NCBI GenBank assembly: GCA_040388535.1
Contig: JAZKBR010000002.1
Coordinates: forward strand, 900,838 to 964,837
DNA from: Gemmatimonadota bacterium
GTDB lineage: Bacteria > Gemmatimonadota > Gemmatimonadetes > Gemmatimonadales > GWC2-71-9
Length of the DNA: 64,000 nt
Direction: 5' to 3'
Positions 1 through 64,000 of this stretch are shown here, in pieces (within the stretch, counting starts at the first letter, position 1; every line of letters starts with the position of its first letter). A model generated the notes under the pieces. The model was not told the DNA's origin and did not search any database. It worked only from the letters and a program-made list of their open reading frames with translations. A program made the translations under genes and the position numbers.

Positions 1-1
1 C

Positions 2-139
2 TACCGTGGTCGCGTGCTCGATACGCGGGCGACCCCGGAACTCGTCGCGCCGGAAGTGCGCGCCCTTTGCACCACCGGGGCGGGTTGCCGTGATCCCTAT
101 ATGAGCCGTTTCCAGTTCGATCTGTCCTACACGTTCTGA
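2..139 (+). CDS. C-terminal end of an outer-membrane beta-barrel protein (TonB-dependent receptor-like), truncated by the window edge
   Basis: Only the last 45 residues are visible, read in frame from base 2 to a TGA at 137-139. The protein ends FQFDLSYTF. Alternating hydrophobic residues and a terminal phenylalanine are the usual signature of the last strand of an outer-membrane barrel recognised by the BAM complex. Two cysteines (LCTTGAGC) lie about 20 residues before the end and could form a loop disulfide. Family assignment beyond a barrel protein is inference, because the plug domain is not in view. Confidence 0.5.
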
Positions 140-206
140 CCTGACGGCGCCTGGGCGCCCGCTGGTGAACGACCGACGCGCCACAGGGCGCCAGAGGATT
201 ACGACC

Positions 207-1904
207 GTGTTGAAGAATCTGAGTATTGCCGGAAAGGTGTATGCCTTGCTTGCTGGCTGTGTCATCGTGGCCGGCGTGGTCTCGCTGATCCAGCTCAAGA
301 TGCTGGAGCGCGACTATCACGCTTTCGCCTCGCACGCGGCACTGCAGGACGAGACCCGTGTGTTGCAGGTGACCTTCAAGAAGCAGGTCCAGGCCTGGAA
401 GGACATCCTGATTCGCGGAGCCGACGAGGCGTCGTTCACCAAGTATCACGACGAATTCGTCCATCTGGATGCCCAGGTGGACTCGCTCTCGGCCGCGCTC
501 GCGACGAAGGCGGATTCCGGTTCCGTCCGGAAGGCGCTCACGACCTTCAAGGCCGACCACGCCGCGCTGACCAACGACTATACCACCGCCATGGCGGCGT
601 TTGTGAAGAGCGGGCGGAAGGCGCAGGGCGCGGCGGATGCCGCGATGAAGGGGAAGGATCGTGCGCCGACGGCCACGCTCGACAGCGCCGTGGCCTTTGC
701 CAAGACGGAGGCGGCCGGCCGGCTCACTAGCGCGGAATCGACGGGACGGATCGGCTTGTTCATCATCATTGCGGCACTGGGCGTCATGGCCTCGCTGTCG
801 ATTCCAGTCGTCCGCCGCGGCATTCGCAAGCCGCTCTCGGATGCGGAAGCCGTGCTGAGCCGGATCGCCGACGGTGACCTCACCGTGCGCATGGGACTCG
901 ACAACGATGACGAAGTGGGCCGGATGGGGAAGGCCCTGGATCGCGCGCTCGACAGCCTCGAAAGCACCATCGCCGCCATCGGTGGTCACGCCCACACGCT
1001 GGCCGGCTCGGCCGAGGAATTGACCTCGGTGTCGCAGCAGCTCGGCGCCAATGCCGAAGAGACCGCAGCGCAGTCGGGTGTGGTATCGGCAGCGGCGGAG
1101 CAGGTGAGCAGCAATGTGCAGACGGTGGCGACGGGGAGCGAAGAGATGAGCGCCTCGATTCGCGAAATCGCCAAAAGCACATCGGAAGCCAGTCGCGTCG
1201 CGAACGAGGCCGTGGCCGCTGCCGCGCGCACGACGGCGACGATCGGACAGCTCGGGGTCTCGAGCGCCGAAATCGGTCAGGTCATCAAGGTGATCACCTC
1301 GATCGCCGAGCAGACCAACTTGCTCGCCCTCAACGCCACGATCGAAGCGGCGCGAGCGGGAGAGGCCGGCAAGGGCTTCGCCGTGGTCGCCAACGAAGTG
1401 AAGGAACTCGCGAAGGCCACCGCCACCGCGACCGATGAAATCGGCCGGAAGATCGCTGCAATTCAGGGCGATACGGCTGGTGCGGTGTCGGCGATTGCGG
1501 AGATCGAGGCGGTCATTGCCCAGATCAACGACATTCAGACCACCATCGCCGGAGCCGTCGAGGAGCAGGCTGCAACGACGGCCGAAATCGGTCGCAACGT
1601 GACCGAGGCAGCGCGAGGCTCCTCCGAAATCGCCCAGAACATCACTGGTGTCGCGCAGGCCGCCCAGAGCACCGCAAGCGGCGCCACGCAGTCGCAGGCA
1701 TCCTCGGCCGAGTTGTCGCGGATGGCGGTCGAGTTGCAGGCGCTGGTGAGCCGCTTCCAGGTCAGCGATAAGGCCGTTCGACGCCCATCGCGCGGCGCGC
1801 GCATGACTTTGGCGGCGGCCCGCCCGTCGCCGGAACAGAGTCATTCGTTCGAGGATGATTTTGCAGATGCGGAGCATGATGGGGAGTACGCTCACATCGG
1901 CTGA
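207..1904 (+). CDS. Methyl-accepting chemotaxis protein, receptor 1
   Basis: 565-residue transmembrane chemoreceptor that should sense a periplasmic ligand and control a CheA kinase encoded elsewhere. A first membrane helix (about residues 9-29) is followed by a helical periplasmic domain, a second membrane helix (about 182-202), a HAMP domain and a long cytoplasmic coiled coil. The hairpin tip near residues 364-395 reads [20 protein letters not shown], the family's most conserved stretch. I prefer the GTG at 207 because AGAGGA lies 8 bases before it; an in-frame GTG at 165 would add 14 polar residues. Its C-terminus has no CheB/CheR-tethering NWETF-type pentapeptide. No sigma-28-like site was found upstream, unlike the next receptor. 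A strong terminator follows. Confidence 0.93.
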
Positions 1905-1926
1905 GGCCAGCGGAGGCGAGTAACGA

Positions 1927-1964
1927 GGACGGGCGAGGAAGTGATTCCTCGCCCGTCCTTTTTT
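1927..1964 (+). terminator. Rho-independent terminator after receptor 1
   Basis: A perfect 14-base-pair stem (GGACGGGCGAGGAA at 1927-1940 with its complement at 1945-1958) closes a GTGA tetraloop and is followed by six T residues. It separates receptor 1 from receptor 2. Confidence 0.93.
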
Positions 1965-2025
1965 GTGGTATGTCGCATGTGAGGGAAGTCTCACGCCAGC
2001 CTTAGCCAATCCTCATGAAATCGGC

Positions 2026-2052
2026 TCACGCACCCGGAAACGACTCCGATAG
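2026..2052 (+). promoter_or_regulatory. Putative sigma-28 (FliA) promoter of receptor 2
   Basis: TCAC at 2026-2029, a 15-base spacer, and TCCGATAG at 2045-2052. This matches the TAAA-N15-GCCGATAA flagellar consensus in spacing and in the CCGATA core. The start codon of the receptor is 80 bases downstream. The same pattern recurs at five other motility loci in this window. Confidence 0.65.
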
Positions 2053-2132
2053 TCCTGCTGTCCGCCGGTACGCGCGGCTGCGTTTCCTGACTACCCCTCC
2101 ATCGTCGCTCCGAGAGCGAAGAGGAAGCCCCC

Positions 2133-3866
2133 ATGCGCTGGTTCACTGATCTCGCCGTGAAATCCAAGCTGCTCATCGGCTTTGGCATCGTCGTGGCGCT
2201 CATCTGCGCGGCCGGCGCCGTGGCCTCGAACGGGCTCTCCCGCATCGACGCTGCTGATACCGAACTCTACGAAGGCGTGACGGTGCCGCTCTCCCGCTCG
2301 AACGTGCTCGGGATCCAGATGCAGCGGAATCGCGTGAATCTCCGCGACATCGCCCTCACTGATGACCCGGCTCGCAGGGAGGCCATCCGCGAGGAGATCA
2401 CCGCTGCCGGCACCACCATCGGCGCTGCGATCAAGTCTCTCGAGGGCGAGTTGAAGACACCGGTGCTCACCCGGGCGCTGACGGAAGTGGTGGACGCACG
2501 CGCGGAGTTCGTGGTGGAGCGCGATAGCGTGGTCAAGTTCGCGATCGCGGGCCGGAATGCGGATGGTTTGCGGACGATTCGCGAGATGCGGACTGCGGGC
2601 GTGCACTACGAGCAGGCGGTCAATCGACTGGACTCACTTCTGGTTGATCACGGTCGTGAGATCGAGGCCAGCAACACGGCGCTGGCCGGCCGGACGCGCC
2701 TGATCCTCTGGGGCTCCGTCCTGCTCTGCGCGATCATCAGTCTCGGCCTCGGCGCCGGCATTGCGGGTCGGATCTCGGTCCCCCTGGTGGCCGCAGTCGC
2801 CGCGCTCGAACGGGTGGCCGCAGGCGATCTGAGTATGCGGCTCGCGGTCACGTCGCGCGATGAAGTCGGGCGGATCGGAGATGCGCTGAACGCCACCGTC
2901 GCTTCGTTGCGTGAGACGATGACTGCCATCAGCGGGCACGCACACACGCTCGCGGGCTCGGCCGAGGAACTGACTTCAGTCTCGCAGCAGCTCGGCGCCA
3001 ACGCCGAAGAGACCGCGGCTCAGGCCGGTGTCGTCTCCGCTGCAGCCGAGCAGGTGAGCAGCAATGTGCAGACGGTGGCCACAGGCAGCGAGGAGATGAG
3101 CGCGTCGATCCGCGAAATTGCCAAGAGCACATCGGACGCCTCGCGAGTCGCCGGCGAGGCCGTGCACGCAGCGGCACGCACCAATGCAACCATCGAGAAG
3201 CTGGGCGTCTCGAGTCGCGAAATCGGTCAGGTCGTGAAGGTGATCACTTCGATTGCCGAGCAGACCAATCTGCTGGCCCTCAATGCGACGATCGAGGCAG
3301 CGCGTGCCGGTGAGGCCGGCAAGGGGTTCGCGGTGGTAGCGAATGAGGTCAAGGAGCTGGCCAAGGCGACCGCGCTGGCCACCGAGGAAATCGGGCGCAA
3401 GATCGCCGCGATCCAGGGCGACACCACCAGCGCCGTTTCGGCAATTGCCGAAATCGAGAGTGTGATCAACCGCATCAATGACATCCAGACCACCATCGCG
3501 GGGGCAGTGGAAGAGCAGGCGGCGACCACGGCCGAGATCGGCCGGAATGTCCAGGAAGCGGCTCGCGGGTCGGTCGAGATCGCCCAGAACATCACGGGGG
3601 TCGCGCAAGCAGCGCAGAGCACCGCATCCGGTGCGACGCAGTCACAGGCCTCGTCCAGTGAACTCGCCCGGATGGCGGTCGAGTTGCAGGAACTGGTCGG
3701 CCGGTTCCAGCTCGCCTCCGCCCGGGATAGCGGCAAGCCGAATCGTGCGGGCGCCCAACGGAAATCGATTCGGACCTTCTCGAACGGCGACCACGACCGT
3801 GACCCTACGCTGGCCGGGACTCACCGCGAAGCCGTTCGCTGGAGCGAGGTGGCCGGCGTCAGCTGA
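2133..3866 (+). CDS. Methyl-accepting chemotaxis protein, receptor 2
   Basis: 577-residue chemoreceptor with a membrane helix at about residues 12-32, a periplasmic helical bundle, a second membrane helix near 190-212, HAMP and a cytoplasmic signalling coiled coil. The tip sequence around residue 375 is the same as in receptor 1. Most of the signalling half (from the [11 protein letters not shown] stretch onward) is near-identical to receptor 1, whereas the sensor halves differ, so these look like paralogues that diverged in ligand range. GAGGA lies 7 bases before the ATG. A sigma-28-like promoter sits upstream, so expression should follow FliA. Confidence 0.94.
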   Translation: MRWFTDLAVKSKLLIGFGIVVALICAAGAVASNGLSRIDAADTELYEGVTVPLSRSNVLGIQMQRNRVNLRDIALTDDPARREAIREEITAAGTTIGAAIKSLEGELKTPVLTRALTEVVDARAEFVVERDSVVKFAIAGRNADGLRTIREMRTAGVHYEQAVNRLDSLLVDHGREIEASNTALAGRTRLILWGSVLLCAIISLGLGAGIAGRISVPLVAAVAALERVAAGDLSMRLAVTSRDEVGRIGDALNATVASLRETMTAISGHAHTLAGSAEELTSVSQQLGANAEETAAQAGVVSAAAEQVSSNVQTVATGSEEMSASIREIAKSTSDASRVAGEAVHAAARTNATIEKLGVSSREIGQVVKVITSIAEQTNLLALNATIEAARAGEAGKGFAVVANEVKELAKATALATEEIGRKIAAIQGDTTSAVSAIAEIESVINRINDIQTTIAGAVEEQAATTAEIGRNVQEAARGSVEIAQNITGVAQAAQSTASGATQSQASSSELARMAVELQELVGRFQLASARDSGKPNRAGAQRKSIRTFSNGDHDRDPTLAGTHREAVRWSEVAGVS

Positions 3867-3996
3867 ATCGAGCCGAACCGCGGTAGAAATCTGTCGAGGT
3901 CAACTGTAAAGAAATCAGTCGTTCAGGAAGTCGTCGAGGACGGCAGCAGGGGCGCAAAGCCAGTAGCAGTGCGACGAAAACGGGAGTGCATTTCGG

Positions 3997-4039
3997 GCTC
4001 AACACCCCAGGGGAAGGCCGATTCGACGGGGTGTTGAGC
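3997..4039. repeat. 12-base perfect inverted repeat upstream of the outer-membrane gene
   Basis: GCTCAACACCCC (3997-4008) and its exact complement (4028-4039) flank a 19-base loop. No T-run follows, so it is not a classic terminator. It lies about 55 bases upstream of the sigma-28-like promoter at 4092 and may be a weak terminator for receptor 2 or a protein-binding site. The rest of the 296-base gap 3867-4162 holds only this repeat and that promoter. Confidence 0.55.
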
Positions 4040-4091
4040 GGGCGCAACGGAAGGGCGGCAATGCCTGCCGTTGAGGCCATCCGGCGACTGC

Positions 4092-4118
4092 TCACGTTTT
4101 CGAAAACTGGGCCGATAA
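4092..4118 (+). promoter_or_regulatory. Putative sigma-28 promoter of the outer-membrane/chemotaxis operon
   Basis: TCAC (4092-4095), a 15-base spacer, and a perfect GCCGATAA (4111-4118). It lies 44 bases before the ATG at 4163. Because the genes from 4163 to 9535 are close together or overlapping, this promoter could drive the porin-like gene, receptor 3, the CheY-type regulator, cheB, cheR and cheX. Confidence 0.75.
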
Positions 4119-4162
4119 GTGGCTCAGGTTCAGTCATACGCACCACTACTGAGGTTCGGATC

Positions 4163-4972
4163 ATGCGCCGTCAGTTCGCCCTGCTCGCCACGCTTGCGTT
4201 GGTCGCTGCCGTTCCAGCACAGGCCCAATATTCGATCTTCAAGCCGGTCCCGCACGCGAAGATGCGCGACCTGAGCACGGATCGCCCTGATCGTACCGAG
4301 AGCCCCTACACGGTCGATGCCGGCCACATCCAGGTCGAGATGGATGGCATCAACTACATCCGCGATCGGGTCGACGCCAGCACCGTCGTTCACGGCTGGG
4401 CGATCGCGCCGGTGAACTTCAAGGTGGGCGTCACGCCGCGTTTCGATCTGCAGTTCGTTTCCGAGTTCATCACCGGTTCGCGCGTCGCCACCCCTTCAGG
4501 CAATTTCTCCGAGCATGGCGTGGGCGAGATGACGCTGCGTGCGAAGCTCAACTTCTGGGGCAACGACGGTGGCACGACCGCGTTCGGGATCATGCCGTTC
4601 GTCTCCTCGAGTCCATTTGCGGACGGTCGTCGCGTGCAGGGCGGCGTCATTCTTCCGCTCAGCGTCGAGCTGGCCCCGAACTGGGGACTCGGCACAATGG
4701 TCGAGACCGATTTCGTTGCCGAAGAAGGTCGGGCGGGGCGCAGCGTGCACACCGTCTTCTCGGTGACCGTGGGACACGACTTCAGCGACCGGCTCGGCAT
4801 GTTCGGCGAAATCTTCAGTGAGTCGAGCAAGGGCCCGTGGGTTGGGACCGCCGATTTCGGCACCACCTTCGCCATTACGCCGAATGTCCAGATCGACGGC
4901 GGCGCCAACATCGGCATCAGCCGCGCGGCCGATGGCGTCAATCCGTTCCTCGGACTTTCGATTCGCTTCTGA
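4163..4972 (+). CDS. Secreted, probably outer-membrane, porin-like protein (phenol-degradation MetA-type family)
   Basis: 269 residues. A Sec signal peptide (MRRQFALLATLALVAAVPAQAQ) is followed by STDRPDRTESPYTVDAGHIQ, a segment typical of the transporter-type outer-membrane barrels grouped with MetA of phenol degradation (PF13557). The remainder alternates polar and hydrophobic residues and ends in FLGLSIRF, with a terminal phenylalanine as in barrels. I place the start at 4163 because the signal peptide begins there and GAGG lies 8 bases upstream; the frame is open further upstream without a signal sequence. Its place between two chemoreceptors, behind a sigma-28-like promoter, suggests a role tied to motility or ligand entry. 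That role is inference. Confidence 0.75.
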   Translation: MRRQFALLATLALVAAVPAQAQYSIFKPVPHAKMRDLSTDRPDRTESPYTVDAGHIQVEMDGINYIRDRVDASTVVHGWAIAPVNFKVGVTPRFDLQFVSEFITGSRVATPSGNFSEHGVGEMTLRAKLNFWGNDGGTTAFGIMPFVSSSPFADGRRVQGGVILPLSVELAPNWGLGTMVETDFVAEEGRAGRSVHTVFSVTVGHDFSDRLGMFGEIFSESSKGPWVGTADFGTTFAITPNVQIDGGANIGISRAADGVNPFLGLSIRF

Positions 4973-5038
4973 GCAGGACCGCGCGGCGCCATCTCGGCGT
5001 CGCGCTCACTGTGCCTGGTTCCACTGGAGATTTCGACA

Positions 5039-6760
5039 ATGGCGTTCACGGTAAAGGGTCGGTTGCAGCTGCTGGGTGGTTTGGGCGTCGCGATGGCGGT
5101 AGCCATCGGCCTCACCGGTCTCTACGCGCTTCGCAACGTCAATAAGCAGGTGCAGGCGGCGGCGGTGGCTGGTGCAGCAATCCGCAATCATATGGAAGCC
5201 GACCAGATGCACGACGCGCTGCGCGCCGACGTGCTCGCGGCCTTGCTGGCGCAGAGCCCGGCCGAGTCGAAGGCAGCCCAGGAAGATGTCGCCGACCACG
5301 CCAAGAGCCTGCGTGCACGCATCGCCGACAACGCGAAGCTCACGCTGAGCGATTCGATCCGGAAGGCGCTCGACGCGACGCCGCCGGTGCTCGAAGCCTA
5401 CATCACGCAGGCCACGAAGATCTCCGATGATGCGGCCCGGAAGGGGCGCAAGGCCGAAGCCGAACTGCCTACCTTCATGGTGGCGTTCAAGGCACTCGAG
5501 AAGCAGATGGCCGATGTCAGCGACCTGCTGGCGGCGGCGGCGGAAACGAACGCCAAGGCGAGCGACAAGGAAATCGTGCGAGCCACCATTCAGGTCGCCG
5601 TCGCCGCGCTGATCGGGTCGATCCTGCTGATCGTGACCGTGTTCCAGACGCGCGCCCGCATTCTGGGGCCGCTGTCGCAGGCCGTCGAGGCCGCCGAGCG
5701 CGTTGCCAATGGCGATCTCTCGCGCGACGTCGAGGTGACGTCGGATGATGAAGTCGGCCGCCTGATGCAGGCGTTCGCGACGATGACCCTGAACCTCCGC
5801 GACATCTGGGGGCAGCTCGAGCAGCACGCCCAGACGCTGGCCGGTTCGTCGGAGGAGTTGACGTCGGTGAGTCAGCAGATGGGTGCCAATGCCGAAGAGA
5901 CCGCCGCGCAGTCTGGCGTGGTCTCGGCCGCTGCCGACCAGGTCAGCAGCAACGTGCAGACCGTGGCGAGCGGGAGCGAGGAGATGAGCGCGTCGATTCG
6001 CGAGATCGCCAAGAGCACCGCCGAAGCGACCCGTATTGCGGCCTCGGCCGTGCAGGTCGCCGCTCGCACCAACGCCACGATCAGCCAGCTTGGTACCTCG
6101 AGTGCCGAGATCGGCAACGTCATCAAGGTGATCACCTCGATCGCCGAACAGACCAACCTGCTCGCCCTCAACGCCACCATCGAGGCGGCGCGTGCGGGCG
6201 AGGCGGGCAAGGGCTTCGCCGTCGTGGCCAATGAAGTGAAGGAGCTGGCCAAGGCCACAGCCACCGCGACCGAGGAGATCAGCCGCAAGATTGCCGCAAT
6301 CCAGGGGGATACGGCGGGCGCAGTGTCGGCGATCGGCGAGATCCAGGGCGTGATCGGGCAGATCAACGATATCCAGACCACGATCGCGGGTGCGGTCGAG
6401 GAACAGACGGCGACCACGGCCGAGATCGGCCGCAACGTGACCGAAGCGGCGCGTGGTTCGGCCGAGATCGCCCAGAACATCACCGGCGTGGCGCAGGCTG
6501 CGCAGAGCACGGCGAGTGGCGCTTCCGAGACGCAGGCGTCGTCGGTGGAACTGGCCCGGATGGCAGCGGCGCTGCAGCAGCTGGTCGGGCGGTTCAGCAT
6601 TGGCAACGCCGGCAAGACGGCCGGCCGGAAGGCATCACCACGCAAGTCCGCACCCGCTCCTCGGGGCGCCGCGCCTCGCGCCTTTGTCGAGCGGGCACCG
6701 GAATTCCACGATGACGAGGCGCACGCAGCCTCCGGGGCAAACGGGGCAGGGAGCTGGTAA
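5039..6760 (+). CDS. Methyl-accepting chemotaxis protein, receptor 3
   Basis: 573-residue chemoreceptor. The N-terminal membrane helix (about residues 10-30) leads into an alanine-rich helical periplasmic domain, followed by a second membrane helix near 186-206, HAMP and a cytoplasmic coiled coil. The conserved tip [20 protein letters not shown] lies around residue 370. The signalling half is close to those of receptors 1 and 2. GGAGA lies 8 bases before the ATG. It begins 66 bases after the outer-membrane gene, and its stop overlaps the start of the next gene by one base (TAATG), so translation is likely coupled to the following regulator. Confidence 0.93.
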
Positions 6761-7146
6761 TGTCCAACCGCCGTGCGATGGTGATCGATGACTCTCGCGC
6801 GATGCGCGGGATCCTGCGGCGGATGCTCGTCGAAACAGGCCTCGAGGTGATCGAGGCCGCCAACGGGCGCGAGGCACTCGACCGGCTCCACGCGGGCGAA
6901 CTCTGCGACGTCGCACTGGTGGACTGGAACATGCCCGAGATGAACGGCCTCGAGTTCGTGATGGCCGTGCGTGCCGATCCGCGATTTGCCGCGATGCGCC
7001 TGATGATGGTGACGACCGAGACCGAGATGCATCAGGTGATGCGTGCCCTCGAAGCCGGTGCCGATGAATACGTGATGAAGCCCTTCACGGTGGATGTGGT
7101 CCGCGACAAGCTGGCAATCCTCGGAGTCGGCGAGCCGTCCGCGTGA
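6760..7146 (+). CDS. cheY: CheY-type single-domain response regulator
   Basis: 128-residue receiver domain with nothing attached. The acidic pocket D10-D11, the phosphoacceptor D55 (in VDWNMPEMNG), T85/T86 and K107 are all present, so it should accept phosphate from CheA. It overlaps receptor 3 by one base and cheB by four (GTGA). A second CheY is encoded at 10400-10771 beside cheZ. Which of the two contacts FliM and which acts as a phosphate sink cannot be told from sequence alone; the symbol marks the family. Confidence 0.85.
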   Translation: MSNRRAMVIDDSRAMRGILRRMLVETGLEVIEAANGREALDRLHAGELCDVALVDWNMPEMNGLEFVMAVRADPRFAAMRLMMVTTETEMHQVMRALEAGADEYVMKPFTVDVVRDKLAILGVGEPSA

Positions 7147-8264
7147 GCCGCATCCGGGTTCTCGTCGTCGATGATGCGGTGGTCGTCCGGCGGCTGGTTT
7201 CCGACGCGCTCTCCTCGGATCCGGAGATCGAGGTCGTCGGCACCGCTGCGAATGGTCGCATCGCGCTCGCCAAGCTGGACCAGATCAATCCCGACGTCGT
7301 GACGCTTGATATCGAGATGCCCGAACTCGATGGCCTGGGCACGCTGCGCGAGCTGCGCAAGCTGCGCCCGCATCTGCCGGTCATCATGTGCAGCACGCTG
7401 ACGGAACGGGGCGGCTCCGCGACCCTCGACGCCCTCGCGCTCGGTGCCAACGACTACGTCACCAAGCCGCACGGCTATGCCAATGCCGACGAGGCGCTGG
7501 CGCGCTTGCGTGATCAGCTGGTGCCCAAGGTGAAGGCCCTCGGCTTGCGTGCCCAGCAACGGTCTGCCGCCGCGCCAGTTGGCGCCGCCGTGCCGCGCCG
7601 CGCCATCGTGCCGGTGCTGCGTCCTAGCCTGGCAGCGCCCACAACCGGTGGTCGGCTTGATGTCCTCACGATTGGTGTTTCGACGGGTGGCCCCAATGCG
7701 CTGGCGGCGCTGATTCCGATGCTCCCGGTCGACCTCCCGGTGCCGGTGCTGATTGTCCAGCACATGCCGCCGCTCTTCACGCGATTGCTGGCCGATCGCC
7801 TCAACGGCACCTCGCGGTTGCAGGTGCGTGAAGCTGTCGCCGGTGCCGTGGTCGAACCCGGCACCGTCTGGATCGCCCCTGGTGATCAGCACATGGAAGT
7901 GGTGCGCGAGAAGACCCGGGTCGTGATCCGCCTGCACGAGGGTCCGCCGGAGAATTCCTGTCGTCCCGCGGTTGACGTGCTCTTCCGCTCGGCCGCGCAG
8001 GTGTATGGCGCCGGAACGCTCGGTGTCATCCTCACCGGGATGGGACGTGATGGGGTCCGTGGTGCCGAAGCCATTCGCGAAATGGGCGGCCGGGTGCTCG
8101 CTCAGGACGAAGCCAGTTCCGTCGTCTGGGGCATGCCGGGCTATGTCGCCAACGCGGGCCTCGCCGAAGCGGTGCTGCCGCTGTCGGAGATGGCGCAGGG
8201 AATCCTGCGGCGGCTTGCTGCCGGTCGTGGCGTGCATCCGATCGGCGCGGGGAGCGCATCATGA
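7143..8264 (+). CDS. cheB: Chemotaxis protein-glutamate methylesterase/glutaminase CheB
   Basis: 373 residues. An N-terminal receiver domain (D10, D11, D56, K108) and a linker lead to a C-terminal methylesterase domain. The catalytic triad is visible: S180 in GVSTGGP, H207 in QHMPP, and D303 in GMGRDGVRG. The enzyme removes methyl groups from receptor glutamates, and phosphorylation of the receiver relieves its inhibition. The GTG start overlaps the preceding stop, and the end overlaps cheR by ATGA. Confidence 0.96.
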   Translation: MSRIRVLVVDDAVVVRRLVSDALSSDPEIEVVGTAANGRIALAKLDQINPDVVTLDIEMPELDGLGTLRELRKLRPHLPVIMCSTLTERGGSATLDALALGANDYVTKPHGYANADEALARLRDQLVPKVKALGLRAQQRSAAAPVGAAVPRRAIVPVLRPSLAAPTTGGRLDVLTIGVSTGGPNALAALIPMLPVDLPVPVLIVQHMPPLFTRLLADRLNGTSRLQVREAVAGAVVEPGTVWIAPGDQHMEVVREKTRVVIRLHEGPPENSCRPAVDVLFRSAAQVYGAGTLGVILTGMGRDGVRGAEAIREMGGRVLAQDEASSVVWGMPGYVANAGLAEAVLPLSEMAQGILRRLAAGRGVHPIGAGSAS

Positions 8265-9085
8265 CGCTCTCGATTGATGAATTCAACTTCGTGCGAAGCT
8301 TTGTGCGCGAGCGCTCGGCCGTGGTGCTCGATTCCGACAAGCAGTACCTGGTGGAGGCACGGCTGACGCCGCTGCTGCGCGGTGAAGGGTTGCCGACGCT
8401 GAGCCACCTCGTCAGCAAGCTCCGGATCGAGCGGTTCGGACCACTCGCCCTGCGAGTCGTCGATGCGATGACCACCAACGAGACGTCGTTCTTCCGCGAT
8501 ATCCATCCGTTCGAGGCGTTGCGGACGACGATCCTCCCGGAACTGATCGCGGCCCGCCAGGCCACCAAGCGGCTGACCATCTGGACGGCGGCCTGTTCGA
8601 GCGGGCAGGAGCCGTACACCATCGCGATGATGATCCGGAAGGCCTTCCCGGCCCTCGCGTCGTGGTCAGTGCGCATTCTTGCGACCGATATCTCGTCGCA
8701 GATGGTCGCCCGGACCCAGCTCGGTCGCTACAGCCAGCTCGAAGTGAACCGCGGGCTGCCGGCGCAGTATCTGCCATTCTTCCGCCGCAACGGTCTGGAA
8801 TTCGAGATCGATCCCGCGATCCGGAACATGGTCGAGACCTTTCAGCTCAATCTGGTCGAGTCGTGGCCGGTAGCGATTCCGCGCGTCGACGTGATCTTCC
8901 TGCGGAACGTGATGATCTACTTCGATGTCGCGACCAAGAAGGACCTGCTCGGCCGGATGCGTCAGCGGCTGGCACCGGATGGTGCACTCTTCCTGGGTGG
9001 CGCCGAGTCGCCGCTGAATCTTGATGATGGCTACGAACGCGTCCCGATCTCGCAGGCCGGATGCTACCGGTTGCGCGGACGCTAG
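8261..9085 (+). CDS. cheR: Chemotaxis protein methyltransferase CheR
   Basis: 274 residues. The N-terminal helical CheR domain contains TNETSFFRD, the family's substrate/SAM motif. The C-terminal SAM-binding fold contains AACSSGQEPYT and the RNVMIYFD segment. It methylates receptor glutamates and opposes CheB. The start overlaps cheB by four bases. Length is normal for a CheR without extra TPR domains. Confidence 0.96.
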   Translation: MTLSIDEFNFVRSFVRERSAVVLDSDKQYLVEARLTPLLRGEGLPTLSHLVSKLRIERFGPLALRVVDAMTTNETSFFRDIHPFEALRTTILPELIAARQATKRLTIWTAACSSGQEPYTIAMMIRKAFPALASWSVRILATDISSQMVARTQLGRYSQLEVNRGLPAQYLPFFRRNGLEFEIDPAIRNMVETFQLNLVESWPVAIPRVDVIFLRNVMIYFDVATKKDLLGRMRQRLAPDGALFLGGAESPLNLDDGYERVPISQAGCYRLRGR

Positions 9086-9097
9086 AGGAGAACGACG

Positions 9098-9535
9098 ATG
9101 TCGCTCGGACTGCATGAACTGCAACAGATCACGCTGGATGTCTGGGAGACCTTCCTCGGCGTCCGCCCCGAAGAAGTCGCCCCGCGTCCTCTTGGCGCCG
9201 GCACCCTCGCGGCGCGCGTCCGGATCAGTGGCGCCTGGGATGGAACGGTGGTGCTCCGGATGCCCAGTGCTCTGGCGCGTCGCGTCGGCGAGGAGATGTT
9301 CGCGAAGCCGGCCGAGGTGCTCAGCGACGAGGAGCTCCGCGACGCCGTCGGTGAGATCGGCAACATGGTCGCCGGCAACCTCAAGGGACTGCTCGCCGAA
9401 GAGGCGCGTCTCTCACTCCCGACCGTGGCCGAGTGGTACCTCCCCGAGGAACCGCGCAACGGCATCGTGATCGCGACAATCGATCTCAGCGCGTTCGAGG
9501 AGCAGTTTCGGGTGTTGTTGTTGCAGAAGCCGTAA
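9098..9535 (+). CDS. CheX-like CheY-P phosphatase
   Basis: 145 residues, read from an ATG behind AGAGGAGA. The helix around residues 82-95 carries E86-x-x-N89 in GEIGNMVAGN, the catalytic pair of the CheC/CheX/FliY phosphatases. Only one such motif is present and the protein has a single domain, which favours CheX over two-site CheC. The predicted role is dephosphorylation of CheY-P. It is the last gene of the operon; a bidirectional terminator within a larger palindrome follows. Confidence 0.78.
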   Translation: MSLGLHELQQITLDVWETFLGVRPEEVAPRPLGAGTLAARVRISGAWDGTVVLRMPSALARRVGEEMFAKPAEVLSDEELRDAVGEIGNMVAGNLKGLLAEEARLSLPTVAEWYLPEEPRNGIVIATIDLSAFEEQFRVLLLQKP

Positions 9536-9543
9536 CCGATTGG

Positions 9544-9669
9544 ATGGTGGATGGTGGATGACAGATGACAGATGATCGATGGCAGGAAAGCGAAAGGCCG
9601 GCTCCTGATTCGGAAGCCGGCCTTTGTGCGGTTTATCCATCATCCATCATCTGTCATCTGTCATCCACC
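9544..9669. repeat. Intergenic palindrome with heptamer-repeat arms
   Basis: Tandem 7-base units (ATGGTGG, then ATGACAG) run from 9544 to about 9578, and complementary units (CCATCAT, then CTGTCAT) run from 9637 to 9664. As a result GGTGGATGACAGATGACAG... at 9553-9576 pairs perfectly over 24 bases with 9646-9669. An 11-base terminator stem sits in the centre. Confidence 0.85.
9593..9625. terminator. Bidirectional terminator between cheX and cheZ
   Basis: AAAGGCCGGCT (9593-9603) and AGCCGGCCTTT (9615-9625) form a perfect 11-base-pair stem. A-runs and T-runs on the two sides allow it to stop transcription of both convergent operons. Confidence 0.85.
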
Positions 9670-9680
9670 AGCGGTTTCCG

Positions 9681-10385
9681 CTACGCGACGGGCTTGGTCT
9701 TTCCAAACGCCGCATCGATCTCCGACTGCTCGGTCTGGTGCTCCCACGAGGCGCCGGGGTTGTACTCGCTCGGCTCGGCCCGCACGGTGTCGGTTGTCGG
9801 GGACCCGGCGGGAGGGCCACTCAGTGACTGATCGAGCAGGTCGGCGACGCGACCCATGCGGGCCTCGACATCTTCGACCAGGTCGGTGATGCCCCGGAGC
9901 TGCTGGGTGATGATGTCCTGGAACTGCAGGTGTCCGAAGAGACTGTTGATCTCGTTGCGGAGCGTCTCCACGGCAGCGACATGATCGGGGCCGGGCGCGC
10001 CGGTCTCGATGGTATCCACCAGTGCCAGGGTCCGGTCGAGGCCATTGAGCATCTCGAGGGCGGCCGATTCGGTCGTCGTCGAGACCTGACTCAGCCGGTC
10101 CTGGGTGTCGCGGAGCTGATCGAGTGCGTGATGCTGGATGTGTTCACGGGTCTGACGGATGCCCGACAGCGCCGCGACGATCTCATTGTAGACGCGCAGG
10201 AGCGTCGACGGCAGCGAAGCCAGCTGCGGACGCGCACGCACGGCGCTCACCAGATCTTCGATCCGCGCCTCGCCGTTCGTGTCCAGCCCGCCCGCCTGAA
10301 TCTCGGCGATGAGGCGGGTAAGGAGCGAGAGCGTGCTCTCGAGATCGGCTGGAGCGAACTCCGCGGGACGGGGCGTCGCAGTCAT
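9681..10385 (-). CDS. cheZ: CheZ-like CheY-P phosphatase
   Basis: 234 residues, mostly helical. FQDIITQQL places D157 and Q161 four apart, matching the D143/Q147 pair of enteric CheZ (FQDLTGQ). The C-terminus carries SEIDAAFGK after a flexible linker, resembling the CheZ tail helix that binds CheY. Together these support a true CheZ that dephosphorylates CheY-P. It follows cheY by 14 bases in the flgM-cheY-cheZ operon. Homology to enteric CheZ is weak outside the motif. Confidence 0.8.
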   Translation of the reverse strand: MTATPRPAEFAPADLESTLSLLTRLIAEIQAGGLDTNGEARIEDLVSAVRARPQLASLPSTLLRVYNEIVAALSGIRQTREHIQHHALDQLRDTQDRLSQVSTTTESAALEMLNGLDRTLALVDTIETGAPGPDHVAAVETLRNEINSLFGHLQFQDIITQQLRGITDLVEDVEARMGRVADLLDQSLSGPPAGSPTTDTVRAEPSEYNPGASWEHQTEQSEIDAAFGKTKPVA

Positions 10386-10399
10386 GATCGGTTCCTCGC

Positions 10400-10771
10400 T
10401 CAGCCGGCGGCCGTCGCGAGGAGCTGATCGATCTTCTCCTTCAGCACCGGCGGCGTGAACGGCTTGAGGATGTAGCTGTTGACCCCGGCCGTGACGGCTT
10501 CGAGGATGTCTTCCTTGCCGCTGCGGGTGGTCACCATCAACACGGGCATTCTCGCCGTGTCTTCGCGCGCCCGGAGGGCACGCACCAGTTCCAGGCCACC
10601 CATCACCGGCATGTTCCAGTCGGTGATGACGAGTCCGATTTCGGCGTCAATGCGATCGAGCGCTTCCTTCCCATCGCCGGCTTCGACGATGTTGGAAAAG
10701 CCGATGCTCTTCATGGCGTTGACGAGGATCCGGCGCATCGTGGCCGAGTCATCGACGATCAGGCACTTCAT
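10400..10771 (-). CDS. cheY: Chemotaxis response regulator CheY
   Basis: 123-residue receiver with D7, D8, phosphoacceptor D51 in TDWNMPVMGG, T81/T82 and K103. The FSNIVEAGDGKEAL and KPFTPPVL stretches are those of classical CheY, so this is the better candidate for the motor-binding regulator. It lies between flgM and cheZ, six bases after flgM, in an operon with a sigma-28-like promoter. Confidence 0.9.
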   Translation of the reverse strand: MKCLIVDDSATMRRILVNAMKSIGFSNIVEAGDGKEALDRIDAEIGLVITDWNMPVMGGLELVRALRAREDTARMPVLMVTTRSGKEDILEAVTAGVNSYILKPFTPPVLKEKIDQLLATAAG

Positions 10772-10777
10772 GGCGAA

Positions 10778-11104
10778 TCACCCTCCCGCGGAGTGATCGA
10801 GGTCTTGAAGAATGCGCCCGGCGATCTTGTCGCGTGCCGCCGGGGTGTCGTAGCTGCCATCTGCAATCCGGCGGGCGATGTCGCGCAGCCGGGCCGGATC
10901 GATCCCGCCATTCGGCACGGCCTCACCACCAGTCGCGCCAGCCACATCGGCCGAGAGCTCGACGGTGTCTGCCGCCAGTTCGCCTTCCGGCCGGGCGCGA
11001 TCCGTTGCGCCAGCAGGGTTCCCGCTGACGTCGCGGGGGGTCACTTCGGTGCGGCGCGGCCCCTGGGGCTGGACGCCGGAATTGCCAAGTCGATCGACAG
11101 TCAT
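10778..11104 (-). CDS. flgM: Anti-sigma-28 factor FlgM
   Basis: 108 residues with a disordered, proline- and charge-rich N-terminal half. The C-terminal sigma-binding half begins DTVELSADV and continues IDPARLRDIARRIADGSYD and KIAGRILQDL, the FlgM signature. FlgM holds FliA inactive until it is exported through the finished hook. GGAGG lies 8 bases before the ATG. Its own promoter looks sigma-28 dependent, giving a feedback loop with fliA at 38046. Confidence 0.88.
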   Translation of the reverse strand: MTVDRLGNSGVQPQGPRRTEVTPRDVSGNPAGATDRARPEGELAADTVELSADVAGATGGEAVPNGGIDPARLRDIARRIADGSYDTPAARDKIAGRILQDLDHSAGG

Positions 11105-11182
11105 GGTGATACCTCCATCAGACAGCGTCCGGTCCGGGCAGCGAGGCAGTCAAGCCGGGCCTGGGATGCTGTGGTCCAACGG

Positions 11183-11209
11183 TTATCGGTCGCGATCCGG
11201 AAACCTTTA
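11183..11209 (-). promoter_or_regulatory. Putative sigma-28 promoter of flgM-cheY-cheZ
   Basis: On the minus strand: TAAA (11209-11206), 15 bases, ACCGATAA (11190-11183). This is the best match to the textbook FliA consensus in the window. It sits between the FliT-like gene and flgM, about 80 bases before the flgM start. Confidence 0.85.
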
Positions 11210-11225
11210 CCGACCTTTCTGCCGG

Positions 11226-11675
11226 TCAACCGGTGCGGTCAAGCAACACCGGCCCGCCATCGTCCTTTCGCTGACTGTAGCCTGTAAGCAACTGGTCGAG
11301 CGCCTTGTGGGTGTCCTCGAGCTGCCGGGCCACCGAGCGCGCCTCGATTTCCATCTGCCGCGCCAGTTCCATGGCGGCCGCACCAGCCCCTGCGCGCTCG
11401 GTTTCGACCTGGGCCCGGAGGGCCGCGAGCGAAGGCGCGTGCGGAACCAGGTCCGACTGCGCCGCCGCCCGGATCGCGAGCAGACGGACTTCCCGGGCCG
11501 AGAGGTCGCTGATGATCCCGTCGGCCTCGGCCGCGAAGACCTCAAGCATCCCCGCTTCCCCCATCCGGAGCACGGCGTGCTGTGCCTCGACGACGTGGCG
11601 GTAACGCGCCAGGTCGGCGATCTGGGCCGCCAGCAGCGCGGCCATTTCGGTGGGGTCGAACCCGGGGCCAGTCAT
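11226..11675 (-). CDS. FliT/FlgN-like flagellar export chaperone (candidate FliT)
   Basis: 149 residues, almost entirely helical and rich in alanine, glutamate and leucine, as expected for a small type III export chaperone. The ATG overlaps the fliS stop by four bases, so it is the third gene of fliD-fliS-X. That is the place occupied by fliT (the FliD chaperone) in many clusters. Sequence identity to known FliT is too weak to settle this; a FlgN-type protein is encoded separately beside flgK. The functional call rests on position. Confidence 0.55.
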   Translation of the reverse strand: MTGPGFDPTEMAALLAAQIADLARYRHVVEAQHAVLRMGEAGMLEVFAAEADGIISDLSAREVRLLAIRAAAQSDLVPHAPSLAALRAQVETERAGAGAAAMELARQMEIEARSVARQLEDTHKALDQLLTGYSQRKDDGGPVLLDRTG

Positions 11676-12073
11676 CCAGTCGCCGCGGCGGCGGGCTCGG
11701 CGGCGTGCGCCGCGACCGCAGTCCAGGCTTCGTGAAGCTCACTGATCACCCGGACGGCGCCATCGAGGCGCACGACGTCGGGGTGCAGGTGCACGGCGGC
11801 AAACTCTCCCAGCAGCCAGGCATACAGGGCCGCGAGTCGGCCGGCGATCTCGCCACCCGCGTCGTGGTCGAGCGAGACCGCGAGTTCGTGGACGATCTCT
11901 TCGGCCCGAAGCAGGCGGTTGCCGCGCGCTTCGATCTCGCCGCGCTCCATATGGGCGCGCGCCTGACGCAGGTTCACCAGCAGGTGGGTGTAGAGCAGCA
12001 CCACCCGTTGCGCGGGTGACATTGCCATCACTTCCATCTCGCGGTAACGACTCGAATTCGTGCCGTAGCTCAT
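11672..12073 (-). CDS. fliS: Flagellin export chaperone FliS
   Basis: 133 residues from the ATG at 12073, beginning MSYGTNSSRYREMEVMAMSP, which matches the YxxxEV..MSP N-terminus of FliS. VVLLYTHLLVNLRQAR continues the first helices. The frame is open 12 codons further upstream, but that would overlap fliD. FliS binds newly made flagellin and prevents early polymerisation. It starts four bases after the fliD stop. Confidence 0.9.
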   Translation of the reverse strand: MSYGTNSSRYREMEVMAMSPAQRVVLLYTHLLVNLRQARAHMERGEIEARGNRLLRAEEIVHELAVSLDHDAGGEIAGRLAALYAWLLGEFAAVHLHPDVVRLDGAVRVISELHEAWTAVAAHAAEPAAAATG

Positions 12074-12077
12074 GAGA

Positions 12078-14009
12078 TCACTTCGACTGACTGGAGGTGA
12101 GCGAGCCAAGCGCGGTCGACTGCTTCTGCAACGCAGAAATGTTCTGTTCCATCAGCACGAACTGCCGCAGCAATGAGGCGCGGCGTCGAGCGAGACGTTC
12201 ATCCATGTTGGCGACGCGCGTCGTCAAGCCATCCGAGCGGTTCGTCAGTGACGTCACCCGACTGTCGAGGACGCCCGTCGCGGTGTCGAGGAACGAACTG
12301 AGCAGCCGTTCGACCCGTGCGCCGGTGCCCAGCGCGAGGGAGAGGTTGCCGACCGCGCCGGTGCTGGCACCCTGATAGAGTGCCACCAGGCCGGCGGTCG
12401 TCTGCCCCGAATCGCCAACCAGGAGCTGGCCGGTTCCCGTGGCCGCCTTCCCGCCGATCGTGCCGGCGACATCGGTGCCGAAGGCGGATCCATCGCTACT
12501 CCACGCTTCGGATGCGCCATCGCCCGCACCCTGCATCGTGACCGTGACACCGGCGAGCTGCCCGTAGGCATTGTGGCTCACCTTGATGTCGTTGCCCGCC
12601 AGCTCGGCCGTGAGGTCCAGGTTGTTCGCCGCAAAGGCTGCCGTCAACGCAGCCACGATGTCCGACGACGTCATCCCGGTCGTGAGGGCGACATCGACCG
12701 TGGTGTTGTTCTTGGTATCGCGGAAGGTGATGGTGTCCGGGGTGACGCCGGCATCGTACGTGCCGCTGAAGCCCGAGGTCGAGTAGCTCGCGCGGGTGGC
12801 GACCGTGGTGACGTCCACCGCGAAGTCGCCTTCCGAGGAATTGTTCGCGCTCGAGATGAAGCTCAGTCCCGTGCCGCTGGCGCTGCGACGCTCGTTGAAG
12901 AGCGCCGGCAGCTCGGCGAACCGGTCCTTGAACGCGGCCTCGAACTTGGTCGAGTCGAAGTTGATGGTGCCATCGCGGCTGAGCGAGAGGCCGACGCTGG
13001 CGGCGGTCGCCAGATCCGCGGCGGCACCCCCGACGGCCTGCAGCAGCACGCTGGGCAATCCGTTACGCACCGAGCGAATCATCGAATCGCCGTAGAGCGC
13101 CGGCGTGGCGCCGTTGGTGACGGTGCTCTGCGCCTTGACGAAGGTCGAGAGCTTGTTGTACGCGTCGGCAAACGCCTGCATTGCGGTGCGCGCCGGATCG
13201 ATGAAGTGACCCACGGCGATCGAGTTTTCTGCCGTGGCGTCCTCGGCGGTCAGCGTCAACGTCACACCGTCGATGGCATCGGCGATGACGTTCGAGCTGC
13301 GCGTCATCGGGATGTCGTTGATGGCGAAGGTCGCGTTGCGTCCATCGACGAGCACGGCGCTGTTCGGCACCAGGCCGCCGGCCGTGAGCAATCCCAGACC
13401 TTGAAGCACGGTCCCCGACGTATCAGCGAGGGCAATCCCCGCTGCGCCGGTCGCGTTGCTGGTCAGGATGAGCCGGTTGTCGGTCGGTGATACCGAAATG
13501 ATCGTGGCGCTGACGCCGGACGGCGTGGCGCCGGTATTGGCGGCATTGACGGCGTCGCGAATGGTTGCGAGCGAGGCATCGGCCGCGACATTCACCGTCT
13601 TGCCGTTGACGGTGAAACTGCCGGTCACGCCGAGTGCCGTGCTGGTGCTGAGGGTGCCAGTGGCACTCAGCTTCTCGGCCCGGGCGAGTTCCGACACCTT
13701 GAGCGTGTAGGTCGCCGGTGTCGCGGCGGACGTGGTGGCCACCGTGGCGAGTGAACGACCGGAGATGATGGTGCTGGTGGATGACGTGCCTTCGAACGCG
13801 CTGCCATCCCGCAGGGTCTTCGCCGCAGTCTGGAGGGTGGACAACAGGGTGCGGTACGACTCGATCGCGGTCTTCCGGGCCGAGATATTCGAAATCTCGG
13901 TTTCCATTCGGGCGGCGGGGACGCGCGCCTGATTGATGATGGCGTCGACGAGGTCGGTGTACTTGAACCCTGAAATCACGCCGGCAATCGAAGACAACGG
14001 TGTGGTCAT
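12078..14009 (-). CDS. fliD: Flagellar filament cap protein FliD
   Basis: 643 residues. The N-terminal FliD_N domain begins SIAGVISGFKYTDLVDAII and is followed by heptad helices (ARMETEISNISARKTAIESY). The middle is a serine/threonine/alanine-rich variable region, and the C-terminal coiled coil ends in LMEQNISALQKQS. FliD caps the filament and inserts flagellin. It follows fliC after a terminator-like hairpin and leads fliS and the FliT-like gene. Confidence 0.93.
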   Translation of the reverse strand: MTTPLSSIAGVISGFKYTDLVDAIINQARVPAARMETEISNISARKTAIESYRTLLSTLQTAAKTLRDGSAFEGTSSTSTIISGRSLATVATTSAATPATYTLKVSELARAEKLSATGTLSTSTALGVTGSFTVNGKTVNVAADASLATIRDAVNAANTGATPSGVSATIISVSPTDNRLILTSNATGAAGIALADTSGTVLQGLGLLTAGGLVPNSAVLVDGRNATFAINDIPMTRSSNVIADAIDGVTLTLTAEDATAENSIAVGHFIDPARTAMQAFADAYNKLSTFVKAQSTVTNGATPALYGDSMIRSVRNGLPSVLLQAVGGAAADLATAASVGLSLSRDGTINFDSTKFEAAFKDRFAELPALFNERRSASGTGLSFISSANNSSEGDFAVDVTTVATRASYSTSGFSGTYDAGVTPDTITFRDTKNNTTVDVALTTGMTSSDIVAALTAAFAANNLDLTAELAGNDIKVSHNAYGQLAGVTVTMQGAGDGASEAWSSDGSAFGTDVAGTIGGKAATGTGQLLVGDSGQTTAGLVALYQGASTGAVGNLSLALGTGARVERLLSSFLDTATGVLDSRVTSLTNRSDGLTTRVANMDERLARRRASLLRQFVLMEQNISALQKQSTALGSLTSSQSK

Positions 14010-14021
14010 TGCGGACCCCTG

Positions 14022-14058
14022 AAAAAGTGGCGGGGGGCCGCCGTAGCGACCCCCTCAC
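14022..14058 (-). terminator. Terminator between fliC and fliD
   Basis: On the minus strand a GTGAGGGGG arm pairs with CCCCC-GC-CAC across a 12-base loop, with a small internal mismatch, and TTTTT follows. It likely limits read-through from the abundant fliC transcript. Confidence 0.65.
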
Positions 14059-14080
14059 CGATTTACCCCTTCGCGAAAAC

Positions 14081-15190
14081 TTAGCGGAGGAGCGACAGCA
14101 CCGTCTGGGCGGACTGGTTCGCCTGACCCAGCATCGCCGTACCAGCCTGCTGCAGGATCTGGTACTTGGTGAACGAGGTCATCTCGGCCGCCATGTCGGC
14201 GTCGCGGATGGTCGACTCGGCCGCGATCACGTTCTGCGTGATGGTCGCGACGTTGTTGCTGGCGAACTCGATCCGGCTCTGCGCCGCGCCGATCGTGCCG
14301 ATCGCGGTGTTCGAGCTGTCGATCGCCGAGTCCAGCGCCGTCAGGGCCGCCTGGGCGGTCGTGGCGTTGAGGACGTTCAGGCCGGCGATGTTGAGGCCCG
14401 TGGCGCCGGTGCTGAGGTCGACCGCGGTCAGCGAGACCAGGTCGGTGGTGCTGTAGTTGCCCGACGAGCCGACCATGAAGTCCGCGGCGGCGGTGCCACC
14501 AACGGTGATGGTCAGGCCGTTCAGGTCCGTCGCCGTCACCGAGCTGTTGACGCCGACCGTGATGCCGAGCTTGTCGAAGTTGTAGCTGCCCGCGACGCCA
14601 GCAGGAATCGCCAGCACCTGGGTCGAGTCGCCAGCGGCAGCGCCGGTGGTCAGCGTCGCGACACCAGCGGCGTGCGTGAAGGTGTAGGTGTCCGCCTTCG
14701 CGCCGGTGATCTTGATCGAGGTCACGTCGTTCGCACCGACGGCCAGCGTGCCACCGGTCTGCTTCAGGCCAAGGGTGCCGTCCACGAGGTTGGCGCCCTG
14801 GTACTGGGTGGTGCCGGCGATACGGCCGATTTCGGACTTCAGCGACTGGAACTCGGCGTCCAGCTTGTCGCGCTGCGTGCCGATCGAGGAGGAGTTCGAC
14901 GCGGTGGCGAGTTCCTTCATGCGGTCCAGAATCCCGGAGATCGTGTTCACGGCACCGTCCGCGATCTGCAGCATCGAGGTGGCCTGCGACGCGTTGCGCG
15001 ACGCCTGCTGGAGCGAGCGGCTCTCGGCGCGAAGCTTGTTCGCGATCGCGAGGCCGGCGGCGTCATCGCCCGAACGGTTGATGCGGAAGCCGGACGACAG
15101 CTTGGCGATCTGCTTGTCGAGGCCGGTCGACGACATCGCGACGTTCCGGAGGGCGGTGTTTGCTGCAACGTTCGTCTGAATGCTCGGCAT
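14081..15190 (-). CDS. fliC: Flagellin
   Basis: 369 residues with both conserved flagellin ends. The N-terminal D0/D1 part contains KLSSGFRINRSGDDAAGLAI and LQIADGAVNTISGILDRMKE. The C-terminal part contains ESTIRDADMAAEMTSFTKYQ and ends QTVLSLLR. The central D2-like region is short and serine/threonine-rich. There is no signal peptide, consistent with type III export. GGGAG lies 10 bases before the ATG. A sigma-28-like promoter and a leader with two hairpins lie upstream. Confidence 0.97.
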   Translation of the reverse strand: MPSIQTNVAANTALRNVAMSSTGLDKQIAKLSSGFRINRSGDDAAGLAIANKLRAESRSLQQASRNASQATSMLQIADGAVNTISGILDRMKELATASNSSSIGTQRDKLDAEFQSLKSEIGRIAGTTQYQGANLVDGTLGLKQTGGTLAVGANDVTSIKITGAKADTYTFTHAAGVATLTTGAAAGDSTQVLAIPAGVAGSYNFDKLGITVGVNSSVTATDLNGLTITVGGTAAADFMVGSSGNYSTTDLVSLTAVDLSTGATGLNIAGLNVLNATTAQAALTALDSAIDSSNTAIGTIGAAQSRIEFASNNVATITQNVIAAESTIRDADMAAEMTSFTKYQILQQAGTAMLGQANQSAQTVLSLLR

Positions 15191-15200
15191 GGTACTGTTA

Positions 15201-15263
15201 CTCCCTTAACGGTGTCTTCGGAGCATCCGTGCTCCGGATTGGTGGGCGACCAGAGTGGTCGCC
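15201..15263 (-). promoter_or_regulatory. fliC leader with CsrA-type binding hairpin
   Basis: The predicted 5' leader holds two hairpins: GGCGACCA-CUC-UGGUCGCC (15263-15245) and CGGAGC-ACGGAU-GCUCCG (15236-15219). The second presents ANGGA in its loop, the classic CsrA target. The Shine-Dalgarno AAGGGAG (to 15201) supplies a second GGA-containing site about 25 bases downstream. csrA and fliW are both encoded in this window. Confidence 0.65.
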
Positions 15264-15278
15264 GGCGGTGTGGTGATG

Positions 15279-15305
15279 TTATCGGTCCCCTGCCGAGGAC
15301 CTTGA
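15279..15305 (-). promoter_or_regulatory. Putative sigma-28 promoter of fliC
   Basis: Minus strand: TCAA (15305-15302), 15 bases, ACCGATAA (15286-15279). Its -10 element is identical to that of the flgM promoter. Transcription would start near 15271, giving a leader of about 80 bases. Confidence 0.82.
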
Positions 15306-15310
15306 GCCGG

Positions 15311-15745
15311 CTATTTGGCCGGCGCGCCCAGCAGGGAGGAGAGGTCGAATGGATGGGCCGTGCTGTACTCGGAATCGGCCATGATCGCCTGACGGCCGAG
15401 CCCGGCAACCAGATCGATCAGGACCGGCGCCCGCAGGTTGGCCGTCGCCGCCTGGTCTCCCGACGGGAGGGTCACGATCGCGAGGGCGCCCGGGGTCTGC
15501 GCCCAGGCGTTCTCGGAGACCCGGACCGTTTCCACCAACATGAATGCCAGCTCGGGCGTATCGAGGGACTGGAGCCAGTAGAGCCCGCTCTGCGAGGCAG
15601 GCAACAGGACAAAGCGGCGGCTTTGCTCGAATCCCGGCAGCCCTCGCGGGAAGACCACAGTCTCGTCGGGCGTCACGGTGAGCGGCCCGAAGAGCCGCGT
15701 CTCCACGGTTTCGGCCAGGAACTTGTCGCGTGGAACCGCGCTCAT
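15311..15745 (-). CDS. fliW: Flagellar assembly factor FliW
   Basis: 144 residues. TRLFGPLTVTPDETVVFPRG-LPGFEQSRRFVLLP and LQSLDTPELAFMLVE are the hallmark stretches of FliW. FliW binds either flagellin or CsrA: when flagellin is exported, freed FliW titrates CsrA and flagellin translation resumes. Its ATG overlaps the flgL stop (ATGA), and fliC begins 121 bases downstream. csrA lies at 45367. Confidence 0.92.
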   Translation of the reverse strand: MSAVPRDKFLAETVETRLFGPLTVTPDETVVFPRGLPGFEQSRRFVLLPASQSGLYWLQSLDTPELAFMLVETVRVSENAWAQTPGALAIVTLPSGDQAATANLRAPVLIDLVAGLGRQAIMADSEYSTAHPFDLSSLLGAPAK

Positions 15746-16614
15746 GTGAGGTAGTCCGTCAGGGAGGTGTTGAGGATCCGGCTGGTCGCGAGCATGGCCG
15801 CCTGCACCGAGCTCTGGACCTGGGCGAGGTGCATCGCCGCCTCTTCGAGCGGAATGTCGGCGTTGGCGCTGCGCTCGTCAGTGAACGCGTTGGCGAGCGA
15901 ATCGAGCGCCGTCGAGGCGTTGTCCATCGCCAGCGTGCGGGCACCCACTTCGGCGAGGTTGCGCTGGGTGTTGTCGAAAGCGCTTCCCAGTGGCGCGAGC
16001 GAGTCACGAATCGCAGTCGGGTTATCGGCCGTGAGCGCGTCCCGCAGGGTGATGAGCGAGGAGAGGACGCCAGAGTCCACCAGCATCTGCTGGCCGCTGT
16101 GGACCGTGTTGATCACGTCGCCTGCGCCGATCTCGGCCTGTCGTCCCAGTGCGCTTCCGACGTATGTTCCGTCGGCCTGAAATGGTGGTGCCGCGATTTC
16201 CGTCCCACCAAAGACGAACTCGTTGCCCACCTTCAGGTTCCCGATCGAAATCGTCTGGTCAATGAGCGTCTGGACTTCGACGGCGGCTGCGGCCCGGCTC
16301 GCCGCGTTGGCGGTGCTGCCACCCTGCCCGGTGGCAAGCTCCTGGGCCCGGGAGAGCAGGTCGGTCACCTGACCGAGCGAAGACTCTTCCGAGGCGAGCC
16401 GGGTCTGCACCGAGGTCACGCTCCGACGGTACTGCTGGACGGCGCGGGAACCGCGGTCGGCGCGGAGCACGGCGGCGCCCGCGACCGGGTCGTCCGAAAT
16501 GTTCTCGTGGCGGGCACCGGTGGCGACTTGCTGGGACGCTTCGTTCAATGACCGGTTTTGCGCCTGCAGGTTCCGCAGGAGCCGGTCGTTGACCATGAAG
16601 TTGGTAATGCGCAC
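15742..16614 (-). CDS. flgL: Hook-filament junction protein FlgL (HAP3)
   Basis: 290 residues beginning MRITNFMVNDRLLRNLQAQN from a GTG at 16614, with GGAGG 6 bases before it. The N-terminal part includes QQVATGARHENISDDPVAG, a flagellin-like D0/D1 segment. The C-terminal end is LNTSLTDYL. The frame is open upstream to 16803, but that stretch lacks FlgL character and overlaps the divergent regulator. Unusually for the pair, flgL is separated from flgK by nearly 28 kb and is coupled to fliW instead. Confidence 0.92.
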   Translation of the reverse strand: MRITNFMVNDRLLRNLQAQNRSLNEASQQVATGARHENISDDPVAGAAVLRADRGSRAVQQYRRSVTSVQTRLASEESSLGQVTDLLSRAQELATGQGGSTANAASRAAAAVEVQTLIDQTISIGNLKVGNEFVFGGTEIAAPPFQADGTYVGSALGRQAEIGAGDVINTVHSGQQMLVDSGVLSSLITLRDALTADNPTAIRDSLAPLGSAFDNTQRNLAEVGARTLAMDNASTALDSLANAFTDERSANADIPLEEAAMHLAQVQSSVQAAMLATSRILNTSLTDYLT

Positions 16615-16648
16615 CTGGGACCTCCATCCGAGAGTGGCGGTGCCGCGA

Positions 16649-16675
16649 GTATCGGATACCTTTTCAAAGGCTTGA
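16649..16675 (-). promoter_or_regulatory. Putative sigma-28 promoter of flgL-fliW
   Basis: Minus strand: TCAA (16675-16672), 15 bases, TCCGATAC (16656-16649). The -35 element is identical to that of fliC. It lies 35 bases before the flgL GTG and faces away from the NtrC-type regulator at 16688. Confidence 0.7.
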
Positions 16676-16687
16676 GTCGGGAAGCTG

Positions 16688-18088
16688 ATGACCACGATTC
16701 TGTGCGTTGACGACGAACCAGCGGTCGGGGCCCTCTTTGAGCAGGTACTGGGAGAGCTCGGCTTCGGCGTGATCCTCGCCACCAATGGCGAGGAAGCGCT
16801 CAAAGTCCTTGATGCGCATCACGTTGACCTGATTCTCGCCGACTTCCAGATGCCCCACATGAACGGGCTCGACCTGCTTCACACCCTCGAGACCCGCCAC
16901 CTGAAGATCCCGGTCGTCATCATCACCGGACACTCCAGTGTGGAACACGCCGTCCTCACCATGCGCAGCGGCGCGGTCGACTACATCACCAAGCCCGTCC
17001 GGGCCGACACCCTTCAGATCACCGTCCAGCACGCTCTCGACTATGCCCGGCTCCGCTCGGAAAATGAAGTCTTCCGCCAGGAAATCACCCGGATCCAGTC
17101 GCGCCGGAAGTTCGTGGGGCGCAGTCCGGCCGTCCGCGACCTCCTTGATACTGTCGCTACGGTAGCTCCAACTCGGGCGTCGGTCCTGCTCGAAGGAGAA
17201 TCAGGCACCGGGAAGGAGCTGGTCGCTCGGGCCATTCACGATCAGAGCCCCCGGCGAGACCTGGCTTTCGTCACGGTCAACTGCGCCGCGCTCCCCGAGG
17301 GACTGGTCGAGAGCGTCCTCTTCGGACACGAAAAGGGCGCCTTCACTGGCGCCACGGCTCGGGCGGCTGGTGCCTTCGAGCGCGCCAATCGGGGGACCTT
17401 GCTGCTCGACGAGATTTCGGAGATGCGGCTCGACCTTCAGGCCAAGCTGTTGCGGGCGATCCAGGAGCAGGAGTTCGAGCGGGTCGGTGGTCGGGACACG
17501 GTCAAGGTCGACGTGCGGATCATCGCGACCACCAATCGCGACCTCCACGCCGAGGTCGCGGCCGGCCGCTTCCGGGCGGACCTCTATTATCGCCTGCACG
17601 TGGTCCCGATCCGGACGCCGCCGCTGCGCGAGCGACCCGACGACATCCCCTTGCTGGTCCAGCACTTCATCAAGAGCGCCTCGGAGTCGCTCGGACTGGC
17701 CGTCGGTGACCTCCCGGCCGAGACGATCACCTTCCTGCAGCAGTATTCCTGGCCCGGCAATGTCCGCGAGCTCGCCAATGCGGTGGAGCGCGCGGTGATT
17801 CTGGCCCGGGGGCGGCCGATGGTGCCCGAGATCTTTGCGGCCTACCTCCGGCACGACAGCCACGCACCGGCGATCGCCGCAGGCGGCGGTCTCGTCCCGG
17901 GCGCCCCTGCGGCGACGGTGACGTCCGGCGAAGCAGCCGCCCTCCCGCTCAACCTCGAAGAGCTGGAAAAGATCACCATCAAGCGGGCCCTCGAGAGCAC
18001 CGGCGGCAACCGGGTCCGGGCTGCCGGACTGCTCGGAATCAGCGAACGAACCCTCCGCAACAAGCTGAACATTCCCGCCCCAGGCTGA
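16688..18088 (+). CDS. NtrC-family sigma-54-dependent response regulator, flagellar master regulator (FlrC/FleR type)
   Basis: 466 residues. The receiver domain has D8/D9 and a phosphoacceptor Asp in LADFQMPHMNG. The AAA+ domain shows GESGTGKE (Walker A), GAFTGA (sigma-54 contact) and LLLDEISEM (Walker B). A Fis-type helix-turn-helix follows at the end (NRVRAAGLLGISERTLRNKL). Its place immediately before the sigma-54-type promoter of flgB, and divergent from flgL, supports control of the middle flagellar operons. A likely kinase partner is the sensor-less histidine kinase at 45589-46320. The FlrC/FleR equivalence is by domain order and context. Confidence 0.93.
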   Translation: MTTILCVDDEPAVGALFEQVLGELGFGVILATNGEEALKVLDAHHVDLILADFQMPHMNGLDLLHTLETRHLKIPVVIITGHSSVEHAVLTMRSGAVDYITKPVRADTLQITVQHALDYARLRSENEVFRQEITRIQSRRKFVGRSPAVRDLLDTVATVAPTRASVLLEGESGTGKELVARAIHDQSPRRDLAFVTVNCAALPEGLVESVLFGHEKGAFTGATARAAGAFERANRGTLLLDEISEMRLDLQAKLLRAIQEQEFERVGGRDTVKVDVRIIATTNRDLHAEVAAGRFRADLYYRLHVVPIRTPPLRERPDDIPLLVQHFIKSASESLGLAVGDLPAETITFLQQYSWPGNVRELANAVERAVILARGRPMVPEIFAAYLRHDSHAPAIAAGGGLVPGAPAATVTSGEAAALPLNLEELEKITIKRALESTGGNRVRAAGLLGISERTLRNKLNIPAPG

Positions 18089-18142
18089 TCGACCCACGGC
18101 AACCTTGACCGGCGTCGGGGAACTTTCTTCCGGCGCCAATGA

Positions 18143-18178
18143 CCACCCCGGCCGATCTGTCCGGGGTGGCATTTTCTT
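18143..18178 (+). terminator. Terminator-like hairpin after the NtrC-type regulator
   Basis: CCACCCCGG (18143-18151) pairs perfectly with CCGGGGTGG (18161-18169) around a 9-base loop; CATTTTCTT follows. It separates the regulator from the flgB operon. Confidence 0.6.
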
Positions 18179-18221
18179 GTAACCATATGCGTTGAAAGGA
18201 GTTGCGGCGTCTCCACGGTTA

Positions 18222-18237
18222 CGGTACGCGGATTGCC
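18222..18237 (+). promoter_or_regulatory. Putative sigma-54 promoter of the flgB operon
   Basis: CGGTACGCGGATTGCC has GG and GC separated by exactly ten bases and a perfect TTGC -12 box (consensus TGGCACG-N4-TTGCW). It lies about 40 bases before the flgB start, next to the gene for a sigma-54 activator. Confidence 0.75.
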
Positions 18238-18275
18238 CAAGGAGGAATTGAACTCGAATCACATCGGGAGCCTCG

Positions 18276-18572
18276 ATGATCCGCGGACTGTTCGGCCAGG
18301 GCACCTCTACTTCCAACCTCCGTGCGGGGCTGGATGAGTTGAGTGCCACCCAGAAGACGATTGCCGCCAGGGTGGCGAATTCCTCCGCCCAGAGCTCGAG
18401 CACCGACTTCGCCGATGCGCTGGGGAACTCGATCGAGCAGCAGAACAAGGACGCGGAGCTGCAGCAAAACATGGCCTCTCTGGCCGATACCGAGCTCCGC
18501 TTCGAAGCCGCCGCGAAGCTGCTCCAGAAGTCCTACGCCGACCTTCATACCGCGATCACGAACCGTGGCTGA
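18276..18572 (+). CDS. flgB: Flagellar basal-body rod protein FlgB (short form)
   Basis: 98 residues, shorter than the usual 115-140. The C-terminal half (AELQQNMASLADTELRFEAA, then AKLLQKSY) matches the conserved FlgB tail. The N-terminal rod motif is degenerate: IAARVANSSAQ stands where IAxNIANxxTPGYK is expected. FlgB forms part of the proximal rod. It is the first gene of the sigma-54 operon and overlaps flgC. The call rests on the tail and on position before flgC-fliE. Confidence 0.8.
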   Translation: MIRGLFGQGTSTSNLRAGLDELSATQKTIAARVANSSAQSSSTDFADALGNSIEQQNKDAELQQNMASLADTELRFEAAAKLLQKSYADLHTAITNRG

Positions 18573-18990
18573 CGTGCCAGGGGTGCCGTTCTCGGGACGG
18601 CCGATCCGGAACCTGATGGGCCCGCTGGGGGTCAGCGCCTCCGGCATGGCGCGGCAGCAGCAGTTCCTCGACATCATCGCCAACAACATTGCCAACGCCG
18701 ATGTCACGCGTGGGCCCGATGGCAAGCCATACCAGCGTCAGGTCGCGGTGGCCGGAACCGATCCGTTGACCGGGCAGCCGACGACCACGGTGGTCAACGA
18801 CACGCGGGCCGGCCGAATGGTTTACGAGCCGGGCCACGTCGATGCCGATGAGTCCGGTTACGTGCACTACCCGAACGTCGACATCGCCAATGAGACGGTC
18901 GACCTGATGATCGCGCGCCGGATGCACGAGGCCAACGCGACCGTGTTCCAATCGGCCAAGGCGATGCTGCGCCGCGCCCTCGACATCTGA
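18565..18990 (+). CDS. flgC: Flagellar basal-body rod protein FlgC
   Basis: 141 residues from GTG 18565, which overlaps the flgB stop. GVSASGMARQQ and DIIANNIANADVT give the rod-protein N-terminus. SGYVHYPNVDIANETVDLMI and the helix to the end give the C-terminus typical of FlgC. Other in-frame starts (GTG 18574, GTG 18583, ATG 18616) are possible, and none has a clear ribosome site. It is followed by an unknown small gene and fliE. Confidence 0.9.
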   Translation: MADVPGVPFSGRPIRNLMGPLGVSASGMARQQQFLDIIANNIANADVTRGPDGKPYQRQVAVAGTDPLTGQPTTTVVNDTRAGRMVYEPGHVDADESGYVHYPNVDIANETVDLMIARRMHEANATVFQSAKAMLRRALDI

Positions 18991-19003
18991 CGGAGCGATT
19001 CCC

Positions 19004-19279
19004 GTGACCATCTCTCGCTACACGCCTTCGACCGCCGTTCCACGCCCGGTGAATCCACCGACGGCCCGACCGGCTGCCGCGCCCGCTGCGCCGACGGCTG
19101 CCCGTCCGTCGGCAGCTGCCCGTGCCGGCGATTCGGCGCTGTGGAATGTGCTGACCGACGAAGAGCGCGCCTTCTTCCTCGACATGAACGCCCTTGGGCC
19201 GATCAGTTATGGACCAGGTGGTGCCAAGTCGTCGACACCCGCTGCGCCGCTTGGTCAGCGCATCGACATCCTGGCCTGA
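19004..19279 (+). CDS. Small hypothetical protein between flgC and fliE
   Basis: 91 residues. The N-terminal 45 are proline- and alanine-rich and probably disordered. The C-terminal part (ALWNVLTDEERAFFLDMNAL, then GPISYGPGG) could be a short helix. The GTG start has GGAG 9 bases upstream and the stop is 4 bases before fliE, so it is expressed with the rod genes. I do not recognise the family. Possible roles are an export substrate or a rod/FliE accessory, but nothing in the sequence decides. Confidence 0.6.
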   Translation: MTISRYTPSTAVPRPVNPPTARPAAAPAAPTAARPSAAARAGDSALWNVLTDEERAFFLDMNALGPISYGPGGAKSSTPAAPLGQRIDILA

Positions 19280-19283
19280 GGCG

Positions 19284-19589
19284 ATGACCACTCCACTTCG
19301 CGGGCTCGGACAGATCGTCTCACCGATCGAACGCGGCGGCGGCTTGCCGCTCGGCGTCGGTTCGGCGGGCGCGCCCTTCGGCGACCTGCTCAAGCGGGCC
19401 GTTGGCGACGTCCAGGGCGCCCAGCAGGTGAAGGACGACACCATCAATGCGTTCCTGCGCGGTGAGCCGGTGGAACTGCACCAGGTCATGGCGGCGGCGG
19501 AAGAAGCTTCGCTGTCGCTCGAATTCCTGGTAGAGACCCGGAACAAGCTCACCGAAGCGTATCGCACCATCATGAACGTGCAGGCCTGA
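19284..19589 (+). CDS. fliE: Flagellar hook-basal body complex protein FliE
   Basis: 101 residues from the ATG at 19284. FGDLLKRAVGDVQGAQQVKD and LHQVMAAAEEASLSLEFLVE followed by RNKLTEAYRTIMNVQA are the FliE core. FliE joins the MS ring to the rod. The frame is open upstream into the preceding small gene, but the FliE-like sequence starts here. Confidence 0.93.
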   Translation: MTTPLRGLGQIVSPIERGGGLPLGVGSAGAPFGDLLKRAVGDVQGAQQVKDDTINAFLRGEPVELHQVMAAAEEASLSLEFLVETRNKLTEAYRTIMNVQA

Positions 19590-19593
19590 GCCC

Positions 19594-21045
19594 GTGCTCG
19601 ATACCATCCGGATGATGAACCCGAACCGGCGATTCCTGGTCCTCGCGATCATCGTCGGTCTCGTGGCGATGGCGGTCGTTGTCGGTCGTCGCGCGACGGC
19701 ACCAACGTACGTGACGCTCTTTCGCGAACTCGATCTCGCCGAAGCGGGCAACATCACCGATGCGCTCACCAAGGCGACGATTCCGTTCCGGCTGTCGTCC
19801 GGCGGCGCCGAAATCGACGTGCCTGAGGCCGATGCGGCACGGGCGCGGGTGCTCCTCGCGCAGAACGGCCTTCCGGCCAACGGGCGGCCCGGGCTCGAGC
19901 TCTTCGACAAGCCCTCGTGGGGGATGACCGACTTCACCCAGCACGTGACCTATCGTCGGGCGCTCGAGGGAGAACTCGCTCGCACCATCGGCACCCTGAA
20001 GGGTGTTCAGCGTGCCCAGGTGCATCTCGCCCTGCCGGAGGCTTCGCCGCTCCGTCGTCAGGAGAAGTCGGCCGAGGCCGCAGTGGTCGTGTCGCTCCGC
20101 CCGAACCAGTCGCTCGATGCGTCGCAGGTCCGCGGTATCAGTCAGCTCGTGAGCAGCAGCGTCGAAGGGATGACGCCCGACCACGTCTCGGTCATCGATG
20201 ACACTGGCCGGCCGCTCTCGAGCAACAACGCCGACGAGACCGATGTCGGACTGTCGTCGCACCAGCTCGAATTGCAGCAAAGTGTCGAGAAGCATTTCGC
20301 GTCAAAGGTGGAGCAGCTGTTGAGTACGGCCGTCGGCGCGGCGGAAGTCCGGGTACAGGTCGCGGCGCGACTCAACTTCGATCAGGTCGACCGCACCGTC
20401 GAGGAGTACGACCCGAAGGGTCAGGTGCTCACGCACGAGGCACGCAGCAGCGGCGGTGACTCCGCGACGTCGCAGACCGTGATCAACAACGATTTCGCCA
20501 ACTCGAAGCGGGTCGAGAAGATCGTCTCGCAGGTCGGCAACGTCACCCGGCTCACCGTCTCGGCGATGGTCAACAGCCGGGCGCTCGGCACCGAGGGTGC
20601 GGTTCAGGATGCCCAGCGCGCCCAGCTCGAACGACTCATTCGTGACGCGGTCGGTGCCGATTCCGCACGCGGCGATCGCATCTCGGTCGTCGCCGTCGCA
20701 TTCAGCGAGCCACCAACGGTCATCGCCGCCAAGGGCGATACTCCGACGATTCCCAACAAGAGCGTCGAACTGGTGAGCAAGCTCGGCACGCCACTGGCCG
20801 CCCTGCTCGCCGTGATTGCAGCATTCGTGCTGGCCTGGCGTGCGCTGTCGTCGGGGCGACGCGCCCTCGCCGCGCTGCCGCGTGGTCAGCAGCAGAACGA
20901 ACTCGAGGCGATCCCGGCGCCAAGCAAGGCCGTAGTCCCGACGCCGGAGAACATCCAGCTGCGCAATCGCGTCCAGGCCGAATCGCTGAGTCAGCCTGAA
21001 GCCGCTGCACGGGTGATCCGTGCCTGGCTGGCGGACGCCGCGTGA
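19594..21045 (+). CDS. fliF: Flagellar MS-ring protein FliF
   Basis: 483 residues. Membrane helices lie at about residues 14-31 and 397-415, flanking a large periplasmic domain with the PNGRPGLELFDK-type ring-building motif and YRRALEGELARTI. The cytoplasmic tail after the second helix should bind FliG. It forms the MS ring, the foundation of the motor. It starts from a GTG four bases after fliE and overlaps fliG by four bases. Shorter than enteric FliF (about 550) mainly in the periplasmic loop. Confidence 0.95.
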   Translation: MLDTIRMMNPNRRFLVLAIIVGLVAMAVVVGRRATAPTYVTLFRELDLAEAGNITDALTKATIPFRLSSGGAEIDVPEADAARARVLLAQNGLPANGRPGLELFDKPSWGMTDFTQHVTYRRALEGELARTIGTLKGVQRAQVHLALPEASPLRRQEKSAEAAVVVSLRPNQSLDASQVRGISQLVSSSVEGMTPDHVSVIDDTGRPLSSNNADETDVGLSSHQLELQQSVEKHFASKVEQLLSTAVGAAEVRVQVAARLNFDQVDRTVEEYDPKGQVLTHEARSSGGDSATSQTVINNDFANSKRVEKIVSQVGNVTRLTVSAMVNSRALGTEGAVQDAQRAQLERLIRDAVGADSARGDRISVVAVAFSEPPTVIAAKGDTPTIPNKSVELVSKLGTPLAALLAVIAAFVLAWRALSSGRRALAALPRGQQQNELEAIPAPSKAVVPTPENIQLRNRVQAESLSQPEAAARVIRAWLADAA

Positions 21046-22073
21046 GCGCGATCGCCGCTCGGCCGCCACGCGCTGCCGCCCTCGATGGCGTGCAGAAGGC
21101 GGCCATCCTCTGCATGGCGCTCGGCGCCGAGGCCTCGGCCCGCATTCTCCAGCAGCTGGGGACCGAAGAGGTTGAAGTGGTTTCGCGGGCGATTGCTGAA
21201 ACGCCCACCGTGCGTTCCGAACTCGTCGACTCGGTGCTGTCGGAGTATCACGACGTCCTGCGGGCGGTCGAATCGATCGCGCAGGGCGGCGTTGACTATG
21301 CCCGCCAGATTCTCGAGACGGCCCTCGGACCACAGCGGGCCAAGTCGGTGCTCGAGAAGATCCAGGAGCAGATGGTCGAGACCGGTCTCACGCGCCTGAA
21401 GAAGGCGGCGCCGGAGGTGCTCAACAGCGTGCTGCGCGGCGAGCATCCCCAGACCATCGCCCTGGTGCTGGCGCATCTCGACCCGAAGCTCGCCGCCGGC
21501 GTCATCGAAGCGATGGGGCACGACGTCTCGGGTGATGTGCTCTACCGGATCGCACGGATGGAGAAGGTCTCTCCGGAAGTGCTGCAACTGGTCGAAGCCG
21601 GACTTGGTGCTCGCTCCGACCTCACCTTGTCGCAGGAAATGACGGCATCGGGTGGCCCGGCCGCCGTCGCGAAGGTGCTGAACCAGCTGCCTGGTGGCAC
21701 CGAGAAGATCCTGCTCGACGCCATCTCCACGCGGGGCAATTCGGTCGCCGACGACATCCGCGCGCTGATGTTCGTCTTCGAGGACCTGCGCCTCCTCGAT
21801 GGTCGCTCGATGCAGCGCCTGCTGCGCGACATCGAAGGGAAGCAACTCGCCATCGCCCTCAAGGCCGCAAGCGAAGAGCTCAAGGAGCACATCCTCAAGA
21901 ACATGTCGGAGCGCGCGTCGAGCGCCCTGATGGAAGAGATGGAACTGGTCGGCCCGGTGAAGGTGAAGGATGTCGAGGCCGCGCACGGCGAGATCGTCAA
22001 GATCGCGCGCGCGCTCCAGGAACAGGGCGAGATCGTGGTCGAGCGGGCCAGCGACGATGAATTCATTGTCTGA
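21042..22073 (+). CDS. fliG: Flagellar motor switch protein FliG
   Basis: 343 residues. The middle domain contains EHPQTIALVLAHLDP (the EHPQ motif for FliM contact). The C-terminal torque domain contains IRALMFVFEDLRLLDGRSMQ and DIEGKQLAIALKAAS, with charged residues facing the stator. A GTG start overlaps the fliF stop. Confidence 0.97.
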   Translation: MSAIAARPPRAAALDGVQKAAILCMALGAEASARILQQLGTEEVEVVSRAIAETPTVRSELVDSVLSEYHDVLRAVESIAQGGVDYARQILETALGPQRAKSVLEKIQEQMVETGLTRLKKAAPEVLNSVLRGEHPQTIALVLAHLDPKLAAGVIEAMGHDVSGDVLYRIARMEKVSPEVLQLVEAGLGARSDLTLSQEMTASGGPAAVAKVLNQLPGGTEKILLDAISTRGNSVADDIRALMFVFEDLRLLDGRSMQRLLRDIEGKQLAIALKAASEELKEHILKNMSERASSALMEEMELVGPVKVKDVEAAHGEIVKIARALQEQGEIVVERASDDEFIV

Positions 22074-22659
22074 GTCGCCGGTGCGCCACGGCGTGCGCGA
22101 GTGGCTCCCACCCGACCTGCGGATGGTCGCGGTGCCTGGGGTCGACGGCCAGGTGCCGTCGGGTCCTACGCCCGAGGAGGCGGCATACGCGCGCGGCTGG
22201 ATGGAAGGCCAGGCAGCGTTCGCCGAGACCTCGGGTCGCGAACTCGATGCGACCATCGGCGCCTGTCGCGCCGCGATGCGTGCGCTCGAGGACGCGTCGT
22301 CCGGTTTGCGCACCGAACTCGCCAGTACGGTGCACACGCTCTCGCTCGCGATTGCGCGCCACCTGCTCGATCGCGAGTTCGCCGCCGACCCCGAGCAGAT
22401 CCATCGTCTCGTCACCAAGGCCCTGACCCTCGCGCCCGTCTCCGGCTCGGTCACTGTACGCCTCCACCCCGATGACCTCGCGGCGTTGCAGGCGATCGGT
22501 GGACTCGATGAGCTGACGCCGACGGCAGTCGACCTGCGCTGGATTGGCGACGCGACCCTGGTGCGCGGTGGCTGCGTCGTCGAAGCCCCGACCTCCATCA
22601 TCGATGGCCGGATCGATCGCGCGCTGCTCGACCTCTACGAGCGACTCGGTCATGAATAG
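22057..22659 (+). CDS. fliH: Flagellar assembly protein FliH (ATPase regulator)
   Basis: 200 residues from the ATG at 22057, overlapping fliG by 17 bases. A helical, coiled-coil-prone N-terminal region precedes a C-terminal domain with LSLAIARHLLDREFAADPEQ and GGCVVEAPTSIIDGRID, as in FliH and HrpE/YscL proteins. FliH holds the FliI ATPase and links it to FliN. It overlaps fliI by eight bases. Confidence 0.88.
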   Translation: MNSLSESPVRHGVREWLPPDLRMVAVPGVDGQVPSGPTPEEAAYARGWMEGQAAFAETSGRELDATIGACRAAMRALEDASSGLRTELASTVHTLSLAIARHLLDREFAADPEQIHRLVTKALTLAPVSGSVTVRLHPDDLAALQAIGGLDELTPTAVDLRWIGDATLVRGGCVVEAPTSIIDGRIDRALLDLYERLGHE

Positions 22660-23998
22660 CAGCGCACTCCTCGAGACCGCGCTCTCTCGCATCTCCGGCG
22701 TCGAGCGCCTCGCTGCGTTCGGCCGGGTGACGCGGGTCGTGGGGCAGGTCGTCGAGGCGTCATCGCTGCCAGTCGCGGTCGGTGAAGTCTGCCGGCTCAC
22801 CACCGCGTCGCGCAGTGTGCTCGCCGTCGTCGCCGGGTTTCACGAGCGCGGCGTGATGCTGCTTCCCGTGGGCGAGATCGAAGGGATCCAGCCCGGCACG
22901 ATGGTGGCACCGCTCGGTCGTCCGCTCTATGTGCCGGTCGGCGAAGGGCTGATTGGTCGGGTGCTCGATGGACTCGGTCGTCCGATTGACGGACTCGGTC
23001 CAGTGGGGCCCACGGTCTTGCGCTCGCTGCTTGCCGATCCACCGAATCCGCTCTCGCGTCCGCCGGTCACGCAGCCGTTCACGACCGGCGTTCGCGCCCT
23101 CGACGGACTGCACACCTTCGGCCGCGGCCAGCGCGTCGGCATCATGGCGGGCAGCGGCGTCGGCAAGAGCGTCCTGCTCGGCATGATTGCGCGTGGCGCA
23201 TCCTCGGACGTCAACGTGATCGCGCTGCTTGGCGAGCGAGGTCGCGAAGTTCGCGAATTCATCGAACGGGACCTCGGCCCCGAAGGACTCGCCCGCTCGG
23301 TCGTCGTGGTGGCCACCAGCGACCAGTCGGCCGTCGTGCGTGCCACGGGCGCACTCGTTGCGACCACGATCGCCGAGCACTTCCGTGATCAGGGCAGCGA
23401 TGTGCTGCTGTTGATGGACTCGGTGACCCGAGTGGCAATGGCGTGGCGCGAGGTCGGGCTCTCGGTCGGAGAACCGCCAACGACGAAGGGCTATCCGCCC
23501 TCGGTCTTCGCGCAGCTGCCGCGGTTGCTCGAGCGTGCCGGTACCGGTGCGCGCGGCTCCATTACCGGCCTCTACACCGTGCTCGTCGAAGGCGATGACT
23601 TCAACGAACCCGTTGCCGACTCGACCCGCTCGATCCTCGACGGTCACGTCGTGCTCGCGCGACGACTCGCTGCCGCCAAACGATTCCCCGCGATCGACAT
23701 CCTCGACTCGGTATCGCGCGTGCGCGACGCTGTCGCCGATGCCGAGCATCGTCAGGCCGCCGATATCCTGGTTCGCCTCGAAGCCGCCTACCGCGCCAAC
23801 GAGGACCTGATCGCCGTAGGCGCCTACAAGACCGGCGCCGATCGCACCGTCGACACCGCCGTCATCCTGCGGCCCGAGATTCTCGCCCTGCTGCAACAGC
23901 GTCCCGAAGAGGACAGCACGTTTGCCGCGACACGGATGGCCATCATCGCGCTCGCCCTGCGCGCCATCGAGCTTGAGAAAGGAGTGCCCGCCAAATGA
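22652..23998 (+). CDS. fliI: Flagellum-specific ATPase FliI
   Basis: 448 residues from the ATG at 22652. The F1-like ATPase fold shows Walker A GSGVGKS (about residues 167-173), LLGERGREVREFIERDLG, Walker B LLLMDSVTR, and TTKGYPPSVF. FliI drives unfolding of export substrates at the type III gate. The frame is open upstream, but the upstream residues do not resemble FliI and overlap fliH. Confidence 0.97.
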   Translation: MNSSALLETALSRISGVERLAAFGRVTRVVGQVVEASSLPVAVGEVCRLTTASRSVLAVVAGFHERGVMLLPVGEIEGIQPGTMVAPLGRPLYVPVGEGLIGRVLDGLGRPIDGLGPVGPTVLRSLLADPPNPLSRPPVTQPFTTGVRALDGLHTFGRGQRVGIMAGSGVGKSVLLGMIARGASSDVNVIALLGERGREVREFIERDLGPEGLARSVVVVATSDQSAVVRATGALVATTIAEHFRDQGSDVLLLMDSVTRVAMAWREVGLSVGEPPTTKGYPPSVFAQLPRLLERAGTGARGSITGLYTVLVEGDDFNEPVADSTRSILDGHVVLARRLAAAKRFPAIDILDSVSRVRDAVADAEHRQAADILVRLEAAYRANEDLIAVGAYKTGADRTVDTAVILRPEILALLQQRPEEDSTFAATRMAIIALALRAIELEKGVPAK

Positions 23999-24447
23999 AG
24001 CGATTCAACTTTCGTCTCGACCGGGTACTGGAACTGCGCGAAGCAGCCGAGCGACTGCAGGCCGGCGTCCTCGGTCGCGCCAATGAGATCGCCGCCGAGC
24101 GGCAGCGCGAATCCGATGCGAGCGCCTCGCAACTCGAAATCGTGCAGACCCAGGCCGGCCAGACCGGGGACGTGCCCACGGCCGCCGGGCTGCGGGCCGC
24201 GATCGGAATGACGATGCAGGCGGCTCAGGCGCAGTTGGAACTGAACGAGGCTGCCCTGCTGGAAGCGCAGCAGCAGCATGCCGAAGAGATGGCACGATTT
24301 TCCGAGGCCCGCATGGCCCGGCGCACGATCGAGCGGCTCAAGGAACAGCGCGCGGCCGATTGGGTCGAAGCGGCGAACCGGGCCGAACAGGGTGACATCG
24401 ACGAGATCGCCCAGCGTCACACGGCTCGTGGAGGGCCGCCGAAATGA
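23995..24447 (+). CDS. fliJ: Flagellar export protein FliJ
   Basis: 150 residues, almost wholly coiled coil, beginning MKRFNFRLDRVLELREAAE, the usual FliJ N-terminus. FliJ is the central stalk that couples FliI to FlhA. Its ATG overlaps the fliI stop and its stop overlaps the next start by four bases. Confidence 0.87.
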   Translation: MKRFNFRLDRVLELREAAERLQAGVLGRANEIAAERQRESDASASQLEIVQTQAGQTGDVPTAAGLRAAIGMTMQAAQAQLELNEAALLEAQQQHAEEMARFSEARMARRTIERLKEQRAADWVEAANRAEQGDIDEIAQRHTARGGPPK

Positions 24448-24986
24448 AAGTTGTTGTGATGGCTCCGATTGCCTTCGTGATCGGCCTCGCGGGCGCCACC
24501 TTCGCGATGAAGAAGTCGCCCGCGGTGCCGCCGGCTGCAATCACCGCAGACTCGACCCATACGGCGGGCGATTCCACCGCCAAGCTGCCCTCCGCAGCCG
24601 GCACCAAGGTGGACAGTCAGGCCGCGCCGCACGACTCGGTGAGTATCCCTGCAGGCGACAGCGCGAGTGCGCCGGCGGCGAAGCAGCCCGGTAGTCACCC
24701 GATCCCGCTTCCCGTTGCCACCAAGGCGACACCACCGCCGACCACGCCGGCGTCGGCGCCAGCGGCATCACCGGCAGGTCCGGACTACCCGCGACTTGCC
24801 GGGATCCTCGGCAAGCTGACCGCGTCCGAGGCCGCCCCGCTGCTCGAACACTTCAGCGATGCCGAAGTGGAAGGCGTGCTGCGCAGGATGGATGTCACCC
24901 GGGTTGCCGGTCTGCTCGCCGCGTTGCCGAAAGAGCGCAGCGCCGTACTCGGCAAGCGCCTGTTGCTTGGTGGCACCCCCAAGTGA
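24444..24986 (+). CDS. MotE-like protein with MgtE-N-type domain
   Basis: 180 residues. An N-terminal membrane anchor (about residues 4-22) and a disordered proline/alanine/serine linker (about 25-112) lead to a C-terminal domain: LAGILGKLTASEAAPLLEHF followed by DAEVEGVLRRMDVTRVAGLL. That helical repeat is the MgtE_N-like fold found in MotE, a periplasmic stator/motor accessory encoded next to fliJ in many bacteria. Placement between fliJ and fliK supports this. The exact role is inferred. Confidence 0.7.
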   Translation: MKVVVMAPIAFVIGLAGATFAMKKSPAVPPAAITADSTHTAGDSTAKLPSAAGTKVDSQAAPHDSVSIPAGDSASAPAAKQPGSHPIPLPVATKATPPPTTPASAPAASPAGPDYPRLAGILGKLTASEAAPLLEHFSDAEVEGVLRRMDVTRVAGLLAALPKERSAVLGKRLLLGGTPK

Positions 24987-26779
24987 ACGCACTCGACGTG
25001 CTCGTTGCACCTCGCGCGCTGGCGACAGCGCAGGGGGCTGAAGAAGCCGCTCCCGGGAGCGACGCCGATGCCACGGCCGGCGCCTTCATCGCGTTGTTGA
25101 ATGCGATGCTCGGCGCGAAGCCCCTGATCGAGGCGAAACCGGCCACCCTGTTGCCGACGTCACTCGTCGAAGGCGAGCATTCGGCCGATGGCCCAACAGC
25201 GGAAGGCGAAGGCTCGACTGACTCCGCCGCAGCGGACGGACAAACGACTCTGTCCGTTAGCGGCAGCGCGCTGGTGACCGACGGCGAGTTGGTGGGCATC
25301 GCCCGAGCGGCACTGGAGTCGGGCAAGCGTGGTGCGACCCACGGCAAGGCGGCGGCCCATTCGAAGGGCTCGCGGTTGCTGGCGACGATCCCGTTGGTGA
25401 AGTCCGGACGTGGCGAAGCTGCGAAAGCCACCCCCGCGGAACCGGCCGCGACGCGCCAAGGCGGAAGCGCTGATGAGTCGTCGCAGGTGCCGTCGCTGGC
25501 AGCCCAGGATCCATCGACCGTGGACGCCGGAGCAACGAACCCCGGCGCCGTTGCGGCTGCAGCTGCTGCCGCGATTGTCATCGAAGCTCTGACCTCGACG
25601 GCGAACACGGAAGCGCCACGCGCGGCGGCCCCGGCTCCGGTGCCAATGCCGCTGCCACCCGCGACATCTCCGTCACCCGCCGCGGCGGCACCCGGCACAG
25701 TCGGTGAATCGGCGCTGGTGCAGGCGGTGACGGAATTGCTTGAAGGGTTGACCGCACCCGCTACGCCAGCAATCGATCCTGCCCTGGTGGACATTCCGGT
25801 GCACGCCGCCGACGCGAGTCCGACTGCAGCGAAGGCGAGTGCGGCAGTGCTCCCTGCTGGCGTGGTGGTTACTGCCCTGGATGTCGCGGTGGAGCAACCG
25901 GCGGTTACTACGCCAATCCGCGGCGAGAGCTCCCGGCGCGAGACCGCCGATCAGGCCGAGAGCGCCACAGGCAGTGATATCGGCACCACGGCGCCATCGC
26001 GCGCCGCCACGCCGGTGGTTGCCACCCTCGCCACAGCTGCGGGAGCATCACCGTCACGCGAAGCGTCAACTCGTACACCGCTGGCCGCGCGCCCGCTGCA
26101 CGACCCGGCACCGGTCGCATCGACGACCGACCGGTCGAGCGACGAGATGGTGACCGGGGCGATTGCCCCGGAGGCCCAGGCAGGCGAGCACGAGTCATCG
26201 AGCAGTGAACACGGCAATGCCCAGCGGGAACGTGCTGCTCGACACACGCCCGCCGCGGAGCGCTCGGTGAGCTGGTCGTCAAGCGCCGGCGTAGTGAACA
26301 CTGCTTCGGCAGACGACAGCACCACGGTCACGAAGGAAGTGGCTGGCACGCGCCTCCCTGACGAGGCGCCGAAGACGGCCCAACCCACCAGCCACGTCAC
26401 GCTTCAGCTCGACAAGGAGACCCTCGGAGCTTCGCGGATTCGCGTCGCCGTCCGTGGTGATACCGTGCGCGCGACGATCCTCGCCGAAGATGGCAAGGCT
26501 GCCGCACTGACCGCGCAACTTCCCGAATTGCGGCGCGCGCTCGAAGAGCGCGGCTTCACTCAGGCGCGCGTGACGATCCAGGTCGAAGGGCAACAGGAAC
26601 ACCAGGGGAATGTCATCGCTGGTGCGATGACCGATGATCTGCGGGCGAAGCCCGCGGCATCTGCGCGTGCCGACCAGGGGCGCGACGAACAGCAACCACG
26701 TGGTGGACGCCGTCAGGATCCTGACGGAGACCGCCCGCGCGACCGGCGACGCCAGGCGCCAGACGAGGAGACCGAATGA
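24983..26779 (+). CDS. fliK: Flagellar hook-length control protein FliK
   Basis: 598 residues from a GTG overlapping the preceding stop. About 470 residues of low-complexity alanine/threonine/serine-rich sequence come first, as in other FliK rulers. A C-terminal Flg_hook domain follows (HVTLQLDKETLGASRIRVAV, then ALEERGFTQARVTIQVEG). The tail is rich in Arg, Asp and Gln. FliK measures hook length and switches export specificity through FlhB. Its long N-terminal part predicts a fairly long hook. Confidence 0.9.
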   Translation: MNALDVLVAPRALATAQGAEEAAPGSDADATAGAFIALLNAMLGAKPLIEAKPATLLPTSLVEGEHSADGPTAEGEGSTDSAAADGQTTLSVSGSALVTDGELVGIARAALESGKRGATHGKAAAHSKGSRLLATIPLVKSGRGEAAKATPAEPAATRQGGSADESSQVPSLAAQDPSTVDAGATNPGAVAAAAAAAIVIEALTSTANTEAPRAAAPAPVPMPLPPATSPSPAAAAPGTVGESALVQAVTELLEGLTAPATPAIDPALVDIPVHAADASPTAAKASAAVLPAGVVVTALDVAVEQPAVTTPIRGESSRRETADQAESATGSDIGTTAPSRAATPVVATLATAAGASPSREASTRTPLAARPLHDPAPVASTTDRSSDEMVTGAIAPEAQAGEHESSSSEHGNAQRERAARHTPAAERSVSWSSSAGVVNTASADDSTTVTKEVAGTRLPDEAPKTAQPTSHVTLQLDKETLGASRIRVAVRGDTVRATILAEDGKAAALTAQLPELRRALEERGFTQARVTIQVEGQQEHQGNVIAGAMTDDLRAKPAASARADQGRDEQQPRGGRRQDPDGDRPRDRRRQAPDEETE

Positions 26780-27501
26780 CCGCGCCGATTGGCAACACCA
26801 CGTCCACCGACACCACGACGCCGAGCTCTGTCATCGGCAAGAGCGCCGTGATGGGGAAGGACGATTTCCTGAAGCTGCTTGTCACGCAGCTCAAGAATCA
26901 GGACCCGATGAACCCGCTGCAGGGAACGGAATACGCCACCCAGCTGGCGCAGTTCTCGAGCGTCGAGCAGCTGATCCAGATCGGGAAGCAGCTCGATTCA
27001 CAGGCCGCATCGCAGGCTGCGGCGCAGTCGCTCGCAGCGGCCACCGCGTCGACCTCACTTGGTGCCGCGATTATCGGCCACGACGTGCTGGTCGCCGGTT
27101 CGGACTTCACCGCGACCAAGGGGAGCCCGTCGGAGGTCATGGCCGAGTTCGCATCGCCGGCGGCGAAGGCCACCGTGCACGTGCTCGACGCCAAGGGGAA
27201 CGAAGTCTATCGTCAGGAGTTTGCTGACCTGGGGAAGGGGCGGCAGACCCTCACCCTCGACACCGATGCGCTGCCGACCGGGGCCTACACGTTCAAGGTC
27301 GAGGCAACCACCGCGGATAATGTCGCGGTCAAGACGGGCACCTACACGCGCGGTACCGTCAGCGGGATGGCATTCACCGATGGCGATCTGCAGCTGCGCG
27401 TCAACGGTGTCCTCATCCCCATGAAGAACATTCTCGAAGTTCTACCTATCGCGCCGATCTCGGTTGCGACCAACTCCAGCTCGGAGCAGACCACACCATG
27501 A
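26776..27501 (+). CDS. flgD: Hook scaffolding protein FlgD
   Basis: 241 residues. The N-terminal export/cap segment contains GKDDFLKLLVTQLKNQDPMN and PLQGTEYATQLAQFSSVEQL. The rest is a FlgD Ig-like/tudor region. It forms the temporary cap for hook growth. The ATG overlaps the fliK stop, and the end overlaps flgE. Confidence 0.95.
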   Translation: MTAPIGNTTSTDTTTPSSVIGKSAVMGKDDFLKLLVTQLKNQDPMNPLQGTEYATQLAQFSSVEQLIQIGKQLDSQAASQAAAQSLAAATASTSLGAAIIGHDVLVAGSDFTATKGSPSEVMAEFASPAAKATVHVLDAKGNEVYRQEFADLGKGRQTLTLDTDALPTGAYTFKVEATTADNVAVKTGTYTRGTVSGMAFTDGDLQLRVNGVLIPMKNILEVLPIAPISVATNSSSEQTTP

Positions 27502-28748
27502 TGCGTTCCCTTTTCGCCGGCGTGTCCGGGTTGCGCAACCACCAGGCGCGGCTCGACGTCATCGGCAACAACATCGCGAACGTGAACACGGTGGCCTTCA
27601 AGGCCTCTCGCGTCACCTTCAAGGAAGCCTTCGCCCAGCTGCTCCAGGGGGCCTCGCGTCCGCCGGGCGGGCTTGGCGGCGTCAACCCGATCCAGATCGG
27701 CTCGGGCATGAACATCGGCTCGATCGACCAGCTCTTCACGCAGGGCACGCTCGAGTCCACCGGTCAGGACACCGACCTCGCGATCCAGGGCGACGGCCTC
27801 TTCGTGGTGAGCAACGGAGCGCGGCGCTTCTACACCCGTGCCGGCAACTTCCAGCTCGATGGCGGCGGACGCCTCATCGCGGCCAACAACGGCTTCGTGG
27901 TCCAGGGCATCAACGCCGACACGTCGGGCACCTTCTCGACCTCGTCGCGGATCAGCGGGATCGTGCTGCCGCTCGGCCAGAAGACACCAGCGCGCGCCAC
28001 GTCGGTCATCGGCATCACCGGCAACCTCGATGCCGGTGCCGCTGTCGGGGCGACGCACGCGATGGGCGTGACGGTGTATGACAGCGCCGGTGCGCCGCAC
28101 TCGCTCGACATCACCTTCACCAACACGGCACCTGGCGCGTGGAACTGGGCGGCAACCTGTCCGGATGCTGCCGTCACGGCAGGCTCGGGCACGGCGACGT
28201 TCAACTCCAACGGTGCGCTCTCGGCCTTCACCTATCCGGGCGGTGGCACCGCGCTGACGATCACCCCGGCGGGCGGCGGCGCGGCATTCGACGTCACTCT
28301 CGAAGCCGGGACCATCAACGACATCGACGGCCTCGCCGGTTTCGCGAACCCGTCGAACGCCGTGGTTTCGCGCCAGGACGGCTACTCGTCAGGCGACCTC
28401 GAGCACATTTCGGTCGACTCCAACGGCGTGATCACCGGCTTCTTCACCAACGGTGTCTCGCAGGCGCTGGCCCAGATCGCGCTGGCCAAGTTCAACAACC
28501 CCAGCGGCCTGCTGCGTCAGGGTGACAACATGTACGCCGAGTCGGCGAACTCCGGTCTGGCCGTGCTCGGCTTCGCTGGCAGCAGCAACAGCTCGACGAT
28601 CACGCCGGGTGCGCTCGAGAACTCGAACGTCGACCTCTCGGAAGAGTTCACCTCGATGATCATCACCCAGCGTGGCTTCCAGGCCAACGCCCGGGTCATC
28701 ACCACCTCGGACGAGATGCTGAACGAGCTGGTGAACCTCAAGCGTTAA
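27498..28748 (+). CDS. flgE: Flagellar hook protein FlgE
   Basis: 416 residues. It begins MMRSLFAGVSGLRNHQARLD with the GNNIANVNTVAFK rod/hook motif. The C-terminal end is NSNVDLSEEFTSMIITQRGF with NARVITTSDEMLNELVNLKR. The central domain is glycine- and threonine-rich. It is the last gene of the flgB-flgE operon, and hairpins follow. Confidence 0.96.
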   Translation: MMRSLFAGVSGLRNHQARLDVIGNNIANVNTVAFKASRVTFKEAFAQLLQGASRPPGGLGGVNPIQIGSGMNIGSIDQLFTQGTLESTGQDTDLAIQGDGLFVVSNGARRFYTRAGNFQLDGGGRLIAANNGFVVQGINADTSGTFSTSSRISGIVLPLGQKTPARATSVIGITGNLDAGAAVGATHAMGVTVYDSAGAPHSLDITFTNTAPGAWNWAATCPDAAVTAGSGTATFNSNGALSAFTYPGGGTALTITPAGGGAAFDVTLEAGTINDIDGLAGFANPSNAVVSRQDGYSSGDLEHISVDSNGVITGFFTNGVSQALAQIALAKFNNPSGLLRQGDNMYAESANSGLAVLGFAGSSNSSTITPGALENSNVDLSEEFTSMIITQRGFQANARVITTSDEMLNELVNLKR

Positions 28749-28769
28749 GGCAGGGCGAGGGGCCATCGA

Positions 28770-28800
28770 GGGGCGGTCGTGGCGAGTCCACGGCCGCCCC
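28770..28800 (+). terminator. Strong hairpin after flgE (probable terminator)
   Basis: GGGGCGGTCGTGG (28770-28782) pairs with CCACGGCCGCCCC (28788-28800) with one G-U pair. Only CTTGG follows, so U-run support is weak. A second GC-rich hairpin lies at about 28813-28845. Confidence 0.55.
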
Positions 28801-28942
28801 TTGGCACATCCGGCCGCCCCCGGCAACTCTCGCCGCCGGGGCGGCAAGCTCTTCCCGGCGGCCCCAGGGCGGGCCGCCAACCCGAAATTTCCATTTCGGT
28901 TAACTCCTTGGAATAAAACAACTTACCCTCGGCGATTCGCTG

Positions 28943-28958
28943 TGGTACAACGGTTGCC
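28943..28958 (+). promoter_or_regulatory. Putative sigma-54 promoter of the fliL operon
   Basis: TGGTACAACGGTTGCC has exact GG-N10-GC spacing and a perfect TTGC box. It starts 60 bases before the fliL ATG. An A/T-rich stretch with a CCGAAA/TTTCGG inverted repeat at 28882-28899 lies upstream and could bind the activator. This operon includes fliA. Confidence 0.8.
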
Positions 28959-29002
28959 TAAGAGGCTATCGAACAGCCGTCAGAATCGTCCGAGGAGAGT
29001 CC

Positions 29003-29521
29003 ATGGCCGCACCAGTGACCGACCCGAATGCGCCCGTTGCCGAGGCCCCCGAAGGGGGTGGTGGCAAGAAGGCGCTCGTCCCGATCCTCATCACCGTTGC
29101 TGCTCTGCTGGTCGGGGCAGGGATTGGCGGTTTCGTGGTGGCGCCCCGGCTGAGCGGACCGGCGGCCAGTGCCGAAGGGAAGGACGCCAAGCACGAAAAG
29201 AAGGGCGGGGCGGAAGGTGCGGCGCCCAAGCTGGTCAAGCTCGAAAACGTGATCGTGAACCCGGCCGATGCCCAGGGGCAGCGGTTCCTGGTCGCCTCGC
29301 TCGCCTTCGAGATGCCGAACGAGGAAGCCGAGAAGAAGCTCCGCGAATCCGACATCCAGTTCCGGGATGCCGTGATCGGGGTGCTCGAGCGCAAGACGCT
29401 CGGCTGGCTGATGCAGGTCGGTGCCCGCGACTCGCTCCGCCGTGAACTCGCCATCGTTGCGGCGCCGTTCGTGGGTGGCGATACGGTGAAGGTCTACGTC
29501 CCGCAGTTCCTGATCCAGTAG
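29003..29521 (+). CDS. fliL: Flagellar basal-body-associated protein FliL
   Basis: 172 residues. A glycine-rich cytoplasmic start and a single membrane helix (about residues 24-46) precede a periplasmic FliL domain with KLENVIVNPADAQGQRFLVA and ending VYVPQFLIQ. FliL stabilises stator units. GGAGAG lies before the ATG. It is the first gene of the sigma-54 operon that continues through fliA. Confidence 0.93.
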   Translation: MAAPVTDPNAPVAEAPEGGGGKKALVPILITVAALLVGAGIGGFVVAPRLSGPAASAEGKDAKHEKKGGAEGAAPKLVKLENVIVNPADAQGQRFLVASLAFEMPNEEAEKKLRESDIQFRDAVIGVLERKTLGWLMQVGARDSLRRELAIVAAPFVGGDTVKVYVPQFLIQ

Positions 29522-29529
29522 GAGCTGAC

Positions 29530-30525
29530 ATGGACGCCACCAACCAGAAGGATGTCGACTCCCTGCTGCGCGGCGCACCACGCGCCAATGCCCGGCCAGT
29601 GGATGTCGTCCCCTACAACTTCCGCCGGCCGCCGCGCATCTCGCGCGAACGGCAGGCCACGCTCGATGCGATCTACGGCCGCTTCGCGCTCTCGCTGCAG
29701 TCGCTGCTCTCATCGCGGCTGCGCCAGCCGACCGACGTCACCGTCGTCTCGGTCGAGCAGGCCACCTTCGCTGAATTCCTGATGTCGCTCGGCTCGCCCT
29801 GCGCTTCCTACGTCTACGATCTCGGCGAACACGCGGGCGCGCAGGCGGTGGTCGACCTCGATCCCGAGCTGGCGCCGCACTTCGTCGACCGGCTCTTCGG
29901 CGGCCCGGGCGAGAAGTGGGGAACCCAGCGCCCGCTCACGGCCCTCGAGCAGCTGGTGGTCGGCAACGTCACCGAGCGGCTGATGCTGCTGCTCGCGGAA
30001 TCGTTCGGAGAAAATCTCAAGCTCGAGCCGACGCAGGTCTCGTTCGAGTCGATTCCCGAGACGCTGCAGATCGCCAACCGTGAAGACAACGTCCTCGTCG
30101 GCAACCTCGAAGTGAAGAGTGGTGCGACGTCGGGCCTGCTCACGATCTGCATTCCGCTGATCGCGCTCGAGAATTTCCTGCAGGAAAAGGCCGGCCCCGT
30201 GCTCCATGTCACGCGCGCTCGTCGTGAAGATCGCGATCAGGCGCGCACGCTGGTCGAGGGGCATGTTCGCGCCGCGCGTGTCCCGGTCGCGGCCCGGCTC
30301 ACGGAGTTCCCCCTTGCGGCCCTCGAAGTCGCCACCCTGCGCGAGGGCCAGGTCATCTCTACCGGTCTGCCGCTCCACGGCGACGTGGATGTCTTCGTCA
30401 ACGGTCGGCGGCTCTTCGTGGGCTCGCTCGGCCGGCAGCAGGGCTACATCGGACTTCGCATTACCGAACCCGCCGAAGCACTCGGCGAGGTGACTCGTAC
30501 TTCACGCAGGAGACCCTCGGCATGA
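29530..30525 (+). CDS. fliM: Flagellar motor switch protein FliM
   Basis: 331 residues. The N-terminal NQKDVDSLLRG resembles the LSQxEIDALL peptide to which CheY-P binds. The middle CheC-like domain includes SLGSPCASYVYDL and PHFVDRLFGGPGE, and a SpoA domain lies at the C-terminus. It switches motor direction. The two CheY proteins in the window are candidate ligands. It overlaps fliN by four bases. Confidence 0.95.
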   Translation: MDATNQKDVDSLLRGAPRANARPVDVVPYNFRRPPRISRERQATLDAIYGRFALSLQSLLSSRLRQPTDVTVVSVEQATFAEFLMSLGSPCASYVYDLGEHAGAQAVVDLDPELAPHFVDRLFGGPGEKWGTQRPLTALEQLVVGNVTERLMLLLAESFGENLKLEPTQVSFESIPETLQIANREDNVLVGNLEVKSGATSGLLTICIPLIALENFLQEKAGPVLHVTRARREDRDQARTLVEGHVRAARVPVAARLTEFPLAALEVATLREGQVISTGLPLHGDVDVFVNGRRLFVGSLGRQQGYIGLRITEPAEALGEVTRTSRRRPSA

Positions 30526-30887
30526 CCGCACCTTCTTCGCAGACCGATTCCGCCGGCAACTCCCCCGAGTTCGATGAACTTGGTCAGGGCGTCAATCCGG
30601 CAACGTCGGCACGTCTCGACACCCTGCTCGACATGATGCTGCCGGTGGCCATCGAATTCGGCCGCACCACGATGTCGATCCAGGAAGTGCTCGATCTTGG
30701 GCCAGGGTCAGTGGTGCAGCTCGACCGGATGGTTGGCGAGCCGATCGACATCTACGTCAGCGGTCGCCGCCTCGCCGAAGGAGAAGTGGTGGTCGTCGGC
30801 GAGCATTTCGGAGTCCGCGTGACGAAGGTGCTGGCGCAGCCGCGTGACGCGGCGAACCGTGCCGCCAACGGCAACGGGAGTCGCTGA
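30522..30887 (+). CDS. fliN: Flagellar motor switch protein FliN
   Basis: 121 residues with a C-terminal SpoA domain: LPVAIEFGRTTMSIQEVLDL, GSVVQLDRMVGEPIDIYVSG and VVVVGEHFGVRVT. It builds the lower C-ring and binds FliH. It overlaps fliM and lies 3 bases before the fliO-fliP fusion. Confidence 0.95.
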   Translation: MTAPSSQTDSAGNSPEFDELGQGVNPATSARLDTLLDMMLPVAIEFGRTTMSIQEVLDLGPGSVVQLDRMVGEPIDIYVSGRRLAEGEVVVVGEHFGVRVTKVLAQPRDAANRAANGNGSR

Positions 30888-30890
30888 TTC

Positions 30891-32012
30891 ATGCTGGGAG
30901 CTTTTGCCGCCCTGCTGGTCACGATCGGCGTCCTCGTGGTGACGTTGCGCCTGCTGGGTCGTTTGCAGGGAGTCACGCCTCGCAGCGATCGGGGCGCGCC
31001 GATGCGCGTGCTGCAGCGCGTCTCGACCGGGCCACGGCAGGGCGTCGTGATGCTGCGGGTGGCCGATCGAGTACTGATTGTCGGGGTGGGCGATGGCCAC
31101 ACGTTGCTGGGTGAGCTTGAGGGCGAAGCTCGTGCCGAGATGCTCGCGGCCGAGCGCACCGCCGCGCCGGCGTCGAAAGGACCGCGGATTCCGGGTCTGG
31201 GCTGGCTCGGCCTGATGCTCGCGCTGGTCGCGATGCCGTCGCTCGCGTCTGCGCAGGTGATCACGGCACCGAAGCCGGTCGCCACGAAGAACGCCACAGT
31301 GACGGCTCCGGTGAAGCCGACGGCGGCGAGTCCGAACGCCCCCACGATGGATTTGCGCGTGGGGCAGGGTGGTCAGGAACTCAAGCTTTCCGGTGCGGTC
31401 GGCATCGTCGTTCTGATGGGCGCCCTGACGCTGTTGCCGGCGATCTTCATGCTGATGACAGGATTCACGCGGATCCTGATCGTCCTCTCTTTCCTGCGGT
31501 CGGCCCTGGGCACCCAGAGTGCGCCGCCGACGCAGTTGCTGGTGGCCATCGCGATCATTCTCACTGGCGTGGTGATGCAGCCCACGCTCACCGAGGCGAA
31601 CACGGCCGCCCTGCAGCCCTATCTCCGTGGCGAAATCGGTCAGGTCCAGGCGTACGAAGCCGCGATCGTGCCGCTGCGCAAGTTCATGCTCGCCAACACG
31701 CGTGAGCGCGATCTCACCGTGTTCACGCAGATGACCGGCAGCGACAGCGCGAAGACCATCGACGAAGTCCCCACGATGACGGTGGTCTCGGCGTTCGTGA
31801 CCAGCGAGCTGCGGACCGCGTTCCAGATGGGCTTCGTGATCTTCCTGCCGTTCCTCGTGATCGATCTCATTGTGGCGTCGGTGCTGATGAGCCTCGGCAT
31901 GTTCATGCTCCCGCCGGTGATGGTCTCGCTGCCGTTCAAGCTGCTGCTCTTCGTGCTCGCCGATGGCTGGGCACTGGTGATGCAGAACCTCGTCGCCTCC
32001 TTCCGGGTCTGA
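30891..32012 (+). CDS. fliOP: FliO-FliP fusion protein of the flagellar export gate
   Basis: 373 residues in one frame. Residues 1-90 look like FliO: one membrane helix (3-21), then PMRVLQRVSTGPRQGVVMLR and VLIVGVGDGHTLLGEL. Residues 102-122 are a hydrophobic stretch ending SLASA-Q, like the cleavable signal peptide of FliP. Residues 165-373 are FliP, with GFTRILIVLSFLRSALG, DEVPTMTVVSAFVTSELRTA and the final membrane helices. FliP, FliQ and FliR form the export pore, and FliO helps FliP assemble. In most genomes these are two genes. The internal signal-like segment could let signal peptidase separate the halves. Confidence 0.9.
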   Translation: MLGAFAALLVTIGVLVVTLRLLGRLQGVTPRSDRGAPMRVLQRVSTGPRQGVVMLRVADRVLIVGVGDGHTLLGELEGEARAEMLAAERTAAPASKGPRIPGLGWLGLMLALVAMPSLASAQVITAPKPVATKNATVTAPVKPTAASPNAPTMDLRVGQGGQELKLSGAVGIVVLMGALTLLPAIFMLMTGFTRILIVLSFLRSALGTQSAPPTQLLVAIAIILTGVVMQPTLTEANTAALQPYLRGEIGQVQAYEAAIVPLRKFMLANTRERDLTVFTQMTGSDSAKTIDEVPTMTVVSAFVTSELRTAFQMGFVIFLPFLVIDLIVASVLMSLGMFMLPPVMVSLPFKLLLFVLADGWALVMQNLVASFRV

Positions 32013-32016
32013 CGCC

Positions 32017-32286
32017 ATGACGCCTGTACTCGCCGCCGACCTGCTGCAGCGCACCCTCACGATGGTGCTGACCCTGGCCGGACCGCTGCTGCTCGCCGCC
32101 CTTGTGGTCGGCGTGCTGATCTCGCTGCTGCAGGCCGTGACCCAGGTGCAGGAACAGAGCCTGACCTTCATCCCGAAGTTGGTGACCATGGCGGTGGTGT
32201 TCGTCGTGGCGCTGCCCTGGATGATGCGCTCGCTGGTGACGTTTGCGGTCGGGATGTTCCAGGCCCTGCCGACGGTCGCCCGATGA
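32017..32286 (+). CDS. fliQ: Flagellar export gate protein FliQ
   Basis: 89 residues with two membrane helices: TMVLTLAGPLLLAALVVGVL followed by the QAVTQVQEQSLTFIPK loop, then VTMAVVFVVALPWMMRSLVT. This is the standard FliQ hairpin. It overlaps fliR by four bases. Confidence 0.95.
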   Translation: MTPVLAADLLQRTLTMVLTLAGPLLLAALVVGVLISLLQAVTQVQEQSLTFIPKLVTMAVVFVVALPWMMRSLVTFAVGMFQALPTVAR

Positions 32287-33086
32287 ATCCGTTGTCGATC
32301 CTCGAGACGCTGCAGCCGATCAACTGGCCGACCTTCGCGCTGGTCAGCACGCGCGTGGTCGGCCTGATGGTCGTGGCACCTCTCTGGTCGATGACGGCGA
32401 TTCCCGCCAAGCTGCGCGGCGCGATGGCGATTGTGGTAACGCTCACCCTGCTGCCGATGTCGCAGCGCGCCGCGCTCTCCGCCGATACGGCCGGGATGGT
32501 GGTGCCGATGGTCACCGAGTTCATCCTGGGCATCGCCATCGGTCTGTCGGCCGCGATGTTTCTGCACGGCGTCGCGGTGGCGGCCGAAGTGGTGTCGCTG
32601 CAGATGGGACTGTCGCTCGGCGTCGCCCTCGGCGGCATGGCCGATGTCGGTTCGCCCGGCATCGGGCAGCTCGAGGGGCAGTTCACCCTCGCCGTGTATG
32701 TCGCCGTTGGCGGACATCTTGCGCTGCTGCACGCGCTCGCCAATTCGCTCCAGTCGATTCCGCCGGGCGCGCCGATCAATCTGGCCGAAGGGGGCCGCGC
32801 GCTCGTCGCGATGGCTGGCAGCATCTTCACGGTCGCGGTGCAGGTCGCCGCACCGATGATGGTCGCGCTGCTGGTGACCAACCTCGCGCTCGCCGTACTC
32901 AACCGCGCGGTGCCGCAACTCAACACGATGATGGTCGCCGTGCCGGTCACGGTCGCGGTCGGCTTCATCGCGCTAGGTGCCACCCTGCCGTACGCCGCCT
33001 CGCTGCTCGGCGGCTGGGCTGGTTCGGTGGGTCGCAATGCCGATCAGCTGGTCCAGGCGTTTACCCCTGTCCTGGCGAGGCCGTGA
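32283..33086 (+). CDS. fliR: Flagellar export gate protein FliR
   Basis: 267 residues with about six membrane helices. VVAPLWSMTAIPAKLRGAMA and EFILGIAIGLSAAMFLHGVA are typical FliR stretches. The protein lies between fliQ and flhB in the conserved order. Confidence 0.94.
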   Translation: MNPLSILETLQPINWPTFALVSTRVVGLMVVAPLWSMTAIPAKLRGAMAIVVTLTLLPMSQRAALSADTAGMVVPMVTEFILGIAIGLSAAMFLHGVAVAAEVVSLQMGLSLGVALGGMADVGSPGIGQLEGQFTLAVYVAVGGHLALLHALANSLQSIPPGAPINLAEGGRALVAMAGSIFTVAVQVAAPMMVALLVTNLALAVLNRAVPQLNTMMVAVPVTVAVGFIALGATLPYAASLLGGWAGSVGRNADQLVQAFTPVLARP

Positions 33087-33089
33087 TCC

Positions 33090-34187
33090 ATGGCTGAAGA
33101 ACAGGGACAGGAAAAGACTGAACTCCCGACCGCACGGCGCCTCGATCAGGCGCACGATGATGGTCAGGTCCCACGCAGCCAGGAGCTCTCGGCCGCGATC
33201 ATCGTGCTTTCCGGCGCGGCGGCCCTCGCGGCCTTCGCCGGCAGCTCGATCGGCAATGGTGTCACGGGTGTCCTGCGCTACTCGACCTCGTGGCTTTCGG
33301 CCGAACCGTTCACCGAAGCCGGTGCCACTACGCTGATTCGCGACGTGACGCGCGCGACGATGTTCGCCGTGCTGCCGTTCTTCGCCGCGATCGCCATCCC
33401 GGCGCTGGTGATCAACGCGATCCAGGGACGCGGCGTGCTCTCGCTCAAGCCGCTTGCGCCCGACTTCTCGCGCGTCTCGCCGATGAAGGGGCTCGGCCGC
33501 CTGCTCAGCGTGCAGTCGCTCTTCACGCTCTTCAAGGCGATTGCCAAGCTGGTCATTCTCGCTTCGATCACCTGGATGGCACTGACCTCGGCGTGGCCGA
33601 TGATCACCGGGCTCTCCGGCGCCGAGGCACCTGCCGTGCTCCAGGTGGCACGGTCGGTGACCACGCGTCTGGTGCTCTTCGCCGGCCTCGGCTTCCTCGC
33701 CTTGTCGGGCGCGGACTATGGCTTCGCGATCTACCAGCACGGCAAGCAGCTGAAGATGACGCGCCAGGAAGTGATCCAGGAGCATCGCGAGAGCGAGGGC
33801 GACCCGCAGATCAAGAGCCGGATGCGCGGCATTGCGCAGGCGCTCTCGCGCAAGCGGATGATGGGACGCGTCAAGGAAGCCGACGTGGTGGTGGTCAACC
33901 CGACCAACATCGCTGTCGCCATCAAGTACGACGGCGCCTCGTCCTCTGCCCCGATCGTGCTCGCCATGGGTCGTCGCAAGCTGGCCGAGCGGATTCGTGA
34001 GCTCGCCAAGGCCGCAAACGTACCGATCGTCCAGAACATTCCGGTGGCCCGCGCACTCATCGCTGGCGCCGAAGTGGGCAAGCCGATTCCGCCGGCACTC
34101 TATGCCGCCGTCGCCGAAGTCCTTGCCTTTGTCTACCGGATGCGGGCGAAGCTGCCCCACGGCCTTGATCGCGGGAGGAGCGCGTGA
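33090..34187 (+). CDS. flhB: Flagellar export switch protein FlhB (NPTN variant)
   Basis: 365 residues. The N-terminus EEQGQEKTELPTARRL is typical. Four membrane helices and a cytoplasmic domain follow. The self-cleavage loop reads VVVNPTNIAVAIKYD, with N270-P271-T272-N273, where almost all FlhB proteins have NPTH. Cleavage between Asn and Pro normally changes substrate class from rod/hook to filament, so the H-to-N change is notable. The rest of the cytoplasmic domain (IPVARAL, IPPALYAAVAEVLAFVYRM) is intact. It overlaps flhA by four bases. Confidence 0.94.
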   Translation: MAEEQGQEKTELPTARRLDQAHDDGQVPRSQELSAAIIVLSGAAALAAFAGSSIGNGVTGVLRYSTSWLSAEPFTEAGATTLIRDVTRATMFAVLPFFAAIAIPALVINAIQGRGVLSLKPLAPDFSRVSPMKGLGRLLSVQSLFTLFKAIAKLVILASITWMALTSAWPMITGLSGAEAPAVLQVARSVTTRLVLFAGLGFLALSGADYGFAIYQHGKQLKMTRQEVIQEHRESEGDPQIKSRMRGIAQALSRKRMMGRVKEADVVVVNPTNIAVAIKYDGASSSAPIVLAMGRRKLAERIRELAKAANVPIVQNIPVARALIAGAEVGKPIPPALYAAVAEVLAFVYRMRAKLPHGLDRGRSA

Positions 34188-36352
34188 CCGCCATCGGTGC
34201 CACGTCCGCCACGGGGATTGCCGGCGCGGGTGCCCCGCGCGTCGGGGCCGCTCCGGCCGCCCCGGGCAATTCCAATGCGCCGCGCTCGGTGCGCCGCGGT
34301 TTCATCGCGGGCGCCGAGACCTGGCTTGCCATCGGTGTCGTCATCATCGTCGGCCTGCTGGTGGTGCCGCTGCCGCCGATCGTGCTCGACGGGCTGCTCG
34401 CGCTGAGTATTGCACTCTCGATTCTTGTGCTGCTGGTGACGCTGGGTACTGGCGACCCGATCGAGTTCTCGTCGTTCCCGAGCGTCCTGCTGCTCCTCAC
34501 CCTGCTGCGGCTCGGCCTCAACGTCAGCACGACGCGACTCATCCTCGGGCGTGGCTACGCCGGCGAAGTGATCAACGCGTTCGGTCACTTCCTCATCGGC
34601 GGAAACTTCGTCGTCGGGCTCGTGATCTTCCTGATTCTGGTCGTCATCAACTTCATGGTGATCACCAAGGGTGCCGGACGCATCGCCGAAGTCGCGGCGC
34701 GTTTCACCCTCGACGCGATGCCGGGCAAGCAGATGGCGATCGACGCCGACCTCGGCGCCGGGCTCATCGACGAGAACGAGGCACGTCGTCGCCGCCAGGA
34801 AGTCGCCCGCTACGCCGACTTCTACGGCTCGATGGACGGTTCGGCCAAGTTCGTCCGCGGCGATGCCGTGGCGGGGCTCGTGATCACGGCCGTCAATCTG
34901 GTCGGCGGCTTCATCATCGGAATGGCGCAACAGGGCCTGAGCGCGAGCGAGTCGCTGGCGACCTACACCTCGCTCACCATCGGTGATGGCCTGGTGACGC
35001 AGATCCCGGCGCTCATCGTGAGCACCGCCGCCGGCATCATCATGACGTACGGCAACTCCAGCACCGGGATCGGTTCGGTGGTTGCGGCGCAGGTGATGCA
35101 CCAGCCGCGCGCCATGGGGATGGCCGCGGTCATCCTTGCGGGTCTCGCAATTCTGCCGGGGCTGCCGGCGCTGCCGTTTCTCACGCTCGCTGGTGTCGCC
35201 GGTACCCTCGCGTGGCGCAACCGGGTCAAGGTCTCGACGCTGCCCGAAGCGCAGACTGCCAAGAGCGGCGCTGCCGCGGCGACCGCCGCCGCACCAGCGG
35301 CACAGATGAAGGAGTTGCTCCAGGTCGAACCGCTCGAGGTCGAGCTCGGCTACGCCCTGGTGCCGCTCGTCAACGAAGCGCAGGCCGGCGATCTGCTGCA
35401 GCGCATCGGTATCATGCGCCGCCAGGTCGCGGTGGAACTGGGCATCATCGTGCCGCCCGCGCGGATCCGCGACAACATCCAGCTCTCACCCACCGAGTAT
35501 GCCATCAAGCTGCGCGGCGTCCGGGTGGCTGGTGGTGAAGTGATGCCGCGCTACATGCTCGCGCTCGACACTACGGGCACGGCGATGCCGGTCGAAGGGA
35601 TCCGCACGACCGACCCGACTTTCGGGATGGCCGCGCTCTGGATCACCCCCGATCGGAGCATCGAGGCCGAAGCCGCCGGCTACAGCGTAGTCGAGGCGCC
35701 GACCGTGCTCTCGACCCACCTGATGGAGACGATTCGCCGCCACGCCGGCGACCTCCTCTCGCGCCAGGACGTGCGCGAGCTGGTCGATGGCATTCGCGAG
35801 ATCCATCCGGCACTGGTGGACGACCTCATTCCGAACAAGCTCTCGCTCGGCACGCTGCACCGGGTGTTGCAGCGGCTGCTGCGTGAAGGCCTCCCGGTGC
35901 GAGACCTCGTCACCATCCTCGAGACGCTCTCTGATGCGGCCGAACTTACCAAGGATGCCGAGGTCCTGACCGAGCACGTGCGCCGCTCGCTGGCCACGGT
36001 GGTCGCCCAGATCTTCGCCGATCCGGATGGCTGTGTCCGCGGCATCACCGTGGGCCCGCGCCTCGAGGCCGCACTGATGCAGTTGCTGACGCCTCGGCCG
36101 GTGCGCGAAGGCGGCCCGGCACTCGAACCCGATCAGCTGACGGGCTTGCTGCGGGCCCTCAACGAACTGACCACCGCGGCGCGGCGTGATGGCCGGACGC
36201 GACCGCTGATCACGCCGCCGGCACTGCGTGTCGGTGTGCGCCGCCTGGTGGAACCGATTCTTCCCGAACTGCCGGTGATCTCGCTCGGTGAATTGCCGCC
36301 GCAGATGCCGGTCCAGAGTCTCGCGATGTGGGAGCTGCCACGTGTCTCTTGA
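34184..36352 (+). CDS. flhA: Flagellar export protein FlhA
   Basis: 722 residues from a GTG overlapping flhB. An N-terminal tail of about 45 residues is followed by about eight membrane helices. The FHIPEP-family segment RFTLDAMPGKQMAIDADL is present. The large cytoplasmic domain (from about residue 390) binds chaperone-substrate complexes. This is the ion-coupled part of the export gate. Confidence 0.97.
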   Translation: MTAIGATSATGIAGAGAPRVGAAPAAPGNSNAPRSVRRGFIAGAETWLAIGVVIIVGLLVVPLPPIVLDGLLALSIALSILVLLVTLGTGDPIEFSSFPSVLLLLTLLRLGLNVSTTRLILGRGYAGEVINAFGHFLIGGNFVVGLVIFLILVVINFMVITKGAGRIAEVAARFTLDAMPGKQMAIDADLGAGLIDENEARRRRQEVARYADFYGSMDGSAKFVRGDAVAGLVITAVNLVGGFIIGMAQQGLSASESLATYTSLTIGDGLVTQIPALIVSTAAGIIMTYGNSSTGIGSVVAAQVMHQPRAMGMAAVILAGLAILPGLPALPFLTLAGVAGTLAWRNRVKVSTLPEAQTAKSGAAAATAAAPAAQMKELLQVEPLEVELGYALVPLVNEAQAGDLLQRIGIMRRQVAVELGIIVPPARIRDNIQLSPTEYAIKLRGVRVAGGEVMPRYMLALDTTGTAMPVEGIRTTDPTFGMAALWITPDRSIEAEAAGYSVVEAPTVLSTHLMETIRRHAGDLLSRQDVRELVDGIREIHPALVDDLIPNKLSLGTLHRVLQRLLREGLPVRDLVTILETLSDAAELTKDAEVLTEHVRRSLATVVAQIFADPDGCVRGITVGPRLEAALMQLLTPRPVREGGPALEPDQLTGLLRALNELTTAARRDGRTRPLITPPALRVGVRRLVEPILPELPVISLGELPPQMPVQSLAMWELPRVS

Positions 36353-37193
36353 AATTTTCACCGGCGCCTCGGTGCCCGCGCTGCTGTTGCAGGCGCGCGA
36401 GGCACTCGGCCCCGACGCGCAGGTGCTGCAGGTGCGATCGCGCAACGGCGCGTTCGAACTGATTGCCTCGAGTGCGGCGCTGGCCACACTGGCGCAGCCC
36501 GACTTTGCCGACTTCGGCCGCACGCTCGCGGCCGAACTCACGCCGGCACCCCGGAAGGCCGTCGCAGTGCGCCCCCCGGAGTCTCCGCGTCCCGGCCGCG
36601 TCATCGCGGTGGTGGGACCGACCGGTGCCGGCAAGACGACCACGATCGCGAAACTGGCGACCAACCCGCTCGCCTTCGGCGGCCGCAAGGTCGGCCTGCT
36701 CGGGCTCGATACCTTCCGCGTCGGCGCGGTCGAGCAACTGTCGACCTACGCCGAGCTGGCGTCGTTGCCGATCGAAGTGGTCTATGCCGAAGGCGAACTG
36801 CAGCGCGCGCTGTCGCGACTTGCCGACTGCGAAGTCGTGCTCGTCGATACCCCGGGCCGCGGCCCTCGCCAGCTCGATGACACCGCGCTGGTCGGACGAT
36901 GGGTCTCGGCCCTCGCGCCGAATGAAGTACACCTCGCACTTCCTGCCGGGCATATGCCGGCGATGACGCGCCGGGTCATGGATGGTTTCCGCTCGTACCA
37001 CGTGACGCACCTGCTGGCGACCAAGCTCGACGAGTGCCCCGAGGACGCGCGGCTCTTCGACATCGCCGTGGCGGATGGCCGGCCGATGCGCTGGTTCACC
37101 GACGGACAGCACGTGCCCCAGGATCTCCGCGACGCGGCGGATCGCATCGCCGGCGCGCGCGAGCGCCGTGATCACCATCGGAGTGCGGCGTGA
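36342..37193 (+). CDS. flhF: SRP-type GTPase FlhF
   Basis: 283 residues from GTG 36342, overlapping flhA by 11 bases. A short N-terminal region (SLEIFTGASVPALLLQAREA-LGPDA) precedes the NG domain with GPTGAGKTTTIAKLA, GLDTFRVGAVEQLSTYAEL and VDTPGRG. FlhF sets the place, usually a cell pole, where a flagellum starts. The B region between the N-terminus and the GTPase is shorter than in most FlhF. It is followed by its partner flhG. Confidence 0.93.
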   Translation: MSLEIFTGASVPALLLQAREALGPDAQVLQVRSRNGAFELIASSAALATLAQPDFADFGRTLAAELTPAPRKAVAVRPPESPRPGRVIAVVGPTGAGKTTTIAKLATNPLAFGGRKVGLLGLDTFRVGAVEQLSTYAELASLPIEVVYAEGELQRALSRLADCEVVLVDTPGRGPRQLDDTALVGRWVSALAPNEVHLALPAGHMPAMTRRVMDGFRSYHVTHLLATKLDECPEDARLFDIAVADGRPMRWFTDGQHVPQDLRDAADRIAGARERRDHHRSAA

Positions 37194-38032
37194 ACGATCA
37201 GGCGGCGGGACTTCGCGAGCGCTTCCGCGCCGGCGCGCGCCCGCAGCCGGTTGCGACCACTCCTGCCATCGTGATCGGCAGCGGGAAGGGGGGCGTCGGC
37301 AAGTCGCTCACCGCCGTGACCTTCGCCGCTTCGCTCGCCTCCGCTGGCCGCCGCGTGCTGCTCGTCGATGGTGAACAGAATCTCGGCAACCTGCACGTCT
37401 TGCTGGGGGTGCATCCCCCGGTCACCCTCACCGCCGTGGTCCGTGACGGCGTCGATCCCGCCGAGATTGTGGTCCCGATCCGGGAGAACCTCTGGCTCCT
37501 CCCGGCAGAGTCGGGGGCCGAAGCACTGCACGGGCTGGGCGCCACCGATCGGGCCCGGTTGCAGCGCCAGGTGAGTGGCCTGTTTGCAGACTACGACGTA
37601 GTAATCATTGATGCCGGGGCGGGGTACGACAGCGCGGTGCGCTGCGCCTCGTTGCGCGCCGCGCGGCTCGTGCTGGTCACGATGCCGGAGGCAACCGCGC
37701 TCACGGACGCCTATGCGCTGCTCAAGATTGTGCACGGTCAGCTCCCCTCGCTGCCTGTGGATGTGATGGTGAACCGGACGCTCGATCCGAGTGAGGGTCC
37801 TGCCGCATTCGATCGGCTGGCCGCCGCATCGGCCCGCTTCCTCGGCCGCAACGTGTCCTACCTTGGCGCCATTCCCGAAGACGACGAGATGCGGGCGATT
37901 GCCCGCGACCCTCGTCGGCTCCTGAGCCCCGCTTCGGCGGGCATCGCCCTGAGCGAGCTCCACCGAATCGCAACAACGCGCCTCGACCTCCCGCTGCCTG
38001 TCCGCGATGAGCGGTCGGCGCCTGACGCCTGA
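37190..38032 (+). CDS. flhG: MinD-type ATPase FlhG (FleN), flagellar number regulator
   Basis: 280 residues from a GTG overlapping flhF. NDQAAGLRERF near the start is the DQAxxLR helix that stimulates the FlhF GTPase. The deviant Walker A is GSGKGGVGKS (about 31-40), and DYDVVIIDAGAGYDS gives the switch region. It limits flagellar number. In some bacteria FleN also restrains the sigma-54 activator, which is possible here too. Confidence 0.93.
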   Translation: MNDQAAGLRERFRAGARPQPVATTPAIVIGSGKGGVGKSLTAVTFAASLASAGRRVLLVDGEQNLGNLHVLLGVHPPVTLTAVVRDGVDPAEIVVPIRENLWLLPAESGAEALHGLGATDRARLQRQVSGLFADYDVVIIDAGAGYDSAVRCASLRAARLVLVTMPEATALTDAYALLKIVHGQLPSLPVDVMVNRTLDPSEGPAAFDRLAAASARFLGRNVSYLGAIPEDDEMRAIARDPRRLLSPASAGIALSELHRIATTRLDLPLPVRDERSAPDA

Positions 38033-38045
38033 AGGGAAATGAATC

Positions 38046-38807
38046 ATGGCACCCGCAACCGAAGTACTCTGGCAACGATATCGGAAACACGGCGACGCCG
38101 ACGCGCGCGCCGAACTGCTGACCCAACACCTGGGGCTGGTGCATCACACGGCGCGGCAGATTGCCGCACGAGTGGGTGACGCGCTTGCGTACGAGGATAT
38201 GGTCGGGGCAGGAACGCTCGGGCTGGTGCAGGCGCTGGAAGCCTTCGATCCGGAGCGCGGCTTCGCCTTTGCGACCTTCGCGACCCAGCGGATCCGCGGC
38301 TCCATCCTCGATGAGCTTCGTGCGGCCGATTGGCGGCCCCGATCGGTGCGCACCAAGGGGCGTCAGGTCTCCACCGCGACGACCGCGCTTGAGCGGAAAC
38401 TCGGTCGGCGCCCGCGGCCGGAAGAGGTCGCGCACGAACTGCAGATCGATCTGGCGACCTACTGGCGCTGGCGGAATGACGCCGAGACCGGTGTGACCGT
38501 GGCGCTCGACACCGCCCCAGCGGGCGGCGAAGGCGGGCGACCGTCGCTCGCCGAACTGCTCGCCGACGACAACTCCCCGGCGCCCGATGCCGGCATCGCA
38601 CGCGATGAGCGTCGCACCCTGGTGCGCGAGGCGATCGCTTCCTTGCCGGAGCAGCAGCGCACCGTGCTCGCACTCTACTACTACGAGGAACTCACCCTGC
38701 GGCAGATCGCCGAGGTGCTGCACGTCACGGAATCGCGGATTTCACAGGTGCGGACCGCCGCGTTGCGGACACTGCGCGAGTACATGACGGCGGAGGCGGC
38801 CGCATGA
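38046..38807 (+). CDS. fliA: Flagellar sigma factor FliA (sigma-28)
   Basis: 253 residues. Region 2 contains YEDMVGAGTLGLVQALEAFD and GFAFATFATQRIRGSILDEL. Region 3 contains KLGRRPRPEEVAHEL. Region 4 contains LPEQQRTVLALYYYEELTLR followed by QIAEVLHVTESRISQ. It should direct the sigma-28-type promoters listed in this window and is held in check by FlgM. It lies at the end of the sigma-54-driven fliL operon. Confidence 0.96.
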   Translation: MAPATEVLWQRYRKHGDADARAELLTQHLGLVHHTARQIAARVGDALAYEDMVGAGTLGLVQALEAFDPERGFAFATFATQRIRGSILDELRAADWRPRSVRTKGRQVSTATTALERKLGRRPRPEEVAHELQIDLATYWRWRNDAETGVTVALDTAPAGGEGGRPSLAELLADDNSPAPDAGIARDERRTLVREAIASLPEQQRTVLALYYYEELTLRQIAEVLHVTESRISQVRTAALRTLREYMTAEAAA

Positions 38808-39181
38808 CGTTCAGCATCGGAGCCCGCATCGCGATTCAGCGGCTCGGTGATATCGTCACCGGCGGGTCGCAGCCCACCAGTGCCGAAGTCGTGGGATTTG
38901 TCTTCACGCTGGTGGCGCTGGTCGGCATCGTGGTCCTGATTCGCGTCTGGCGAGTGCGTCGAGTTCGTCGACCACGCGCCATCCGGATCGAGCTGCCGGC
39001 AGTGAAGATCAAGCCGAGTGAACAGCTGGTCATGGCGACCAGTCGGAAGCCGCTCCGGACCAACGCCGACCGGGTGCGCGAGGCCGAGCGTCTGGCGGCC
39101 GATGGCGCGTCGATCGCGGCCATCGCGAGAGAGATCCGGCTCTGCCAGGATGCCGTCCGTTCACTGGTTGGTCCGCACTGA
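38804..39181 (+). CDS. Single-pass membrane protein with C-terminal helix-turn-helix-like region (DUF2802/DUF6115-like)
   Basis: 125 residues, overlapping fliA by four bases. A membrane helix (about residues 27-46) is followed by a basic stretch (RVWRVRRVRRPRAIRIE). The C-terminal segment DRVREAERLAADGASIAAIA and REIRLCQDAVRSLVG resembles the HTH-like end of the DUF2802 and DUF6115 proteins found in flagellar clusters. The function is not known to me. Coupling to fliA suggests a motility role. Confidence 0.6.
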   Translation: MTFSIGARIAIQRLGDIVTGGSQPTSAEVVGFVFTLVALVGIVVLIRVWRVRRVRRPRAIRIELPAVKIKPSEQLVMATSRKPLRTNADRVREAERLAADGASIAAIAREIRLCQDAVRSLVGPH

Positions 39182-39292
39182 CTCTGCCGACCTGAGGAAA
39201 GGATTGCCGGTCCCTTCTGCCGCCCTCCGGAACCGGCCCGGGAACGATATTGCAAGTCGTTTAATAGCAACGAGTTACAACTCCTCCCGATA

Positions 39293-39308
39293 CGGCACAC
39301 GGCTTGCC
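39293..39308 (+). promoter_or_regulatory. Putative sigma-54 promoter of the flgF operon
   Basis: CGGCACACGGCTTGCC has GG-N10-GC and TTGC. It begins 47 bases before the flgF ATG. Upstream lies an A/T-rich island for this genome, with GAGTT-AC-AACTC at about 39273-39284, a possible activator site. Confidence 0.78.
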
Positions 39309-39339
39309 TTTCCTCCTGTTGTCCCTAGCAGGAGTCCCG

Positions 39340-40026
39340 ATGCCGCTCCGCAGCATCATCAACACCGCCCGGACGCTGTCGTACTACACGCGGCTCCAGG
39401 AAACGACGGCGAACAACCTCGCGAACGTGAGCACCGCCGGCTTCAAGGGCGATCGCATCACGGCCCGCCAGGCTGCAGGCGATCCGCATCCGGTGCCGGT
39501 GCAGTCGATCGATCTGCGGCAGGGCACGCTCCGCGATACCGGCCGCCCGTTCGACCTCGCCCTGAAGGGCGACGGTTTTCTGGTGGTGCAGACCCCGCAA
39601 GGTGAGCGGCTTACCCGGGGCGGCTCGCTTGGCATCGGCAACGATGGCACCCTCGTCGACAATCACGGCGACCCGATTCTTGGCACCGGCGGCCCGATCA
39701 ATGTGAGCGGTCGGCACGTCGAAATCAGCACCGATGGCACCGTGTCGGTCGACGGCAAGGATGTCGGGCAGCTCCGCCTCGAGACCGTGGCCGATCCCTC
39801 GACGCTCACGAAGGAAGGGGCGGGACGATTCATCGCCGGCGCAGCGACCCAGTCCGCCAGCGGCGTCACGGTTGCGCAGGGTGCGCTCGAGGACGCCAAC
39901 GTCGATCCGCTGCTCGGCACCGTCGACCTGATCATGATCCAGCGCGCGTACGCGTCAAACCTCGACGTGCTCAAGACGATGGATGGCGTGATGGGTACTG
40001 TGACCAACGACATCGGCCGCGTCTGA
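39340..40026 (+). CDS. flgF: Flagellar proximal/distal rod protein FlgF
   Basis: 228 residues from the ATG at 39340, with AGGAG 8 bases before it; the open frame further upstream runs into the promoter. ETTANNLANVSTAGFKGDR is the rod-protein motif. DLALKGDGFLVVQTPQGERL and the C-terminal VDLIMIQRAYASNLDVLKTM complete the family signature. It is the first gene of the third sigma-54 operon, followed by flgG. Confidence 0.93.
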   Translation: MPLRSIINTARTLSYYTRLQETTANNLANVSTAGFKGDRITARQAAGDPHPVPVQSIDLRQGTLRDTGRPFDLALKGDGFLVVQTPQGERLTRGGSLGIGNDGTLVDNHGDPILGTGGPINVSGRHVEISTDGTVSVDGKDVGQLRLETVADPSTLTKEGAGRFIAGAATQSASGVTVAQGALEDANVDPLLGTVDLIMIQRAYASNLDVLKTMDGVMGTVTNDIGRV

Positions 40027-40057
40027 GCCGGCGCATTCTCCGAACCAGGAACAGGCA

Positions 40058-40840
40058 ATGAATCCAGGACTCCGTACCTCCGCCAGCGGCATGATCGCGC
40101 AGCAGAAGATGGTCGACGTGATCGCCAACAACCTGGCCAACGTCAACACCACCGGCTTCAAGCGCAGCCGGGCGAACTTCGAGGACGTTCTCTACGAGAC
40201 CGTCCAGGGGCCGCGCACCACGGCAGGCGATGCCACCGTGGGTCCGATGCAGATCGGCCATGGCGTGCGACTCGCCGCGGTGACCCGGATCCACGGGCAG
40301 GGCGGACCGGAGCAGACCGGACGGCCGCTCGATCTCGCCATCGAAGGTGAGGGCTTCTTTCAGGTCCAGCTGCCGTCGGGCGACATCGGCTATACTCGCG
40401 ATGGTTCGTTCACGCTTTCCGATAGCGGCCAGCTGGTGACGAATTCCGGTGCGGCGCTGGTCCCGAACATCGTGATCCCGCCCGACGCGACCAACATCAC
40501 CATCTCCGAATCCGGCAGCGTGTCGGTAACCAGCGGCAAGAACGCCCAGTCGGTCGAAGTCGGGAAGCTCGAACTCGCCCGCTTCGTGAATCCGGCTGGC
40601 ATGCTCTCGCTCGGCGGCAACCTCTATGGCGAGACCGTCGCCTCGGGACAGCCGACTACCGGGATGCCGCAGGAGGATGGCTTCGGTCGCCTGCTGCAGG
40701 GCACCCTCGAGTCGAGCAATGTCGAAGTCGTGCAGGAAATGACCGACATGATCGCGGCCCAGCGCGCCTACGAAATCAACTCCCGCGCGATTCGCGCGGC
40801 CGAGGACATGATGTCCTCGATCAGTGATCTCATTCGCTGA
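40058..40840 (+). CDS. flgG: Flagellar distal rod protein FlgG
   Basis: 260 residues, the usual FlgG length. It begins MNPGLRTSASGMIAQQKMVD with VIANNLANVNTTGFKRSRAN. The C-terminus has NVEVVQEMTDMIAAQRAYEI followed by NSRAIRAAEDMMSS. It overlaps flgA by 17 bases. Confidence 0.97.
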   Translation: MNPGLRTSASGMIAQQKMVDVIANNLANVNTTGFKRSRANFEDVLYETVQGPRTTAGDATVGPMQIGHGVRLAAVTRIHGQGGPEQTGRPLDLAIEGEGFFQVQLPSGDIGYTRDGSFTLSDSGQLVTNSGAALVPNIVIPPDATNITISESGSVSVTSGKNAQSVEVGKLELARFVNPAGMLSLGGNLYGETVASGQPTTGMPQEDGFGRLLQGTLESSNVEVVQEMTDMIAAQRAYEINSRAIRAAEDMMSSISDLIR

Positions 40841-41495
40841 ACTGTTGCTCTCGGCGAGCGTGCTCGCCGCAGGAACTCCGGCCGATACCACCGTGCCGGA
40901 GGCCTTTGCCGTGCGCGTGCGTACCGCCATCGCGGCACGCTGGAAGACAGGCGCCGAGCGGCTTCGGCTCGAATGGGGGCTCATCGCCTCGCGCAGTCGC
41001 CTCGATTCCGCCACGGCCGTACGCGTCGCCGGTGAGGGTAGTGATGGCTGGCTGGTGATTGTGGCAGAGCGGATCGGCGCTGCACCGATCGCGGTGCGCG
41101 TGCATGCCGGGATGATCGACTCGGTGGTGGTCACCGCCCGGGCGCTCGAACCCGGTCACCTTGTCTCGGCGGACGACATCGTCACCGAGCAGCGGATCCG
41201 CTGGGGTGCGCCGCCGAAGTCGACTACTACCACGATCGTGGGATGGGAAGTGCGGCGCAGCGTGCGGGCAGGCGAGCCGTTGCAAGGGCTGATGCTGCAG
41301 GCGCCGAAGATGATCGCGCCCGGAGACGCCGTGACGTTGCGGTGGCATCGGGGTGCGGTGGCACTCGAAGTGGAAGCCGTGGCATTGACGGCCGCTCGAC
41401 TTGGTGAAGTAGTCTACGCGCGCGCCGGAAGTTCCCGGCTGGCAGGAACTGTTACCGGCCCGAATGCGGCACGGTTGGAGGAGAAAGGACAATGA
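40824..41495 (+). CDS. flgA: P-ring assembly chaperone FlgA
   Basis: 223 residues from a GTG inside the end of flgG. A short hydrophobic N-terminus may be a signal. The C-terminal SAF domain has ARALEPGHLVSADDIVTEQR, VRRSVRAGEPLQGLML and PGDAVTLRWHRGAVALEVEA. FlgA helps FlgI polymerise in the periplasm. It overlaps flgH by four bases. Confidence 0.87.
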   Translation: MISFAELLLSASVLAAGTPADTTVPEAFAVRVRTAIAARWKTGAERLRLEWGLIASRSRLDSATAVRVAGEGSDGWLVIVAERIGAAPIAVRVHAGMIDSVVVTARALEPGHLVSADDIVTEQRIRWGAPPKSTTTTIVGWEVRRSVRAGEPLQGLMLQAPKMIAPGDAVTLRWHRGAVALEVEAVALTAARLGEVVYARAGSSRLAGTVTGPNAARLEEKGQ

Positions 41496-42118
41496 AGGTG
41501 CAGATGATGCGATTGCTCGCACTCGCGACGATCGCCCCGGTGATGTCGGCAGCGGCACAGCAGGCCGCGGTGCCGCCGGCAGCGGGAGCCGCGACGGCCG
41601 CAGTCGATACCACGACCCGACGCGCGAGCATGCGCGCGAACTGGCTGACCGATCGTCGCCCGCTCCACGTAGGTGACATTCTCGCGCTCATCGTCGATGA
41701 ACAGGCCACGGCCACCGAACAGAGCACCACCACGGCACGGAACACCCGAGACCAGTCCGGCGCCTGGGATATGGAATCGGCACCATCGATCCTGAAGTCG
41801 CTCGGTATTTCCTACGCAGCACATTCCGATCAGGGTGGCGTGGCGAATCGCAGCGGCGGGCTCTCCACCGTGCTGAGTGTTCGTGTCACCGCCATCGACC
41901 CGAGTGGTGTGGCGCACATCGAAGGGCACAAGCTCCTGGCCATCGATGGCCGCAAGCAGGAAGTCAGCATTTCCGGGCTGGTCCGACCCGAGGATGTGAG
42001 CGCGGGGAACACCATCCTGTCGTCGCGCATTGCCGACGCCTCGATCAGCTACAAGGGCAAGAAGATCTCACCGAAGACGGGAATCATCGGCAAGATCCTC
42101 GGGATGCTCTGGCCATGA
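41492..42118 (+). CDS. flgH: Flagellar L-ring protein FlgH (no lipobox cysteine)
   Basis: 208 residues. A signal peptide ends near APVMSAAAQQ. The mature part has RPLHVGDILALIVDEQATAT, LSVRVTAIDPSGVAHIEGHK and RPEDVSAGNTILSSRIADAS, all FlgH stretches. FlgH is normally a lipoprotein with a Cys directly after the signal peptide. I find no cysteine anywhere in this protein, so it cannot be lipidated in the usual way. It forms the outer-membrane bushing. Confidence 0.92.
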   Translation: MKVQMMRLLALATIAPVMSAAAQQAAVPPAAGAATAAVDTTTRRASMRANWLTDRRPLHVGDILALIVDEQATATEQSTTTARNTRDQSGAWDMESAPSILKSLGISYAAHSDQGGVANRSGGLSTVLSVRVTAIDPSGVAHIEGHKLLAIDGRKQEVSISGLVRPEDVSAGNTILSSRIADASISYKGKKISPKTGIIGKILGMLWP

Positions 42119-43164
42119 GGCGCGTCCTGGTGTGGGTGCTGCTGGCACTCGCCGTCATCGCGTCGTCGAGTTCGGCGCAGGTGCGGATTGGCGATGTCAC
42201 CTCACGCGATGGCGAAGTTCCCGTGCGCGTCGTCGGCTATGGTCTGGTAGTCGGCCTCGACGGCACCGGCGACAAGTCGTTCGGCAACAGCAACGGCGCC
42301 GTGCATACGGTCAAGTCGGTGACCAACCTGCTCCGCCGGTTCAACATCGAAGTTCCCGGCGACCGCCTGCGTCTCCGCAACGTCGCTGCCGTGCTCGTGA
42401 CGGCCGAGATCTCGCCCTACCTCAGGCCTGGTGGCCGCTTCGAGGTGCAGGTCGCCTCGCTCGGCGACGCGACCTCATTGCGTGGCGGGGTGCTCTGGAT
42501 GACTCCGCTTGTGGCCAATCCCGATGACGCCCCGCTGGCGACAGCACAGGGCGCCATTCCGATCCAGCTCGAGGAGCGGAGCGGGCGGGGCGGCTATCGC
42601 GGCAACAGCAACAAGGGGGCGTCGAGCGGCCGCATCACCGATGGCGGCATTCTCGAGGCGTCGTTGCCGGCCCTTACGCTCGCAGCGAATCCCCGCCTGG
42701 TGTTGCGCTCCCCCGATCTCGGCCTTGCCGCGCGGGTCGCCATGGCGATCAACGCGAAGTACGGCCCGGGTGCGGCCAAAGTCGAGGATCCGGGCTCGGT
42801 GCTGCTCAAGGCCCCGGCCGGCGGTGCCGATAGTCTCCCGATGTTCCTCGCGGCCGTGGATACCCTCTCGGTGACCGCGTCCGACTCGCCGCGAATCGTC
42901 ATCGACGCTCGCAGCGGGATGATCGTCGCCGGTGGCGACGCTCGCGTGGGCCCGGCCGTGGTATCGCTGCACGGAATCACAGTGCGGATCGGTGATTCGA
43001 CCTCGGTACCGTCGGCTGGCGTGGTCTCGCTCGCGAAGGGTGCCACGGTGCGGGACGTGGCAGTCGGGTTGCAGGCACTCGGTACGCCGCCCGCCGACGT
43101 CGCGGCGGTGTTCGACGGGCTCCGTGCGGCTGGTGCGATGACCGCGACCGTGGTCATCCGGTGA
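42115..43164 (+). CDS. flgI: Flagellar P-ring protein FlgI
   Basis: 349 residues. A signal peptide (LLALAVIASSSSAQ) precedes RIGDVTSRDGEVPVRVVGYG-LVVGLDGTGDK, the invariant FlgI start. SPRIVIDARSGMIVAGGDAR is near the C-terminus. It forms the periplasmic ring. It overlaps flgH and flgJ by four bases each. Confidence 0.96.
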   Translation: MRRVLVWVLLALAVIASSSSAQVRIGDVTSRDGEVPVRVVGYGLVVGLDGTGDKSFGNSNGAVHTVKSVTNLLRRFNIEVPGDRLRLRNVAAVLVTAEISPYLRPGGRFEVQVASLGDATSLRGGVLWMTPLVANPDDAPLATAQGAIPIQLEERSGRGGYRGNSNKGASSGRITDGGILEASLPALTLAANPRLVLRSPDLGLAARVAMAINAKYGPGAAKVEDPGSVLLKAPAGGADSLPMFLAAVDTLSVTASDSPRIVIDARSGMIVAGGDARVGPAVVSLHGITVRIGDSTSVPSAGVVSLAKGATVRDVAVGLQALGTPPADVAAVFDGLRAAGAMTATVVIR

Positions 43165-43499
43165 CCGCACCCATCGGCGGAACACCGCGGCCGGCACCAG
43201 GGAGTCCGGAGGCGAAGCTCCGGCACGCGGCCTCGGAGCTCGAGTCGGTCTTCTATGGCCAGCTCTTCCAGGCGATGCGCGACGCGTCGCCCGAGGGCGG
43301 GGCGATCGAGACCTCGTCGGCGGAGAAGATGTTTACCACCATGCTCGACGACAAGATTTCGCGACTCGCCGCAGGGCAGACGAACCGCGGCCTCGCTGAG
43401 GCGATGTACCGGCAGTTGAGCAAGAATCTTCCCGTCGCGACGACCGCGCCAGGGAATCCCCCGTCTGCGGCAGGGAGGCTGGATGTCGGTACTAAGTGA
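43161..43499 (+). CDS. flgJ: Rod-binding protein FlgJ, N-terminal domain only
   Basis: 112 residues. AASELESVFYGQLFQAMRDA, KMFTTMLDDKISRLAA and GLAEAMYRQL match the rod-capping half of FlgJ. The peptidoglycan-hydrolase half of enteric FlgJ is absent, as in many other phyla, so a separate enzyme must open the wall. It overlaps the next gene by 17 bases. Confidence 0.88.
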   Translation: MTAPIGGTPRPAPGSPEAKLRHAASELESVFYGQLFQAMRDASPEGGAIETSSAEKMFTTMLDDKISRLAAGQTNRGLAEAMYRQLSKNLPVATTAPGNPPSAAGRLDVGTK

Positions 43500-43992
43500 C
43501 GCCTCGACCATGGTAAGCGGTGCCGATCTCGTCTCGGCGATGGCCCTCGAAGAGCGCCTCCTGAGCGATCTGCGCAACGCCCTCGCCCGGCAGCGCGAAG
43601 GCGTCTCCGAGGATGACCCGGCCACACTCGATGCCGCCACGCTGATTGTGTCGCGATCGGTGCTGACGCTCGAGCAGGCACGTCGTCGCCGCGAACAGAT
43701 CATGCAGCTGCTCACCGGCGGTGAGCCGGCGACCTACGCGGTGATCGAGGAGTTGACCGCCGAAGTGCCCGACCTCGCCAACGCGCGGCTCACGTTGCGC
43801 AACGAGGCGCAGATGGCGGTGCGCGAACTCGCCCTGAACCAGGCAATTCTCGCGCGGGCCCTCAAGGCAGGCGATGCCTATCTCCAGACGCTCTTCACCT
43901 CGGTCACCGACAGCCCCGCGGAGTACGGTCAACACACTGGCGTGAAGGAACGCCCGACGCCGAGTGGTGTCGTTCTCAACACCAGGGCCTGA
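43483..43992 (+). CDS. flgN: FlgN-type export chaperone
   Basis: 169 residues, mainly helical. ALEERLLSDLRNALARQREG at the start and RLTLRNEAQMAVRELALNQA suit a FlgN-like chaperone for FlgK/FlgL. The gene ends 3 bases before flgK, the usual place for flgN. Sequence support is moderate. Confidence 0.75.
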   Translation: MSVLSDASTMVSGADLVSAMALEERLLSDLRNALARQREGVSEDDPATLDAATLIVSRSVLTLEQARRRREQIMQLLTGGEPATYAVIEELTAEVPDLANARLTLRNEAQMAVRELALNQAILARALKAGDAYLQTLFTSVTDSPAEYGQHTGVKERPTPSGVVLNTRA

Positions 43993-43995
43993 CCC

Positions 43996-45363
43996 ATGTC
44001 TCTGGGCTCCTTGCTCAGCATCGCCAAGTCGGCGCTTCAGACGCAGCAGAGCGCGCTGAATGTGACCGGCCACAACATCGCCAACGCGACGACCCCCGGT
44101 TACACCCGCCAGCGGATCGCCCTTACAGCCGAGACGCCACTGCGGACGCCTCAGGGCACCATCGGTCGCGGCGTTACCGACGAAGGGATCTTCGCCACAC
44201 GGAATCGCTTCCTCGACGCGTCGTATCGTCGCGAGACCGGCGTCTTCCAGCATGCCGACACGCTGCGAGACCTGATGGGCCGCGTAGAGCAGGTCTTCGG
44301 CGAACCATCGGACAACGGGCTCGCGGCATCGATCGATGCCTTCTTCAGTTCGTTCTCCGACCTTGCCAACGATCCTGCCTCACTCTCGGCGCGCGCAGCA
44401 GTCCAGCAGGCAGGCCAGCAGCTGGTACGGCAGATCGGCACCATCGACGGCCGGATCAACGAGGTCAACCAGACCGTCGTCGACACCTTCCGCGATACCG
44501 TGACACAGGTCAACTCGATCGCCCAGCAGGTGGCGACGCTCAACCAGCAGATTGTGGTGGCGGGCGGTCCCAATCGCACCGCGCCGGACCTGCAGGATGC
44601 GCGCGGCAAGTTGCTCGATCAGCTCGCGGGCTACGGTTCGGTGCGGGTCATCGAGCACGACAACGGTTCGGTGGGTGTGGTGTTCGGTGACACGCTGCTC
44701 GTCGATGGCAGTCAGCAGCAGACGCTGGATGTTCGTACTCCGGTCGGGGGCGGCCTCTTCGCTGGCGTCGTCGGCGAAACCCGCAACCTCACACCGATTG
44801 CCGGGTCGCTCGCAGCACTTTCCGAACTCGCCGGGCAGGGGCTGCCGAGCGTGCGCGCCGAACTCGATCGCCTGACGTCGGCACTGGTAACCTCCGTCAA
44901 CGCCATCCACGCCGCGGGTACCACCAATGCCGGCGCGACCAATACCAACTTCTTCGATCCGGCCGGCATCACCGCGAATTCGTTTGCCCTCGCTGCACCG
45001 ATCGCCGCCAACGCTGCGAATATCGTGGCCGGGACCACGGCCGCCTCCGGTGACAACGCCGTTGCGCTGCAGCTGGCCGGCTTGCGGACCACCCCGATTG
45101 CCTCGCTCAACAGCAGCACGGCCGGTGAATTCTACGTGTCGCTGGTCTCGAGCGTCGGCAGCATCGTGCGCGATGCGACCCAGGAATCAGATGCCTCGGA
45201 AGCACTCGCCAACGGCACCGCGACGCGTCGCTCCAGTGCGACCGGCGTGTCGACCGATGAGGAGATGGTTGACCTGATGGTCCACCAGCAGGCATTCGCG
45301 GCAGCATCGCGCCTCGTCAAGGTCGCCGACGACCTGATGCAGACCTTGCTCACGATGGTCTGA
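43996..45363 (+). CDS. flgK: Hook-filament junction protein FlgK (HAP1)
   Basis: 455 residues, shorter than the 547 of enteric FlgK because the middle region is reduced. It begins SLGSLLSIAKSALQTQQSAL with VTGHNIANATTPGYTRQRI. The C-terminal end has GVSTDEEMVDLMVHQQAFAA and ASRLVKVADDLMQTLLTM. It links hook to filament with FlgL. csrA starts 3 bases later. Confidence 0.95.
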   Translation: MSLGSLLSIAKSALQTQQSALNVTGHNIANATTPGYTRQRIALTAETPLRTPQGTIGRGVTDEGIFATRNRFLDASYRRETGVFQHADTLRDLMGRVEQVFGEPSDNGLAASIDAFFSSFSDLANDPASLSARAAVQQAGQQLVRQIGTIDGRINEVNQTVVDTFRDTVTQVNSIAQQVATLNQQIVVAGGPNRTAPDLQDARGKLLDQLAGYGSVRVIEHDNGSVGVVFGDTLLVDGSQQQTLDVRTPVGGGLFAGVVGETRNLTPIAGSLAALSELAGQGLPSVRAELDRLTSALVTSVNAIHAAGTTNAGATNTNFFDPAGITANSFALAAPIAANAANIVAGTTAASGDNAVALQLAGLRTTPIASLNSSTAGEFYVSLVSSVGSIVRDATQESDASEALANGTATRRSSATGVSTDEEMVDLMVHQQAFAAASRLVKVADDLMQTLLTMV

Positions 45364-45366
45364 GCC

Positions 45367-45615
45367 ATGCTGGTCCTGAGCCGAAAGGAAGGCGAGGCGA
45401 TCGTGATCGACGGCAACATCCGTGTGGTGGTGCTATCGAGCGATCGTCGTGGCGTTCGGCTTGGAATCGAGGCACCGACGGAAACCGGGATCCTGCGTGA
45501 GGAACTGGTGGTGCAGGTGGCGTCGGAAAATCAGCGGGCCCGTGCCAGCAATGACGCGTCGGCGTGGGCCGCGCGCGTCCCGCTTCGTTCAGTTCGGGGC
45601 AACCGGCCGGGCTGA
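45367..45615 (+). CDS. csrA: Translational regulator CsrA
   Basis: 82 residues. [39 protein letters not shown] contain the RNA-contacting L4/R6 region and the Arg of ILREEL. The last 20 or so residues are an extension beyond the usual 61-70. It is predicted to bind the fliC leader and be titrated by FliW. It lies directly after flgK, and its 3' end overlaps the end of a convergent kinase gene by 27 bases. Confidence 0.95.
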
Positions 45616-46320
45616 AGACTTCCACCGCCGGGTTGCCATCACAAAGCGCGCGCCGCTGGCAGCAACCGTCGGTTGATACTCCAGCGTGCCGCCATTCCCT
45701 TCGGCGAGCAGTCGGGCAACCGCGAGCCCGATGCCGAGGTGATGCCCTCCTTCACGTCGCGCGGCGAAGGGGTGGAAGAGTTTCGGCTGTACCTCGCTCG
45801 CGACTCCCGGACCATCATCCTCGACAATCAGCGATACCACGCCGTCGCTCACACTGGCGCTGATCGCGATCCGCCCGGTATCGCGGCCAGCCATCGCGTC
45901 GAACGAATTCAGCAGCACCGCAAAAAGCGCTTCGGCGAGATCGGCTGCCACCGCGTGGATCGGCGGCAGCGTGCGGGGCACGTTGACCTCGAATTCCACT
46001 CGTGGCCCGGTGCGCCGCCGCGCGAAGATCGCCACCACCGGCTCGACGACATCGGCGAGGGCGACCGGCCCTGGCCGCCCAGAACCAGGGGACGCAAACG
46101 ACTCCATGGCGCCGATCTGCCGCATGATGGTGGAGTGCGCGCTCGAGAGCCCCTCGCTCATCGCGGACGTAAAGGATGGATCGTATTGCAGGGATTGGTG
46201 CACCATGCCGACCATCTGGGCGGCATTGCGGAGGTCGTGGCCGACGCCCCGGGCGATCACCTCAGCCATCTTCGCGCGGTGGGCGGCGCGGAGCAGTTCC
46301 TGTTGATTGAGCATCTGCAC
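45589..46320 (-). CDS. Soluble histidine kinase without sensor domain (FlgS/FlrB-like candidate)
   Basis: 243 residues with no membrane helix. An H-box [15 protein letters not shown] carries the phosphoacceptor His. The ATPase domain shows the N-box [10 protein letters not shown]1 EDDGPGV and G2 [16 protein letters not shown]. It starts from a GTG (46320) or ATG (46314), about 20 bases after the degenerate response regulator. It is the last gene of the motA operon. As the only complete histidine kinase in the cluster, it is the natural partner for the NtrC-type regulator at 16688; that pairing is inference. A PAS sensor, usual in FleS/FlrB, is missing. Confidence 0.8.
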
Positions 46321-46340
46321 ACAATCCAGGAAGAGGGTGA

Positions 46341-47504
46341 CTAACGCCCGCTGGACAGAATGATGACTCCGTGCACGATCGGGTCAATGGCGTCGCGCCG
46401 GCGGATCAGTTGAAGGCTCTGGCTGGTCAGGACCGCCCCCGCCGAAAGCAGCTTGACCCCCGATGCCGTATGAAGATCGGCCGCCAGGATCATCCCCTCG
46501 CACAGGTCTGGAACCTGAACATGACTCCCTTCCGGCCGCAGGGTCCCGCTCTCCTCAGCCGCTACAAGCACATCCAGTGCCGCAATGACCGCCGGATCGT
46601 ACCGAGTGCCGCTCTGGATGCTCAGAGCCATCGCCGCCGTGGCGAGCGAGGCATCCCCTTCCCGGGCGTGTTCCCGGACCGCAGAGAGCAGATCCACCAC
46701 CACGCGGAGCAATCGGGCCCGGAGCGGGATCTGGCCACGCTGGAGGTCAGCGGGGGTCCCGGTACCATCCCAGTTGGCCCCCATCGCCTCTACCAGATGC
46801 GCAGCGCCGCGGAAAACCTCGACTTGCCTCAGCAACACTGCCGACGCCATCAGGGTTCGCCCCGTCGGAGCGCCCTCACCCGGACGTCCGCGCCCCGGCG
46901 CAACGATCCGCCCTAGTTCGTGCAGGCGTGCGGCAAGCACCATATCCTCGAGCAGGTGCTCCTCAACCCCGAACTCCCGTGCCAGGATCAGCGCCGCGGC
47001 GGCGACTTCGTTCCCTCGCTCCTCCGAACCGGGGGCGGCCGAGTCGAGCGTATGGACGAGCAGTTCCTGAACCTGGCGCACACTCTCCATCGCGTAGCGC
47101 CCGCCAGACGCAGGCTCCGATCGGGTCCGATGTGCAGCGACCACGGCGCGGACGCAACCGGAGAACTCCCCGGCATCGACCGGATTCTGGAGCAGGGCCG
47201 CGGCGCCGAGGCCCCACGCCCGCTTCCGGGACTCGGCGTCAAGGTTGTCCGCGAGCAGGACGAGCGGGATGCCGAGCAGGGTCGGGTCGCCGTTGATCAT
47301 CTCGCTCAGCGCCGTCGCCAGTGGCCCGATGTCCAGCATGCTGGCGACCAGAGCCTCGGGCGCGAGGTCGCCGACCCGGAGCCGCGCTTCGTCGGCCGAG
47401 CCGACCTCGACCACAACGAACCCGCCGTGGCGGGTCAGGATCATGCCAAGTTCGGAGCGTTCGGCTGCGTTGTCGCCCACCAGCAGGACGATGCCGGCGT
47501 TCAC
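46341..47504 (-). CDS. Degenerate receiver plus degenerate HD-GYP protein in the mot operon
   Basis: 387 residues. The first ~120 have the receiver fold, but the phosphoacceptor position reads LVASMLDIG and the usual acidic pair is reduced to GDN. The second part aligns with HD-GYP domains: AARLHELGRIV stands where HDIGK is expected, and NWDGTGTPADLQRGQIPLRA stands for HHERxDGxGYPxGL..G..IPL.A. Most metal ligands are lost, so hydrolysis of c-di-GMP is unlikely; binding or scaffolding is possible. The GTG start overlaps the motB stop. A 7TM or sensor part is absent. Confidence 0.7.
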   Translation of the reverse strand: MNAGIVLLVGDNAAERSELGMILTRHGGFVVVEVGSADEARLRVGDLAPEALVASMLDIGPLATALSEMINGDPTLLGIPLVLLADNLDAESRKRAWGLGAAALLQNPVDAGEFSGCVRAVVAAHRTRSEPASGGRYAMESVRQVQELLVHTLDSAAPGSEERGNEVAAAALILAREFGVEEHLLEDMVLAARLHELGRIVAPGRGRPGEGAPTGRTLMASAVLLRQVEVFRGAAHLVEAMGANWDGTGTPADLQRGQIPLRARLLRVVVDLLSAVREHAREGDASLATAAMALSIQSGTRYDPAVIAALDVLVAAEESGTLRPEGSHVQVPDLCEGMILAADLHTASGVKLLSAGAVLTSQSLQLIRRRDAIDPIVHGVIILSSGR

Positions 47505-48340
47505 TCCGGCCTCCGCCCCGCCGCCTGGCTGTCCGGTTTCGGCGCCGTGGTGGTGGCAGCGGGGATCTCGCCGACCTTCGGCACCTGCACCAGAATGGTC
47601 ACTCTACGATTCTGCGGCGCCGACGGATCTGTCGGAATCCGCGGCTCACGATCGGCCAGCCCGCGGACGGCTGTGACTTTTTCGCCGTCGTATCCCCCGA
47701 GGATCAGCGCCCGCCGGGCGGAGTTGGCGCGGTCGGCACTCAGCTCCCAGTTGGTGTAGCCCTTGCCCGCAGCAAAAGGGTGCGAGTCGGTGTGGCCCTC
47801 GATGATGACCGGATATCCCACCCGCTCAAGCACCGTGCCGATCGAGGTGAAGAGCTGCTGCGCCTTCGGGAAAAGCGTCGCGCTGCCGCTCGCAAAGAAG
47901 ACATCGGTCGAATCCTCGAGCAGCGAGATCCGCAGCCCCTCATCGGTGACCTCGATCACCACGTGCTGACTCAATCCCGCCGACGCGAGCGAATCCGGCA
48001 GCGATTCCTTGATCTGCTGGCTCAGCTGCAGCAACTCGTCGTGCCGACCGTCGGCCGGCTTGGCCTGGATCTGCGCCCGGGTCGGTGTCATCGGTTGCCC
48101 TTCACCCGGAATCATCGACGCGCCCGACTCATTGCTGCGGCCGAGCGGATCCTGGAAATAGCCCGCGATCGAGGAGCGGATCTCGGAGCTCTGCGTGACC
48201 AGCCAGAGCACCAGGAAGAGCGCCATCATCGCGGTCATGAAGTCGGCAAACGCCACCTTCCACGCGCCGCCGTGGTGGCCGCCGCCCTTCTTCACGATCT
48301 TCCGGATGATGATGATGGGTTGTTCACGATCGGTCTTCAT
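47501..48340 (-). CDS. motB: Flagellar stator protein MotB
   Basis: 279 residues from the ATG at 48340 (overlapping the motA stop). The N-terminal KVAFADFMTAMMALFLVLWL contains the proton-binding Asp. The C-terminal OmpA-like peptidoglycan-binding domain has VIIEGHTDSHPF, NWELSADRANSARRAL and NRRVTILV. It anchors the stator to the wall and carries the ion channel with MotA. The frame is open a further 10 codons upstream, inside motA. Confidence 0.95.
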   Translation of the reverse strand: MKTDREQPIIIIRKIVKKGGGHHGGAWKVAFADFMTAMMALFLVLWLVTQSSEIRSSIAGYFQDPLGRSNESGASMIPGEGQPMTPTRAQIQAKPADGRHDELLQLSQQIKESLPDSLASAGLSQHVVIEVTDEGLRISLLEDSTDVFFASGSATLFPKAQQLFTSIGTVLERVGYPVIIEGHTDSHPFAAGKGYTNWELSADRANSARRALILGGYDGEKVTAVRGLADREPRIPTDPSAPQNRRVTILVQVPKVGEIPAATTTAPKPDSQAAGRRPE

Positions 48341-49206
48341 GCCGCCTTCTCCAGGCGGGTCGACTTGCACGCCGCTTCCATTTCGAGGAACGTCGGCCGG
48401 GTGTCTGCACTGATCGCCTTGCGCGCGAACTCGGCCGCCACGATCGGCGGCAGGTTCTTCGCGAAGGCGATGGTGCCGGCCTTGAGAACGAGGTAGAGCT
48501 GGGCTTCTTCCTGGTTGCGTGCCTCGAGGTTCGAGGCAATCGGCGCAATGAAGCCGTAGGAGAGCAGGATGCCGAGGAAGGTGCCCACGAGCGCCGAGGC
48601 GACGTGATGACCAATCTCGCCGATCGGTCCGCCAATGCTCTGCATCGTCACCACGATGCCGAGCACCGCCGCGACGATACCGATGCCGGGGAGCGAATCG
48701 GCCACCCGGGTCAGTGCCGCGACCATCTGGTGGTCGGCTTCGTGATGTACGTCAATTTCCATTTCCAGCATCGCTTCGAGGTCGTGAGCCGGCACGCTGC
48801 CCACGAGCACTGTGCGCAACGCATCGCAGAGAAACTCCACCGCGTGATGGTTGCCACTCAGCGACGGATAGCGCTTGAAGATGCTGCTCTTCTCGGGCTC
48901 CTCGATGTGCGATTCGATCGCGATCAGGCCGTCGCGGCGGGCGACCTGGAAGAGCTCGAACAGCGCCTTCAGGACATCAACAAAGTACTCCCGCGTCACG
49001 ATGCTCGGTTTGAAGACTCCGGGGAGCTTCTTCACCAGCGCCTTGAGGACCGGCTGGGGCGTCGACACCAGCACGGTTCCGATCGCCGTTCCGCAGATCA
49101 CGACCCATTCGGACCAGGCCAGCAGCACGGCCATTGGCCCGCCGGCCATGGCGAATCCGCCAAGGACGGAGACAATGACGACTAGCAGACCAATGATCGC
49201 GAACAC
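48337..49206 (-). CDS. motA: Flagellar stator protein MotA
   Basis: 289 residues from a GTG with GGAGG upstream. Four membrane helices are visible: an N-terminal pair and a C-terminal pair with VADSLPGIGIVAAVLGIVVT and ASALVGTFLGILLSYGFIAP. The cytoplasmic loop between them has conserved charges (Arg/Glu) for FliG contact. A sigma-28-like promoter lies upstream, making motAB a late operon. Confidence 0.96.
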   Translation of the reverse strand: MFAIIGLLVVIVSVLGGFAMAGGPMAVLLAWSEWVVICGTAIGTVLVSTPQPVLKALVKKLPGVFKPSIVTREYFVDVLKALFELFQVARRDGLIAIESHIEEPEKSSIFKRYPSLSGNHHAVEFLCDALRTVLVGSVPAHDLEAMLEMEIDVHHEADHQMVAALTRVADSLPGIGIVAAVLGIVVTMQSIGGPIGEIGHHVASALVGTFLGILLSYGFIAPIASNLEARNQEEAQLYLVLKAGTIAFAKNLPPIVAAEFARKAISADTRPTFLEMEAACKSTRLEKAA

Positions 49207-49244
49207 TCGTGTTCTCCCTCCAGGAGAGGATTCAGGTGAGTTGG

Positions 49245-49272
49245 TTATCGGTCCGGCGGGCCTCCGACTTCA
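49245..49272 (-). promoter_or_regulatory. Putative sigma-28 promoter of motA-motB
   Basis: Minus strand -10 ACCGATAA (49252-49245) is identical to those of fliC and flgM. The -35 is GAAG at 15-base or TGAA at 16-base spacing (49272-49268), a weaker fit. It lies about 39 bases before the motA GTG. Confidence 0.65.
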
Positions 49273-49391
49273 CTCGGGGCGGTCCGAAGCGCCTTTTCGG
49301 CCGGTCGGGGCGGGCGGCGGGGGGCGATTGTCATCCCCCCGTCATCGATTTGAGGGGGTCCCCGTCACGATCGCGCGGTATCTTCTTTCCC

Positions 49392-50462
49392 ATGCGTACT
49401 CGACTCCCGCTCCTCCTGGTCGTGCTCGCGCTGGCCTGCAGCGAGCCACCCCCGCCGGCTCCTGTCATCTCGGTCGCCGCCACTCCCGACACCCTTATCG
49501 TCTCGGCGGTCAATCTGTCGGCCGCCGCCCCGCGCTCGGACCAGCGGTGGGTGGTCCTCGCGACCGAGGAAGCCGAGCTCCGGATCGCCGACTTCACGGC
49601 CCATTCGGTCACGCCTTTTCCAGGTATCACCACGGTCGAGGTGCCGCACCCCTCGGTGCTGCTCGGGATCGGTGACACCGTGATCGTGGGCGACTGGGGG
49701 CTGCGGCGCTTCACCGCCTGGCTCCCCGGATCGGCGCGGCTCGAGGCGTGGCCAGTGCCCGATGCCCTGCACGGGGCCTTCCCCCGGGCGCGAGATGCGG
49801 CGGGTCAGTGGTATTTCGAAGTACCCCCCGAGGCGAAGCGCGATGGAGTGGGCCTCAAGGACAGCGCCGCGGTGGTGCGTGCCGATGCCCAGTTGACCCG
49901 CTTCGATACCATTGCACGGCTGGCTCCCCCCGACCTCGCTTCGGTCGATGGCGCCAACGGCCCGCGCTACGAGCGACGCAACCTCGGCGGGCAGGACCTC
50001 TGGGGAGTGGGGCGTGACGGGACGCTCTGGATCGCGCGCGTCTTCCAGAACCGGATCGAATGGCGCCGGCCGAATGCCACCAAGCCGCTCACCGGCCCGC
50101 CAATGCAGGACCCGATCCTGCCGATTCAGGAGATGGATCGCCAGATTTTCATTCGGCGCTTCCCGGAAGATCAGCGGGAAGCCGCGCGGCGACTGCCGTT
50201 TACCGCCATCAAGCCGCCGTTTGAGGCCGCCTATCAGACCCCCGATCAGCGCGTCTGGCTCTTCAAGAGTGCCGTCGCGCTCGATTCGGTGCGGACCTTC
50301 CAGGTGGTCGACAGCAGCGGGGTGCGGGTCGTGGTGAAGGTGCCGAGCCGCGGCAGCGCACTCGGCGTGACCAGCACGCACATCCTGATGGGAGAGGAAT
50401 TTCCCGGCGGGATTCGCCTGCTCCGCTACGCAGTGCCGGAGCAGGCGAAGGCGAAACCTTAG
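49392..50462 (+). CDS. Predicted lipoprotein of unknown function
   Basis: 356 residues from the ATG at 49392. The signal peptide ends LLVVLALACS, a lipobox with the modified Cys at about residue 17. The rest is beta-rich with repeated short strands (HSVTPFPGITTVEVPHPSVL, TVIVGDWGLRRFTAWL), suggestive of a beta-propeller such as NHL/6-bladed folds. The frame is open back to 49209 but lacks a signal sequence there. The stop overlaps the convergent gene by four bases. I do not recognise a function. Confidence 0.72.
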   Translation: MRTRLPLLLVVLALACSEPPPPAPVISVAATPDTLIVSAVNLSAAAPRSDQRWVVLATEEAELRIADFTAHSVTPFPGITTVEVPHPSVLLGIGDTVIVGDWGLRRFTAWLPGSARLEAWPVPDALHGAFPRARDAAGQWYFEVPPEAKRDGVGLKDSAAVVRADAQLTRFDTIARLAPPDLASVDGANGPRYERRNLGGQDLWGVGRDGTLWIARVFQNRIEWRRPNATKPLTGPPMQDPILPIQEMDRQIFIRRFPEDQREAARRLPFTAIKPPFEAAYQTPDQRVWLFKSAVALDSVRTFQVVDSSGVRVVVKVPSRGSALGVTSTHILMGEEFPGGIRLLRYAVPEQAKAKP

Positions 50463-51184
50463 TCGAGCAGCGGTTCTTCCTTCGATTCCTCGGTCTGTTC
50501 ATCAGGGAGCGTCTCCGGCTTGCGGCGGCGCTCCCTGTTGCGATCGTACCACCGACGCGTGATTTCGCCGGCCAGATGGGTGTTGCCGAGTCCGAAGGCG
50601 AGACCCACGGCGAGCGCCACGGCACCGAGGATCAGTGTGAAGGCCGCGGTGACGATCTCTTCTCCAACTCCTAGCTGCTGCAGCGCCATGAAGATGGCGA
50701 TCACCACCACCGAGCCCTTGGCCACCTTGGCGAGGGTTGGCACGCCCTCGACGTTACCGGCCGATGCCAGAATCAGCCCTCGCACGAACTCGCCGACCAC
50801 CATCCCGAGGATCACGATCACGATGGCGCTGATCAGCGTCGGGATGAAGGAGATCATGATCCCGAACATCTCGTTGATGCTCTCGAGGCCGAGGGCGGCC
50901 GACGCGAGCAGGATCACGATCAGCATCACCAGCCAGAAGAGCAGCTTGCCAACCGCGTGAACCGGATCGAGCTGCGCGCCGGTCCGATCCACCACTTCGC
51001 GGAACCCCCCCGCTTCGGCCATCCGGTTGAAGTCGAGGCGCTTGAGGGTCGCGTCGACCCACTTCTCGATCTGCCGGGCCACGAAATAGCCGGCGATCAT
51101 GATGAGTGCGGCGATGAGGAGCGCCGGAATGACGTGCCAGAGCTGGTCGGCACCGGCCTGCAGGCGTTCACTGAGCTGGTTCAC
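50459..51184 (-). CDS. Membrane protein with MscS-type TM helices (CmpX-like)
   Basis: 241 residues with about five membrane helices: ALLIAALIMIAGYFVARQIE, LLFWLVMLIVILLASAALGL, LISAIVIVILGMVVGEFVRG and a C-terminal glycine/alanine helix LGAVALAVGLAFGLGN. The repeated conserved TM_helix units (PF05552-like) are found in CmpX and small mechanosensitive-channel relatives. No soluble MscS beta domain follows; a charged tail ends the protein. The GTG start overlaps the stop of the upstream dehydrogenase. Confidence 0.75.
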   Translation of the reverse strand: MNQLSERLQAGADQLWHVIPALLIAALIMIAGYFVARQIEKWVDATLKRLDFNRMAEAGGFREVVDRTGAQLDPVHAVGKLLFWLVMLIVILLASAALGLESINEMFGIMISFIPTLISAIVIVILGMVVGEFVRGLILASAGNVEGVPTLAKVAKGSVVVIAIFMALQQLGVGEEIVTAAFTLILGAVALAVGLAFGLGNTHLAGEITRRWYDRNRERRRKPETLPDEQTEESKEEPLLD

Positions 51185-52221
51185 GAGGAAACCTCGAGCA
51201 CGAGTTTGCCGAAATGTTCTGCCGCAGCAAGGCGTCGATACGCCTCGCTCCCGTCGGCGAGCGGGAGTACGGCATCAATCACCGGTCGCAACAATCCGCG
51301 CTCACCCAGGGCAACGACCTCGGCGAACTCCCGGGGGGTGCCCATCGTGGAACCGAGCAACGACCACTGAAACCAGAAGAGCCGGCGGAGGTCGAGGGCG
51401 ACATCGTGCCCCGCCGTCGCTCCGCAGGTGACCAGGCGACCGCCGGGTCGCAGCGCCCGCAGCGACTTCCCCCAGGTCGCGCTGCCGACCGAATCCACAA
51501 TGACGTCGGCGCCGTGACCAAAGTGTCCCTTCACCGCGGTCGCGACATCGGCATTTTCGCGATGATCAACGAGGAGCTCAGCCCCGAAAGCCTTGGCCCG
51601 CGCCAGTTTGTCGGGGTTTCCCGAGGTGACGGCAACGCGGGCGCCGAGGTGCCGGGCGATCTGCAGCGCGGCGAGCGCCACGCCGCCGCCGATGCCCCAG
51701 ATCAGCACCGTCTCGTCGGAGGCGAGTCGCGCCCGGGTGGTCAGCATTCGCCAGGCGGTGAGCGTCGCGAGCGGGAAAGCCGCCGCCTCGGCCCAGCTCC
51801 ACTCGCCCCGGATCGGCATCACGACGCGTCCCGGCACGACCACTTCTTCGGCGGCACTGCCGCTGCGATGCTCACCCTGCACGCCGAACTGCCGACAGAA
51901 GACATCATCGCCGGTGCGGCACGCATCGCATTCGCCGCAGCCCCACCCCGGATTGATCATCACCCGATCACCAACGGCAAGGTGCGTGACTGCCGCACCA
52001 ATTTCGAGTACGACGCCAGCGCCGTCACACCCCACCACGTGCGGAAAGTCCGGCACCGGAATCCCCGGCAACCCGCGCGCCACCCAGAGATCCAGGTGAT
52101 TGAGGGCCACCGCCCGGATCCCGATTCGCACCTCGCCAGCGTGTCGCAGCGGGGGTGACGGGAGCTCGAGCAGCGCCAGGTTTTCGGGTCCGCCGGTGGC
52201 GGTCAAGCAGAGTGCGCGCAT
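51181..52221 (-). CDS. Zinc-dependent medium-chain alcohol dehydrogenase / quinone oxidoreductase
   Basis: 346 residues from the ATG at 52221. The structural zinc site is GWGCGECDACRTGDDVFC (four Cys). HVVGCDGAGVV replaces the more usual GHE motif near the active site. The Rossmann fold shows LIWGIGGGVALAALQIAR. Substrate is unknown; an alcohol or enone with NAD(P)H is typical of the family. The open frame upstream to 52338 runs into the promoter region of the divergent histone-like gene. A TATAAT lies on this strand at 52272-52267. Confidence 0.88.
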   Translation of the reverse strand: MRALCLTATGGPENLALLELPSPPLRHAGEVRIGIRAVALNHLDLWVARGLPGIPVPDFPHVVGCDGAGVVLEIGAAVTHLAVGDRVMINPGWGCGECDACRTGDDVFCRQFGVQGEHRSGSAAEEVVVPGRVVMPIRGEWSWAEAAAFPLATLTAWRMLTTRARLASDETVLIWGIGGGVALAALQIARHLGARVAVTSGNPDKLARAKAFGAELLVDHRENADVATAVKGHFGHGADVIVDSVGSATWGKSLRALRPGGRLVTCGATAGHDVALDLRRLFWFQWSLLGSTMGTPREFAEVVALGERGLLRPVIDAVLPLADGSEAYRRLAAAEHFGKLVLEVSS

Positions 52222-52265
52222 CTGGTCTCGTGGACACCTTGCACAAGCGACGAAGGGACGCGACA

Positions 52266-52285
52266 TATTATAGCGCGTCGACGCG
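52266..52285. promoter_or_regulatory. Divergent promoter region with 12-base palindrome
   Basis: The only strongly A/T-rich spot between the divergent genes reads TATTATA (52266-52272), giving TATAAT on the minus strand and TATTAT on the plus strand. It is followed at once by the perfect palindrome CGCGTCGACGCG (52274-52285), a possible operator. No convincing -35 was found on either strand. Confidence 0.5.
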
Positions 52286-52363
52286 TGCACACCTGCACGT
52301 GTCGCAGAAATTCCGGTTCGTTGCACGTGATTCTTCACACACTACACCCCGCAGGAGCGCAGC

Positions 52364-52903
52364 ATGGATCTGTTCCATAATTCGGAGAGTTCGTGGGAGT
52401 TGTCGGGCGGCTGGATGGAATCGTCCAACGGCGGTTCACCGGCCCCGACTCCGATGAGCATCCCCGAGCCGGCCCCGGGTTCGCTCCCGGCGAAGCCTCG
52501 CAAGAAGGCAAAGAAGAAGGTTGCGGCGAAGCCGGCCCCGAAGCCGGTCGCGAAGCCGGCACCCAAGGCGGCGGCCAAGCCCGCGCCGAAGGCCGCTGCG
52601 AAGCCCGTCGCGAAGCCCGCTGCCAAGGCCGCGCCGAAGAAGGCCGCCGCGAAGCCCGCGCCAAAGGCCGCTGCGAAGCCCGCCGCCAAGGCCGCTCCGA
52701 AGAAGGCTGCCAAGAAGGCCGCCAAGCCGGCGAAGAAGGCCGCGCCGAAGAAGGCTGCCAAGAAGGCTGCGAAGCCCGCCGCCAAGGCCGCGCCGAAGAA
52801 GGCCGCGAAGAAGGGCGCCAAGCCGGCTGCCAAGGCCGCGCCGAAGAAGGCCGCGAAGAAGAGCGCCAAGCCGGCCAAGAAGGCGGCGAAGAAGCGGAAG
52901 TAG
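52364..52903 (+). CDS. Histone H1-like alanine/lysine/proline-rich DNA-binding protein
   Basis: 179 residues. The first 38 are acidic and polar (MDLFHNSESSWELSGGWMES). The rest is a long series of AAKPAPKAAAKP and KAAPKKAAKKAAKP units, like the C-terminal tail of eukaryotic H1 and bacterial AlgP/Hc1-type proteins. It should bind DNA non-specifically and compact the nucleoid. AGGAG lies 8 bases before the ATG. The repeated DNA keeps other frames open, producing spurious long readings. Confidence 0.85.
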   Translation: MDLFHNSESSWELSGGWMESSNGGSPAPTPMSIPEPAPGSLPAKPRKKAKKKVAAKPAPKPVAKPAPKAAAKPAPKAAAKPVAKPAAKAAPKKAAAKPAPKAAAKPAAKAAPKKAAKKAAKPAKKAAPKKAAKKAAKPAAKAAPKKAAKKGAKPAAKAAPKKAAKKSAKPAKKAAKKRK

Positions 52904-54264
52904 TGGTGCTTCGCTTCGGCTCGTTGACGCGCTCCGGGCCGACCGGGGCGCGTCGCTTTTCCGCCCTGGCCCTCCTGTTGCTGGCGGCGTGCGATACCGC
53001 ACGGCCCGGCCTCGGAATGGACGCGATTACCGGCGGCACCGTGATCGATGTGGTCACCGGTCGCACCATCGCCCAGGGGGTGGTGCTGGTTCGTGATGGC
53101 CATATCGTCGCGGTGGGCTCGAGTGCTGATGTTCCCGTGCCGCGCGGGGCGAGCGTCACCGACGCCACTGGCCGCTGGATCATCCCCGGACTCATCGACG
53201 CCCACACGCATTTGCAGCCGTGGGGACTCGCCCTCGCACTCCATTGGGGCGTCACCGCGGTGCGTGATCTGCACGACGGTTTCCCGCTCGCCGACACGCT
53301 GCGCGCCATTGCCACCCGTGCCCCTTCGCCGCGGCTCTTTCAGGCCGTGGCGATGCTCGATGGGATCCCGACCACTTACCCGGATGCCATCGGACTCGCC
53401 TCGCCTGATGCAGCCGATGCTGCGGTGGCGTCGGTGTTTGCCCACGGCGCCACCTGGATCAAGGCCTACACCCACACCACGCCGCCAATGCTCGGCGCCA
53501 TCATTACGGCGGCCCGCGCCCGAAATCTCCCGGTCGCGGCCCATCTCGGCCTGACCGACGCCCTCACCGCGGCGCGGCTAGGTGTGACTTCGATCGAACA
53601 CCTGACCGGCGTGCCCGAGGCAGCGGGCGATTCGGTGGCGCTGATGGCCGCGCACGCGAAGGGTTTCTTCGTGGGCTGGACCGCCTTCGAACAGAGCTGG
53701 ACCGGCCTCGACACCGCCAGCCTCGCTGCGGTCGCGCGCACCCTCGCGCGATACGGCGTCACGCTGGTGCCGACCCTCGGGTTGCACGAGACCTTCTCCC
53801 GCCTCGACGATGCCAGCACCCTCCGCGCCAGCGAACTCGCCGATGTCCCCGACTCGGCCCGCGCCAACTGGAATGTGCCGGGAATGATCAAGCGGGCTGG
53901 CTGGGTGCGCGAGGACTACCCCGCCTTCCGCGCCTCGCGGGCGGTGCAGGACTTCTTCGTCCACACCTTTGCGCTCGCCGGCGGCCGAATCGCGACCGGC
54001 ACCGATGCGTCGAATCAGTTGCTGGTCCCCGGCGCGGGTGTGCATCTCGAAATGGAACTGCTGGTGCGCGCCGGCCTCACGCCCCTCGAGGCGCTGCGCG
54101 CCGGGACCCTGCGCGGCGCCGAACTCCTGCGCGCCGATTCGCTCGGCTCGCTGCACGTCGGCGGCACGGCGGACCTGGTCATCCTCGGCGGCAACCCGCT
54201 CGCCGAAATCCGCAACTCGCGGCAAGTCGTGAAGGTGATGCTGGGCGGGAAGTGGGTGCGCTAG
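52903..54264 (+). CDS. Amidohydrolase-family lipoprotein (imidazolonepropionase-like)
   Basis: 453 residues from a GTG overlapping the preceding TAG (TAGTG); GTG 52906 is an alternative. A signal peptide ends LALLLLAACD (lipobox). The metal-dependent hydrolase domain has DAHTHLQPWG, the carbamyl-lysine region WIKAYTHT, VAAHLG, SIEHLTG and GTDAS, so all expected metal ligands are present. DLVILGGNPLAEIRNSRQVV is the family C-terminus. It probably hydrolyses a cyclic amide, lactone or peptide bond outside the cytoplasm; the substrate is not evident. A frame open further upstream crosses the lysine-repeat gene and is not coding. Confidence 0.85.
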   Translation: MVLRFGSLTRSGPTGARRFSALALLLLAACDTARPGLGMDAITGGTVIDVVTGRTIAQGVVLVRDGHIVAVGSSADVPVPRGASVTDATGRWIIPGLIDAHTHLQPWGLALALHWGVTAVRDLHDGFPLADTLRAIATRAPSPRLFQAVAMLDGIPTTYPDAIGLASPDAADAAVASVFAHGATWIKAYTHTTPPMLGAIITAARARNLPVAAHLGLTDALTAARLGVTSIEHLTGVPEAAGDSVALMAAHAKGFFVGWTAFEQSWTGLDTASLAAVARTLARYGVTLVPTLGLHETFSRLDDASTLRASELADVPDSARANWNVPGMIKRAGWVREDYPAFRASRAVQDFFVHTFALAGGRIATGTDASNQLLVPGAGVHLEMELLVRAGLTPLEALRAGTLRGAELLRADSLGSLHVGGTADLVILGGNPLAEIRNSRQVVKVMLGGKWVR

Positions 54265-54281
54265 CCGAGAAGCGAGAACGA

Positions 54282-54435
54282 AGAAGCGAGAAGGGAGGTT
54301 GCCTCTCGATCGCGAGGGGTCTCGCCCTGTCCAACGGGGGACTCGGCGGGATGCTCGGATCGCTGATCCCCAAGTACTGAGCCGCGCGCCACTCCCTTCT
54401 CCCTTCTCCATCATCCATCATCCATCATCCGTCAT
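54282..54435. repeat. Intergenic repeat cluster with inverted GAGAAGGGAG arms and CCATCAT heptamers
   Basis: AGAAGCGAGAAGGGAG (54282-54297) pairs, with one mismatch, with CTCCCTTCTCCCTTCT (54392-54407). It is followed by four 7-base units (CCATCAT three times, then CCGTCAT) at 54408-54435. The enclosed stretch can be read as a peptide ending in LGGMLGSLIPKY then a stop, possibly a gene remnant. No terminator stem was seen. Confidence 0.7.
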
Positions 54436-54473
54436 CCGCTATCTTCTCTCCGACCGCCACGGAGTTCGTCGCT

Positions 54474-54701
54474 TTGGGCACTTTCCGCTGGACCCCTGAA
54501 CGGATGGAACAACTCGAACACGCCGTCCGGAAGCGGAAACGGGTCACCCTTCGTCGACGTGGCAACGAGTACATCGTCGTGGCCTCGGCGATGACGACCT
54601 CAAGGGGGCGGGAAGCCCTCCTCGGGTTCCTCGCCATGACCGGCGATGAACTCACCTTCGTGCTCGCCGACCTCGACCACTTCCAGGTAATCGACCCCTG
54701 A
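54474..54701 (+). CDS. Small hypothetical protein
   Basis: 75 residues from a TTG with GGAG 9 bases before it. It is basic at first (LEHAVRKRKRVTLRRRGNEY) and then mixed (VVASAMTTSRGREALLGFLA). A predicted beta-strand pattern, GDELTFVLADLDHFQVI, ends it. A TATCTT box lies at 54440-54445. I do not recognise the family; coding status is supported by start signals and codon use. Confidence 0.6.
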   Translation: MGTFRWTPERMEQLEHAVRKRKRVTLRRRGNEYIVVASAMTTSRGREALLGFLAMTGDELTFVLADLDHFQVIDP

Positions 54702-54724
54702 CCCCAGCCGCGCTCCCTATCGCC

Positions 54725-55330
54725 TTGCTTCATCTCGACGAGAGCTGTCTCGGCAACGGCAAGCCCGGCGACAACCCGGGCGGCTCTGGCGGACTGATCG
54801 AGCTCCGCACTCCCAAGGGAGTCCAGCGCCGCGATTTCTACCTGCATTCGGCGTCGACCACCAATAACCGGATGGCGCTGGCTGGCGCGATCGCCGCACT
54901 GCAGTTGCTCGGGCAGAAGGGTGCCCGGCTCCGCCTGCTGATCGTGTCCGACTCCGAGTACCTGGTGAAGGGGATCCGCGAGTGGGCCCCGAAATGGAAG
55001 GCCCGAGGCTGGGTCCGCGCCGGCGGCGTGATCGAGAACCTCGAGCTCTGGAAGGCGCTCTGGCAGTCGCTCCCGATCCATGACGCGCAATTCACCTGGG
55101 TGCGCGGGCACGCGGGCCATCCCAAGAACGAATATGCCAACGACCTCGCGGTCCGTGCGGCTACCGAGCAGGTGACCTCGGAAGGCATCGTCGAGTCGGG
55201 ATATGGCGCGTGGCTTGACGCGAAGCGCGCGGCCGGGAAGTTTGCGGGTTACGATCCGGATGCGGCCTTCACCGCGTTCGAGGCCCGGCTCGCGGCCGGC
55301 GAGCGGCTTCCACTGGCGGAGAGGAAGTGA
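54725..55330 (+). CDS. Ribonuclease HI-family protein with a changed active-site Glu
   Basis: 201 residues from a TTG. RNase HI landmarks are HLDESC (D5), TTNNRMALAGAIAAL, IVSDSEYLVKGI (D76), W-ARGW, VRGHAGH (H129) and NEYANDLA (D140). In the usual NNRMEL motif the Glu, one of four metal ligands, is Ala51 here. The other three acids are kept. The C-terminal 45 residues are an extension. It may be a weak nuclease, may use a different ligand, or may only bind RNA-DNA hybrids. The start overlaps nothing; its stop overlaps the next GTG. Confidence 0.82.
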   Translation: MLHLDESCLGNGKPGDNPGGSGGLIELRTPKGVQRRDFYLHSASTTNNRMALAGAIAALQLLGQKGARLRLLIVSDSEYLVKGIREWAPKWKARGWVRAGGVIENLELWKALWQSLPIHDAQFTWVRGHAGHPKNEYANDLAVRAATEQVTSEGIVESGYGAWLDAKRAAGKFAGYDPDAAFTAFEARLAAGERLPLAERK

Positions 55331-56085
55331 CCGAACTCGAACGACTCACGGCGACGGTGCTCACCCAGTGGCACGCCGATGGTGGCAGCGAAGGTGGTCC
55401 GATCGGCGTCGGCCAGCTGCTCGATCGCGTCCTCCCCTATCGTCAGGCGCGTCGGCTTCTCGGTATCGATATTTCCGAGGACTATGAAGCGCTGATGCTG
55501 CGGCTCCTCGCGGAAGAGGAGGGGCTGGTACACGTGGCGCCGCACGACGCCGCTGAAATGGCGCGGCGGACCATCGGATCGAAACTCCCCGACCTCGATA
55601 TCCTGCAGAAGCTTCGCTCGGCCGAGCTGACCGTGACGCCAGCCACCGTCGCGCGACTGCAGGGCGTGCTCCAGATGCCGCCGAGCCGGGTAGTCGAGGA
55701 AGCACCCGCGCCCGAACTCGATGTCGAGGAATCGCCGCTCGCCGAGAGCAACATCGAGGTCGGTGATGACGGCCCGATTGACGACGCCGACATCATTCCG
55801 CTGCCCGTGAGTCGGGTCGTCGCCGACGCGATCCGGGTCGCGCTCGAGGCACCGCCTGCGGCGCCAGTGAGCGGCCCCCCGCCCGAGTTCCTCACGGCGG
55901 TCCAGTTCACCCCGCCGTCGGCGAGCTGCTGGAGCTGCACCGAGGCCCTCCCCGAAGGGCGCGTCGTGAAGTTCTGCCCCTTCTGTGGTGCCGACCAGCG
56001 CCACCCGGCCTGCCCCTCCTGCGGCGAAGAGATCGAGCGGCAGTGGAAGCATTGCCCGGAGTGCGGAACCCGGCTCGGCCTCTGA
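55327..56085 (+). CDS. Double zinc-ribbon protein of unknown function
   Basis: 252 residues. A helical N-terminal part (LTQWHADGGSEGGPIGVGQL) and a disordered acidic middle lead to two zinc ribbons at the end: CWSC with FCPFCG and CPSC with HCPECG. This architecture is common to small membrane-independent regulators or scaffold proteins, but no family is recognised. The GTG overlaps the RNase H stop by four bases, so the two are co-expressed. Confidence 0.7.
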   Translation: MTELERLTATVLTQWHADGGSEGGPIGVGQLLDRVLPYRQARRLLGIDISEDYEALMLRLLAEEEGLVHVAPHDAAEMARRTIGSKLPDLDILQKLRSAELTVTPATVARLQGVLQMPPSRVVEEAPAPELDVEESPLAESNIEVGDDGPIDDADIIPLPVSRVVADAIRVALEAPPAAPVSGPPPEFLTAVQFTPPSASCWSCTEALPEGRVVKFCPFCGADQRHPACPSCGEEIERQWKHCPECGTRLGL

Positions 56086-56118
56086 GCAGTGGCGGCGGCC
56101 CTGCGCCATATTCCAGCC

Positions 56119-57312
56119 ATGACCGATATCGTCTTCCTCGCGGCCGTCCGGACCGGCTTCGGCACCTTTGGCGGCACCCTCAAGGATCTCTCCGCCACCG
56201 ACCTGGGCGTGATCGCGGCGGAGCACGCCGTGGCGCGCAGCGGGATCGACCCGACGCTCATTGATCACGCCATCGTCGGCAACGCGATGCAGACCTCCAG
56301 GGACGCGATGTATTGCGCGCGTCACATCGCGCTGCGAACCGGACTCGCGGTCGAGACTCCAGCCGTCACGGTGAACCGACTCTGCGGCTCGGGCTTCGAG
56401 GCGGTGGTGCAGGGTGCCCACCGATTGCTGCTCGGCGAGGCGACTGCCGTGCTCGCGGGCGGCACCGAATCGATGAGCCAGGCGCCGCACATCGTGCGCG
56501 GTGCCCGCTGGGGCATCAAGTATGGTCCATCGCCGCTGCTCGAGGATTCGCTCTTCGAGGGGCTGCGCGATTCGTTCGCCGGCTGCTCTATGGGCGAAAC
56601 GGCCGAGAATCTCGCCGAACGCTACGGCGTCTCCCGCGCGGCGTGCGAAGAGTTCGCGATCCGCTCACAGGAGGCGGCCGCCGCGGCCTGGCGTGATGGC
56701 GTCTTCCGCGACGAAGTGATCCCGGTGCCGATCCGCGATCGCAAGACGAAGCAGGATCTTCCCTGGCAGGCCGACGAGCACATTCGCGCCGGTGCCACAC
56801 GCGAGTCGCTTGAGCGCCTGCCGGCACTCTTCCGTCAGAACGGTACCGTGACCGCGGCGACTGCCTCCGGCATCAACGATGGCGCTGCGATGCTCGTGCT
56901 CACGACCGGCGCCACGGCGGCATCGCATCAGTTGAAGCCGATCGGTCGACTCGTTGCCTGGGGCGTCGCCGGTGTGCCTCCCGACATCATGGGGATCGGC
57001 CCGGTACCGGCGGCACGCAAGGCACTCGCGATGGCGGGAATGACTCTCGCGCAGATGGAACTCGTCGAGGTCAACGAGGCCTTTGCCGCGCAGTACCTCG
57101 CCGTCGAGAAAGAACTCGGCCTCGATCGCGCCCGCACCAACGTCCACGGCGGTGCGATCGCCATTGGCCATCCGCTCGCGGCGAGTGGTGCGCGAATCAC
57201 CGCGCATCTGCTCCACGCCCTGCGCGCCCGTGGTGGCGGCTTCGGACTCGGGTCGGCGTGCATTGGCGGCGGGCAGGGGATTGCCGTGATCGTCGAAGCG
57301 TTCCCGGGCTGA
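56119..57312 (+). CDS. Thiolase (acetyl-CoA C-acyltransferase)
   Basis: 397 residues from the ATG at 56119. The catalytic set is C89 in NRLCGSG, H351 in AIGHPLAASG and C381 in CIGGGQG. It condenses two acyl-CoA molecules or cleaves 3-ketoacyl-CoA. The hydroxyacyl-CoA dehydrogenase at 58177 in the same run of genes catalyses the neighbouring step, so a butyrate/PHB or beta-oxidation route is likely. A CATATT box lies 6 bases before the ATG, suggesting a leaderless message. Confidence 0.93.
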   Translation: MTDIVFLAAVRTGFGTFGGTLKDLSATDLGVIAAEHAVARSGIDPTLIDHAIVGNAMQTSRDAMYCARHIALRTGLAVETPAVTVNRLCGSGFEAVVQGAHRLLLGEATAVLAGGTESMSQAPHIVRGARWGIKYGPSPLLEDSLFEGLRDSFAGCSMGETAENLAERYGVSRAACEEFAIRSQEAAAAAWRDGVFRDEVIPVPIRDRKTKQDLPWQADEHIRAGATRESLERLPALFRQNGTVTAATASGINDGAAMLVLTTGATAASHQLKPIGRLVAWGVAGVPPDIMGIGPVPAARKALAMAGMTLAQMELVEVNEAFAAQYLAVEKELGLDRARTNVHGGAIAIGHPLAASGARITAHLLHALRARGGGFGLGSACIGGGQGIAVIVEAFPG

Positions 57313-57319
57313 GCGAATC

Positions 57320-58180
57320 ATGGAACCCAAACTTCCTGCGCGTATCGATCGCGCCACCTTCGACCGCCTGCTGCAGCGGGCCGCCGAACTCCAGGCCGCT
57401 TCGAGCGATATCGGTGATGGTGTCAGTGAGGACGAAGTCCTCGCCCTCGGCAAGGAAGTCGGCATCCCCGAGCAGCACTTGCGGCAGGCGCTCCTTGAAG
57501 AGCGCACCCGTGCCGTGCCCGCCGCACCTTCCGACACGCTCGACGCCTGGTTCGGCCGCGCCGACCTGTCGAGCGAGCGCGTGGTGCAGGGTACCGAAGA
57601 GGGGATCGCGCTGGTGATCGCGCGCTATCTCGAATCGCGCGAGCACTTCGTGATCCAGCGCGCCACGGTCGGACGCACCACCTTCGAGCCGATGAGCTCC
57701 TTCGCCGGCGCGATGCGCAAGATGCGCAAGATCTTCGAGGGCGGCGGCAAGCCGTATCTCGAGCGGGCCGAACTGATCAGCGTGGTCATCACGCCGCTCG
57801 AAGCCGGCTTCTGTCACGTGACCATTGCCGCCACGTTGCGTCGAACCCGGCGGGCGTACGTCGGCGGCGCCGCGGCACTCGGTGTCGGCGGCGCGATCGC
57901 CGGAGCGCTCATGGCGGTGCTCGGTGCTCCCGAAGTGGCAGCGCTGATCCCGGTGATCCCAGGGGCGGCCGCAGGTGTGATGGTGGGACGTCAGTTCCGT
58001 CCGGTCGCGGAGCGCGCACAGCTCGGCCTGGAACGGCTGCTCGACGATCTCGAGCGCAAGCCTTCCCTGCCGCCCGGCACGTCACAGTCAGCGCCGCCGT
58101 CATCGCGCCTCGCTCGCGAAGTGGGTCAGGTCGTGCGCGATATCACGACTGAAGTGCGCAAGGCGCTCGAGGACAAGTGA
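57320..58180 (+). CDS. Hypothetical protein with two membrane helices
   Basis: 286 residues. An N-terminal ~65-residue helical segment (ATFDRLLQRAAELQAASSDI, then SEDEVLALGKEVGIPEQHLR) resembles the start of small bacterial stress or SHOCT-like proteins. A central mixed domain is followed by two membrane helices (about residues 174-192 and 198-216) and a charged tail. No named family is recognised. It lies between thiolase and dehydrogenase, overlapping the latter. Confidence 0.65.
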   Translation: MEPKLPARIDRATFDRLLQRAAELQAASSDIGDGVSEDEVLALGKEVGIPEQHLRQALLEERTRAVPAAPSDTLDAWFGRADLSSERVVQGTEEGIALVIARYLESREHFVIQRATVGRTTFEPMSSFAGAMRKMRKIFEGGGKPYLERAELISVVITPLEAGFCHVTIAATLRRTRRAYVGGAAALGVGGAIAGALMAVLGAPEVAALIPVIPGAAAGVMVGRQFRPVAERAQLGLERLLDDLERKPSLPPGTSQSAPPSSRLAREVGQVVRDITTEVRKALEDK

Positions 58181-59061
58181 CCATTCGCAGCGTCGCCGTG
58201 GTCGGCAGCGGTCTGATGGGGAGCGGCATCGCCCAGGCGGCAGCAACGGGTGGCTACACCGTGCTGGTGCACGACGCCGACGCCGCTCAGTGGCCGCGGG
58301 CCCGGGTGAGCATCGAGAAGTCGTTCGCGAAGTTCGTCGAGAAGGGGCAGCTCACCGGCGAGGCCCGCGACGCTGCGCTCGCCCGACTCACGTTCGCCTC
58401 GTCACTCGACGGGCTGGCCGAATGCGATCTCGTCATCGAGGCAATCGTCGAGTCGCTCGATGCCAAGCAGCAACTGTGGCGGGCACTCGAAACCGTCTGT
58501 CGTACCGACGCGCTTTTCGCGACCAATACCTCGTCGCTAAGTGTCGTCGATCAATCGGTCGGACTCGCACACCCCGAACGTCTCCTCGGACTGCACTTCT
58601 TCAATCCGGTGCCGATGATGCCACTCGTCGAGGTGGTGCGGTCGATTCGCACCGCCCCGGCGGCGGTCGAAGCGGCGCTCGGCTTCGTGCACGCCATCGG
58701 CAAGACTCCGGTCACGGCACGAGATGAGTCCGGCTTCATCGTCAATCTCCTGCTGGTGCCGTACCTCATCGATGCAGTGCACGCCCTCGAGCAGGGCAGG
58801 GGCAGTATCGCCGAGATCGATACCGCCATGAAGCTCGGCGCCGGCCATCCGATGGGACCGCTGACGTTGCTGGATTTCGTCGGGCTCGACACCGTCGTGC
58901 GGATCGGCGAGATCATGTTCGATCAGTACCGCGAAACCCGATACGCTCCGCCACCACTGCTCCGCCGGATGGTGACGGCAGGCTACCTCGGCCGGAAGAG
59001 CGGGAAGGGCTTCTACGACTGGAGCGGCGCCACGCCGGTACCGATGGAGCTTGGACTGTGA
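58177..59061 (+). CDS. 3-hydroxyacyl-CoA (3-hydroxybutyryl-CoA) dehydrogenase
   Basis: 294 residues from a GTG overlapping the preceding stop. The NAD-binding motif is VVGSGLMGSGIAQAAA. GLHFFNPVPMMPLVEVV contains the catalytic His (about residue 140). HPMGPLTLLDFVGLD lies in the C-terminal domain. It interconverts 3-hydroxyacyl- and 3-ketoacyl-CoA, one step from the thiolase at 56119. Single-domain length is that of PaaH/Hbd. Confidence 0.93.
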   Translation: MTIRSVAVVGSGLMGSGIAQAAATGGYTVLVHDADAAQWPRARVSIEKSFAKFVEKGQLTGEARDAALARLTFASSLDGLAECDLVIEAIVESLDAKQQLWRALETVCRTDALFATNTSSLSVVDQSVGLAHPERLLGLHFFNPVPMMPLVEVVRSIRTAPAAVEAALGFVHAIGKTPVTARDESGFIVNLLLVPYLIDAVHALEQGRGSIAEIDTAMKLGAGHPMGPLTLLDFVGLDTVVRIGEIMFDQYRETRYAPPPLLRRMVTAGYLGRKSGKGFYDWSGATPVPMELGL

Positions 59062-59621
59062 GACACGCGCAAATGATGGCCGCTCTATTGCTCGGCGCCG
59101 CGTGTTATCCGACGACGACCCGCCCGCCTTTCGTCTCGCTGCCGAGCGCCACGGTGGTGGAGTGGGAACTGTCGGTCCGCGAAGCGACGCAGGAGCTCGC
59201 GCTCGCCCTCGATGCCGATTCGATCCCGGTGCGACGGACTGAAAGTGCCGACGGCTGGCTCGAGACCGGCTGGTTCGATGCGGCAACACTCCGCCCGACG
59301 ACGCGTCGGCCCATCGGTGTGGACATCGTCCGGCTGCGTGCCTGGGCAGATCCGTCCCGACCCAATCACAGCAGCATCACGGTCGAGACGGTCTATCGGC
59401 CGCTCGACGACCCTTCGCGCGATGATCACTCGCTCGACCGGGTCGTCCCGCCGAATCATCCGGTCGCGATCAGAGTTGGTATGCTGCTCGACCGGCTGAC
59501 CAAGAAGTTCGGTGACCCCGGCGAAGTCGCGGCACCTGCCGTCGCGCCGGACACGGGCCTCAAGAAAAAAGCCGCCAAGCCGGATTCGCTACCGCAGCCC
59601 ACAGGTGTGCCGCATCGATGA
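59058..59621 (+). CDS. Predicted lipoprotein of unknown function
   Basis: 187 residues from a GTG overlapping the dehydrogenase stop. A short signal ends LLLGAACYP, a lipobox. The body has mixed secondary structure (EWELSVREATQELALALDAD) and a lysine/proline-rich tail. No family is recognised. It overlaps the squalene synthase-like gene by four bases. Confidence 0.6.
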   Translation: MRHAQMMAALLLGAACYPTTTRPPFVSLPSATVVEWELSVREATQELALALDADSIPVRRTESADGWLETGWFDAATLRPTTRRPIGVDIVRLRAWADPSRPNHSSITVETVYRPLDDPSRDDHSLDRVVPPNHPVAIRVGMLLDRLTKKFGDPGEVAAPAVAPDTGLKKKAAKPDSLPQPTGVPHR

Positions 59622-60658
59622 CCGGAGTGCGTGACGACGGCCGCGCGTTCTGCGCCCGAGTGCTGCCCGATGTCTCAAGGACCTTCGCGCTGGTCATCCG
59701 GCTGCTGCCGCCGGCGCTCTCGCACGCTGTCACCGTGAGCTACCTGGTCTGCCGGATCGCCGACTCGATTGAAGATCAGCCCGGCCTCCTGCGCGATCGA
59801 CGACGGCAGCACTTCACCGCATTGCGACGCGCGGTCATCGACCCGTCACTCAGAGTCGACGATCTCGAGATCTCTCTCTTCGATGAGAACGTCCGTGAAC
59901 TGATGGCCGGCACCGCGACGGTGCTCGCCGAGCTGCACCGGCTGCCCGACGCGCAGCAGGCGGCGATCCGGCCGTGGGTTCTCGAAATGATCGACGGGAT
60001 GGCGGCCTCACTGCCGCCCGATGAACGGCGCGATCTTCCCCTTTTCGCCACGATGGCCGAGTTGCGTCGCTACTGCTTCTATGTCGCGGGCACGGTCGGG
60101 CACATACTCACCGGGCTCTTCGTCGACTACCAGCCGCCGCGGACGGCGGCCGTTGCGCGCAAACTCGACGAACTCGCGCCCACCTTCGGCCTCGTGCTGC
60201 AGCTCACCAACATCATCCGCGATGTCTCGGCCGACAAACAGCTCGACCGCGACCACGTGCCGGTCGAGGTATGGGACACGGTCGGGCTCAAGCGCGATGA
60301 AATGTTCCTTCCCGGCCGGGAACGCGAATCGTGGGATGTGCTCGCGCCATTGCTCGCAGAGGCGCAGGCGAGTGTCGAACCGGCCGTGGAGTACATCACC
60401 CTGCTGCCACGGAGCGGCGTGCGCGTGCGGCTTTTCTGCCTGACGCCCTTGCTCCACGCTTGCCGGACGCTCGCACTCCTCGAGGCGCAGCGCGCCGCAC
60501 TGGCCCCGCGCTCCACCGTGCGGATGACGCGCCGCGAGGTGTATCTGCTCACCGCGTTGGCCGCACTCGCGGCGCCGTCGAACACGGCGATTCGCGCGGT
60601 GGTGCGCTACGCCCGACGCGCGGCACGTCCGGTCCTCGGCACGGCGGCCGACGAATGA
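59618..60658 (+). CDS. Squalene/phytoene synthase family enzyme, squalene-synthase-like
   Basis: 346 residues. SRTFALVIRLLP, CRIADSIED (first Asp-rich motif), YCFYVAGTVG and LQLTNIIRDVSADKQLDRDH (second Asp-rich motif) are visible. The DxxED plus NIIRD pattern is nearer to the one-enzyme squalene synthase type than to the HpnC/HpnD pair. It would join two farnesyl diphosphates, using NADPH if it goes through to squalene. Phytoene synthase is the main alternative. It overlaps the next gene. Confidence 0.85.
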   Translation: MTGVRDDGRAFCARVLPDVSRTFALVIRLLPPALSHAVTVSYLVCRIADSIEDQPGLLRDRRRQHFTALRRAVIDPSLRVDDLEISLFDENVRELMAGTATVLAELHRLPDAQQAAIRPWVLEMIDGMAASLPPDERRDLPLFATMAELRRYCFYVAGTVGHILTGLFVDYQPPRTAAVARKLDELAPTFGLVLQLTNIIRDVSADKQLDRDHVPVEVWDTVGLKRDEMFLPGRERESWDVLAPLLAEAQASVEPAVEYITLLPRSGVRVRLFCLTPLLHACRTLALLEAQRAALAPRSTVRMTRREVYLLTALAALAAPSNTAIRAVVRYARRAARPVLGTAADE

Positions 60659-62274
60659 CCTTCTCCCCGCAGGCCGTCGACTCGCTCCGCCGCGCACGGT
60701 ACAGCGAAGGTGCCGGGATCTATCGCATCATCCCGGCGGCTGTGGTGCGGCCGACCTCGCTCGCCGAGTTGCGTGCGGCGATAGACGATGCCCGCGCGGC
60801 CGGCTGGTCGGTGACGCCGCGTGGGGCCGGCAGTGCGATGGACGGCGGCAACCTCGGCGAAGGCCTCATTCTCGATCTCACCGCCTTCGAATCGGGACGC
60901 TGCGTCGTCAATGCGCGAAACCGCACGGCCCGGCTCTCACCGTCGATTCCGCTCGCGCATCTGCAGGCACTCGCTGGGCGGGATGGTCTGCGCTTTCCAC
61001 CCGATCCGTCGAGTGGCGCCTGGGCCACCCTGGGTGGGATGGTGTCCACCAACGCCGCTGGTGCCCGCACCGTTCGCTACGGCAGTGTCCGGCCCTGGAT
61101 CAAGGAGCTCACGCTCGAGACCGCCGTCGGGCCACTGACCCTCGTACGCGGGATGCCTGCCGACCTCGGCCATCCGGTGATGGTGAAGTGGTATACCGCC
61201 GTGGCGCCGCTCCTCGGCGCCCACGCGGATGCCATTCGCGCGGCCTTCCCGAAGGTCAGGAAGAACAGCGCCGGCTACGCGCTCGACCAGCTGCTCACCT
61301 CGGGCGACCTGATCGATGTGGTGATCGGCTCCGAAGGGACCCTCGGCGTCATCACCGACATCGTGGTGCGGCTCGACCCGATACCCACTGCCCGGGCCTC
61401 GCTCCGTGTGGCGCTGCGTAACCGTCACGATCTCGCTGCGGTGCTCGCGACGATTCGCAGCCACGATCCCTCGACGCTTGAACTCCTCGATACCTCCTTC
61501 CTCAGGCTGATTCAGCACCGCGTCGACACGCCGGAGCACCCCGGTCTGCTCAGCGAAGCGGCCGGCCTGCTGCTGGTGGACCTCGAGGGGAACAGTGCGC
61601 CGGAGCTGGCCGAACGTCTGCAGCAGCTGGTCGCCGCGGTGACCCCGCTGGTGCTCGACGTCCAGACCGCCCTCGATCCGGCCAGCATCGAACAGCTCTG
61701 GGCCGTGCGTCATGGGGCGTCTCCGATGCTGGCGGGGCTGACCGATGGTCGTCGTTCGCTGCAGGTCATCGAGGACGGCTGCGTCCCCACCGAGCGCCTC
61801 GCCGAATACCTCGATGCCATCGACGCCGCGACTGCGCGCCAGCGGATCGACGCCGTGCTCTTCGGACACGCGGGCGACGGCCACGTGCACGTGAACCTGC
61901 TCCCCAACCTGAATGATCCCGACTGGCGGGAACGAGTCCGCGCCATCTTCGATGAGGTGACGGCCGCAGTGATCCGGCTCGGTGGCACGACCTCTGGCGA
62001 ACACGGTGCCGGCCGGTTGCGTGCAGGAACCCTCGAGGCGCTCTACGGCAGCACCGTGATCGCCGTCTTCCGGGCGCTGAAGGCGGCGTTCGACCCCGAT
62101 GGTCTCTGGAACCCAGGCGTGATTCTCGGCGACGCCGCCGATCCGATCCGGCAGCTCAAGGTGGGTCCCGATGCCGCGACTCTTCCCGACGGCGTGGCAG
62201 CACAACTCCGCGCCATCGAGACGGGCGCGACCTGGGCCAACGGACGCTGGGCGGCACCCCTTCCGACACCCTGA
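60655..62274 (+). CDS. FAD-linked oxidase, D-lactate/glycolate dehydrogenase type
   Basis: 539 residues from the ATG at 60655. The PCMH-type FAD domain has VTPRGAGSAMDGGNLGEGLI, GGMVSTNAAGARTVRYG and IGSEGTLGVITD. The C-terminal FAD-oxidase domain has FGHAGDGHVHVNLLPN and GTTSGEHGAGRLR. It oxidises a 2-hydroxy acid. An open frame runs upstream through the squalene synthase-like gene but has no homology there. The gene overlaps the synthase by four bases (ATGA). Confidence 0.9.
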   Translation: MTFSPQAVDSLRRARYSEGAGIYRIIPAAVVRPTSLAELRAAIDDARAAGWSVTPRGAGSAMDGGNLGEGLILDLTAFESGRCVVNARNRTARLSPSIPLAHLQALAGRDGLRFPPDPSSGAWATLGGMVSTNAAGARTVRYGSVRPWIKELTLETAVGPLTLVRGMPADLGHPVMVKWYTAVAPLLGAHADAIRAAFPKVRKNSAGYALDQLLTSGDLIDVVIGSEGTLGVITDIVVRLDPIPTARASLRVALRNRHDLAAVLATIRSHDPSTLELLDTSFLRLIQHRVDTPEHPGLLSEAAGLLLVDLEGNSAPELAERLQQLVAAVTPLVLDVQTALDPASIEQLWAVRHGASPMLAGLTDGRRSLQVIEDGCVPTERLAEYLDAIDAATARQRIDAVLFGHAGDGHVHVNLLPNLNDPDWRERVRAIFDEVTAAVIRLGGTTSGEHGAGRLRAGTLEALYGSTVIAVFRALKAAFDPDGLWNPGVILGDAADPIRQLKVGPDAATLPDGVAAQLRAIETGATWANGRWAAPLPTP

Positions 62275-62295
62275 GCGGTGACCGGGAGGGGGGCT

Positions 62296-62301
62296 TATCT
62301 T
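62296..62301 (+). promoter_or_regulatory. Probable -10 element before thyX
   Basis: TATCTT preceded by GGGCT. Similar TATCTT boxes lie before the genes at 49392 (49379-49384) and 54474 (54440-54445). No clear -35 was found. Confidence 0.4.
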
Positions 62302-62358
62302 CCGCCGCGCCGCTGCCATCGCAGCCCGTTCGCTCCACCATCAACGCCCCGACCTCTC

Positions 62359-63111
62359 ATGCGCCTCTATCGCGAACCCGTCGTCACGCTGATCGCCCGC
62401 CCGCAATTCCTCGAGCCCACGCATCTCGGCGTGCAGTGGAAGGAGCCGGGCACCGACGGCGAGAAACTCGCCGAATTCGCGGGCCGACTCTGCTACATGA
62501 GTCAGCACAATCCGGCCGGGCGGAGCACCGCCGAATACCTCGGCAACATCCTCAAGCAGGGGCACGGGTCGGTCTTCGAGCACGCGGTCTATGTGCTGCT
62601 CATCGAAGGAGTCTCACGGTCGCTGACCCACGAACTGGTGCGGCACCGCGCGGGGTTCGGCTATTCCCAGCTCTCCCAGCGCTATGTCGACGAATCCGAT
62701 GCCGCCTTCGTGATGCCGCCGGCCGTGCAAGGCGATGAGGCACTCGAGACGGCGTGGCTCGCGTCGATGGAAGCGGCCCAGGCCAGCTACGTCGCGGCGG
62801 TCGAGAAGCTGATGGAGCGCTACTCCTGGGTCGCCGACAAGATTCATCGCCGCAAGCTCGCCCGCGAAGCCGGTCGCTCGGTCCTCCCCAACGGCACCGA
62901 AACCAAGATCGTGGTAAGCGGAAACATCCGGGCCTGGCGCACGATGCTCGAGCTTCGCCTCGGCGAGGGCGCCGAACGCGAGATTCGCCGGCTCGCGGTC
63001 CGGGTCCTGCAGACCCTCCGGGCAGAGTCACCCGCCTTCTTCCACGATTTCGAGCTGTATACCGCCGAGGATGGGGAGCAGGCGGGGCGCGTGGTGTACC
63101 ACAAGGTCTGA
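62359..63111 (+). CDS. thyX: Flavin-dependent thymidylate synthase ThyX
   Basis: 250 residues from the ATG at 62359. EYLGNILKQGHGSVFEHAVY and ELVRHRAGFGYSQLSQRYVD are ThyX landmarks; RSVLPNGTETKIVVSGNIRA and the ensuing helix are in the C-terminal half. The motif is RHR-X8-S rather than the usual RHR-X7-S, one residue longer. It makes dTMP with FAD and methylene-tetrahydrofolate. The open frame upstream of 62359 lacks ThyX-like sequence. Confidence 0.94.
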   Translation: MRLYREPVVTLIARPQFLEPTHLGVQWKEPGTDGEKLAEFAGRLCYMSQHNPAGRSTAEYLGNILKQGHGSVFEHAVYVLLIEGVSRSLTHELVRHRAGFGYSQLSQRYVDESDAAFVMPPAVQGDEALETAWLASMEAAQASYVAAVEKLMERYSWVADKIHRRKLAREAGRSVLPNGTETKIVVSGNIRAWRTMLELRLGEGAEREIRRLAVRVLQTLRAESPAFFHDFELYTAEDGEQAGRVVYHKV

Positions 63112-63289
63112 GAGAGACGAGAGACTAGAGACTGGAGACTAGAGGTTGAGAGCGGGAAGGGGTTGTCGCCCTGAACGAAGTGAGGGGGCGGAACTCCACC
63201 CTGGAACGATGCTCCGCCCCCTCGCTCCGCTCAGGGGGACACCGCTTTGGCTCTAGTCGCTGATCTCTAGTCTCTAGTCTCTCTCCCGC
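63111..63289. repeat. Nested intergenic palindrome after thyX with GAGACTA heptamer arms
   Basis: Outer arms are tandem GAGACTA/GAGACTG units; 63119-63138 pairs with 63264-63283 at 19 of 20 bases. An inner 28-base stem (63165-63192 with 63213-63240, 24 of 28 paired) contains CCCTGAACGAAGTGAGGG on one side and its near-complement on the other. The whole gap between thyX and the ferredoxin-like gene is taken up by it. Confidence 0.85.
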
Positions 63290-63303
63290 TACATTTCTGA
63301 CTC

Positions 63304-63540
63304 ATGTCAAATCCCTGGCTCCCCCAGCTCCGCATTGACCGGTGCGTCTGTATGCGCGCCACCTTCGAGCGGCTGCTGCCATTGGCCCGGGCCAACGGCT
63401 GGGATCTGCAGAGTCTGCAGGAGGCCACGGGGTGTGGCGATCAGTGTGGCATGTGTCGCCCCTACCTCCGCGAAATGCTCGCGCACGGCACGACGATGTT
63501 CCACTCGATCATCGAAGAACCCGACGAGGCCCGAGCATGA
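63304..63540 (+). CDS. BFD-like [2Fe-2S]-binding small protein
   Basis: 78 residues. RCVCMRATFE and TGCGDQCGMCRPYLREML give a CxC...CxxxCxxC set like the bacterioferritin-associated ferredoxin (BFD) family. It probably carries a 2Fe-2S cluster and could serve iron release or a redox role. A TACATT box at 63290-63295 lies 8 bases before the ATG. It overlaps the next gene by four bases. Confidence 0.7.
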   Translation: MSNPWLPQLRIDRCVCMRATFERLLPLARANGWDLQSLQEATGCGDQCGMCRPYLREMLAHGTTMFHSIIEEPDEARA

Positions 63541-64000
63541 GCGACGGACCACCGACCGGGGTGATGCGAGATCGGCGCAAGCAGCCGGTGCCGACGCCGC
63601 GACCGTGGTACGACGGCCTCTTCGGCACTGGTCCGCTGGTCTTCTATGCCTTGCTCGCTGGCTGGCTCTCGGTTGCCTTCCTCGCCAAGGACTTTCGTGA
63701 CACCGGGCTGAGCTTCGCTGCGGTCGCGTCCTTCCTGGCGCTGATCACCTTGCAGCGTGGCCGTGCCGCCGCTGGCCGTCAGAAGGAATCGCTCTCCCGC
63801 GCACTCGCCGCCGCCGATCGCCGGAATCGCGAACTCGAGCGACTCCGCGACCTTGCCGCTGCACTCCTCGCCGGCAACGACCTCGCCGCACTCAATCGAC
63901 AGATCGCCCAGGCCGCGGCCGACCTCCTCGAAGCCGAGGGGGGCGCCATCATGCTGGTTGTGGAAGAGGGTCGCTTCGTCCGCGTGGTCGCCGGCGCCGG
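63537..64000 (+). CDS. N-terminal part of a membrane sensor with GAF-like domain, cut by the window end
   Basis: About 154 residues are visible. A cytoplasmic tail is followed by two membrane helices (PLVFYALLAGWLSVAFLA and LSFAAVASFLALITL). A coiled coil (RALAAADRRNRELERLRDLA) leads into LNRQIAQAAADLLEAEGGAI, the start of a GAF domain. This is typical of sensor histidine kinases or cyclases; the output domain is outside the window. Confidence 0.65.
   Translation, partial: MSDGPPTGVMRDRRKQPVPTPRPWYDGLFGTGPLVFYALLAGWLSVAFLAKDFRDTGLSFAAVASFLALITLQRGRAAAGRQKESLSRALAAADRRNRELERLRDLAAALLAGNDLAALNRQIAQAAADLLEAEGGAIMLVVEEGRFVRVVAGA

Follow-up and report, generated by a model that had tools for sequence, protein, structure and literature searches.

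As published for B. subtilis hag and C. jejuni flaA, CsrA blocks the flagellin message, FliW releases it, and unexported flagellin in turn sequesters FliW (PMC6529632, PMC4894983, PMC7652899). In hag, the CsrA sites BS1 and BS2 are an upstream site and a site over the Shine-Dalgarno sequence (SD); CsrA carries N55, it blocks the ribosome, and FliW relieves this block (PMC8523840, PMC7652899). The flaA leader (Dugar 2016, PMC4894983) is 45 nt long, with two stem-loops. It is a short sigma-28 leader whose first ANGGA site lies in a hexaloop hairpin and whose other site coincides with the ribosome site; the GGAs are spaced by 21 nt, and the stems show compensatory changes. CsrA binding has been proven and is antagonised by FliW. 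The same paper names the RsmE/CsrA hexaloop type and cites a GGA spacing of 18 nt as the optimum for the CsrA dimer (PMC4894983). For Clostridioides difficile fliC, the passage on it in PMC8523840 gives a 91-nt leader with a predicted BS1 GACAAGGATGT, a BS2 over the SD, and both FliW and CsrA, and describes no 5′ hairpin.

The window analysed here, a 64,000-nucleotide stretch of a Gemmatimonadota genome, contains a fliC leader that very probably forms the RNA half of such a FliW-CsrA-flagellin homeostasis switch. Several of these flaA features recur in it: a short sigma-28 leader holds two ANGGA sites, of which the first is presented by a hexaloop hairpin and the second coincides with the ribosome site, the GGAs have the 21-nt spacing, and the stems show compensatory changes. 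With hag it shares the upstream site, the site over the SD and N55 in CsrA, and it resembles C. difficile fliC in layout while differing from it in phylum and sequence. In contrast to flaA, the predicted leader is about 82 nt long and carries a conserved 5′ hairpin, the second hairpin is weak, and the CsrA site is predicted from sequence. Because flaA already has two ANGGA hexaloops 21 bases apart, the second on the ribosome site, with compensatory changes, the kind of system is known; new here are the phylum, the comparative evidence, the third (5′) hairpin and the altered partners. No paper on CsrA-flagellin control in Gemmatimonadota was found in the literature library searched. The relevant features are as follows.

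11672..12109, minus strand: fliS, export chaperone for flagellin
12078..14009, minus strand: fliD, downstream of fliC
14081..15190, minus strand: fliC (flagellin), the predicted target gene, ATG at 15190
15197..15210, minus strand: SL2, GUUA-AGGGAG-UAAC around the SD, the other CsrA-type site; its hairpin is weak here and gains strength in relatives
15219..15236, minus strand: SL1, CGGAGC-ACGGAU-GCUCCG, hexaloop A-N-GGA-N; from sequence, folding and covariation
15245..15263, minus strand: 5′ hairpin GGCGACCA-CUC-UGGUCGCC, near the predicted 5′ end; pair probability 0.66-0.99
15279..15305, minus strand: sigma-28-type promoter TCAAGGTC-N11-ACCGATAA, read from sequence; motif conserved in relatives
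15311..15745, minus strand: fliW, CsrA antagonist gene with a shortened middle segment; profile-confirmed
15742..16803 as listed open frame, minus strand: flgL, upstream gene overlapping fliW
38046..38807, plus strand: fliA (sigma-28), match G000:C2:938952-939623 over the curated cut-off
43996..45363, plus strand: flgK, upstream partner of csrA
45367..45615, plus strand: csrA, directly 3′ of flgK; product with R44, V51, N55 and a C-terminal extension; profile-confirmed

The minus-strand genes follow the order flgL-fliW-fliC-fliD-fliS. The fliW start overlaps the flgL stop by four bases, and 120 bases separate the fliW stop (15311) from the fliC ATG (15190). The true start of flgL is probably near 16612, inside the listed frame. 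On the plus strand, flgK (stop 45363) and csrA (start 45367) form a joined pair 30 kb from fliW-fliC. Profile searches bore out the preliminary description, which had placed fliW at 15311 and csrA at 45367 after flgK. In Bacillus, csrA follows fliW directly; here csrA lies 3′ of flgK and fliW 3′ of flgL, so that the Bacillus-type neighbourhood is broken up, with flgK-csrA lying about 30 kb from flgL-fliW-fliC. The separation of csrA and fliW is also about 30 kb in other Gemmatimonadota where both are on one contig, and about 3.5 kb in family f10. The nearest named relatives of the window are Gemmatimonadetes/Gemmatimonadota MAGs, and within its own genus flagellin is patchy, being present in 4 of 10 sampled genomes.

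The 82-aa CsrA of the window has the features that, following PMC7829508, mark FliW-controlled CsrA proteins, namely the RNA-binding R44, V51/N55 and a C-terminal extension; V51 and N55 are needed for FliW binding (PMC7829508). N55 is kept in 18 of 20 other CsrA proteins sampled in the phylum and missing from two. FliW scored over the Pfam FliW cut-off in two pieces and matched the FliW structure 5DMB at 1.6e-13. In the window's genus, as seen in the window, L033 and L036, FliW has lost about 15 middle residues after the sixth strand. The lost segment, DPFxFxxGYxxDL, is kept in most relatives, with G120 being intermediate.

This loss raises the best-surviving alternative, that CsrA does bind the fliC leader yet can no longer be countered by the shortened FliW, leaving CsrA as a constitutive brake or under the control of another factor. 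We consider this unlikely. The predicted FliW model (pLDDT 93) matches the fold of 5DMB, 5DMD and 2AJ7, so the fold is predicted to be intact despite the shortened middle. The flagellin-contact regions of B. subtilis FliW (residues 3-11, 22-28 and 95-115; PMC6070490) appear to lie outside the lost segment. CsrA, moreover, retains V51 and N55, and fliW is retained beside fliC.

SL1 lies exactly where the preliminary description had put a 6-bp hairpin with loop ACGGAU, at 15236-15219 on the minus strand. Its 5′ arm CGGAGC occupies 15236-15231, the loop 15230-15225 with GGA at 15228-15226, and the 3′ arm GCUCCG 15224-15219. The loop ACGGAU, closed between C and G, is of the high-affinity CsrA/RsmE hexaloop type found in the RsmE-hcnA and CsrA CANGGANG hairpins; those systems are released by sRNAs (RsmZ, CsrB), not by FliW. 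Pair probability of SL1 in the free RNA is about 0.86, and the whole leader folds somewhat better than its shuffles (z −1.9). A 6-bp ANGGAN hairpin rarely arose by chance in 5000 dinucleotide shuffles of the 81-base leader (P = 0.0008). The 64-kb window holds five ANGGAN hairpins of at least 5 bp on both strands, and SL1 alone precedes an SD and a start codon.

For the comparison across the phylum, a flagellin profile built from twelve loci located flagellin genes in 65 of 249 Gemmatimonadota genomes; with the window and two other representatives of its genus added, 82 leaders were compared. ANGGAN hairpins with at least 5 perfect bp, counted in the last 80 bases before the ATG, occurred in 72 of the 82, where shuffled versions of these leaders would give 0.23, confirming that the observation is real and far beyond chance. 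The hexaloop starts 31-47 bases upstream of the ATG. Stems vary among leaders (CGGAGC, CGGGGC, UCGGGAC, GAGGGA, CGGGGA, GAGGC, GGCGGGU, UAUUAAGC); where a stem contained an ANGGA of its own, such as GAGGGA, the 3′-most candidate was taken by rule. In the 73 distinct hairpins, all eight SL1 stem pairs showed double changes, 79.5% of alignment cells paired (59.9% in shuffles), and the covariation score was 0.591, compared with 0.241 in shuffles, and was lost when partners were slid. The loop A, G, G and A were invariant in these hairpins while the N positions varied freely; the ANGGA motif had served to anchor the hairpins, and still 81 of 82 leaders have one at the right place. Covariation of the stem around a fixed GGA loop, a check named beforehand, was thus strongly passed, and loss of the GGA loop was looked for in close relatives and not seen. 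Such a phylum-wide alignment with compensatory stem changes goes beyond resemblance alone and argues that the upstream site, CsrA-type by its sequence, is in a hairpin under selection.

Genomes of family f10 encode several flagellins each; there the paralog starting PGLSINTN lacks a good SL1 and most of its siblings have one (L108, L110, L111, L116, L121). Flagellin paralogs of this family may differ in CsrA control.

The SD supplies the second site proposed in the preliminary description. The region AAGGGAG (15207-15201) includes AGGGA, with GGA at 15204-15202, leaving 21 nt between the SL1 and SD GGAs (24 start to start). Almost all leaders of the phylum have a CsrA-type motif as SD, AGGGA in the window and ACGGA, AAGGA or AUGGA elsewhere, and the GGA-to-GGA distance is 21-25 nt start to start in most of them, close to the 21-nt flaA spacing and the 18-nt dimer optimum. 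The SD site itself held up; the hexaloop hairpin that the SD tends to form in relatives had been overlooked. Flanks of the SD hexaloop pair at three or more positions in 40 of 71 distinct leaders; when 5′ flanks were exchanged between leaders 1000 times, the count averaged 11.4 and never exceeded 20. SL2 pairs also covary in an alignment of 45 hexaloop-type leaders, a subset chosen by type, and the flank-swap figure is consequently the unbiased one. In a second leader group the SD flanks either enclose a longer loop or fail to pair; 26 leaders form no hexaloop stem from these flanks. SL2 of the window has only 4 bp and a probability of 0.07 in the free leader RNA, and in its two closest relatives it has 5 bp. 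Many SDs read ACGGAGG rather than AAGGAGG (L088-L103 and others), a poorer ribosome match that keeps the CsrA ACGGA motif.

The element is coupled to csrA and fliW across the phylum. Of the 249 genomes, 67 encode CsrA, 64 FliW and 65 flagellin, and 66 carry the RNA element; 59 genomes have all four and 175 none. Fisher p-values for co-occurrence ranged from 1e-42 to 1e-55; they ignore kinship, and part of the association simply reflects whether a genome is flagellated or not, because flagella are gained and lost as a whole. G248 has a flagellin-like gene in a genome without CsrA and FliW, and its leader lacks the element. Outside the phylum, the leaders of L179 and L186, from CsrA-less genomes, also lack it, a limited contrast because 48 of 50 flagellated genomes had CsrA.

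These distributions bear on a second alternative, in which the hairpins serve only mRNA stability or exposure of the ribosome-binding site and the GGA loop is incidental. In its favour, the 5′ hairpin could plausibly stabilise the message, and SDs often have hairpins nearby. However, A-N-GGA-N stands in all 73 distinct hairpins though stem and N positions change freely; a purely structural role would leave the loop free to vary, and its invariance counts against such an explanation, as do the CsrA-less cases G248, L179 and L186. We regard it as very improbable.

A covariance model of SL1, SL2 and the ATG, trained on a set that included the window leader, matched the fliC leader in its own genome at 2.8e-11. 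The next best match there had an E-value of 0.28, and the model revealed no convincing further CsrA target in this genome. Over the 249 genomes, almost every match lay directly before a flagellin gene, and most flagellated genomes of the phylum had one matched flagellin leader. Leaders of the SL1-SL2 type also precede two non-flagellin genes in the distant family f10, L231 (G003:C40:28298), coding for an unassigned 170-aa protein, and L232 (G007:C109:22005), an open frame of 79 aa; these genes are candidate further CsrA targets. No family reached its gathering score in a scan against Rfam 15, the sole match being PhotoRC-I on the opposite strand (12.3 bits versus 45 required).

The promoter TCAAGGTC-N11-ACCGATAA at 15305-15279 predicts a fliC transcript start near 15272, in agreement with the earlier guess of 15271, and hence a leader at about 15272-15191 on the minus strand. 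A sigma-28 motif stands at a similar distance, about 75-90 nt before the ATG, in most Gemmatimonadales flagellin genes. Length hardly varies across the 60 leaders in which a sigma-28 site could be recognised, the Gemmatimonadales ones included; most measure 71-85 nt. A start downstream of 15219, which would leave SL1 out of the message, appears disfavoured, since the conserved motif places the start upstream of SL1. The least probable alternative, that SL1 belongs to a long fliW-fliC read-through transcript controlling something else and fliC is read from a shorter message starting below SL1, draws on the short gap and on a scan of it that found no terminator, but we give it next to no weight given the conserved distance of the sigma-28 site upstream of SL1, the leader lengths just quoted and the absence of a sigma-70 promoter or any further promoter-like site in the scanned gap.

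Upstream of SL1 lies the 5′ hairpin. The preliminary description had mentioned a further hairpin, which we located at 15263-15245; its existence stands, and what had been missed is that it is a conserved, separately placed element. In the same 60 leaders, the stretch between the predicted start and SL1 is more stably folded than its shuffled versions (mean z −2.1; 52 of 60 below −1), and the stable part is nearly always a hairpin near the predicted 5′ end. Its covariation within one clade is weak, so the support comes from structural conservation and not from covariation. The sequence of the hairpin varies between leaders (window 15245-15263; L046-L105) while leader length stays nearly constant. 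It was absent from the few distant family f10 leaders that could be examined. The plainest reading is a 5′-terminal stem that would protect or stabilise the fliC message. A terminator role for the GGCGACCA hairpin was rejected, as no U run follows the stem and it lies inside the leader.

The preliminary description had read the locus as FliW-CsrA control of flagellin, and the present data support that reading. By analogy with homologs, from which we infer CsrA binding, bridging, the FliW step and the feedback, the preferred switch would work as follows. Sigma-28 would transcribe fliC with a leader of about 82 nt, and a CsrA dimer would place one pocket on the ACGGAU hexaloop of SL1 and the other, bridging 21 nt, on the SD AGGGA. 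Bound CsrA would keep ribosomes away from fliC. During filament growth, as flagellin is being exported, free FliW would bind CsrA beside the RNA pocket, at the helix of V51/N55, and release the message, as FliW does for hag and flaA. Once export stops, flagellin would bind FliW, CsrA would be free again, and fliC would be silenced. Points against the switch are the weak SL2 of the window, the 26 leaders whose SD flanks form no hexaloop stem, the lost middle of FliW, the position of csrA away from fliW, the missing N55 in 2 of 20 sampled proteins, and the small number of CsrA-less flagellated genomes that could serve as controls.

Beyond the phylum, 80 flagellin loci from a wide range of phyla were inspected, and a fair share of the Firmicutes, Actinobacteria, Bdellovibrio-type, Deltaproteobacteria and Scalindua records showed the motif pair. 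Examples are the Natroniella leader with UUUUCAGC-ACGGAU-GCUGAAAA and the Scalindua leader with AAAAUC-AAGGAG-GAUUUU around the SD. Tentatively, and at somewhat less than even confidence, we suggest a single ancient element in which two ANGGA sites lie about 21 nt from each other and the second sits on the ribosome site. This element, which Rfam lacks, would have persisted from early in bacterial evolution in Gemmatimonadota, Firmicutes, Actinobacteria, Bdellovibrio-type and other phyla. Under this proposal Gemmatimonadota would have gained a third, 5′-terminal hairpin with its own role, and the trimmed FliW would work in this genus.

With the covariance model, flagellin leaders can be picked out of raw genomes. 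How much the switch can change and yet work is a question raised by the conserved 5′ hairpin, the shortened FliW of the genus and the moved csrA. As judged from sequence comparison, the translational homeostasis switch so well defined in Bacillus and Campylobacter would now extend to a little-studied phylum.
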